Assembly: GCA_016286345.1 (NCBI GenBank)
Contig: JAEESL010000008.1
Coordinates: forward strand, 1-41,193
Direction of reading: 5' to 3'
Source of the DNA: Dehalococcoidales bacterium
Lineage (GTDB): Bacteria > Chloroflexota > Dehalococcoidia > Dehalococcoidales > UBA1222
DNA: 41,193 nt
A program made the translations under genes and the position numbers. The stretch's first letter is position 1. Each line of letters opens with the position of its first letter. Positions 1 through 41,193 of the stretch are shown here, piece by piece. Under the pieces are notes generated by a model. The model had not been told where the DNA came from, did not search any database, and worked only from the letters and a program-made list of their open reading frames with translations.

Positions 1-269
1 CAGCCGGGCGCCTGATGTTTTAGAAATGTCGCGGTGGCCAGAGCGCTTGTATAAAAGCGGTTTTCAGGAATATCCAGGCCCATACGAGACATCTTTAGTC
101 TCAGATCTGCTCGGGTATAGGCACTGTTATTGGTCAGAAACAGGTATTCCTTGTGGCTTTCCTGCAGCCACTGAATAAATTCAACTACTCCGGGCAGTAT
201 CTTGTTTCCGTGATATATGACTCCGTCCATATCACAGATAAAACCTTTTTTCTCATTAAAATCTAACAT
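1..269 (-). CDS. HAD-IIA (NagD-like) family hydrolase, N-terminal part; truncated by window start
   Basis: Minus-strand translation begins MLDFNEKKGFICDMDGVIYHGNKILPG...VEFIQWLQESHKEYLFLTNNSAYTRADLRLKMSRMGLDIPENRFYTSALATA; DMDGVIYHG and LTNNS motifs typical of HAD-IIA. Confidence 0.85.
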   Translation of the reverse strand, partial: MLDFNEKKGFICDMDGVIYHGNKILPGVVEFIQWLQESHKEYLFLTNNSAYTRADLRLKMSRMGLDIPENRFYTSALATATFLKHQAPG

Positions 270-371
270 TTTCAATACTACCTCTTATCATAACTTAACA
301 TTTTATGTTAACAGTGACAACCTTCATTGTGTAAAATTAGAACAAAATACTTCATCAGCAGAGGAAATACA

Positions 372-1160
372 ATGATTAAACTTCCCGAAGATTTGGATAC
401 GACAAAGTTTGAGACGCTCGTCTGGATAATTGCTCAGCTGAGGTCTCCTGAAGGGTGTCCCTGGGACAGAAAACAGACGCATGAAACACTTAAAAAGAAT
501 CTGCTTGAAGAAACATATGAAGTGATAGATGCGCTGGACTCCGGTGATCCGAAGGAAGTCAACACAGAGCTCGGAGATCTTCTCATGCAGATCGTTCTTC
601 ATGCGCAGTTGGGTACAGAAGACAAAGAATATGATATGACCTCTGTAATTGATGGCATCAATAACAAACTGATTTCCAGGCATGCCCATGTATTCGGAGA
701 TGCCAAAGCCGCAGATGACAAGGAAGCGCTGAAAATATGGGAACAGCAGAAGAAAAAAGAGAGAAAAGGAAAGGGAAGCATGCTTGAAGGTGCTCCCAAA
801 TCCATGCCTTCTCTTTCATATAGTCAGGCTATTCAGGACAGAGCCGCAAGAGTTGGATTTGACTGGCCGGACAGTGATGGCGTACTGGATAAGATGAGTG
901 AAGAGATCAAAGAGTTCAAAGAGGCAAAAAGTAAGGCAGAAAAGGAAGAAGAGATGGGGGACATCCTGTTCACTCTCTGCAATTATGCAAGACACAATGA
1001 TTTGGATCTGGAAGATATCCTGAGAAAAGCCAATGCCAAGTTCTACAAACGATTTACATCAATGGAAAAGATCTGTCAGGATAAAGAAATTAATTTCACG
1101 GATCTGAGTTTTGACGAAAAGAATTCCCTGTGGGAACAGGTCAAAGATTCTGAAGAATAA
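372..1160 (+). CDS. mazG: Nucleoside triphosphate pyrophosphohydrolase MazG
   Basis: LRSPEGCPWDRKQTHETLKKNLLEETYEVIDAL and a second EEIKEF...EEEMGDILFTLCNYAR repeat; ATG at 372 preceded by GAGG is preferred over the 327 ORF start. Confidence 0.92.
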   Translation: MIKLPEDLDTTKFETLVWIIAQLRSPEGCPWDRKQTHETLKKNLLEETYEVIDALDSGDPKEVNTELGDLLMQIVLHAQLGTEDKEYDMTSVIDGINNKLISRHAHVFGDAKAADDKEALKIWEQQKKKERKGKGSMLEGAPKSMPSLSYSQAIQDRAARVGFDWPDSDGVLDKMSEEIKEFKEAKSKAEKEEEMGDILFTLCNYARHNDLDLEDILRKANAKFYKRFTSMEKICQDKEINFTDLSFDEKNSLWEQVKDSEE

Positions 1161-1227
1161 AATACCTTGAAATGTGTCCTTAATTAATAAATAATAGTTG
1201 TACATAAAACTCTACAGGGAGGGGGAA

Positions 1228-1467
1228 ATGTTAACTAATTTAATAGTCACTATTCTTGTTGGCGCTCTCGCCGGTTGGGTTGCCGGAAAGATCATGAAGA
1301 GCGATGGAAGCCTCATCAGAAATATCATTTTGGGTATTCTCGGTGGTCTTCTTGGCGGTTGGATTGCCAGCATTCTTAATGTCAGCTATGGTCTGGTTGT
1401 CGGTATCATCATTGCAATCGCCGGTGCATGTTTACTCATCTGGTTAGCCAGAAAACTCTTCAAATAA
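1228..1467 (+). CDS. GlsB/YeaQ/YmgE-type (transglycosylase-associated) small membrane protein
   Basis: Gly-rich three-helix protein LTNLIVTILVGALAGWVAGKIMK...GILGGLLGGWIAS; strong SD GGGAGGGGG before ATG 1228. Confidence 0.85.
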   Translation: MLTNLIVTILVGALAGWVAGKIMKSDGSLIRNIILGILGGLLGGWIASILNVSYGLVVGIIIAIAGACLLIWLARKLFK

Positions 1468-1485
1468 GTTAATTTTTAATCATTT

Positions 1486-1516
1486 AAAAAAGACCATTTC
1501 CCAAATGGTCTTTTTT
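1486..1516. terminator. Bidirectional Rho-independent terminator (YeaQ-like gene / upp)
   Basis: AAAAAAGACCATTT-CCC-AAATGGTCTTTTTT hairpin with A/T tracts on both sides. Confidence 0.85.
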
Positions 1517-1535
1517 ATTGCAGCATGACAAATAG

Positions 1536-1567
1536 AATAATGCCACTCTCCCGAGAGTGGCATTATT
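1536..1567. terminator. Second hairpin in the convergent gap, terminator-like
   Basis: Perfect stem AATAATGCCACTCTC-CC-GAGAGTGGCATTATT. Confidence 0.6.
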
Positions 1568-1583
1568 TGTATCAAAGATAGGT

Positions 1584-2222
1584 TTATTTTGTTCCGAAGA
1601 TTCGGTCACCTGCGTCACCGAGACCGGGGACGATATAACCGATTTCATTTAGCTTATCATCAACGTGGGCACAATAAACTTCAACATCAGGATGTGCTTC
1701 AGTCAGAGCTTTGATGCCTTCGGGAGCTGCGATTATGCACATGAATTTGATGTGTTTTCCCCCACGTTCCTTGATTAGTTTTATGGCATCGACAGCAGAA
1801 CCGCCTGTTGCCAGCATCGGATCGGTCACGATAATCAGTCTCTTATCAATATTCTTGGGAAGCTTACAGTAATATTCATGAGGTTCAAGTGTTTTCTCAT
1901 CTCTGTAAAGACCGATGTGTCCGACTCTGGCTGCCGGGACAAGATTAAGTACACCGTCGACCATGCCGATACCTGCTCTGAGGATAGGAACCACAGCCAG
2001 TTTAACGCCTTTGAGATGTTTGGAATGTGCAATGCCCATAGGAGTCTTTACATCGATATCTTCCAGAGGAAGATCCCGCATGGATTCATAGCACATAAGC
2101 ATAGTAATCTCTTCCACCAATTCTCTGAACTGTTTGCTGGGAGTATCAACATTTCTCAGGATCGACAGTTTATGCTGGATCAGAGGATGATCAAAAACTG
2201 TAACATTATTTGAATATTCCAT
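1584..2222 (-). CDS. upp: Uracil phosphoribosyltransferase
   Basis: [27 protein letters not shown]-binding motif, [12 protein letters not shown]-terminus. Confidence 0.97.
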
Positions 2223-2240
2223 TACTAACTTCTTTCCTTG

Positions 2241-3620
2241 TTACTCTTCAGAGTCAGTCTTTTTTCTGGAGAGCATTATATTGGTAAGGATACCGAGGAT
2301 CAGAGCGCAAGCGACAGTCGTGATGGTGACCTTTCCGAAAGTAACTGACAAGCCGCCGATACCGGTGATCAGGATAATGGACATGACGAACAGGTTTTTG
2401 TTGTCATCAAGATCGGATTTCTGGATCATCTTAAAACCGGATACTGCGATAAAACCGTAGAGAGCGATACAGATGCCGCCCATTACGCAGGAAGGAATGG
2501 AGTTCACAAAGGCAACAAAAGGCGCGATAAACGAAATCAGGATAGCACCGACTGATGCGAAGATGATGGGCCAGACGGAAGCGTTTCTTGTGATTGCTAC
2601 TGTTGCGATGGATTCACCGTATGTAGTGTTGGGACATCCGCCGAAGAAAGCACCGACTATGGAGCCGATACCATCACCGAGGAGAGTATTGTTAAGACCG
2701 GGATCCTTAAGAAGATCCTTTTCAATGATGGAGGACAGGTTCTTGTGATCGGCAAGATGTTCTGCGAAGACTACGAAAGCAACCGGTGCATAGGCAACCG
2801 CAATGGTGCCGATGTAGCCGGCATCCAGATCTCCGAAAGCACCGAAACCTTTAAGGAATACGAACTGGGACCAGGTCGGAGAGATGACTGTTGTATATGC
2901 AAAGCCGTCAGACCAGAGAGAAGAAATAATACTGAAGTCGATCACCTTAAGCGCATCATTACCGGAGACGCTTCCAATGATGGTGAAGATGGCGGCAACA
3001 GCGTAGCCGGCCAGGATACCGATGATGAAGGGGATGAGTTTAACATTTCTCTTGCCGTAGGTCGTACAGAGCATGGAAACAGCTAATGTGACCAGACCGC
3101 AGATGAGTGCGATGTAGATATTGTTGCCGGAAGTAAGTTCGCCGACGGCATTTCTGGCTAAACCTAAACCGATGATGGAAACAGTGGGGCCGATAACGAT
3201 TGCAGGCATGAGCCTATCGATCCAGCCGGTTCCAACTCTCTTGACGACTAATGAGATGATTACATAGACGAGACCGGCAAAAACCGCACCGATGATGAGG
3301 CCGAGATAGCCGAGCACTACTGTTGAAGCTCCGGCAAAGGCGGCTGCCATGGAACCGAGGAATGAGAAGGAAGAACCAAGAAATACGGGACTCTTTTTAC
3401 GGGTAAAAAGTACATAGACCAGAGTGCCGCAGCCTGCACCGAAGAGGGCGGGAGCGATGCTCATGGCATCAGCGCCTGTCAGACCGGCGTTGGTATTAGT
3501 TTCGATAGGGACTACCAGTGTTGCGGCCATGATTGCGAGAAGCTGCTGGATAGCGAAAACAATGGTGTGTCCGAAGCCCATTTGCTTTGGAGTCGCGTCG
3601 ACCCCATAGATCATTTTCAT
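2241..3620 (-). CDS. uraA: Uracil/xanthine permease (NCS2, UraA family)
   Basis: Polytopic NCS2 protein adjacent to upp; GCPNTTYGESIATVAITRNASVWPI motif. Confidence 0.92.
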   Translation of the reverse strand: MKMIYGVDATPKQMGFGHTIVFAIQQLLAIMAATLVVPIETNTNAGLTGADAMSIAPALFGAGCGTLVYVLFTRKKSPVFLGSSFSFLGSMAAAFAGASTVVLGYLGLIIGAVFAGLVYVIISLVVKRVGTGWIDRLMPAIVIGPTVSIIGLGLARNAVGELTSGNNIYIALICGLVTLAVSMLCTTYGKRNVKLIPFIIGILAGYAVAAIFTIIGSVSGNDALKVIDFSIISSLWSDGFAYTTVISPTWSQFVFLKGFGAFGDLDAGYIGTIAVAYAPVAFVVFAEHLADHKNLSSIIEKDLLKDPGLNNTLLGDGIGSIVGAFFGGCPNTTYGESIATVAITRNASVWPIIFASVGAILISFIAPFVAFVNSIPSCVMGGICIALYGFIAVSGFKMIQKSDLDDNKNLFVMSIILITGIGGLSVTFGKVTITTVACALILGILTNIMLSRKKTDSEE

Positions 3621-3685
3621 AGACTCTCTCCCTAAAATTGCCTTATTAAGGTGTATTTTCGATCTTTACGAAACAGAAGGCATAA

Positions 3686-3721
3686 AAAAAGCCGGCTATT
3701 CTTCTTTAGCCAGCTTTTTAG
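3686..3721 (-). promoter_or_regulatory. Candidate intrinsic terminator/attenuator in the uraA-upp leader
   Basis: Minus strand: AAAAAGCTGGCT-AAAGAAGAAT-AGCCGGCTTTTTTT, about 65 nt upstream of the uraA start. Confidence 0.5.
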
Positions 3722-3900
3722 TTCAGAGTTAACGAAAACACTTGCCCTTTACTCATTATGCCAAGTAAATGTTTCGTGCAAATCATCGATAAAATCTTAC
3801 AAAAAAAATCGAATGTTTGGCAACAGAAAAACAATATTAAGAGAATAAAAATCCTCTATTTTTTAAGTAATTTATTTTGAGTAATATGAGAGGAAAGGAA

Positions 3901-4842
3901 TTATCTGCCGGCTCCGCCGCCGGAAGAATGACCGCCTCCGCCGGAGGAATATCCTCCTCCGCGTGAAACCCGTCCGCTGCTTCTGGAAGAATAGCCTCCG
4001 CCACCGCTGTAATTACCGCTGCTTATGCTTTTGGAATAGGCCATTAGCAATTGCTGGGCAAGGACACCGAAAGCAGTTCTGTCAAAATTGCGTCTGAAAG
4101 GGAACAGGAGAATTCTGAAAATAATATCCAGTATGAAAAACACAGCGGCCAGAAGCAATGTTGTAAGCTTGAATATTGCGAATAACAAAGGGATCAAAAA
4201 AACGAGTACTATGATTATCGCCAGGATCACAAAAATTGGATTGATATCCTCATCTCCATACTCATCAGAAGGGTCGATATAATCCGGATCCCCCAGGTAC
4301 TGCAGACAGACATCATATGTTTCATATGCTGCGGAATCAAAATCGTCATCATCCATATATGGAATGGTGTAATTATCCAGTATCCTACCGCATCTGCCGT
4401 CGGTCAGAATGTCTGCGACGCCGTCACCTGTTACTATCTGGGCATGAGTTCCTTCTGCAATAAGAAGGATAAGAAGACCGTCATCTCTGTTTTTGTCACC
4501 GAGCTCCAGATCATTGAACAGATCGATCGATTCCATGGCCTGGCTGGTACCCTCATCGAGAGAGTCGATGAAGACAAGAAGTATCTGAGGTCCGCTGCCG
4601 TTGTTATATAGAGCGCGGCCTTTTTCAACTATAGCCGCTTCGGTATCTGCTGAGAGAAAATTTCCTGCGTCATAGCAGAATCGGGCATCATCTGTTTCAG
4701 CATAAAGAAGGGTATTCTTTATTTCATTTGATAATTCAAGCCCTGTAGTTGCAGAAACCGGGATCGGCACTAACAATAATGCAGGCATAACTGCGAGCAA
4801 TGCCTGCAGAAAAGCTCTCTTTATGGATCGGATATGACTCAC
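3901..4842 (-). CDS. TPM-domain (YgcG-like) membrane protein with Gly/Ser-rich C-terminus
   Basis: Signal peptide, TPM-type region DAGNFLSADTEAAIVEKG...ILLVFIDSL...GLLILLIAEG, TM segments, GGGGHSSGGGAGR tail; next to LemA. Confidence 0.82.
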   Translation of the reverse strand: MSHIRSIKRAFLQALLAVMPALLLVPIPVSATTGLELSNEIKNTLLYAETDDARFCYDAGNFLSADTEAAIVEKGRALYNNGSGPQILLVFIDSLDEGTSQAMESIDLFNDLELGDKNRDDGLLILLIAEGTHAQIVTGDGVADILTDGRCGRILDNYTIPYMDDDDFDSAAYETYDVCLQYLGDPDYIDPSDEYGDEDINPIFVILAIIIVLVFLIPLLFAIFKLTTLLLAAVFFILDIIFRILLFPFRRNFDRTAFGVLAQQLLMAYSKSISSGNYSGGGGYSSRSSGRVSRGGGYSSGGGGHSSGGGAGR

Positions 4843-4851
4843 GCTCTGTCT

Positions 4852-5427
4852 CTAATCGAATTTTACTGTAGGTACTGTTTGGGAGCCTTCAGCAGCTTCA
4901 AAGTAGTCAACGGCATCCATATGTGCAAGATTTGCAAAGAAGTTGGTGGGAATGGTTCGTATCTTTGTGTTGTATTCTTTTGCGGCAGAGTTGTAATCGG
5001 TCCTGGCTTTGCTGATCCTGTTTTCACAGCCTTCAAGTTCATCCATCAGGTTGACATACAATTCACTTGCCTTGAGTTCAGGATAAGCTTCTGCCAGAGC
5101 AAGAAGACTGTTAATGGATGTAGTCAGGTTTTCATTGGCTTCGGTTTTCTTAGCCATATCATCTGAATTGATGGCATTGATAAGGGATTGTCTGGCCTGA
5201 GCAATACTGGTATAGACAGCTTCTTCATGCTTTGAATAAGCTTTGACTGTTTCCACAAGATTCGGGACCAGATCAGCTCTTCTTTGGAGCTGAGCATCGA
5301 TATTAGCGGAATATTCATCAACGTTGGCACGGGAACGGACCAATCCGTTATACGAAGACACCCCGAATATTCCGAGAATGACAACGACTGCAAGAACAAC
5401 GAGAATGGCTATACCTGAATTTTTCAT
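4852..5427 (-). CDS. lemA: LemA family protein
   Basis: N-terminal TM then YNGLVRSRANVDEYSANIDAQLQRRADLVPNLVETVKAY. Confidence 0.95.
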   Translation of the reverse strand: MKNSGIAILVVLAVVVILGIFGVSSYNGLVRSRANVDEYSANIDAQLQRRADLVPNLVETVKAYSKHEEAVYTSIAQARQSLINAINSDDMAKKTEANENLTTSINSLLALAEAYPELKASELYVNLMDELEGCENRISKARTDYNSAAKEYNTKIRTIPTNFFANLAHMDAVDYFEAAEGSQTVPTVKFD

Positions 5428-5511
5428 TGAGATACCTTCCTTTTCTTCGGGCAGAACAGCTGCCTGAAACTGGTTACCGATATATTTTACAGGAAATAAG
5501 ATTTATGAACA

Positions 5512-6024
5512 TTATTTGACAGCTATCTGGCATACCTGCATTGCGGAAAGAGCATTTCTGTGGCTCTTAGGAGTAACGCCGGCACAGCATTTTGAATCAA
5601 TGATGATCGGAACTTCAGTAAATGCAGCCTTAAGTATCATGGCGTTGGAAATTACACAGATATCAGTACATAAGCCTATGACTGTGATCGAATCGATGGG
5701 CGTCTTTTTATTCAGGGCAGTCAGCTTTTTTACAAGATCCATGCTTCCGAAAGTCGGTTTGTTTACGATGGTTTTGGCGTACTTTTTCAGTTCAGGAATG
5801 ATCTCCCAGCCTTCTGTACCCTCAATACAGTGTTCAACAGGAAGATTGTGACCTTCCTGGGTATCAAGATATGTTTTGGGATGAGTGTCGCGTGTGAAAT
5901 ATATCTTCCCTTTGAAGTTTTTGACCTTCTTCACGACATTGGGAACGATCTTCACGGCCTCTTTTGTGCCGAGTGCTCCGTCTACAAAATCTTTCTGCAT
6001 ATCAACAACGATCAGTACGTCCAT
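5512..6024 (-). CDS. pncA: Nicotinamidase / cysteine hydrolase (isochorismatase fold)
   Basis: DVLIVVDMQKDFVDGALGTKEA...GLCTDICVISNAMILKAAFTEVPIIIDSKCCAG. Confidence 0.9.
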   Translation of the reverse strand: MDVLIVVDMQKDFVDGALGTKEAVKIVPNVVKKVKNFKGKIYFTRDTHPKTYLDTQEGHNLPVEHCIEGTEGWEIIPELKKYAKTIVNKPTFGSMDLVKKLTALNKKTPIDSITVIGLCTDICVISNAMILKAAFTEVPIIIDSKCCAGVTPKSHRNALSAMQVCQIAVK

Positions 6025-6683
6025 TATTGCTCCATTTCTGCCTGCGGCATCTGCATGATTATTCTTTTTCTGGTTATGGATATCGGGTCTCCGAGACCCA
6101 GCAACTTAACGATCTGTTCAGGTCTTCCGGCTCCGCTGGGACTGCATTTGAGTATCATCCTGAGAGTAACGGTGCTGTCATCTTCTTCAATGACTGATAT
6201 ATCGCTGAACATTGTGCGGATATCGTAAAGTTTTGTAACACCCTCACGTATCTGCTCCCATTGGATCGATTCCGCCTGTAATACTTCATCGATCCTGTCT
6301 TTGCTGAAAGAAGGGGTTCTTTCTGCAGTCACTATGTATTCCGCGTCTGTGGTTATGGCCGGCATCGGAGGAAGCGATTCAGGGACAAAGGATGTCTGGA
6401 TGACTGTAAGTCCTTCAGGAAGCTGCCTTGATATCATTTCCTTCAGGATACTTGGCGCTATTTGTCTTGTGAGCGTGATATCCAGTAATTCAGCATCGCT
6501 CAGAATACCAAGCCCCAGAGGTGCAGCAAAAACCATTTTGGGACGGGGATTGAAACCTTCGGAATATGCAATGGGAACATTGGATCGTCTTAATGCTCTG
6601 TGCCAGACTCTCATCATGTCGAGATGACCGACGTAACGAAGTGCCTCTCCGCGCCTGTATTTAATCCTCAGTCTCGGCATCAC
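6024..6683 (-). CDS. DUF2344 / TIGR03936-type radical-SAM-linked protein
   Basis: RIKYRRGEALRYVGHLDMMRVWHRALRRSNVPIAYSEGFNPRPKMVFAAPLGLGILSDAELLDI. Confidence 0.88.
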   Translation of the reverse strand: MMPRLRIKYRRGEALRYVGHLDMMRVWHRALRRSNVPIAYSEGFNPRPKMVFAAPLGLGILSDAELLDITLTRQIAPSILKEMISRQLPEGLTVIQTSFVPESLPPMPAITTDAEYIVTAERTPSFSKDRIDEVLQAESIQWEQIREGVTKLYDIRTMFSDISVIEEDDSTVTLRMILKCSPSGAGRPEQIVKLLGLGDPISITRKRIIMQMPQAEMEQ

Positions 6684-7953
6684 TGTTCTCCTGTGACTGT
6701 TCGGGTTCTTTAAAAATAGTGACTTCTTCTATCTTTAAGCCCTTCATTTGGGAGATGATGAATTTGATGTTTCCGTATTTTATCTGCTGTCCCTGTTTGG
6801 GGAAATGACCTAGAATATTGAGTATGAATCCGGCAACAGTATCATAATCACCCTCAGGAAGATCGATATCGAGTTCTTCATTGATCTCGTCGATACGCAT
6901 GCCTGCATCACACTGGAAAGTATTTGAGTTGATGGGTTCTACTTCTTTTTCCACGACGATTAATTCTTCGCCGAGAGGACCGAGTATTTCTTCCACCAGA
7001 TCGTTGATTGTCACGATACCTGCCATGGCCCCGTATTCATCGATGACTACTGCCAGACGGGAGGTACTGCTTCGCATCTCATTGAAGAGGTCGCTGATGT
7101 TCTTGTTCTCAGGGATATAAAGGGGAGATCGCATTATCTTTGTGACAGGCGACTGCTTTGTGATGCTGCCCTTGGCAATGCCCATGAGTACATCTTTGAT
7201 GCTGATGATTCCCTTGATGTTGTCGAGAGTATCTTCGTAGACCGGAAAACGGGAAAGAGGATACTCTGCATAAAAATCCAGGAACTGCTGGATCGTGGAA
7301 TCGGATGGGATACCTACAACATCCAGTCTCGGAACGAGTACATCGCTGACAGGTCTGTCTCCGAATTCAAATACATTATTGATTATTTCCGCTTCATCTT
7401 TTTCAACTGTTCCTGCACGGCTTCCCGCATTGAGCAGAGATTGGATGTCCTCAGTCTTTACGAGTGCAGCCTGGGAAGTATCTGCACCGAACAGTCTGCA
7501 TATTCCGTTCGATATCCAGCTGATCACAGCTATGACAGGAGAGAATATTACACTGACGAACTGGACTATAGGTGCGAAAGCCAGGGCGATCTTCTCACGG
7601 TAAGTCTGGGCAATGGTTTTAGGTGCTGCTTCAGCAAAAATGAGAAGAATGAATGTCATAACACCGGTCGCAATCGCAACACCGCCTTTGCCGAACCACA
7701 GCGTGGCAAGAGATGTGGCAAGTGCTGCAGCTGCAGTGTTGACTAAATTGTTTCCAAGCAGGATCGTTGAAAGAAAACGTTCAGGGCGTTCTTTGAGTTT
7801 GGCTACTCTTTTGGCTCCCTTGACGTTATTGTCCACCATAGTATCAACACGGTATTGCTCTAACGAAGTAAATGCAGTTTCAGATGAAGAAAAAAAGGCA
7901 GACAGAATGATACAGATAACAAGAAGGACCACATATAGGGTCACCGACGTCAT
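6661..7953 (-). CDS. CorC/HlyC family protein (CNNM/DUF21 + CBS pair + CorC_HlyC domain)
   Basis: SAFFSSSETAFTSLEQYRVDTMV; VSDVLVPRLDVVGIP; RLAVVIDEYGAMAGIVTINDLVEEILG. Confidence 0.93.
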   Translation of the reverse strand: MTSVTLYVVLLVICIILSAFFSSSETAFTSLEQYRVDTMVDNNVKGAKRVAKLKERPERFLSTILLGNNLVNTAAAALATSLATLWFGKGGVAIATGVMTFILLIFAEAAPKTIAQTYREKIALAFAPIVQFVSVIFSPVIAVISWISNGICRLFGADTSQAALVKTEDIQSLLNAGSRAGTVEKDEAEIINNVFEFGDRPVSDVLVPRLDVVGIPSDSTIQQFLDFYAEYPLSRFPVYEDTLDNIKGIISIKDVLMGIAKGSITKQSPVTKIMRSPLYIPENKNISDLFNEMRSSTSRLAVVIDEYGAMAGIVTINDLVEEILGPLGEELIVVEKEVEPINSNTFQCDAGMRIDEINEELDIDLPEGDYDTVAGFILNILGHFPKQGQQIKYGNIKFIISQMKGLKIEEVTIFKEPEQSQENSDAETED

Positions 7954-8099
7954 AAATTAAAAAACCTCTCGACGGCCATAAATGCCATTAATAATCGACG
8001 GCAAAAACAACGGCCTTAAGGTTGATATTATCATCACTAGCTATGGGTGTCAATCAAACGGTATGCCTAAACCGGCATGGTTACGAAAGAGAGAACAGG

Positions 8100-8831
8100 C
8101 TACAGGTCGAGATCTGCACGTGAATCATCGATCATCTTGAGATAATCGGCTCTGATGCCGAGAGTCTGGGTCACTTCTCTGTCTACCTGATACGGATCTC
8201 CGATGAAGACTCTGCCGTAATATGAACTGTCTCCGACAGATGACTCAGTCTTGCAGATGAGCTTTTCACTGGCATCAACTATGCCCAGATCAAACGGAAT
8301 CGTATAGTACAGATCAGTCAGGACCTTGGCCTTTTCCTTGATATAGACCTGGCTTATCTCCAGTGATGAATCGGCATTCTGTTTTGTGCAAGTGATCAGC
8401 GACATAAGGTTGGGGATGGTAAGCTGAGCCTGACCTCCGACGATACGCAGAGGAGTTACGCTGATCAGATAATCGCTTGAAAGGATAATGTTGGGTATCT
8501 GGAAGGTAGGCATGATGAGAGGTTTAAGAAGAGGATTGTCGATCTCAACCATGTCAACGTTCCTGACATCCTTAAGGAGGGCTCTTGTGAAGTTGTATTT
8601 CAGATCCTGGTAAATATCCTTCATGGGTTTGTCGTTGATGGAACCTTCAAGGATCATAATGTCTGCATCGCTCACCTGTCTGATGCCCGTAATGATCTTT
8701 TTCAGAAATGCTGCACTGACCGTATGAGGATACTGGGCGCTTTTTGAAGCAAACGGTTTAATCAAAACCCGTCTGGCCCTTGATAAAGAAGAGGGCGGAT
8801 CAAACTTAAATGTCGCCGAATCCAGAATCAT
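8100..8831 (-). CDS. DUF362-like protein
   Basis: RARRVLIKPFASKSAQYPHTVSAAFLKKIITGIRQVSDADIMILEGS resembles DUF362 architecture; no Fe-S motif seen. Confidence 0.5.
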   Translation of the reverse strand: MILDSATFKFDPPSSLSRARRVLIKPFASKSAQYPHTVSAAFLKKIITGIRQVSDADIMILEGSINDKPMKDIYQDLKYNFTRALLKDVRNVDMVEIDNPLLKPLIMPTFQIPNIILSSDYLISVTPLRIVGGQAQLTIPNLMSLITCTKQNADSSLEISQVYIKEKAKVLTDLYYTIPFDLGIVDASEKLICKTESSVGDSSYYGRVFIGDPYQVDREVTQTLGIRADYLKMIDDSRADLDL

Positions 8832-8985
8832 GCCTGTTATTTCTCCACTTAATATATCAATGACTGTTCACCGGAACAGACAGATAATTACTACTTTTTA
8901 TAGGCTAATTCTATCACAGAAAAAATAATATCAAAGACCTTTAATCAAATATACATATAAAAAATTTTTTTAAAATGCATCATGC

Positions 8986-8991
8986 TATAAT
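8986..8991 (+). promoter_or_regulatory. Consensus -10 box (TATAAT) ending 7 nt before the thiL ATG
   Basis: TATAAT at 8986-8991, TTTAGGC, then ATG at 8999; no SD and only a weak -35. Confidence 0.45.
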
Positions 8992-8998
8992 TTTAGGC

Positions 8999-9946
8999 AT
9001 GAAAATCCGCGAAATAAACGAGTTTGAACTGATAGATAAACTGAATGAAATGTGCAGGGAATACTCCGGAATTGGCACAGTACTTGCTGTAGGAGACGAC
9101 TGTGCTGTACTTAAAAGCACATCCGATTATTCGGTCATGACGACGGATACGCTTGTTGAGAACGTCCACTATATCTTACCTTGTGACAGGTATCTTCTCG
9201 GCAGGAAAGCACTGGCTGTCAATCTGTCAGATGTCGCCGCCATGGGAGGCATACCGAGACATGCTCTGGTCAGTCTGGGACTGAAAGGCGACACAGAAGT
9301 TGAGGATATCCTCAGCCTGTACAGAGGCATTTGTTCGATCGGAAGAGAAAACGGCTGCGATATTATCGGAGGCAACCTGACCGGAAGTGCAACTGAGTTT
9401 ATTTCGATAACGGTTTCTGGTGATTGTTCAGGAAGGAGTCTCCGCCGAAACGAAGCACAGGAAGGGGATCTGGTCTGTGTGACCGGACATGTCGGAGCTG
9501 CAGCAGCCGGTATGAATATGCTTTTTGCCGGTGAAGATGTTCCTGCAGTTCTGAGCAATGCATTCCAGGATCCTGTCCCCAGAGTCAGGGAAGGGCAGGA
9601 ACTTGTCAAAGCAGGATGCCATGCTGCGATAGATATCAGCGACGGGCTTTTTGATGACCTTGGGCATATCTGCAGTGCTTCCAGGAAAGGCGCAGATATG
9701 TATCTGGACAGGTTGCCGCTCAGAGATGAAGCAGTACAGCGCTACGGTGAAAAAGCTCTTCATTATGCCCTGTACGGCGGTGAAGATTACGAACTGATAT
9801 TCACTATTCCCGAAAATGATGCGAAGAAGCTGTCTTTTGATTATTCTGTGATAGGAAAGATCACGGATAGTCATGAAGGCGTAATATTACTGGATAAAGA
9901 CGGAAAAGAGATAAAAGATCAGACCGGCTGGAGACACTTTGGATAA
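8999..9946 (+). CDS. thiL: Thiamine-monophosphate kinase
   Basis: GIGTVLAVGDDCAVLKS, TTDTLVENVHY, GRKALAVNLSDVAAMGGIPRHALVSLGL, AAIDISDGLFDDLGHI, YGGEDYELIFT. Confidence 0.96.
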   Translation: MKIREINEFELIDKLNEMCREYSGIGTVLAVGDDCAVLKSTSDYSVMTTDTLVENVHYILPCDRYLLGRKALAVNLSDVAAMGGIPRHALVSLGLKGDTEVEDILSLYRGICSIGRENGCDIIGGNLTGSATEFISITVSGDCSGRSLRRNEAQEGDLVCVTGHVGAAAAGMNMLFAGEDVPAVLSNAFQDPVPRVREGQELVKAGCHAAIDISDGLFDDLGHICSASRKGADMYLDRLPLRDEAVQRYGEKALHYALYGGEDYELIFTIPENDAKKLSFDYSVIGKITDSHEGVILLDKDGKEIKDQTGWRHFG

Positions 9947-10397
9947 AACTTTTATAAGCAACAGCAAAGAAGAAACGATTGATTTCGGTGATGCCATTGG
10001 AAGGATCGCCTCCGAGGGGGACGTATTGCTTCTCAGAGGTCCGCTGGGCGTCGGCAAGACATGCCTGACAAAAGGTGTTGCCAGGGGTCTTGGGATCGAC
10101 AGAGTAGTGCAGAGCCCAACCTTTATGCTTATAAGAGAATATCAGGGAAGACTGCCTCTCTATCATATGGATCTTTACAGGCTTGTCTTTAAGGAAATAG
10201 ATGAGCTTGGTCTGGATGAATACCTCTATGGAAACGGAGTCTGTGTTATCGAATGGGCAGAAAACGGGGAAGGTCTCATGCCTCCGGATGCCATCGTAAT
10301 CAGTATTGAGTATATTGACGATAACAGGCGTAAAATAACTGTAACAGACGACAATGATACAGATTTCATTGACAGACTGCAGAAGGAATTGAAGTGA
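9939..10397 (+). CDS. tsaE: tRNA t6A biosynthesis ATPase TsaE
   Basis: LRGPLGVGKTCLTKGVARGLGI Walker A, SPTFMLIREY, HMDLYRL, IEWAENGE; TTG start overlaps the thiL end by 8 bp. Confidence 0.95.
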   Translation: MDKTFISNSKEETIDFGDAIGRIASEGDVLLLRGPLGVGKTCLTKGVARGLGIDRVVQSPTFMLIREYQGRLPLYHMDLYRLVFKEIDELGLDEYLYGNGVCVIEWAENGEGLMPPDAIVISIEYIDDNRRKITVTDDNDTDFIDRLQKELK

Positions 10398-11065
10398 AGA
10401 TACTGGCTTTGGATACCTCAACAGAAACCGCAGGCGTTGCTGTTGTTGAATCAAACAGAATACTTGGTGAAGATACCTGGAATACGGGAATGACACATAC
10501 GACAGAACTTATTCCGAGGGTCGAAAAGCTTTTGAAAAAACTCTTGATCGATATTTCGGAAATAAATGCTGTCGCATGTGCTGTCGGCCCCGGCAGCTTC
10601 AATGGTCTGAGAGTCGGTATAAGCACGGCAAAGGGCCTTGCTCTGGTGCGTGAATTGCCTTCTGTCGGCATCAATACTCTTACTGCCATAAAGGAAAGTT
10701 TTGATATCAAGGCAGAGAATATCTGTGTTGTTCTTCCTGCGGGACGTAAGGAAGTCGCTTATTCCTTTATGAATTCATCCGATATGCAGATCGCAGATCC
10801 CGAGACAGTCTGCTCACAGATTGACAGGCCGTTCTGGCTGACAGGTGAAGTCGAGGACCATATCAGGGAAAGATTCAGTGAATTACTTGGAGATAGATTT
10901 ATCGGAGTGGTCGAACCTGAAAGAAGCAGAGTGGGCATGATCGGTCTTCTCGGTGAAAAAGAAATAATGGCAGGCAATGCCGTAAATGCATCAGAGATCA
11001 AAGCAATCTATCTGAAGCGCCCGAATATCACCAAACCCAAGAAGTACCATTACCTTCAGGGGTAA
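10394..11065 (+). CDS. tsaB: tRNA t6A biosynthesis protein TsaB
   Basis: ILALDTSTETAGVAVVE...AVGPGSFNGLRVGISTAKGLA; GTG start overlaps tsaE stop (GTGA). Confidence 0.95.
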   Translation: MKILALDTSTETAGVAVVESNRILGEDTWNTGMTHTTELIPRVEKLLKKLLIDISEINAVACAVGPGSFNGLRVGISTAKGLALVRELPSVGINTLTAIKESFDIKAENICVVLPAGRKEVAYSFMNSSDMQIADPETVCSQIDRPFWLTGEVEDHIRERFSELLGDRFIGVVEPERSRVGMIGLLGEKEIMAGNAVNASEIKAIYLKRPNITKPKKYHYLQG

Positions 11066-11086
11066 TTTTTCCGGTTTATACGAAAT

Positions 11087-11818
11087 ATGAAGATAAAACG
11101 CGCATCTGAAGTATTGTGGATATACGGGCTTTTCTTTGTCGCCCTTGGTGTTGCAATCTGCAGCAAATCCAATCTCGGCGTTTCGATGATCGCCGCACCT
11201 GCATTTATAGTCAATGAGGCAATCGTTCCGATCTGGAGAGGTTCCACTGTAGGCGTTATCGATTACACGATCCAGGGACTGCTGCTTATTTTGCTTTGCA
11301 TAGTCATCCGCCATTTCAATTGGCGTTATCTTCTTTCTTTTCTGGCAGCCGTTATTTACGGTTATATGCTCAATTTCTTCCTGTGGCTGATGGGAGGTAT
11401 CAGTTTTGATCCCGTCTGGCTGCGCTGGCTGATGCTCCTTGTCGGAGATGTTATCGTTGCTTTTGGCGTTGCTTGTTTTTTCCGTACATACCTGCCTCTG
11501 GAGGTATATGAGCTTGTCGTAACAGAAGTGACCCGTCGCTTCAACCTTAACATAAACAAATTCAAATGGATCTATGACATCTCTCTTCTGGTGATTTCGT
11601 TCCTGCTTGCAGTGTTGCTTTTCAAGGATGTAGGAACTTTTGACTGGACGACGATCGGTTACAACAGCTATCACCATATCGGACTGGGCACTATCGTTAC
11701 CACGATTATCAATGCTCCGATAATTGCTTTTATGGGTAAATTTATTGATACCTGGTTTGAATACAAGCCTCAGTTCCCCAAACTCGCAAGGCTGGCAAGA
11801 AGGAACAAACCTGATTAA
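11087..11818 (+). CDS. YczE/YyaS/YitT-like integral membrane protein
   Basis: Multi-TM; GVAICSKSNLGVSMIAAPAFIVNEA; family call from general resemblance. Confidence 0.7.
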   Translation: MKIKRASEVLWIYGLFFVALGVAICSKSNLGVSMIAAPAFIVNEAIVPIWRGSTVGVIDYTIQGLLLILLCIVIRHFNWRYLLSFLAAVIYGYMLNFFLWLMGGISFDPVWLRWLMLLVGDVIVAFGVACFFRTYLPLEVYELVVTEVTRRFNLNINKFKWIYDISLLVISFLLAVLLFKDVGTFDWTTIGYNSYHHIGLGTIVTTIINAPIIAFMGKFIDTWFEYKPQFPKLARLARRNKPD

Positions 11819-11896
11819 TATAGAGACTTTTGTTGATCAGAAAAATGTCTTTGCCATGAAGGATAATGTTCTTAGCGACGGCAACGGAGGATCACC

Positions 11897-12775
11897 ATGG
11901 AATACATAAGAAAAGAAAAAGAGTATCTGCCTGTATTGGCTATCTGCTATGACTTTGATAAAACTCTTTCTCCCGACAATATGCAGGCACAGGGTTACAT
12001 ACAGTCTGTCGGATATGATATCGGTGAATTCTGGGAAAAATCAGACAAGTTTGCTGAAGAGCATGATATGGATTCAAACCTTGCCTATATGTACTGCATG
12101 CTTGAGAGTGCCAAAGGTCATTTTGCCCTGACCAGAAAAGCATTGCAGGATTACGGTGCAGGAGTAGTCCTTTTCCCGGGAGTCGATGAGTGGTTCGAGC
12201 GTATAAGGACATACGGAAAACTGCGCGGAGTCATTGTTGAACACTATATCCTTTCATCCGGACTTAAAGAGATGATCGAAGGAACAAAACCGGCCAAGGA
12301 AGGTGCATTTGAGAAGATATATGCCAGTTCTTTCTGCTATGGTGAGAACGGAGAAGCAATATGGCCTGCTCAGGCAGTAAACTATACCGGCAAAACCCAG
12401 TTCCTTTTCAGGATCGAAAAGGGAGTCCTGGATGTCAATGATCCAAGGGTGAATGATCATTTTGCGCCCGATGATATCAGAGTTCCTTTCAGAAATATGA
12501 TCTATATCGGCGACAGTGAGACGGACGTTCCGTGTATGAGACTTGTTAATCAGTATGGCGGTCATTCTATCGGTATCTACAACAAGGACAGCAATGACAG
12601 ATCGCATGTGTACAGGATGATGAGAGATGACAGGATCAAGTATTATGCCCCCGGCGATTACAGCGAAGGCAGTCAGCTCGATCTTCTTGTAAAAGCCATC
12701 ATAAACAGGACTGCAGCAAACGAGGTCCTGGAGGAAGTGCATTACCGCTGCAAGGATGAAACGGAAAACAGTTAG
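11897..12775 (+). CDS. HAD-superfamily hydrolase
   Basis: CYDFDKTLSPDNMQ (motif I), ILSSGLKEMIEG (motif II), MIYIGDSETDVPCM (motif III/IV). Confidence 0.85.
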   Translation: MEYIRKEKEYLPVLAICYDFDKTLSPDNMQAQGYIQSVGYDIGEFWEKSDKFAEEHDMDSNLAYMYCMLESAKGHFALTRKALQDYGAGVVLFPGVDEWFERIRTYGKLRGVIVEHYILSSGLKEMIEGTKPAKEGAFEKIYASSFCYGENGEAIWPAQAVNYTGKTQFLFRIEKGVLDVNDPRVNDHFAPDDIRVPFRNMIYIGDSETDVPCMRLVNQYGGHSIGIYNKDSNDRSHVYRMMRDDRIKYYAPGDYSEGSQLDLLVKAIINRTAANEVLEEVHYRCKDETENS

Positions 12776-13329
12776 AAGAGATTATAAATAAGATTAAACG
12801 CAATACCGAGCACAGCAGAGAGCACCACTATCAGAATAGGGTGCTTTTTCTTGTAAAGCAGGAAGAGCATAAGCAGGAAAATTGCAGCTGATGCAAAGAA
12901 CGGGACTGAAGGAAATACATTGATCTCAACCAGCACGGTCTTTCCGATGGAAAAGACTGCCGCCAGTATAAGGCCGGAGATAGCGGCCTTTATTCCCCAG
13001 AGCAGAGCTCTGATTCCTTTTTTATCTTTGAAATTCGTGAAGAAGGCAGCAATAAGAAGCAGTATCACGAAAGATGGAAGGACCACTCCCAGGGTCGCAC
13101 AGACAGCACCCCAGAAACCGCCGATATCCATACCGATGAATGTGGATATGTTTACAGCAAATGGCCCGGGAGTACTTTCGCTGATGGCAATGAAGTCAAT
13201 GAGTCTTTCTTCTGTTACCCAGCCCTGCGCAAGGACTTCAGACTGAATGAGCGGGATCATGGCATAGCCGCCGCCAAATGTAAAGGCGCCGACTTTCAGG
13301 AATGTCCAGAAGAGCTTCAGGTAAATCAT
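12772..13329 (-). CDS. Chromate (CHR family) transporter, half-size subunit
   Basis: FLKVGAFTFGGGYAMIPLIQSEVL...FIAISESTPGPFAVNISTFIG. Confidence 0.92.
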   Translation of the reverse strand: MIYLKLFWTFLKVGAFTFGGGYAMIPLIQSEVLAQGWVTEERLIDFIAISESTPGPFAVNISTFIGMDIGGFWGAVCATLGVVLPSFVILLLIAAFFTNFKDKKGIRALLWGIKAAISGLILAAVFSIGKTVLVEINVFPSVPFFASAAIFLLMLFLLYKKKHPILIVVLSAVLGIAFNLIYNLF

Positions 13330-13877
13330 TTCTTCTTTTCCTCAATCGTGAAAAAGAGAGTGGACAGGCCGAGAAGCGCACTTCCGATTATCACAATAAT
13401 GGCATTGATGTGTAAAAAGGCGACAAGAATAAAAGCTGCTGCAGCTATCGTATAAGCCAGCCAGTGACGCGGACATTTTTTAAACATCATTATGAAGGCG
13501 TTGAAGATCAATGCAAGAACACCGGCTCTGATACCCCAGAAAGCATACTGAACGATCCTGTTTGACATGAATGCGTCGAAGATCAGAGAAATCAGTACGA
13601 TTATCACAAATGAAGGGAGAACGATTCCAAAGGTGGCTGTAAATGCTCCCCAGAAGCCCTTCAGCTTGTATCCGATGAATGTAGCGGAATTAATGGCGAC
13701 CGGGCCGGGTGTAGTTTCGGAGACGGCAAAGATATCCAGGATGTCGTCTTCAGTTATCCATTTTCTGTTATCGACCAGTTCTCTTTTCATGAGCGGGATC
13801 ATGGCGTATCCCCCTCCGAAAGTGAACAGACCTATTTTCAGATATGTCAGAAACAGATCACGGTAACGAAAGTTCAT
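13326..13877 (-). CDS. Chromate (CHR family) transporter, half-size subunit
   Basis: YLKIGLFTFGGGYAMIPLMKRELV...FAVSETTPGPVAINSATFIGYK; overlaps its partner by 4 bp. Confidence 0.92.
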   Translation of the reverse strand: MNFRYRDLFLTYLKIGLFTFGGGYAMIPLMKRELVDNRKWITEDDILDIFAVSETTPGPVAINSATFIGYKLKGFWGAFTATFGIVLPSFVIIVLISLIFDAFMSNRIVQYAFWGIRAGVLALIFNAFIMMFKKCPRHWLAYTIAAAAFILVAFLHINAIIVIIGSALLGLSTLFFTIEEKKK

Positions 13878-13878
13878 T

Positions 13879-14679
13879 CTAGGACCTGTTGATTACTTTT
13901 TCTCCGGCAGGGACCGAATGTGTCAGCCAGACATTGCCTCCGATGACACAGTTGTCACCGATGAAAACATCGCCGCCGAGAATGGTCGCACCTGCGTATA
14001 TGACTACATTGTTTCCGATATTCGGGTGTCGCTTGATACCTTTTACAAGGCTTCCGTCTTCTGAGACTGCGAAGCTCTTGGCACCGAGAGTAACATGCTG
14101 GTAAAGCTTGACGTTGTTGCCGATCACTGTAGTCTCACCGATCACTACTCCTGTTCCGTGGTCAATGAAGAAATGATCACCGATCGTTGCACCGGGATGA
14201 ATATCGATTCCGGTCTTTCTGTGTGCAAATTCACTCATGATTCTGGCAGGGAAAAACTGGTTCATCTTATAAAGCTCATGAGCAATTCGGTGTGAAGCGA
14301 TCGCAATAAAGCCGGGATAGGCAAGAACGATCTCATCTATACTGTGAGCAGCAGGATCACCTCTGTATCCGGCAATGATATCGGTTTTTAAGACTTCATA
14401 AATGTCAGGTATTTTTGAGAGCAGATTTTCAACTATGGTCTCAGCTTCAGCCGGGCTCATTCTCTTCTCGAGGCCGCTGACCAGGAAGCTGGAAGCTTTT
14501 TTCAGATAGTGTCTTCTGGGATTATCGGCAACTTCAGGATATTTGCTGAAGCCGGGAAACATGGCATCAAAAAGATAGAGAAGACCTTTCTCTATCATGC
14601 ATTGAAAACCCTGGTAATTGCCCGAGGATTCAGTTTTTGATTCTAATTCATCTGCGATTTTTGTGTAAAAGTCTTCCAT
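13879..14679 (-). CDS. cysE: Serine O-acetyltransferase
   Basis: Hexapeptide-repeat LbetaH with [47 protein letters not shown] and [20 protein letters not shown]. Confidence 0.92.
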
Positions 14680-14681
14680 AG

Positions 14682-15602
14682 CTATTCTCCAAAAAGAGTC
14701 GTAGACAGATATCTGTCCCCGGAGTCAGGCAGTATCACGACGATGTTCTTATCATATTCGCTGACTGCGATCTCAACTGCTGCCTGAAGTGCACAGCCTG
14801 CTGAGATGCCAACCATTATACCCTCTTTTCTGCCGAGCAGTCTTGCGGCGCCGAAGGCATCTTCATTCTTAACAGTTAACAGCTTGTCGATTAGTTTCAG
14901 ATCAAGGATCTCCGGAACAAAGTTTGCTCCGATTCCCTGTATCTTATGCGGTCCGGCATGACCCTTGGTGAGAAGAGGGGATGATTCAGGTTCGACACCG
15001 ACGATCTGTATTCCGGGATTCTTTCCCTTCAGGTACTGGGCTACCCCGGTGATAGTGCCGCCGGTACCGATACCTGCGACCACGATATCGACTTTTCCTT
15101 CTGTATCTTTCCAGATCTCGGGCCCGGTGGTATTGAAATGTGCGGCCGTATTAGCGGGGTTTACAAACTGACCGGCTTCAACGGCATCAGGATACTGTTT
15201 CTTGATCTCTTTAAGCTTTTCAATCGATCCGGCCATGCCTTTTGATCCGTCCGACAGAATCACTTCTGCACCGTATGCCTGCATAAGTTTTATTCTTTCT
15301 GCCGACATGGTATCCGGCATGATTATGATTGCCTTGTATCCCCTGGAGGCGGCTATGCTGGCAAGACCGATCCCGGTATTGCCTGAAGTGGCTTCAACGA
15401 TTACTCCGCCTTTTTTAAGAAGACCTCTCTTTTCGGCATCTTCGATAATGCTGAGAGCGGCACGGTCCTTGATGGAACCAGTTGGGTTAAAAAATTCTAT
15501 TTTGGCAAGGATCCTGCTGTGCAGGGAAAACTCCTGTTCTATATTGCAAAGTTCCAGAAGAGGAGTGTGTCCAATCAGGTCAGTAACACTTTTGTAGATC
15601 AT
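14682..15602 (-). CDS. cysK: Cysteine synthase A
   Basis: [32 protein letters not shown] (PLP lysine), [28 protein letters not shown]. Confidence 0.96.
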
Positions 15603-15666
15603 ATTTGCATGCCTCCCGTCATAAGTATAAATGCAATCGTGAAAGAATGCCCGATCTGTGGCAAAG

Positions 15667-15873
15667 TTATTTTGAATGAAGGCTGGCTATGAATCTGTAT
15701 ATGTTATATGCGCTTAATGCAAGCGAAACAATCAGACATGCGATATGCAGTATCATTATCGGCGCACCGGGATGCTTCATGATCAGATCATTCCTGAAAA
15801 TGAATATCCATAAAACAGTAATTGCCAGCATGAATATACCAGTTAATAGATATGATACTCTGTCCACGTTCAT
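15667..15873 (-). CDS. Small two-TM membrane protein, unknown
   Basis: 68 aa with two hydrophobic segments; ORF evidence only. Confidence 0.4.
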   Translation of the reverse strand: MNVDRVSYLLTGIFMLAITVLWIFIFRNDLIMKHPGAPIMILHIACLIVSLALSAYNIYRFIASLHSK

Positions 15874-15929
15874 ATCTATAATGATATACCAATGCAGGCA
15901 ACTACTGTAACTATGGATAGAGGGAGTAA

Positions 15930-16262
15930 TTATTCAGCTTTGCTTTTGGCAAGAGCTATCAGCTCTCGTTCCCCTTGAATGAAACTGGGGTATGGCCAAG
16001 TCTGAGCCACTTCATTGAAAAGAGTTAACAGATGATCTGCTTTTTCAGTATCTTTTTCTTCAAGAAGAGCATATGTGAATGCGGTGCGTAAAACAGAAGG
16101 GTGGGTCATTGTCGACGCCTCAAATTCAAGATACTCATCATTATGCAATGATTCTATTATCTCTTTCCTATTGGACGTCATCATCTCATAGAAAAGGTGG
16201 TCGCTGACAAGGAAGAAGTGATAATCAGCAGAATAAACATTCATATTCGATATCTGTTTCAT
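15930..16262 (-). CDS. Hypothetical protein (110 aa), possibly a C-terminal remnant
   Basis: Open frame with normal composition; no family recognised. Confidence 0.4.
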   Translation of the reverse strand: MKQISNMNVYSADYHFFLVSDHLFYEMMTSNRKEIIESLHNDEYLEFEASTMTHPSVLRTAFTYALLEEKDTEKADHLLTLFNEVAQTWPYPSFIQGERELIALAKSKAE

Positions 16263-16469
16263 TCCTTTAGTGTTTTTCTATATTTTTTACCCCACACAAA
16301 AAACCCTCAACAGCACGTATGAAGACTGATAAGGATTTACAGTTATATATCGTACGAACAAGAGTCTTTTGTCGACTATAGTAAGTGTAAAACAAAAACA
16401 AATCAATAACTGTTACTTGGGTCACAGGAGAATTAATTTGTTTTGTTGTTGAGATAAGAATGTTTTTAT

Positions 16470-16498
16470 TTTCAGTAACCGCCGGGCGGTAGTATAAT
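16470..16498 (+). promoter_or_regulatory. Predicted ndk promoter with palindrome in the spacer
   Basis: TTTCAG-17 nt-TATAAT; the spacer contains ACCGCC-G-GGCGGT (16478-16490). Confidence 0.6.
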
Positions 16499-16530
16499 TC
16501 TAGACATTGAATAATCGAAAGGTGATAAAA

Positions 16531-16956
16531 ATGGCTATTGAACGATCATTGATTCTTGTTAAACCTGATGCCGTCGTTAAGGGCAATATTACTGCTATCC
16601 TTAACAGATTTGAGAGCCAGGGTTTAAAACTTGTTGCATGCAGAATGCTCAAAATGGATGAAAAACTTGCACGAATCCATTATGAAGCACATGTCGACAA
16701 ACCCTTCTTCCCGGGTCTTCTGACTTATATTACTTCTGCTCCTATCGTTGCAGCTATCTTCGAAGGCGAGGATGCCGTCGCCCGATGCCGAGCCATCATG
16801 GGTCCCACCAATCCCGCCAATGCTCCTGAAGGTACTATCCGAAAGGATTTCGGCGAGAACATCGAACGAAATGCAGTACACGGATCGGATTCCGTTGAGA
16901 GCGCCAAAAGAGAGATCAGCATCTACTTCACTCCTGATGTGATCCAGGAATATTAA
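16531..16956 (+). CDS. ndk: Nucleoside-diphosphate kinase
   Basis: ERSLILVKPDAVVKG...GEDAVARCRAIMGPTNP...GTIRKDFGENIERNAVHGSDSVESAKREISIYF. Confidence 0.97.
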   Translation: MAIERSLILVKPDAVVKGNITAILNRFESQGLKLVACRMLKMDEKLARIHYEAHVDKPFFPGLLTYITSAPIVAAIFEGEDAVARCRAIMGPTNPANAPEGTIRKDFGENIERNAVHGSDSVESAKREISIYFTPDVIQEY

Positions 16957-16957
16957 G

Positions 16958-17431
16958 ATGTCAAAAATATTAGTGGCATATTTTTCTGCCAGCGGTGTAA
17001 CCAAGAAAACAGCTGAGGAACTTGCTTCGGTAACAGGCGGAGATCTATATGAAATCACTCCGGAACAGCCTTATACCAAAGCAGATCTCAACTGGATGGA
17101 CAGCAATTCAAGATCATCCGTTGAAATGAAGGACAAGTCTTCACGACCTGCAGTTGCAGGCAAATGTGAGGATATGGATAAATATGAGACCATCTTTGTC
17201 GGTTTCCCGATCTGGTGGCATGTTGCGCCTACTATCATCAACTCATTCCTCGAGGCATACGATCTCACCGGTAAGACAGTTGTTCCTTTCGCAACTTCCG
17301 GCGGAAGCGGAATGGGTCATACCAATGAGTTCCTCAGGGACAGCTGCAAGGGTGCAAAACTGGTTGAAGGCAAGCTTTTGAATGGTGTAACAAAAGACGC
17401 CATCAAAGCATGGGCTGATTCCATAAAATAG
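16958..17431 (+). CDS. Flavodoxin
   Basis: KILVAYFSASGVTKKTAEELA; PIWWHVAPTIINSFLEAYDLTGKTVVPFATSGGSG. Confidence 0.9.
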   Translation: MSKILVAYFSASGVTKKTAEELASVTGGDLYEITPEQPYTKADLNWMDSNSRSSVEMKDKSSRPAVAGKCEDMDKYETIFVGFPIWWHVAPTIINSFLEAYDLTGKTVVPFATSGGSGMGHTNEFLRDSCKGAKLVEGKLLNGVTKDAIKAWADSIK

Positions 17432-17450
17432 TTTTGAAAAAACATATATG

Positions 17451-17488
17451 AAAAATACACGATGCTACTGCTAGCATCGTGTATTTTT
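17451..17488. terminator. Strong bidirectional terminator
   Basis: AAAAATACACGATGCTA-CTGC-TAGCATCGTGTATTTTT near-perfect stem between convergent flavodoxin and pepC. Confidence 0.85.
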
Positions 17489-17528
17489 TCAAACACTGAT
17501 CAAATTAGCGTTCACTATATTTATTCTA

Positions 17529-18875
17529 TTAGTCTGCCAGAGTTCCGAACGGATCCCACGGTTCGAGTTCTGTAAGTTCTCCGCTGAGCAGTTTCTGTGA
17601 GTCTTCGTCAAGATATTTCTTGTCTACGACAGCCTGGAAGACGAAATCATCAAACCATTTGTCGCTTGCGACATAATATCCTTCCTGACCGGCATCCTTG
17701 CCCCAGCTGTTTTCGATTCTCCAGCGGTCTGGTTTATATTCATTGTTGAGGTTTACACCGAGTATCACCATTGCATGGTTCATGGCACTGTCGCCGTAAT
17801 CAAGATAGTCAGCTTTTGTGAAGGAGAAAGTTGTGTTGAAAAGCTTTTCGACCGCGGCTGCATCCTGATCGAATATGCCTTCTTTTTTGAGACCGAACTT
17901 CAGACAGTCCGAACCGAACCATACGGGATGGCCGTCTTTTAACTGTTTGATCACAGCTTCCTTGATCTTATCCATTTCAAGGTTCAGATAAGTGACAGGA
18001 CGTCCCTCAGCAACATTTCCGAGGAATTTTACAGTGTAAAGCTTGTTGAACGGCTTATCCTTGGTCGGACCATTGATAAGACTGACATAATCCTGGAGAT
18101 TGATTCCGACATATTTTTTAAAGAAATCCTGGGGAGTTATGCCGAATTCCTGATAGACTCTGTCATCCTTGTCTCTGAGTGTGAGATCGAACTTCTTCGG
18201 AGGTTCGCCAAGGGAGATGCAGAGCATCCTGTAGATCACGTTCAGCATGAGGGTCTTTGTTTTCTTTATTTCATCAGCACCGGCACCCGAATTCTTCATT
18301 TCTCTGAGAGTTTTGGCGTCTTCTCTGAGTTTGGTGGTGATGTACTGATCGAAAACTCTTGAACTGATGGAAGCCTTGGCATCAGGGTAGGCATCCTTTG
18401 GAACGATACCGTATTTTTCAACCAGATTTGAGATCATATCCCACTGGCCGCCGTCACCGATGGGGTCGTTGTTGATGAAGCTGTATAGACGTCCGGTGAT
18501 GGGCTCATCTGCAGTTTTCAGAACTGATTCAAGATAATAATTGGACTTTTCCAGCTTGTCATAGAAGAACAAATAGTTCTGTGACAGCTCAAATGTATCC
18601 AGCTTGTATTTTTTGATGAGCTCATATCTGAAAGTGTTCAGGGCAGCGAAGATCCAGCAGCGTCCGCTGGATTTCTGATCGGTTATCTTGCCCTGTTTAA
18701 GATCTATTGAGAATGTCATCGGATATTTTCGGGCTGCTTCATAATCTGTAGCTGCTTCCATAACTCCGTTCTGGACACTGGCTCTTGCGGCGATCTCATT
18801 TGCTCTGTCGCTGTGGAATGCTTTGCTCATCATTCCGATCTCATCAAATGAGATGCCATCATATTTATCTGTCAT
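17529..18875 (-). CDS. pepC: Aminopeptidase C (C1B/bleomycin hydrolase family)
   Basis: QKSSGRCWIFAALNTFRYELIKKY (active-site Cys), MNHAMVILGV (His), WRIENSWGKDAGQEGYYVASDKWFDDFVFQAVVDKKYL. Confidence 0.96.
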   Translation of the reverse strand: MTDKYDGISFDEIGMMSKAFHSDRANEIAARASVQNGVMEAATDYEAARKYPMTFSIDLKQGKITDQKSSGRCWIFAALNTFRYELIKKYKLDTFELSQNYLFFYDKLEKSNYYLESVLKTADEPITGRLYSFINNDPIGDGGQWDMISNLVEKYGIVPKDAYPDAKASISSRVFDQYITTKLREDAKTLREMKNSGAGADEIKKTKTLMLNVIYRMLCISLGEPPKKFDLTLRDKDDRVYQEFGITPQDFFKKYVGINLQDYVSLINGPTKDKPFNKLYTVKFLGNVAEGRPVTYLNLEMDKIKEAVIKQLKDGHPVWFGSDCLKFGLKKEGIFDQDAAAVEKLFNTTFSFTKADYLDYGDSAMNHAMVILGVNLNNEYKPDRWRIENSWGKDAGQEGYYVASDKWFDDFVFQAVVDKKYLDEDSQKLLSGELTELEPWDPFGTLAD

Positions 18876-18931
18876 TATTCAATGACTCCTTTCAATTCTT
18901 ATCATCTTAATTTTAGACCTTTTGCTGTAAT

Positions 18932-18965
18932 AAAAAAGGGCGGAATCTTACCGAATCCGCCCTCT
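18932..18965 (-). terminator. Rho-independent terminator of the CofE-like gene
   Basis: Minus strand GGGCGGATTCGGTAAGATTCCGCCCTTTTTTA. Confidence 0.8.
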
Positions 18966-18982
18966 AATGAATTAAATCAAAC

Positions 18983-20179
18983 TTAGTCTGAAGTATAGTT
19001 GTCGAAGTAACCCTGGATGAAAATCACAGGAGTACCTTTGTCGCCGCTGCCGCTTGTAAGGTCGCAGAGTGAACCGATAAGATCGGTCAGCTGTCGGGGT
19101 GTGGTTCCTTCACTTGCCATGTTGCCGACCAGATTTGAATCTTTGGATCTGATGCTGGCTTTGATGGCTTCTTTCAGTTCTTCGCCCTTAAGGTTGCCGT
19201 AATCATTATCGGCAAGATATTTGAGCTTAAGTTCGTTCGGAGTGCCTTTTAAGCCTGAAGTGTAGGCAGGGGATACGACCGGATCGGCAAGCTCCCAGAT
19301 CTTTCCGACTGGATCCTTGAATGCGCCGTCGCCATAGACCATGACTTCAACTTTCTTGCCGGTCTTGGCAAGCAGTCTGTCCTGAATGTTTTCGACCAGA
19401 GCCTGGCAGTCGCGGGGGAATAACTTAACTTTGTCTTCAGTGGCTTTGTTTGAGCCGAGGAGACCATATTTTTCATTGCATCCGCTGCCGTTTACTGAAT
19501 ATGTCATGATGTCATCAAGTCCGAGAACGATCTTGGCTCCTGCCTTTTGGAGAACGTCCTTGGTATGCTTTCGGGTGTGTATGTCACAGTTGATAACCTT
19601 GTCGGTGTATTTAAGGATGGTCTGTGCCTGATTGGAGAAGATCACTTCGCATTCGGCTCCGCTCTCTTTAATGAGGCTCATATAGTAATCAACGTAATCG
19701 GTTCCGGTGAACTGATGTTTGTAAACACCGAAAACCTCACGGTACTTTTCAAGAGTAAGTACATCGTTATACGGATTGATACCTGATGCATAAAGCTTTT
19801 CGATATCGAGGATAGAGTTGCCGACTTCATCAGAAGGGTAGCTGAGCATAAGAATGACTTTATCGACACCTTTTGCGATACCTCTCAGACAGATAGCAAA
19901 TCGGTTTCTGGAAAGGATCGGGAATATAACACCAACGGTTCCGCCGTCTGTTCTTGCCCTGACGTCTTCGGCTATATCATCAACGGATGCATAATTGCCC
20001 TGGGATCGTGCAACGATTGATTCTGTGACAGCAACGATGTCTCTGTCGTGAATAGTAAGTTTTGCATAATCTGCAGCATCCAAAATTGCCTTTGTTACGA
20101 TTGCAGCGAGGTCATCGCCTTCTCTGATTACCGGACAGCGAACACCATAAGATGCGGTTCCGATCATTCTGTTAGTCAT
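18983..20179 (-). CDS. Coenzyme F420-0:L-glutamate ligase (CofE)-like protein
   Basis: MIGTASYGVRCPVIREGDDLAAIV...RDIVAVTESIVARSQGNY; internal ATG (MTNRMIGTAS) with SD GGGAG preferred over the 20221 start. Confidence 0.75.
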   Translation of the reverse strand: MTNRMIGTASYGVRCPVIREGDDLAAIVTKAILDAADYAKLTIHDRDIVAVTESIVARSQGNYASVDDIAEDVRARTDGGTVGVIFPILSRNRFAICLRGIAKGVDKVILMLSYPSDEVGNSILDIEKLYASGINPYNDVLTLEKYREVFGVYKHQFTGTDYVDYYMSLIKESGAECEVIFSNQAQTILKYTDKVINCDIHTRKHTKDVLQKAGAKIVLGLDDIMTYSVNGSGCNEKYGLLGSNKATEDKVKLFPRDCQALVENIQDRLLAKTGKKVEVMVYGDGAFKDPVGKIWELADPVVSPAYTSGLKGTPNELKLKYLADNDYGNLKGEELKEAIKASIRSKDSNLVGNMASEGTTPRQLTDLIGSLCDLTSGSGDKGTPVIFIQGYFDNYTSD

Positions 20180-20276
20180 ACTAATGTTCTCCCTATAAAC
20201 TCTAAGTCGGATGTATTCCAAAAAAAATATAATAAATTATCAAAAGCCAATTTTACAATACAAAAATAGGATTTTT

Positions 20277-21479
20277 TTATGAGGCCTTGTAATTTTTTGC
20301 AAGACCGCCCTGGGATGTTTCACGATAGATTCTGCCCATATCCTGCCCTGTTTCATACATGGTCCTGACAACCGTATCGAAGGAAACCTTGTGTGAATCC
20401 GTCAGGAAATTGGCCAGTGAAAGGGCATTGATGGCACGCATTGCGGCAACAGCGCATCTTTCGATGCACGGTATCTGTACCAGTCCGTCGATCGGGTCAC
20501 ATGTCAGACCGAGATGATGTTCCATAGCAACTTCTGCTGCATATTCGATCTGATCGATGCTCATTCCATGGAGTTCAGCCAGGGCAGCCGCACACATTGA
20601 GCATGCCGTGCCGATCTCTGCCTGGCATCCGCATTCAGCACCCGAAATTGAAGCATTTTGTTTTACGATATTTCCTATGACTCCTCCGGCAGCCAGCGCC
20701 CTGGCGATCTGTTCCTCGGAAAAATGCTTTGTTTCCTGCATATATTTCAATGCCGCAGGCATGACACCGCAGGAACCGCATGTGGGGGCAGTCACTATGG
20801 TACCGGCAGATGCATTCTGTTCAGCAACCGCAAAACCATATGCACATACCAGTCTGTTTTCATGAGTCTGAGGGCTTTCATCCATATGTCTCTGGTTATA
20901 CAGGATGCGGGCTCTTCTCTTGGTTCCGAGAATACCCGGAAGCGTTCCTGTAGCACTGAGCCCTGCATCTATTGATGCTTCCATCACATGCCAGCAGTGA
21001 AGAAGATAATCTATGATCTCAGGCCCCTCATGTTCAATGACATAATCACTCAGTTTGATCCGTTTTTTATTGCAGTAATCTGCTATATCCCTGAAATTCT
21101 GTTCAGGGTAAATCTCAGGAGAGTCAAAATCAGGTCTTCCTTCGATTTTTATGCTTCCTCCGCCGACAGAATATACAGTCATTCTGCCGATGGTCATTCC
21201 TTCTTTCTTTGCTTCGAATGTCATTGTATTGGGATGGGGGATATCCTGTCTTTCGTTATCAAAAAAGATAACGGTCCTTATTTTTCCCAGTACATTGGTG
21301 ATGGCTACATCCGTGAGGTGGCCTTTGCCCGTTGCGGCCAGTGAACCGTAGAGCGTGACGATATATTTGTCTGCATCGGGATTTTCTTTCAGGAAAACGG
21401 ATGCGGCAACGTGAGGTCCCATAGTGTGGGAGCTTGATGGTCCAAGTCCGATCTTATACAGTTCTTTGAGTGATTTCAT
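20277..21479 (-). CDS. sdaA: L-serine ammonia-lyase, single-chain, Fe-S dependent
   Basis: IGLGPSSSHTMGPHVAA (beta domain) fused to alpha domain GTIVTAPTCGSCGVMPAALKY...NASISGAECGCQAEIGTACSMCAAALAEL. Confidence 0.92.
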   Translation of the reverse strand: MKSLKELYKIGLGPSSSHTMGPHVAASVFLKENPDADKYIVTLYGSLAATGKGHLTDVAITNVLGKIRTVIFFDNERQDIPHPNTMTFEAKKEGMTIGRMTVYSVGGGSIKIEGRPDFDSPEIYPEQNFRDIADYCNKKRIKLSDYVIEHEGPEIIDYLLHCWHVMEASIDAGLSATGTLPGILGTKRRARILYNQRHMDESPQTHENRLVCAYGFAVAEQNASAGTIVTAPTCGSCGVMPAALKYMQETKHFSEEQIARALAAGGVIGNIVKQNASISGAECGCQAEIGTACSMCAAALAELHGMSIDQIEYAAEVAMEHHLGLTCDPIDGLVQIPCIERCAVAAMRAINALSLANFLTDSHKVSFDTVVRTMYETGQDMGRIYRETSQGGLAKNYKAS

Positions 21480-21521
21480 TGGACACCTCTTATACCAAAT
21501 AATGGTTGAAACGGTTCAAAA

Positions 21522-22364
21522 TTATGAATAAACAACGATAAGGCCGTGTCTCTCGGCATAAAAACTGTCCAGTCCGCGTGTTTCAAAAATCTCGATATGG
21601 GCTCCGCCCCAAATCTTGAGGATCTCCTGTTTCAATAATTCAGCTGCAGTCTGATTCTGACAGTGGCTGATAATAACAGTCTTAATGTTCAGAGTTGATT
21701 CCCTGATATCATCGATGATGGACTTTATGGCATTCTTGGAGCCGTGGGTCTTGCTTTTCACTTTAATCTTTCCATTGTCTCCGATGCCGATGCCCCAGAA
21801 ATTGAGCTTCCTGGCAAGGAAACCTGCCAGGGGAGACATCCTTCCGTTTCGGACAAGGTTGTTGAACGAACACAATGCGAAAACAGTGTGAATGGTTTCC
21901 GAGCATTTTTTGGCATGTTCAACAACTTCTTCAAATGACATTCCTGCTTTAATACACCATAAGATGTCATACACCAGAGCAATCAAAGCCGGTCCGGTGG
22001 ACAGGGAGTTAATGAGAGAGATCTTTTTTTCGTGATCTGATGCCTTGAGCTCCTGTATGGCAGTATGTGCACTGTTGAAACTGCCTGACAGTTCCTTGGA
22101 AATGGTCAAAGCAATGGTGTGGCCTTTCATTTTGAAACACTGAAGCCAGGTCTGGGGAGAAGGGCAGGAAGTCCTGGATGTTTTATCATGTGCTTCCATA
22201 TCATCGACAAGTTTATTCACGTCGATATTTTCGTCATCGACATAATCTTTGTCTCCGGTATGGATAATAAAAGGAACTGAATACAATTTGACGTCTTCAG
22301 TTTCGCTGATAAAATCTGCCGGTTTCAGGTCGCAGCTTGAATCAGTAACAATATTCCAAGTCAT
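21522..22364 (-). CDS. DegV family fatty-acid-binding protein
   Basis: [44 protein letters not shown]. Confidence 0.92.
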
Positions 22365-22459
22365 AAATCTATCTCTTTATTGATCTATATTTCTTTTTTT
22401 ATCTCTTTTATTAAAACCTATAAGACGATACAAGACAAATACGTATGTATCCAGTTTTC

Positions 22460-22489
22460 TTGGAAGACTTCCCGGAAAAAATGTAAACT
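22460..22489 (+). promoter_or_regulatory. Predicted tsaD promoter (leaderless geometry)
   Basis: TTGGAA-18 nt-TAAACT followed by AATCAGT and then the tsaD ATG. Confidence 0.4.
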
Positions 22490-22496
22490 AATCAGT

Positions 22497-23474
22497 ATGA
22501 AGATCTTAGGAATTGAAAGTTCCTGTGATGAGACTGCCGCGTCGGTAGTCGAAAACGGAACGGAAATATTATCGAATGAGGTCGCTTCCCAGATCGACAT
22601 CCATACCAAATACGGAGGAGTCGTTCCTGAAGTTGCGTCCCGCGCACATCTGGAAGCGGTATACCCTGTGATATACGAAGCCGTGCATAAGGCAGGTGTC
22701 ACATGGGATGAAATTTCTGCGGTAACAGTATCATATGGTCCGGGACTGGCCGGATCTCTTCTGGTCGGAGTGAGTGCAGCCAAAGCCGTTGCCTATGCAT
22801 CCGGAAAACCGTTGGTCGGCATCAATCATATGGAAGGACATATATATGCAAACTGGCTCAGCGGTGATATTCCCGAATTTCCGCTCATCTGTCTGACAGT
22901 GTCAGGAGGACATACGGATCTCATTCTTATGACCGGACACGGAAAGTATAAGATGCTAGGAAGTACCAGGGATGATGCGGCGGGAGAAGCTTTTGACAAG
23001 GTCGCAAGACTTCTGGGGCTGGGGTATCCCGGAGGCCCTGTGATTGACAGGGAAGCACAGAAGGGAACTCCGTGCATTTCTCTTCCGCATGCCGTAATGG
23101 ATGATCCTTATTCCTTCAGTTTCAGCGGCATTAAGACACACCTGTACAGGATGTGTGAGAATGAACTTCCTGCAAGTATTCCTGATATCTGTGCATCGTT
23201 CCAGAAGTCGGTAGTTGATACTCTTGTCGAAAAAACAGTTCATGCAGCCAGGGAATATAACGCAAAAACGATAATTCTTTCCGGCGGCGTTGCAGCTAAC
23301 AGCGGTCTGAGGGAGACAATAAAGAAAGAATCTCCTGTGAGAGTATGTATGCCTCCGAGAGGCCTTTGCACAGATAATGCGGCAATGGTTGCAAGTGCAG
23401 GCTATTTCAGATTCATCAATGGTTCAAGATCCGACCTTGATCTTGATATCGTGCCCAACCTAGTTCTCTGCTGA
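22497..23474 (+). CDS. tsaD: tRNA N6-threonylcarbamoyltransferase TsaD
   Basis: [54 protein letters not shown]; start moved from 22380 to ATG 22497. Confidence 0.96.
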
Positions 23475-24368
23475 TGGCTTTTCAAAAAGACCGATCTTTA
23501 CTCCGATCAACGGGTAAAGAAACGCGAATGCAGTTGCGGCAAAATATCTGATGAATTTTATAAGAGCCATTTCCGGCAGGAGCAGATGCGGAATATATAA
23601 TATTGCCCCGCAGCAGAGTCCTCCGACCAGGAACCTCAGTATTTTTTGCTTTGTCGAACCGTTGCATGAGAAGCCCAGACGAGTCTCTTCCACAGTGTAA
23701 AAGATCAGTGCTGCTCCCAGCATAGTTAATGTTTTGGCCAGACTGGTGAATGCGACAGGATCTCCGTTGAAAAACTGAAGGATTATACTGATTGTCAGCC
23801 CGGCAAAGGTTGCCAGTCCTCCAAGTAAATAGAATTGCTTTCTGTATTTCATAACTTCATCGAGGTATTTGTCCAGGAATCTGTAGAAAAGGAAAACAAC
23901 GGAAAGCCCCAGTAACGCCCCGGCTACGACATCGATCAGCCAGTGTACGCAAAGTACCATTCTAGACAGGGGTATGAGAATTATCAGGATGATACAGAGA
24001 ACATACAGCTTTGAATGATGTGCCAGTGCCCCGTAAACACTGCCTGCGTTGGTCGAATGTCCGCTTGGGAATGAATATCCCATTTCAACTTCCATTTCCT
24101 TTGCATTAAGTCCGTCTATGACATTCCAGGGTCTGGGAGCTTTGAAAGAAGCTTTTATTATTCCCGAAATATTTGAAGCGATAAGTACTATTATAGTTCC
24201 TGCAATACCTTTTTTCTTGTCGATACACCAGAATATCAACAGCAGAATGAATGTCGGAAAAAATTCATTTCCGAGAAAGCTTATAACTTTAGCGGTATAG
24301 AAAATAAACGGGTTGTCGTTGATTCCCGAAAAGAAAAGAAGAATATTCCTCTGCAGTTCCATAAACAT
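23460..24368 (-). CDS. PAP2-family phosphatase, membrane
   Basis: [11 protein letters not shown] (motif 1), [15 protein letters not shown] (motif 2), [16 protein letters not shown] (motif 3). Confidence 0.92.
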
Positions 24369-24395
24369 AAAACTAATAATTGCACTCTGCCATTA

Positions 24396-25616
24396 TTATT
24401 TCAAATTATTTCCCGATGCTATTCTCCATATTTTCAGCATAGAATCCCTGGTGATGATCCCCGGGAATTTCTCTCCTGTGACAGCATAACGCCTTGCATC
24501 CATCATATGTGAATATCTGTGATTTGTGTCATTTGTGAGGTTTCCGTCACCATCTTTCAGATAATGAAAATTCCGCTGTTCGGTTATTGCATTGAGAGAA
24601 TCCTTTGTCCAGAAAAGGTTGTACTGCCTTACTTTCTGATGACCGAACTCCACAGAATTTCCCTCCTTGCGGCATCCCAGGGCGTTGAAACCAAGATCTC
24701 TCAGTTCATGGATCATGGCCGGACTTGCGGAATCACACCAGATCCTTCTCTTTCCGATATTGAACTCCCGTAATCTTTCCGCTATATCCCGGCAGGTGAG
24801 CCCGGATTCGTAAAGGAGCTCCTTTGAAAACAGATCGCTGCCTTTGATTACACATTCACATACAGCTGTCGGGTCATTGTATCCCCAGTCCAGCCCGAAG
24901 AAGTGTTCTCCGTCCCCGGGAAGATTATCGACCATTCTCAGATCGGGATACACCAGCCCCTCGGTCTTTCCGACCAGTCCCAGTCCATAGACGTTCCACC
25001 AGTTCTTATCGTTTTTCATGGATTCTATATTGCGGATAGTTTCGGGTGACAGGACATTAAGGGCATCTCTGTATGTCGAATGAATATAGCAGTTCTCCTT
25101 GTTTCCGAGCAGTTCGGAATGAGCCCAGAATTCACCTACAGGATTCCAGTCGAGAAAGGTGAAATAGTTGGTACGGATATCAAGCTCTCTGAAAGCTTCC
25201 AGCGGAATGTTGTTGCATTCGTTGATGTAGAGGATGTCTCTCCTGGCACCGCGGAGTTTGGATGAATTGTCTGCTGAGAAGAATTCTATCTTGCAATTGG
25301 GGAAGGAATATATGAAATCCGTCTTGTTCCACATACTGTCATCAAAACGGTCTCCAAGGATGTTTCTGAAGTCCCGGATGCATCCTCTCTTCAGATGAGG
25401 AAGTGTTTCACTGACGACAGATATCAGTTTTTTGTTTTTACACCGGTCTGCATAAAAGATCAGAAACTGAAGGATGGAATATGTTTTTGAAGAAGAAGTC
25501 CCGCCTTCGTTCAGAGCCCGTCTGTAGCCTCCGAAGAAAGCCTTGAAATTCTGCTTGAAAACATTGGTGACTCTATATCTGAATTCACTCATTTTCTTCT
25601 GTTGTTTTGAATTCAT
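24396..25616 (-). CDS. Phage terminase large subunit, PBSX type
   Basis: RRALNEGGTSSSKTYSILQFLI (ATPase), RGARRDILYINECNNIPLEAFREL, nuclease motifs GLDWGYNDPTAV / WCDSASPAMIHEL / HMMDARRYAV. Confidence 0.93.
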   Translation of the reverse strand: MNSKQQKKMSEFRYRVTNVFKQNFKAFFGGYRRALNEGGTSSSKTYSILQFLIFYADRCKNKKLISVVSETLPHLKRGCIRDFRNILGDRFDDSMWNKTDFIYSFPNCKIEFFSADNSSKLRGARRDILYINECNNIPLEAFRELDIRTNYFTFLDWNPVGEFWAHSELLGNKENCYIHSTYRDALNVLSPETIRNIESMKNDKNWWNVYGLGLVGKTEGLVYPDLRMVDNLPGDGEHFFGLDWGYNDPTAVCECVIKGSDLFSKELLYESGLTCRDIAERLREFNIGKRRIWCDSASPAMIHELRDLGFNALGCRKEGNSVEFGHQKVRQYNLFWTKDSLNAITEQRNFHYLKDGDGNLTNDTNHRYSHMMDARRYAVTGEKFPGIITRDSMLKIWRIASGNNLK

Positions 25617-26010
25617 CTATGTCGGGAGAAGAGAGTGCCTGTTCCATAAGAAGCTTCATTTCGGTATCGGATGTTTCTACTACCGTCTTATCAGGAACAA
25701 ATACCTCTCCGGATGAAGCAGGAGAACTGTCTTTTTCTGTCCATCCTGAATTCTTCCCGAGAGTTTTCAGAACATAGATAATAGAAGTCGATTCGCCTTT
25801 TTCTATTTTTTCGAATAAAGCGCACTCGGCATAGTATATGAACTTCTGACGTTCATTTTTCAGCGCGGTTTTTCTTGATTCGCTCTCTTCAATGTATTTT
25901 TTAACTGCAGCGACATTGCAGTTGAGCAGCATGGCAAGACTTTCGATGTTTCCGAGACTTTTGGGAAGAGCTTCGTCATAGTCGCTTTTTCTGAAAGGAT
26001 ACTTTTGCAT
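25585..26010 (-). CDS. Probable phage terminase small subunit
   Basis: Position directly upstream of and overlapping TerL by 32 bp; HTH-like N-terminus LPKSLGNIESLAMLLNCNVAAVKKYIEES. Confidence 0.6.
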   Translation of the reverse strand: MQKYPFRKSDYDEALPKSLGNIESLAMLLNCNVAAVKKYIEESESRKTALKNERQKFIYYAECALFEKIEKGESTSIIYVLKTLGKNSGWTEKDSSPASSGEVFVPDKTVVETSDTEMKLLMEQALSSPDIDEFKTTEENE

Positions 26011-26095
26011 AATGACCTCTCAGAAAATGGTATGTTTCAGATTGCAGAATGCGATAACAGATATTAATCAGCAGTTAAGGTATTCAAAAAAACAG

Positions 26096-26701
26096 CTAGA
26101 CCGGGTCAACCATGACTTTTACCACTTTGCCGATGACTTTGACATCGGTCTTATTTATGTCATAGATCATATTCTGGAATGAAGGATCGGACGAGCAGGG
26201 CTGAAGTATTACTTTGTCCCCGTCCTGATAAAAACGTTTGATCGTAGCTTCGTTTCCGTCGATCTGAACTGCAGCGAAGTCGCCGTTATTGACTGTTTCC
26301 TCACGGTTTATGCATACAACAGTTCCGTCCTTGAGGTTAGTGAGGTTCATACTGTTGCCTTTGATCTTCAAAGTGATGGTATTGGTGGGGCTCATACCTG
26401 AGATGGGAATATAGCCTTCGATATCTTCCTGACACAGATTTGGGAGACCGGCACGGATCGTACCTGAGACCGGCATCCATGTCACAGGCAGAGGTTCAGA
26501 ATATGAATCATTGTCAAAACCCATCAGATAGGAAAAACTGCAATTAAGAACTTTGGCCATTTTCTTGCCGATCTCCAGAGGGATCTTCCGGTCTTCAGTT
26601 TCGTAGAAAGATACTGCCGCGCCGGATTTGAGCCCGACTTCAGCTGCCAGTTTCTTCTGTGTCAATCCTGCCTGTTTTCTTATTTCTTTAAGGTGGTTCA
26701 T
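26096..26701 (-). CDS. XRE-HTH + S24 peptidase phage-type repressor
   Basis: IRKQAGLTQKKLAAEVGLKSGAAVSFYET HTH; AG (IRAGLPN), Ser (KGNSMNLTNLKDG) and Lys (EATIKRF) of LexA/CI-type autoprotease. Confidence 0.92.
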   Translation of the reverse strand: MNHLKEIRKQAGLTQKKLAAEVGLKSGAAVSFYETEDRKIPLEIGKKMAKVLNCSFSYLMGFDNDSYSEPLPVTWMPVSGTIRAGLPNLCQEDIEGYIPISGMSPTNTITLKIKGNSMNLTNLKDGTVVCINREETVNNGDFAAVQIDGNEATIKRFYQDGDKVILQPCSSDPSFQNMIYDINKTDVKVIGKVVKVMVDPV

Positions 26702-26764
26702 ACTGCTGTTTCCGCCTCTCTCATTGTTTATCGCCCGCAACTGAACTGATTATATCATATTTGT

Positions 26765-26779
26765 ATAACAAAATGTTAA
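26765..26779. promoter_or_regulatory. Operator-like palindrome, copy 1
   Basis: ATAACAAAATGTTAA, one outer mismatch from the perfect palindrome TTAACA-AAA-TGTTAA. Confidence 0.6.
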
Positions 26780-26837
26780 ATAATTTGTTAAAGCAACAAA
26801 AATTGTCCTGAGTCACATAGTAAACTGTTTAGTTGAA

Positions 26838-26852
26838 TTAACAAAATGTTAA
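26838..26852. promoter_or_regulatory. Operator-like palindrome, copy 2
   Basis: Perfect TTAACA-AAA-TGTTAA, 31 nt before the rightward start. Confidence 0.65.
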
Positions 26853-26882
26853 GTATAACGAGTGGGAGCAGAGCAGGAGGAT

Positions 26883-27065
26883 ATGAAAATGATGAAAGTC
26901 TGGTCGATCAATAAGTTTAAGGTCTACTGCAGTGAGGATTCATCCTGGTCAGACGGAATGAAATTTATCGGGATAGAGATACCAGACAGCTGCAGTTCCT
27001 GCTTACAGCAATATTACGGAAGCGAGAAAGTGTATTGTTATGACGCGCAGAATTGTGGATGCTGA
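26883..27065 (+). CDS. 60-aa Cys-rich phage-type small protein, unknown
   Basis: SD GCAGGAGG before ATG 26883; six Cys; overlaps the next gene. Confidence 0.6.
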   Translation: MKMMKVWSINKFKVYCSEDSSWSDGMKFIGIEIPDSCSSCLQQYYGSEKVYCYDAQNCGC

Positions 27066-27507
27066 TACTTTTGGAAGAGCTGTCATCATGTTTAACAAGG
27101 GTAAAACCTGGGATGAAGTGGCGGCCGGTCTTCCTCCTTATACCGGGGAAGAGCTGAAAAACTCATATGATGAACTGAGGCATATGGTCCTCAATATGAA
27201 TCTTTATCCGCTGGGGGAAAAGTACAAGGATTATTATGATCAGCACAGGGATACCGGCTGTTATAAATCTCCCAGGTGTCTCGAATGTCCTCTTCCGAAA
27301 TGTATCTTTGAGAATGAAAAAGTAAAAAAACATAAGTGGACTAAGGAAGAAGACCAGTATATCCGCGAGCATTACGGAATGCTGTCATGTAAAGTCATCG
27401 GAAATCATCTCGATATCTCTGAAAGGACAGTCCAGCAGAGGATAACAACTCTGAAACTGTCAAACCTTAAGAAACTTAACTTCAAAGAAGCAAAACAAAC
27501 TTCCTGA
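27040..27507 (+). CDS. Putative DNA-binding regulator: Cys cluster plus C-terminal Myb/SANT-like HTH
   Basis: CYKSPRCLECPLPKC (CX5CX2CX4C) followed by HKWTKEEDQYIREHYGMLSCKVIGNHLDISERTVQQRITTLKL. Confidence 0.65.
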   Translation: MTRRIVDADTFGRAVIMFNKGKTWDEVAAGLPPYTGEELKNSYDELRHMVLNMNLYPLGEKYKDYYDQHRDTGCYKSPRCLECPLPKCIFENEKVKKHKWTKEEDQYIREHYGMLSCKVIGNHLDISERTVQQRITTLKLSNLKKLNFKEAKQTS

Positions 27508-27530
27508 AGCATAAATATTTAAAGATTGAA

Positions 27531-27557
27531 CCCCGGAATTACCAATTCCGGGGTTTT
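27531..27557 (+). terminator. Rho-independent terminator of rightward small operon
   Basis: CCCCGGAATT-ACC-AATTCCGGGG-TTTT. Confidence 0.85.
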
Positions 27558-27661
27558 GTCATATATGGACAGTATTCTGATTACAGGTTCTGTTTCTTAT
27601 TGTTTTTAGGGAACAATTCTGTGTAATATTCAGTAAAATGTCTTCTAAAAGAGAAATAGTA

Positions 27662-28330
27662 ATGAAAAAAGTATTGCTGATAAACGGAAGTCCCAGAAAG
27701 AACTGGAATACACATAAGCTGCTGATGGAAGCGGAACGCGGAGCTCAGGAAATGGGCGCAGAAACTAAGCTTGTGCATTTGTTTGATCTGAATTACTCGG
27801 ATTGCAGAAGCTGCTTTTCCTGCAAGATCAAAGGCAGTAAGACGAATGGCATCTGTGCTCTTCGCGATGATCTTCGCCAGGTTTTGGAATATGCATGGGA
27901 TGCGGATGCCATTATCATCGGATCCCCGATCTACAATGGTAATCTGACATCCCCGGTTCTGGCCTTTAAGAACAGACTGATATTCCCTGTAATATACTAT
28001 GAACTTGATCCAGAGACCAATCTGCCTGTGTCTTTGCTTGCAAAACCCAAGAAGACAGGCCTGATCGTTTCGGGAAATATTACGGCGGATGCATACAAGA
28101 ATGGATACGCTGAAAAGTTTGAACAGGAAGCATTGCAGCTTGGCTGGGGACTTGGGAGCGGAGAGGTCTTGTTCGTGGCAGACACCTATCAGTTCACAGA
28201 TTATGAGAAATATCATGCCAGTATGTTTGATCCGGCTAAAAAGGCGGAACAACGTGAGAAACAGTTCCCGATTGATCTTCAGAATGCCTACGACATGGGA
28301 AAACGCTTTGCAGAAATATCAGAAACTTGA
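27662..28330 (+). CDS. NAD(P)H-dependent FMN reductase / flavodoxin-fold protein
   Basis: KKVLLINGSPRKNWNTHKLLMEA...DCRSCFSCKIKGSKTNGICALRDDL...DAIIIGSPIYNGNLTSPVLAFKNRL. Confidence 0.9.
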   Translation: MKKVLLINGSPRKNWNTHKLLMEAERGAQEMGAETKLVHLFDLNYSDCRSCFSCKIKGSKTNGICALRDDLRQVLEYAWDADAIIIGSPIYNGNLTSPVLAFKNRLIFPVIYYELDPETNLPVSLLAKPKKTGLIVSGNITADAYKNGYAEKFEQEALQLGWGLGSGEVLFVADTYQFTDYEKYHASMFDPAKKAEQREKQFPIDLQNAYDMGKRFAEISET

Positions 28331-28410
28331 TTTTCAGTATGGTGCATACTGTAATTAACTGTTATTTTAAGAATATGATAGCCACGACTCTGTAAAGGAG
28401 AAGGACGAAC

Positions 28411-29610
28411 ATGAATGCAGCAAAGAATTTGCACAGATTAATGGCAGTTTTGGTTTTGTTGGGAATCAATATTACAGTCCTGGCCGTCTGCAGTTGTAAA
28501 TCGTCACCTGAGGTGTCCGATTGCGGCTTGATCCATGAACCGGAATTCGGAGGCGTATATATCACAAATACGATAGATGAATTCAATGACCTCGGTTTTG
28601 CTTACGGGGACAGTGTAACAGTGTCCTTCTCTAATGGATATGTACTGGAAGACCTTCCTTACTATAACGGCTATTACACGCAGAACGGTGAGCCTCTTCT
28701 TGTTGCCTATCCTGGATATGATTATATCAAGGCGGCTATCAATAACGGTGCCGATCTCTGGACCGTTGCCGGCCTTAAAGATGATTCGACCGCCACGATC
28801 ACTCTTTTCAAGCGTGGAAAATATGCAGATACTCAGGATGCGCGAAACCTTCATTACGAGGATGACAGGTCCCAGTATGAAAGTGATGAAATGTTTGCCA
28901 ACTTCAGAAGTATCAGCGTTGGCAACCTGAGTGAAAACATTCTTTTTCGCTCGGCTTCACCATGCGACAACCAGCATAACAGAGCCCCTTATGTTGATAA
29001 GCTGATTGCCAATGCCGGTGTAGGGTTTATCGTGGATCTGGCCGATACCGACGAGAAGCTCCAGGGTTATATCGCCAAAGAGGGATTTGATTCTCCTTAT
29101 TTTCTTTCCCTGTATAAAGATAAAAAAATAATTCCATTGGCGATGAATATGAATTTCGATTCTGTAAAGCTCGGGGGCGTTGTAAAGGAAATACTGATAG
29201 AGATGCCTTTGAATTTAGAGTCCCCGGAATTCCGCGGTAAGGTTGCCAGAGGTATGACGGCTATTCTTGAAAATGACGGTCCATATCTGATCCATTGCAC
29301 GGAAGGAAAAGACAGGACAGGCTTTGTATGTATGTTGCTGGAAGCCCTTTGCGGTGCGAATTACAGCGAGATCGTAGATGACTATATGATCACCTACTAC
29401 AACTATTATGAGTTCACAGAGAAGTCCGATAAAGCCAAATATGACATTATCGTCAAGGATGTTCTGGATCCGATGATCCGCAGTATGGTAGGGGATAGCA
29501 CAGTAGATATCAAATCGGCAGATCTGTCTGGATATGCCCGTTCTTACCTGCAGAGATCTGGAATGAAAAATGATGCAATAAATGCTCTGATAGAAAAACT
29601 GACAAAATAG
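28411..29610 (+). CDS. Secreted/lipoprotein tyrosine phosphatase with an N-terminal beta-rich domain resembling the SAM hydroxide adenosyltransferase C-terminal domain
   Basis: N-terminal hydrophobic signal; C-terminal HCTEGKDRTGFVCMLLEALCG (CX5R); N-terminal FAYGDSVTVSFSNGYVLEDLPYYNGYYTQNGEPLLVAYPGYDYIKAAINNG. Confidence 0.8.
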   Translation: MNAAKNLHRLMAVLVLLGINITVLAVCSCKSSPEVSDCGLIHEPEFGGVYITNTIDEFNDLGFAYGDSVTVSFSNGYVLEDLPYYNGYYTQNGEPLLVAYPGYDYIKAAINNGADLWTVAGLKDDSTATITLFKRGKYADTQDARNLHYEDDRSQYESDEMFANFRSISVGNLSENILFRSASPCDNQHNRAPYVDKLIANAGVGFIVDLADTDEKLQGYIAKEGFDSPYFLSLYKDKKIIPLAMNMNFDSVKLGGVVKEILIEMPLNLESPEFRGKVARGMTAILENDGPYLIHCTEGKDRTGFVCMLLEALCGANYSEIVDDYMITYYNYYEFTEKSDKAKYDIIVKDVLDPMIRSMVGDSTVDIKSADLSGYARSYLQRSGMKNDAINALIEKLTK

Positions 29611-29655
29611 AATCTGAGATATTTCAGATTCACTGCGAAAAGCAATGCTGATACA

Positions 29656-29695
29656 AATAAACTGATAATGCCCGGCCGGGCATTATCAGTTTATT
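29656..29695. terminator. 40-bp perfect palindrome, probable terminator
   Basis: AATAAACTGATAATGCCCGG|CCGGGCATTATCAGTTTATT, followed by CTTTT. Confidence 0.75.
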
Positions 29696-29776
29696 CTTTT
29701 GCTGTTTAAAAAATCATATTGATCTGCAGGAGTATCATCAATCAATTCTATTTATCAATATATTTTTTATTAAAGT

Positions 29777-31027
29777 TCAACTGATGTTTCCGATTTCCTT
29801 TTCAACCTCATCGATGGAAAGACCTTTTTCGCTGGCAATTCGTCTTATGTCGTCATATTCCCACTTGATGTGTTTTGCACCATATCCATAAGCTTTTTTT
29901 CTGCGGATTGTCCCGAGAGGAGTCTCAACGTTTTCAATATCCCGCTGGAGGATATAACGCTGCATTTTCTGTTCACGGATTCCGATTGTAGTCGTGTGCT
30001 TGAAAATGATGCGGATAATAGTTTCTTTGTCGGATTCACGGCACATGACCCTGAGAAGGATCCCGGGACGATTCTTTTTCATATTGATCGGCAGAGTATA
30101 AACATCCAGTGCGCCGGCATCAAATAGCCGTTCCATGGCAAAACCGGCTTTCTCACCGGTCATATCATCCATATTGCAGGATAATTCAATGATCTCGTCG
30201 CCACTGTTGGTTGTTTCACCGATCATGGCGCGGACACAGTTGGCAATTTCAAAGTCTTTCCTGCCCATTCCGTATCCGATGGCAGAGACAGTCATTACAG
30301 GCATATCTCCGAATTTAGTTACAAAATGCTTGAGCAGTGCTGCACCTGTCGGGGTGCAAAGCTCTCCCTGGATGCTGCTACTGTACATAGGTACGTCTTT
30401 AAGAATATATGCAGTTGCAGGTGCGGGAACAGGGAGGATACCGTGCGCACAATGAACGTGACCACTCCCGACATGTACGGGAGATGCGATCACAGAGTCA
30501 GGTGACAGCTCGTTCATCAGCATGCAGACTGCCGTTACATCAGCAATGGCATCCATGGTTCCGACCTCATGGAAATGGATCTCTGTGACGGGAACTCCAT
30601 GGGCTGAGCTTTCAGCTTCCGCTATCAGACCGTATACAGCCATGACGTCCTTTTTAACTTTTTCAGGAAGATCAAGATGATCACAGACGATATGTTCGAT
30701 ATCGTGCAGGCTGCTGTGTGAATGACTGTGTTCATGGTCGTGGTGATGTTCGTGTTCATGTTCATGGTCGTGATGATGGTCGTGTTCATGGTCATGATGA
30801 TGGTGATGATCCAGACTTTCTTCTTCCTGTCCGTTTACCTTAACAATCATGTGGGTACCGCGGATTCCGCACTTTTCAGATGTTTCTTTCTCAAAAACGA
30901 CGCCGGGCAGATTAAGAGAGTTTAGTTTTTCCAGAAAAATGTCCTGCTCCGGAAGTAATTCAAGAAGTGCAGCTGCAAGCATATCTCCGGCGGCTCCCAT
31001 TCCGAGATCTAAATACAGTGTTTTCAT
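29777..31027 (-). CDS. larC: Nickel-pincer cofactor biosynthesis protein LarC (single uninterrupted ORF)
   Basis: MKTLYLDLGMGAAGDMLAAAL, His-rich metal-binding stretch, VTEIHFHEVGTMDAIADV; ATG overlaps the larB stop (ATGA). Confidence 0.95.
   Translation of the reverse strand: MKTLYLDLGMGAAGDMLAAALLELLPEQDIFLEKLNSLNLPGVVFEKETSEKCGIRGTHMIVKVNGQEEESLDHHHHHDHEHDHHHDHEHEHEHHHDHEHSHSHSSLHDIEHIVCDHLDLPEKVKKDVMAVYGLIAEAESSAHGVPVTEIHFHEVGTMDAIADVTAVCMLMNELSPDSVIASPVHVGSGHVHCAHGILPVPAPATAYILKDVPMYSSSIQGELCTPTGAALLKHFVTKFGDMPVMTVSAIGYGMGRKDFEIANCVRAMIGETTNSGDEIIELSCNMDDMTGEKAGFAMERLFDAGALDVYTLPINMKKNRPGILLRVMCRESDKETIIRIIFKHTTTIGIREQKMQRYILQRDIENVETPLGTIRRKKAYGYGAKHIKWEYDDIRRIASEKGLSIDEVEKEIGNIS
30715..30815 (-). 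repeat. Imperfect His/Asp/Glu codon repeat inside larC
   Basis: Encodes DHHHHHDHEHDHHHDHEHEHEHHHDHEHSHSHS. Confidence 0.9.
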
Positions 31028-31779
31028 TTTTTTATCTCCATGTGGTTGATTCGGCTTGCGATATATCCGGCACCGAAGCCGTTGTCGATATTTACGACAG
31101 AGACTCCGCTTGCACAGGAATTCAGCATTGAAAGCAGGGCGGAAATACCGCCGAATGACGCTCCGTATCCCACGCTGGTCGGGACGGCGATCACGGGACA
31201 ATCTGCGAGTCCGCCAATCACACTGGCCAATGCTCCTTCCATTCCTGCGATGGCAATAATCACGTTTGCACTCATAATATCTTCGATATGTGACAGAACA
31301 CGGTGCAGCCCTGCAACGCCTACATCATACAGGCGCAGTACATCATTTCCGAATGCTTCTGCGGTAAGAGCTGCTTCTTCGGCTACCGGGATGTCGCTTG
31401 TGCCTCCGGTGGCAACAACGATCCTGCCGTTTCCGTTCTTTTCCGGAAATTCCCCGATCACTCCGATTCTTGCCTGCTCATAGTAGGTGATCTTATGCAC
31501 TTTTGATACTATATCCGCTGCATCAGACGAAAGTCTGGTTATCAGGATCGTCTTCTGTCCGTTTTTCAGCATTACGTCTGATATTCCGATGATCTGTTCA
31601 GGTGTTTTTCCAGCGCCGTAGATTACTTCAGCAACACCCTGACGTACCTTTCGGTGCAGATCCACCTTTGCATAGTTTATTTCCTCAAAAGGTGCTTTTT
31701 TGATATCAAGCAGAGCTTCGTCCACGGACATTTCTCCGCTTTTTACCTTTTCAAGTATTTCCCTTATTTCTTTGTTCAT
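31024..31779 (-). CDS. larB: Nickel-pincer cofactor biosynthesis protein LarB
   Basis: DLHRKVRQGVAEVIYGAGKTPEQI; VATGGTSDIPVAEEAALTAEAFGNDVLRLYDVGVAGLHRVL; PTSVGYGASFGGISALLSMLNSCASGVSVVNIDNGFGAG. Confidence 0.96.
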   Translation of the reverse strand: MNKEIREILEKVKSGEMSVDEALLDIKKAPFEEINYAKVDLHRKVRQGVAEVIYGAGKTPEQIIGISDVMLKNGQKTILITRLSSDAADIVSKVHKITYYEQARIGVIGEFPEKNGNGRIVVATGGTSDIPVAEEAALTAEAFGNDVLRLYDVGVAGLHRVLSHIEDIMSANVIIAIAGMEGALASVIGGLADCPVIAVPTSVGYGASFGGISALLSMLNSCASGVSVVNIDNGFGAGYIASRINHMEIKK

Positions 31780-32522
31780 TCACGAATCTCCAAATCCAGC
31801 GTGATATTTTTGTAATACTGTTTAAATATGTTGATGATCTCTGTTCGATGATCCAGAAGATCCTTCAGCTGAGATCCCGGCAGCTGGATCTTTGCTGTAT
31901 CGCCGATCTTTCTCACACGAAAATTGGAAAACCCCATCCTGGCGAGTTCCGTTTCGGCGCACTCGGTTATATGAAGATCATTTGCCGTTATTTCAGTTCC
32001 GGTCGGGATCCTTGTGGCAAGGCAGGCATAAGAAGGTTTGTTCCAGGTAAAAAGACCGGCTTCATGCGACAGTCTGCGGATATCTTCTTTCGTCAATCCG
32101 CATTCCCTGAGCGGTGATCTGATCGCCAGTTCCTTGGCTGCTTTCATGCCCGGGCGGTCTTCCACATCATCGGATGCATTTGTTCCGTCTATCAGGAGCT
32201 GATAGCCGTCCTGGCGAGCCTGTTCTATTATCAGACCCATGACTCTTCGTTTGCAGAAATAGCATCGGTCCGGGCCGTTGCGTCTGACATCGGCATCTGC
32301 AAGGGCAGAGATACCGATCACTTTCAGCTTTGCACCGAGTTCTGCTGCAAGACGTTTTGCGTCTTCCAGTTCGAACTGAGGCTGAAATTCACCCTTTACA
32401 AAGTATGCTGTAATGTCCTGACCGTATGTGATGCCGGCATACAGAAGATAAGAAGAATCTACTCCGCCTGAAAAGGCAAGTGCAACGCGGGGATTATTCT
32501 GAAAAAATTCCTGTAATATCAT
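31776..32522 (-). CDS. larE: ATP-dependent sulfur transferase LarE
   Basis: VALAFSGGVDSSYLLYA PP-loop; RCYFCKRRVMGLI; DGTNASDDVEDRPGMKAAKEL. Confidence 0.96.
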   Translation of the reverse strand: MILQEFFQNNPRVALAFSGGVDSSYLLYAGITYGQDITAYFVKGEFQPQFELEDAKRLAAELGAKLKVIGISALADADVRRNGPDRCYFCKRRVMGLIIEQARQDGYQLLIDGTNASDDVEDRPGMKAAKELAIRSPLRECGLTKEDIRRLSHEAGLFTWNKPSYACLATRIPTGTEITANDLHITECAETELARMGFSNFRVRKIGDTAKIQLPGSQLKDLLDHRTEIINIFKQYYKNITLDLEIRE

Positions 32523-32679
32523 GCCATGACTCCAAAAATCAAAAGAGACTGCCTCAATCCGTCGGTATCTATTACAAAATAATACAGCGTATAACTACGT
32601 GTCGACTTCAGCTGACATTAGCCAGTTTATTCCGACAATCGAGTAAATATACCATAGAAAAAAATGCACCTCAATGATT

Positions 32680-34056
32680 TTAGGCAATAAACTGTCCCAT
32701 CTTTTCGGCATCTCTCTTTATGGGCATGTAAACAGTGATCAGCATGGTGATGTAGCAGGCAAGCCCGCCGACTGCATCTGAGATCGGTTCAGCCCAGAAT
32801 ATGCCTTCTACGCCGATGAACCTTGGCAGTATAAGCAGGATCGGAAGAAGGATAAAGACCTTCCTGAAGAACGAGAAGAATACTGCCTGTTTGCTCTTTC
32901 CAAGCCCGACGAAAGCATACTGACCTGCCATCTGGAAACTGAGAAATGCATACAGTGCGAAGAAGATCCTGAGCAGTGGAACTGCAACTTTTGAAAGTTC
33001 CGGATCTGAACTGAATATTCCGATAAAGACCTGAGGGAATGCCATAAGCAGTATCTCGATAATGATCGATGCGCTGATGCATACAACTGTAATAAATCTT
33101 ATGCCTGAGCACACACGGTCATAACGCTTAGCCCCGTAGTTGTATGAAAGGAATGGCTGTGCACCGTTTGAGAAACCGCTGATAGGATAGATCGCAATAT
33201 CCTTAATGGAATTTATAACGGTCCCGGCGGTAACGAAGATATCTCCGCCGTAAAGCAGTAATGAGGCATTCATGGCAATAAACACCACCTGGGTGGTGAT
33301 CTTCATTACAAGTTCACTTATGCCAAGACCTGCGATCCTTCCGATAAGTCTGATATTGAGCTTAAAGGATGATGGGTTCAGTCTCAGGCTGGCTTTTTTT
33401 GCGGTGAGAAAACGGAGGACCCAGATACACGAAACGATCTGAGAAATGACAGTTGAAATTGCAGCTCCTTTTACTCCCATATCCAGTGCAAAAATAAACA
33501 CCGGATCCAGTGCGATATTAAGAAGTGCTCCTATTACGACGGTCAGCATGCCGATCTTGGGAAAACCCTGGGCATTAATGAAACCGTTCATTCCAAGGGA
33601 GACCATTGAAAAGAGCAATCCGAAAAGACAGATTGTCAGGTAGTCATTGGCAAACGGAAAAGTCTCTTCGCTGGCTCCAACAAGAAAAAGGACATTATCT
33701 TTAATCAGAAACAGTATGATGCCGACTGTTATTCCGGTCAGTATAAGCATGGCAAACGAATTGCACATGATTATTTCTGCCTGCTTGTCATTCTTTTTAC
33801 CGCGCTCTATGGCAGCCAGAGGCATGCCTCCGAGTCCCCAGAGCAAAGCAAAAGCGGATGCTATCATGATTAGCGGAGCTGCAACACCGACACCGGTAAG
33901 TGCAGTGGTCCCGATATCTCTGATATGTCCTATGTAGATTCGGTCAACAATGTTGTAGAGCGCATTTATTATCTGAGCAAAAACGAGGGGAATAGACAAT
34001 TTGAATATTGTCTTTTTCACACTTCCCTGAGAAAAATCACTCTGTACGTCAAACAT
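32680..34056 (-). CDS. MATE family efflux transporter
   Basis: KTIFKLSIPLVFAQIINALYNIVDRIYIGHI; GFSNGAQPFLSYNYGAKRYDRV. Confidence 0.95.
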   Translation of the reverse strand: MFDVQSDFSQGSVKKTIFKLSIPLVFAQIINALYNIVDRIYIGHIRDIGTTALTGVGVAAPLIMIASAFALLWGLGGMPLAAIERGKKNDKQAEIIMCNSFAMLILTGITVGIILFLIKDNVLFLVGASEETFPFANDYLTICLFGLLFSMVSLGMNGFINAQGFPKIGMLTVVIGALLNIALDPVFIFALDMGVKGAAISTVISQIVSCIWVLRFLTAKKASLRLNPSSFKLNIRLIGRIAGLGISELVMKITTQVVFIAMNASLLLYGGDIFVTAGTVINSIKDIAIYPISGFSNGAQPFLSYNYGAKRYDRVCSGIRFITVVCISASIIIEILLMAFPQVFIGIFSSDPELSKVAVPLLRIFFALYAFLSFQMAGQYAFVGLGKSKQAVFFSFFRKVFILLPILLILPRFIGVEGIFWAEPISDAVGGLACYITMLITVYMPIKRDAEKMGQFIA

Positions 34057-34115
34057 TTTTTTACTGTATTCCGAAGCTGTTTTTTATTTCATCAAGTCTT
34101 GAAATGTATCGGTTA

Positions 34116-34185
34116 TTCTATATACAATTTTGGTATTAATTATGATTGATATCATATATTAATTTTTTAAGAATTGTATATAGAA
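34116..34185. promoter_or_regulatory. Nested AT-rich inverted repeat between divergent MATE and purine permease genes
   Basis: TTCTATATACAATT (34116-34129) / AATTGTATATAGAA (34172-34185), with inner TATGAT...ATCATA. Confidence 0.5.
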
Positions 34186-34325
34186 GTAGTTGGGCTCAAT
34201 TTGTTTCAGACCTTTTAGTTTTTTATGCAGTGATTTGATATTTAATACCTTCGGGACGTGATCTCAGTATTGAAAATTACTGCCTGTGATAAGAACGAAA
34301 AATAATAGAGAGGGGGATTCTTAGG

Positions 34326-35735
34326 TTGGAAAAGTTTTTTAAACTTAAGGAAAACGGAACAACTGTCAGAACTGAATTCTTTGCAGCTTTAACGACCTTC
34401 TTCGCAATGGTCTACATTCTGATTGTTAATGCCAACATGTTCGCCAATCCGTTTGGTGACGGCACAAATGTTCTGGGTGTTTCCTATGGCGCCATCTATA
34501 TCGCTACTGCAATCTCTGCAGTCGTCGGTACTATTTTGGTTGGTTTGCTTGCAAACTTACCGCTGGCAATGGCCTCCGGTATGGGTCTTAATGCATTCTT
34601 CGTCTACACAATGTGTGTTGGTTTTGGCTTCTCCTACGCCAATGCTCTGGTCCTTGTTCTTATCGATGGTATAGTCTTCATTATTTTGACGATCACTGGT
34701 CTGCGACAGATGATCCTTCATGCGATTCCAAAGACTGTCCGTAAAGCAATTCCCGCCGGTATTGGTCTTTTCATTGCATTCCTCGGTCTGCAGAACGCAG
34801 GTATTGTAATCGCCGATTCATCAACAGGTGTTACCCTTGGTTCATTTAACCTTTTGAACCTCACCTGGGGCGATATCATGCCAATGGTCGTAACTCTCCT
34901 TGCATTCTTCGCAATTGCAATCCTTGCTAAGAAAAATGTAAGAGGTTCCGTCTTTATCGGTATGCTTATCGGTATGGCACTCTATTATCTCCTTGGCGTT
35001 ACGATTCCCGGATTCTATGAGAATCTCAACATCTCAGTCTCAAGCCCGTTCGCTGCATTCTCTGATTTCGGAACCCAGGCATTTGCAAAGGTATTCACTG
35101 AAGGCTTTGATTTCTCAGCCTATAGTGCAGCTCATGGTTCTGCCAACCTGATTCTCGTTATCGTAACATCATCTCTTGCATTCATGCTTGTTGATATGTT
35201 TGATACTCTCGGCACCCTTCACGGTGCATGTTCCAGAGGCGGACTTGTAGATGAAAACGGTGAAGTTCTCAATCTCAACAAGGCCATGCTCTCCGATGCT
35301 ATAGCCACCACCACCGGTGCTATCTGCGGTACTTCAACAGTTACCACTTTCGTTGAATCAACATCAGGTATCGCTGAAGGCGGACGAACCGGCCTGACTT
35401 CAGTATTTGCAGGTCTGTTCTTCCTGATCGCAATGTTCTTAAGCCCTATCGCTCAGTTGATCCCTGGCTGTGCAACAGCTGCAGCTCTGATCTATGTCGG
35501 CGTCCTTATGATGCAGTCAATCGGTGAAATCGAATGGGGTAAACTTGATGTTGCAGTTCCTGCATTCATGACCATTGCTTTCATGCCGTTTACTTATAAC
35601 ATTTCATATGGTATCGCCTTCGGCATGTTCGGCTTTGTTGCCATCAGTGCATTTACCGGAAAATTCAAGGATGTAAAGATCGCAACCTGGATCATTGCAA
35701 TTCTTTTCATACTGATGCTTCTGTTGACTCACTAA
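34326..35735 (+). CDS. NCS2 family purine (guanine/hypoxanthine/adenine) permease, AzgA/PbuG type
   Basis: FKLKENGTTVRTEFFAALTTFFAMVYILIVNANMF; GMGLNAFFVYTMC; FDTLGTLHGACSRGGL; TSTVTTFVESTSGIAEGGRTGLTSV; TTG start with SD. Confidence 0.95.
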   Translation: MEKFFKLKENGTTVRTEFFAALTTFFAMVYILIVNANMFANPFGDGTNVLGVSYGAIYIATAISAVVGTILVGLLANLPLAMASGMGLNAFFVYTMCVGFGFSYANALVLVLIDGIVFIILTITGLRQMILHAIPKTVRKAIPAGIGLFIAFLGLQNAGIVIADSSTGVTLGSFNLLNLTWGDIMPMVVTLLAFFAIAILAKKNVRGSVFIGMLIGMALYYLLGVTIPGFYENLNISVSSPFAAFSDFGTQAFAKVFTEGFDFSAYSAAHGSANLILVIVTSSLAFMLVDMFDTLGTLHGACSRGGLVDENGEVLNLNKAMLSDAIATTTGAICGTSTVTTFVESTSGIAEGGRTGLTSVFAGLFFLIAMFLSPIAQLIPGCATAAALIYVGVLMMQSIGEIEWGKLDVAVPAFMTIAFMPFTYNISYGIAFGMFGFVAISAFTGKFKDVKIATWIIAILFILMLLLTH

Positions 35736-35756
35736 TATCTGATCTTTTTAAAATCA

Positions 35757-35790
35757 ATGCTCCTTCCACACACGGGAGGAGCATTTTTTT
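35757..35790 (+). terminator. Rho-independent terminator
   Basis: ATGCTCCTTCC-ACACAC-GGGAGGAGCATTTTTTT. Confidence 0.9.
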
Positions 35791-35866
35791 ATAGAAATTT
35801 ATATAAAGAATCTGCAATTGTTTTATAATTAAACAATCATATTTATGACAGAACAGGGGCTGCTTT

Positions 35867-37573
35867 ATGAGAACACTTCTTAAGAATGGCAGAGTAGTAA
35901 ACGTTTTTATCGACAAGGTCGAAGATGCCGATGTCCTTATACAGGACAATAAGATAATAGGTGTGGACAAGTATTCTGATGTTGATGCCGACAACGTGAT
36001 CGACATAACGGGTAAGTTTGTCTGCCCGAGCTTTATTGATGGACATATCCATATCGAAAGCACCAATATGATGCCTTCCGAGCTGGCTAAGATCTGCATC
36101 AAACACGGTTCAGCTGCTATAGTTGCCGATCCTCACGAGATCGCCAATGTAAGCGGAGCAAAAGGCATTTTGTTCATGCTTGAAGCCAGTAAGAATCTTC
36201 CTATGACTGTCTATATTATGCTTCCGTCATGTGTTCCGGCCACCCCTCTGGATGAAAACGGTGCTGTTCTGACATCAGAGGATCTGAAGCCTCTTTATCA
36301 GCATCCCAGAGTCCTGGGCCTTGCAGAAATGATGAACTACCCCGGATTGCTGTTCGGCGATAAAGATACCATCGCCAAATGTGAGTATGCATCTGAAAAC
36401 AACAAGATCATTAATGGCCATGCACCTCTGCTCTCAGGAAAGAGTCTCGACAAATACCTTTCATACGGAATCAATGATGACCATGAAAGCACATCTCTTC
36501 CCGAAGCTATGGAAAAACTGAAAAAAGGGCAGTGGGTCATGATCAGACAGGGTACTTGCGCGAAGAACCTTGAAGCGCTGCTTCCGCTTTTTGATGAACC
36601 GTTCAACAGACGATGTATCCTGGTCACTGATGACAAACAGCCGGCAGATCTTATGGAAGTCGGACATATCGATTCGATCATCCGTTATGCTTCGGAACTC
36701 GGAAAATCAGTCGTGGTGGGTATCAGAATGGCCACGTTACAGGCTGCCCAGTGTTTCGGGCTGAAATATCAGGGAGCCATTGCACCGGGATATCTTGCGA
36801 ACCTTATTGTTCTCGATGATCTCAACGATGTCAGAATAAGAGACGTATATCATGAGGGCAAGCGGGTAGTCAGAAACGGTGTTATAGAAGACTTTAAGGT
36901 TCCTGAGATCAGTCAGGAATTATGGGATGCAGTTCAAAATACGTTCCATATGAAAGAACTTTCTGCCGCTGATTTCCACGTTGAACCCCAGAATAAACAG
37001 GTCAGAGTTATCAAGGTAGAACCTTATCAGGTCGTTACTGAAGAGTGGATAACTGATCTGGATTTCAGCAAGAACAACGGTATCGATCTTGACCGGGATA
37101 TCCTGAAGCTAGCCGTTTGTGAAAGACATAATAACACCGGCCATATCGGACTGGGGTATATCAACGGCATCACATTGAAAAAAGGAGCCATTGCCGCAAG
37201 TATTGCGCATGATTCCCACAATCTGATAATTATCGGCACCAATGAGGAAGATATGGCCTTAGCAGGCAATCATATCCGGGAGACGCAGGGCGGTACATGT
37301 ATCGTCGCAGACGGAAAAATTCTTGCCGATATGCCGCTTCCCATCGGAGGTCTCATGTCCGATGTCCCGATCGACACTCTGGTTGCGCAGAACAAAGCCC
37401 TCAGACAATGCGCAATGGAACTGGGCGTGAAGACAGATAAGGATAATCTCTACGTCGAACCGTTTATGAGCATGTATTTTGTCAGTCTGTCAGTTATTCC
37501 TAATATCAAGATGCTGACATACGGTCTTATCGATGTAGACAGTCAGAAGCTCCTGCCGTTATTTGTCGACTAA
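35867..37573 (+). CDS. ade: Adenine deaminase
   Basis: FVCPSFIDGHIHIESTNMMPSELAKICIKHGSAAIVADPHEIANVSG; INGHAPLLSGKSL; AGNHIRETQGGTCIV. Confidence 0.96.
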   Translation: MRTLLKNGRVVNVFIDKVEDADVLIQDNKIIGVDKYSDVDADNVIDITGKFVCPSFIDGHIHIESTNMMPSELAKICIKHGSAAIVADPHEIANVSGAKGILFMLEASKNLPMTVYIMLPSCVPATPLDENGAVLTSEDLKPLYQHPRVLGLAEMMNYPGLLFGDKDTIAKCEYASENNKIINGHAPLLSGKSLDKYLSYGINDDHESTSLPEAMEKLKKGQWVMIRQGTCAKNLEALLPLFDEPFNRRCILVTDDKQPADLMEVGHIDSIIRYASELGKSVVVGIRMATLQAAQCFGLKYQGAIAPGYLANLIVLDDLNDVRIRDVYHEGKRVVRNGVIEDFKVPEISQELWDAVQNTFHMKELSAADFHVEPQNKQVRVIKVEPYQVVTEEWITDLDFSKNNGIDLDRDILKLAVCERHNNTGHIGLGYINGITLKKGAIAASIAHDSHNLIIIGTNEEDMALAGNHIRETQGGTCIVADGKILADMPLPIGGLMSDVPIDTLVAQNKALRQCAMELGVKTDKDNLYVEPFMSMYFVSLSVIPNIKMLTYGLIDVDSQKLLPLFVD

Positions 37574-37591
37574 TCTGCGTTTTATAAAAAT

Positions 37592-37631
37592 AAAAATCGC
37601 ATAGAAACAACGGCTTCTATGCGATTTTTTT
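37592..37631. terminator. Terminator between convergent ade and membrane protein gene
   Basis: AAAAATCGCATAGAA-ACAACGGC-TTCTATGCGATTTTTT. Confidence 0.85.
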
Positions 37632-37652
37632 GTTCAATAATGATAATAACTG

Positions 37653-38204
37653 TTACTGGTCTCTGCGATTTTCGTTGTCCTGATCCTGTCCGTTCAGGAT
37701 TTCCACGACATATCTGTAGATGAACGAGAGGCAGATGAACACTATGCCGAAGAACAACGGCATCGAATTGGAAATATCAGTAATGTTTTCGATTCCGGTC
37801 TGATTAACGACGATGGCTGAAGCTATATCCTGTACAAGGCCGACAACGATTATCAGTATTCCAAGTGTGCGGACTGCATTTGTACCGTCAGCCGTGAAAG
37901 GTGTTCCCGCTTCATACTGTGTTTTGAAGTATCTGCGTGCAAACAGGAACATGACACCCTGAGACAGAGCTGTGACCAGTCCGAGGAAAAGCATTCCGTT
38001 CAGCTTGGTATACGTGAATTCGATGAACATATCGGAATAGCTGGACATCTGGTCAATTATCAGATCGGCATTGATACTGAGGAAATTCAGTGTCAGTATG
38101 GAAAACAATGTAAGTCCGACAGCGACAAAGCAGAATACCATGGCAATAGCGCAGATAATGCTTATTACCTTATATCCGGTGTTAATCAGCTGGAGAGATC
38201 GCAT
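37653..38204 (-). CDS. Four-TM membrane protein, unknown (DUF2975-like topology)
   Basis: Hydrophobic 183-aa ORF in tandem with a second membrane protein gene. Confidence 0.5.
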   Translation of the reverse strand: MRSLQLINTGYKVISIICAIAMVFCFVAVGLTLFSILTLNFLSINADLIIDQMSSYSDMFIEFTYTKLNGMLFLGLVTALSQGVMFLFARRYFKTQYEAGTPFTADGTNAVRTLGILIIVVGLVQDIASAIVVNQTGIENITDISNSMPLFFGIVFICLSFIYRYVVEILNGQDQDNENRRDQ

Positions 38205-38207
38205 TTT

Positions 38208-38657
38208 TTAACCGACTTCTGAAAGGCTCTTCACAGGAGCGATATACTCACTCTTGCCGAATGCCAGAATAGGATAGAAAACGACCGGGACAAGGATCAG
38301 TCCGACCGCGAAGCCGTCGCCCTTGCCAAAACTCCTTGCCAGCTTGATGCTTGTGATGATTCGGACGACTGTAGGTACAATCGGAAGTGAAACGAACTGA
38401 TACAGGAAATTGAGACCTTCTCCCCAGGTGATGCGGTACATAACATAGTCGGAGTAGAAGGGGATCAGAGATGCCCAGCCCTTCTCACCGGCTTTGGTAT
38501 AAACTTTCCACAATGAAATGACCATCATCACGCAGACTGCCAGCATGATGACTCCGAAAGCGATAACCAGACCGAGGAGCCAGTCTCCGTTGGTTTCGAA
38601 CCAGTCATCGATAATTGAGTCGTAATAATAGGGGTCACTATTAATAATATTACCCAT
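38208..38657 (-). CDS. DUF5684-like small membrane protein
   Basis: SLWKVYTKAGEKGWASLIPFYSDYVMYRITWG motif, multi-TM. Confidence 0.7.
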   Translation of the reverse strand: MGNIINSDPYYYDSIIDDWFETNGDWLLGLVIAFGVIMLAVCVMMVISLWKVYTKAGEKGWASLIPFYSDYVMYRITWGEGLNFLYQFVSLPIVPTVVRIITSIKLARSFGKGDGFAVGLILVPVVFYPILAFGKSEYIAPVKSLSEVG

Positions 38658-38797
38658 AATTTAGTCCTCCCATGAGTGTATTCTAACAGTTTTGTATTAA
38701 TTCGCAATAGAAACACTGCAGATGCTGTGCGAAATAATTCATTAAAAAGCATAAAGATTATTTTTGACAATATCTTCCTGCTATTGCCAGTTTGCAG

Positions 38798-38826
38798 TTG
38801 ACAACGATGCAAACAGCGTGTTAAAT
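38798..38826 (+). promoter_or_regulatory. Predicted sigma70-type promoter of hrcA-grpE-dnaK
   Basis: TTGACA-17 nt-TTAAAT. Confidence 0.75.
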
Positions 38827-38828
38827 TA

Positions 38829-38855
38829 TTAGCAATCGAGTTAATAGATTGCTAA
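38829..38855. promoter_or_regulatory. Variant CIRCE element (HrcA operator)
   Basis: TTAGCAATC-N9-GATTGCTAA perfect inverted repeat just after the -10 of hrcA; canonical CIRCE is TTAGCACTC-N9-GAGTGCTAA. Confidence 0.9.
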
Positions 38856-38871
38856 TCAGACGTAAAAGACA

Positions 38872-39921
38872 ATGAAAAATCGTAGTGAAATAGTTTTGGA
38901 TTCGATAATCCGACAATATATCCGAAAGGCTTCTCCGGTATCATCCGGAAGCGTTCTGGAGGATTGTGGTCTGGATATCAGTTCAGCTACCATCCGAAAT
39001 GACGTTATGGGGCTTGAACAGGAAGGTTATATTATTCGACCTCACTATGCCGCCGGTTCCATTCCTTCAGACAAGGGTTACAGACACTACGTCGAGTCAT
39101 TGTCCGATACTGAACTTCCTTCAGATGAGCAGTTTCTCATCAATCACCTTTTCTACCAGGTTGAGGACCGTTTGGAGGAATGGCTGAAACTGGCAACCAA
39201 TGTTCTGGCTCAGCGAACCCAGAGCGTGGTCGTTGTTACCAGTCCTCATGTGAGTTCTGCCCGAGTCAAGCAGATTCAGCTCGTGTCGATACAATCAAAT
39301 ATCGTACTGCTTGTCCTGGTACTGCACGGCTCCAAAGTCAAACAGCAGCTGATCAATTCCGAACAGGCTATGGATCAGCGCGAACTGACAGAGATCGCTG
39401 CCGGGCTTAATGAGACTCTCCATTCGATGTCGCTGGAGCAGATCAGGGCAGCACAGACAAAATACGAGGATTTTGAACTGAAAGTCGTAAGAACGGTTCT
39501 CCATCTGATGGAAAGTGAATATAACAACAGTTTCCAGGAAGATATGTATGACGGACTCGGATATCTTTACGAACAGCCGGAGTTCAAGGACAGCAAGCGA
39601 ATGGCAAAGATGATAGAACTTGCACAGAGACGAAACATCCTGAAGACCATCCTTCCTGTTATCCCTTACGACTATGGTGTAAAAGTCTTTATAGGCGATG
39701 ATCTTAAAGATTCCCCGGTTCCCGGCTGCAGTGTTGTTCTCTCAAGATACGGGTTGCCAAATGAACCGCTTGGAGCAATTGCTGTGATCGGGCCCACCAG
39801 AATGGATTATCAGAGAAATATATCGGTAACCGGTTATGTTGCTTCCATCATCAGTGTGCTTGTAACTGAGCTGTATGGAATCAAAACAAATACCAATTAC
39901 CTGAAAGAAAGGAATTACTAA
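38872..39921 (+). CDS. hrcA: Heat-inducible transcription repressor HrcA
   Basis: ISSATIRNDVMGLEQEGYIIRPHYAAGSIPSDKGYRHYVE; upstream of grpE and dnaK. Confidence 0.95.
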   Translation: MKNRSEIVLDSIIRQYIRKASPVSSGSVLEDCGLDISSATIRNDVMGLEQEGYIIRPHYAAGSIPSDKGYRHYVESLSDTELPSDEQFLINHLFYQVEDRLEEWLKLATNVLAQRTQSVVVVTSPHVSSARVKQIQLVSIQSNIVLLVLVLHGSKVKQQLINSEQAMDQRELTEIAAGLNETLHSMSLEQIRAAQTKYEDFELKVVRTVLHLMESEYNNSFQEDMYDGLGYLYEQPEFKDSKRMAKMIELAQRRNILKTILPVIPYDYGVKVFIGDDLKDSPVPGCSVVLSRYGLPNEPLGAIAVIGPTRMDYQRNISVTGYVASIISVLVTELYGIKTNTNYLKERNY

Positions 39922-40484
39922 TGGCTGACGAATCAGAAAAAATCAACGAAGAGCCTGAAAAAGACGCTGTTGATGAAGAAAAAACTTCTGAAGAACAATC
40001 CGAAAAGGAAGAACAGCCGGTTGATGAATTAGCTGAAGCAAAGGCTGAAGTCGCTGCGATGAAGGACAAGTGGCTCCGCAGTGAAGCAGAATTTGCCAAC
40101 TACAAGAAGAGAAAAGAACAGGAGCGCTTTGATTATATCCAGTATTCCGAGGCAAACATTTTAACAAAGCTGCTTCCTATCCTTGATGATTTCGAAAGAG
40201 CTTTCAATTCTGCCCCGAAGGATGAAAAGGCAGAAGCATGGTTTGCAGGCTTTGCCGGAATCCAGAAAAAACTGTTCGGTCTTCTCGAATCATCAAACGT
40301 AACTGTAATTGAATCTGTAGGCCAAAATTTTGACCCCAATCTTCATGAAGCAGTTATGCAGGTCCCGGGCGAGGACGGAAAGGTAGTGCAGGAACTCCAG
40401 ACCGGTTACAAACTGTTCGACAGAGTTCTGAGGCATTCCAAGGTCGCAGTAGGAAATGGTGAGCCCGTTCCCGAAACAAAATAA
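39921..40484 (+). CDS. grpE: Nucleotide exchange factor GrpE
   Basis: DKWLRSEAEFANYKKRKEQER; LLPILDDFERAF; GQNFDPNLHEAVMQVP; VLRHSKVAVGNG. Confidence 0.96.
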   Translation: MADESEKINEEPEKDAVDEEKTSEEQSEKEEQPVDELAEAKAEVAAMKDKWLRSEAEFANYKKRKEQERFDYIQYSEANILTKLLPILDDFERAFNSAPKDEKAEAWFAGFAGIQKKLFGLLESSNVTVIESVGQNFDPNLHEAVMQVPGEDGKVVQELQTGYKLFDRVLRHSKVAVGNGEPVPETK

Positions 40485-40546
40485 CCAAAATCGAATTATT
40501 CGTTAAATAAAAACTGATATAGATCCAAAAGGAGGATTTAAAAATT

Positions 40547-41193
40547 ATGGGAAAAGCTGTTGGTATCGATTTAGGAACAACTTTTAGTGAAATAGCTGTT
40601 ATGCAGGGTGGTGAACCCACTATCATCCCTTCATCTGAAGGCGGTAACACTACTCCATCAGTTGTTGCAGTCAGCAAAAACGGCGAACGTTTGGTTGGTC
40701 AGGTAGCCAGACGACAGGCAATCGTAAATCCTGAAAACACAGTATATCTGGTCAAACGACTCATGGGTCGAAAGTTCAATGAACCTGCCGGCCGAGAACT
40801 TCCTGTAGAGGAAGATGCAAAACGAAGACCTTACAAGGTCACCAGAGGAAGTAATGACGAAGTAAAGATCTCAATGGGTGGCAAGGAATATACTCCTCCC
40901 GAGATCTCAGCAATGATCCTTCAGAAACTGAAGGCAGATGCTGAAGCTTATCTGGGCCAGACAGTCAATGAAGCTGTCATCACGGTTCCTGCATACTTTA
41001 CAGACGCTCAGCGTCAGGCCACAAAAGATGCAGGCAAGATCGCAGGCCTGGACGTTAAAAGGATCATCAACGAGCCGACCGCTGCCGCTTTGGCATACGG
41101 CGTGGACAAAGAAGACAACCAGAAGATTCTGGTCTTCGACCTCGGAGGCGGTACATTCGACGTTTCCTTGCTCGAGATCGACAGCGGTGTTTT
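40547..41193 (+). CDS. dnaK: Chaperone DnaK, N-terminal part; truncated by window end
   Basis: [42 protein letters not shown]...[51 protein letters not shown]. Confidence 0.97.

Follow-up and report, generated by a model that had tools for sequence, protein, structure and literature searches.

Gene transfer agents (GTAs) are believed to descend from prophages that were fixed in the host and had their genes dispersed there, and the early stages of this process are rarely caught. Satellites of the cf-PICI type carry a repressor and a terminase of their own, as does the locus described here. Known GTAs are encoded at multiple loci (PMC9662315, PMC12946183). An element counts as a GTA when it derives from a Caudoviricete, is endogenised, often at several loci, is inherited vertically and co-diversifies with its host, and packages and delivers random host DNA (PMC9662315).

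The window analysed here is a whole contig of 41,193 bp (C80) from a Dehalococcoidales draft genome (1.46 Mb in 115 contigs), a MAG with 91% completeness and 2.46% contamination. Positions 24396-27557 form an island of five genes between host genes for a PAP2 protein (23460-24368, minus strand) on one side and an FMN reductase (27638-28330, plus strand) on the other, and host sequence flanks it on the contig for approximately 24 kb on one side and 14 kb on the other. Genes for a repressor and for the small (TerS) and large (TerL) terminase subunits are read leftward, and two small genes rightward, up to a terminator. The stop codon of TerL is 27 bp from the start of the PAP2 gene, and no portal gene stands behind TerL. 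Among the ORFs of the locus there is no portal, capsid or integrase gene, and no primase or other replication gene. A repeat search of the window found no att repeats around the island, the direct repeats present there being short and imperfect. A promoter scan gave fewer sites than shuffled sequences, and its result was disregarded. Beyond the FMN reductase gene, between a tyrosine-phosphatase-like gene and larC, a perfect 40-bp palindrome (29656-29695), made of two 20-nt arms without spacer, is probably a bidirectional terminator.

TerL (24396..25616, minus strand) matched phrog_2 at 1.1e-37 and Terminase_3C at 6.6e-7, above its cut-off, and has relatives in phages, in agreement with the phage origin proposed by the initial annotation. 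Its reading frame runs over 406 aa without a stop and, as had also been claimed, keeps the motifs of both halves: Walker A (GGTSSSKT at 38) and Walker B (ILYINE at 128) in the ATPase, D243, D295, H370 and D373 in the RNase H-like nuclease. In a profile search, with a profile of TerL and four relatives as query, the nuclease half matched the SPP1-type terminase nuclease 2wbn (E = 1.7e-11). By these features TerL is classed as a full-length phage large terminase of the SPP1-PBSX type (Terminase_3/phrog_2), with predicted ATPase and nuclease functions. TerS (25585..26010, minus strand, 141 aa) overlaps the start of TerL. The profile libraries gave no convincing match for it, and phmmer aligned it, at 6e-12 to 8e-10, with genes that precede TerL on seven IMG/VR contigs. 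One of the contigs closest to the island, L318 (IMG/VR 3300031993_000402), has a TerS 31% identical to it (E=7e-13). Homology and the position directly before TerL identify it as a phage small terminase.

The third leftward gene (26096..26701, minus strand) encodes an XRE/S24 protein of 201 aa, counted from ATG, with matches to Peptidase_S24 (6.6e-23), HTH_3 (6e-13) and phrog_4 (3.7e-34). With its HTH, its S24 domain, an A-G cleavage site (A84-G85) and a Ser/Lys dyad (S117/K155), it is a CI/LexA-like repressor for which self-cleavage of the S24 kind is predicted. Two operator-like dyads, neither assigned to a strand, lie 73 bp apart inside the divergent promoter region: ATAACAAAATGTTAA at 26765..26779, from repeat family D9, and a dyad of the TTAACAAAATGTTAA type at 26838..26852. 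The dyad core AACAAAATGTT occurs four times in the 1.085 Mb of genome read, two of them at the island. The rightward unit starts with a small Cys-rich protein of 67 aa (26862..27065, plus strand), an ORF for which profile and phage-protein searches returned no relative. It is followed by a 155-aa protein (27040..27507, plus strand) that combines a CxxxxxCxxCPxPxC motif with a C-terminal HTH. This protein had no match in the phages collection and is related to phage proteins elsewhere: a 168-aa counterpart lies upstream of TerS in L317 (IMG/VR 3300001598_000404; blastp 2e-4), and one of 84 aa is found in L179 (1.8e-7). A further relative, from an order-wide cluster described below, matches phrog_836, a late transcriptional activator, at 7e-6. 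On these similarities the 155-aa protein is a probable candidate for a late-gene activator. An intrinsic terminator (27529..27555, plus strand) with perfect 12-bp arms and a 3-nt loop closes the unit, and folds at -22.8 kcal/mol (z = -5.3). The five genes, their strands, the two flanking host genes and the strength of the terminator were thus as first annotated.

The closest TerLs found are those of L317 and L318 (60-63% identical), with which the window TerL clusters in a tree of 77 TerLs (support 0.89). In scans of genome_contigs, TerL matches appeared only with an alignment as query; single-sequence scans of IMG/VR with TerS, the repressor and the 155-aa protein returned no relatives. Among 156 genomes of the order, clear TerL relatives (54-55%) exist in only two others, which belong to families other than that of the window, and in both cases TerL is part of a prophage region and is followed immediately by a portal gene. 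In most of the sufficiently long IMG/VR contigs with TerL relatives (L109-L188), a portal homolog likewise stands a few genes downstream. Since the portal follows TerL so closely in most relatives, an orphan TerL is not the habit of its family. Neither the sole other genome of the genus nor the rest of the family gave a TerL match. The initial annotation had suggested looking for the same five-gene order in related genomes; no second genome with the island was found among the order genomes searched. In the nearest genome, of the same genus, DNA is approximately 71-76% identical where aligned, and the island locus falls outside its matches. PAP2 and FMN reductase have only distant relatives in the nearest genomes, and there the two are placed on separate contigs.

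The element had been described as stripped of all structural genes, which is correct for the island locus and incorrect for the genome, as two further contigs, C95 and C100, carry head genes and tail genes, respectively. A Phage_portal search of this genome and nine relatives gave a single match, on C95 (5,971 bp, L196), and none in the other family genomes searched. There, a portal of 537 aa (phrog_2662, 5e-44) opens a head block that continues with a protease/scaffold-like protein of 437 aa and ends with a major capsid protein of 469 aa (phrog_13692, 3.5e-71). The block is bordered by non-phage genes, one with leucine-rich repeats (LRR) and one of the GmrSD_N/DUF262 type. We rejected the idea that the terminator behind the C95 capsid gene points to a newly formed operon: a hairpin is there in all relatives checked, so it was inherited from the phage. 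At 310-366 of C95, some 250-300 bp ahead of the portal gene, the 13-bp direct repeat AACTATTRYAAAT is present three times (at 310, 336 and 354). These repeats, not found upstream of TerS, are possible activator or operator sites.

The tail genes, on C100 (5,594 bp, L297), were found using proteins of the Thermoanaerobacterium phage THSA-485A as queries. Two overlapping frames matching tail chaperones (1-520) precede a tape-measure-like protein of 426 aa and a hub-like protein of 458 aa (phrog_196, 3.8e-5); a small gene behind the hub closes the block, and MerR-like and CinA-like genes, of non-phage type, lie beyond it. The contig begins inside the first chaperone frame and is therefore open on one side. 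The chaperone frames resemble G and T, which phages fuse via programmed frameshifting.

By tblastn with all the phage proteins over the 1.085 Mb read (74% of the genome), no structural gene was found outside the three loci and none in duplicate. Packaging, head and tail blocks are complementary and non-redundant. This fits one phage that has been divided, and is less expected from three independently decayed prophages. The remaining 26% may hold integrase, replication, connector, major tail and lysis genes. The tape-measure profile PF10145 and the capsid profile PF05065 miss the proteins of this phage lineage, so that negatives of the family searches are not read as absence. A 3,021-bp contig (C36, L197) carries a Tn916-type integrase, a small HTH (xis-like) gene and a PemK/MazF-toxin-like gene; it may represent an integration module that the phage has lost, or an unrelated element.

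In L317 and L318 the corresponding genes stand undivided. In L317 the row TerS-TerL (63%)-portal (54%)-MuF-protease-capsid (49%) is contiguous to beyond the capsid, and in L318 the same row extends to tape measure and hub (36%). Their portals are the closest found to that of C95. Unlike these single late regions, the window genome has its blocks apart; the MuF-like gene is missing from the head block, and the C95 portal is short by about 40 aa at its C-terminus. Moreover, the 168-aa counterpart, TerS and TerL share one strand in L317, whereas in the window TerS-TerL stand directly behind the repressor, inverted relative to the 155-aa gene. The C95 capsid is nearer (60%) to those of L315 and L316, which carry a different TerL; the case for a common origin of the blocks is therefore drawn mainly from their complementarity and from L317 and L318.

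On balance, we favour a reading in which the island provided a temperate tailed phage (siphophage) with its lysogeny switch and its DNA packaging, and in which the genome of this phage has been broken up over at least three loci, leaving a rearranged, defective and immobile prophage with its modules intact. Within the limits of a draft assembly, there is good support for seeing the island as one part of a divided temperate siphophage. The S24 repressor, bound to the two operator dyads, would silence the rightward unit. Upon DNA damage, its cleavage at A84-G85 would free the 155-aa protein, the probable late-gene activator, and TerS-TerL (24396-26010) could then package DNA into heads produced by the C95 locus. 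We infer induction, the activator role, any particle assembly and immobility; the element is most likely immobile because no integrase or replication genes are seen at the three loci. Several points weigh against this reading. The case comes from one draft MAG, C95 and C100 could be mis-binned, and the non-phage genes of C95 could be cargo of an island. The block borders visible, where TerL ends, the portal starts, the capsid ends and, on C100, the small gene that follows the hub ends, all coincide with gene ends, which is unlike random decay. The noncoding share of such late regions is only 1.7-2.8%, a rough value in which any forward ORF of at least 45 aa was counted as coding. Such borders mean either that truncated genes were later trimmed off or that there was a preference for intact modules.

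The foremost alternative is a dispersed and functional domesticated phage resembling a GTA, in which the window would supply control and packaging, C95 the head and C100 the tail, all co-regulated and under selection. The complementary, intact blocks cut at gene borders and the regulatory circuit with its own dyads and terminator argue for it, as does the multi-locus coding of known GTAs; the genes are of Caudoviricete derivation, and occupy three separate contigs, subject to MAG quality. In base composition, all three blocks match the host genome, which L317 and L318 do not. Of 93 near-invariant columns, defined by at least 95% invariance among the other sequences, TerL preserves 87 although its nearest relatives are only some 60-63% identical, so that constraint acted on it through most of its history. 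Its sisters keep 89-90 of 92-93, however; conserved positions have thus changed slightly more often in TerL, which also has a long terminal branch. Column conservation is compatible with recent stranding and with continued function alike, and gives no date for the stranding. Against domestication, known GTAs are inherited vertically, whereas TerL gave no match in the other genome of the genus or in the rest of the family, and the portal none in the family genomes searched, in a comparison that includes one strain of the species. The missing MuF-like gene, a capsid terminator that is not new, and the lack of any shared promoter motif in the regions upstream of TerS and of the portal point the same way. 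We therefore regard a domesticated, functional phage as rather unlikely, and its explicit form, a young GTA-like system whose intact, co-regulated loci jointly make DNA-packaging particles under an SOS-type repressor, as unlikely too.

The scatter may also be unreal, one ordinary prophage having been mis-joined or mis-binned. The draft state of the MAG, its many contigs and its contamination, the small size of C95 and C100 and the open side of the latter would allow this. The long host flanks of the island contradict it, as do junctions at gene borders rather than in repeats and a composition that, for every piece, fits the genome; we judge such an artefact improbable.

Phage genes with host genes on either side are also what a prophage at this site would leave had the rest been lost in one deletion, as the initial annotation had envisaged. 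The island has no contiguous late region with a portal after TerL, and no integrase or att sites, as a complete prophage would. A single deletion does not explain the gene order, because L317 keeps the 155-aa counterpart, TerS and TerL on one strand; it also leaves the placement next to the repressor and the separate head and tail blocks of the lineage unaccounted for, and we consider it very improbable. Small size, an own repressor and an own TerS and TerL had likewise suggested a compact satellite packaging itself into helper capsids, a most unlikely reading for a locus with no integrase, primase or replication module and no att repeats, found in no second genome of the order among those searched, and whose own genome holds head and tail genes that complement it and belong to the same phage lineage. 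Nothing was found to support the further proposal of a stand-alone nuclease or defence module, which is unlikely.

In the course of these searches we observed, in relatives from the same order, a different compact phage-like cluster (L067, L069, L071, L072, L074, L076, L088-L090, L093, L094). It comprises a Cys/HTH gene, an SPP1-type portal, a scaffold, an HK97-type capsid of 306 aa, an SU10-like adaptor, a tail protein of about 660 aa and a 70-aa protein, with a Terminase_6C-type TerL nearby in several loci; no integrase or repressor was recognised alongside in the loci read. Its capsid has a match in 84 of the 156 order genomes (52 of 85 genera), nearly always in single copy, and four families share it at 74-77% identity. 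In three families (L072, L076, L085) the cluster has a GatB/YqeY-like plus radical-SAM gene on one side and PheS/PheT on the other, or some of these neighbours. We consider it a strong candidate for a GTA-like system that is old and passed on vertically, and a literature search found no paper on it. In one genus with complete genomes of 1.4-1.5 Mb (G016, G088 and G052; L085-L087) it is decaying at the same chromosomal place: the capsid gene is gone, the portal is truncated or deletion-fused to the tail gene, and L087 has in addition lost its Cys/HTH and portal genes. A member of the family of the window genome (G002) has two loci, on its contigs C3 and C22 (L091, L092), with a more distant relative of this capsid (E ~1e-48), surrounded in L091 by further phage-like genes.

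A phage cut along module borders, with intact parts and host-like composition, is either a candidate for an early GTA stage or a clear instance of module-wise prophage break-up. If the former is true, an uncultured member of the Dehalococcoidales would harbour a dispersed young GTA-like system. In practice, the rest of a genome should be searched before a lone terminase-repressor island is called a satellite.

Compared with RcGTA, BaGTA and BhGTA, the system similarly has phage-derived genes at several host loci and no adjoining integrase. Those GTAs differ in being vertically inherited and in making particles, the island system being known here from its genes. Satellites of the cf-PICI type differ from the island by their integrase and att sites, and the window genome also has tail genes. 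Large terminases of the SPP1/PBSX type share with TerL the nuclease core and its acidic residues (PDB 2wbn nuclease domain); they are distant in sequence, and the window TerL adjoins a repressor rather than a portal. In phage THSA-485A (temperate, 41.9 kb) the order terS-terL (PBSX type)-portal-protease/scaffold-capsid, followed further on by tape measure-hub, is that of the three blocks put end to end, with identities of 27-30% to TerL, portal and capsid and approximately 20% to the hub. Unlike the divided phage, THSA-485A is an intact prophage; it has genes for a recombinase, for replication and for lysis, and a RinA-type regulator before TerS, in place of the Cys-HTH protein.
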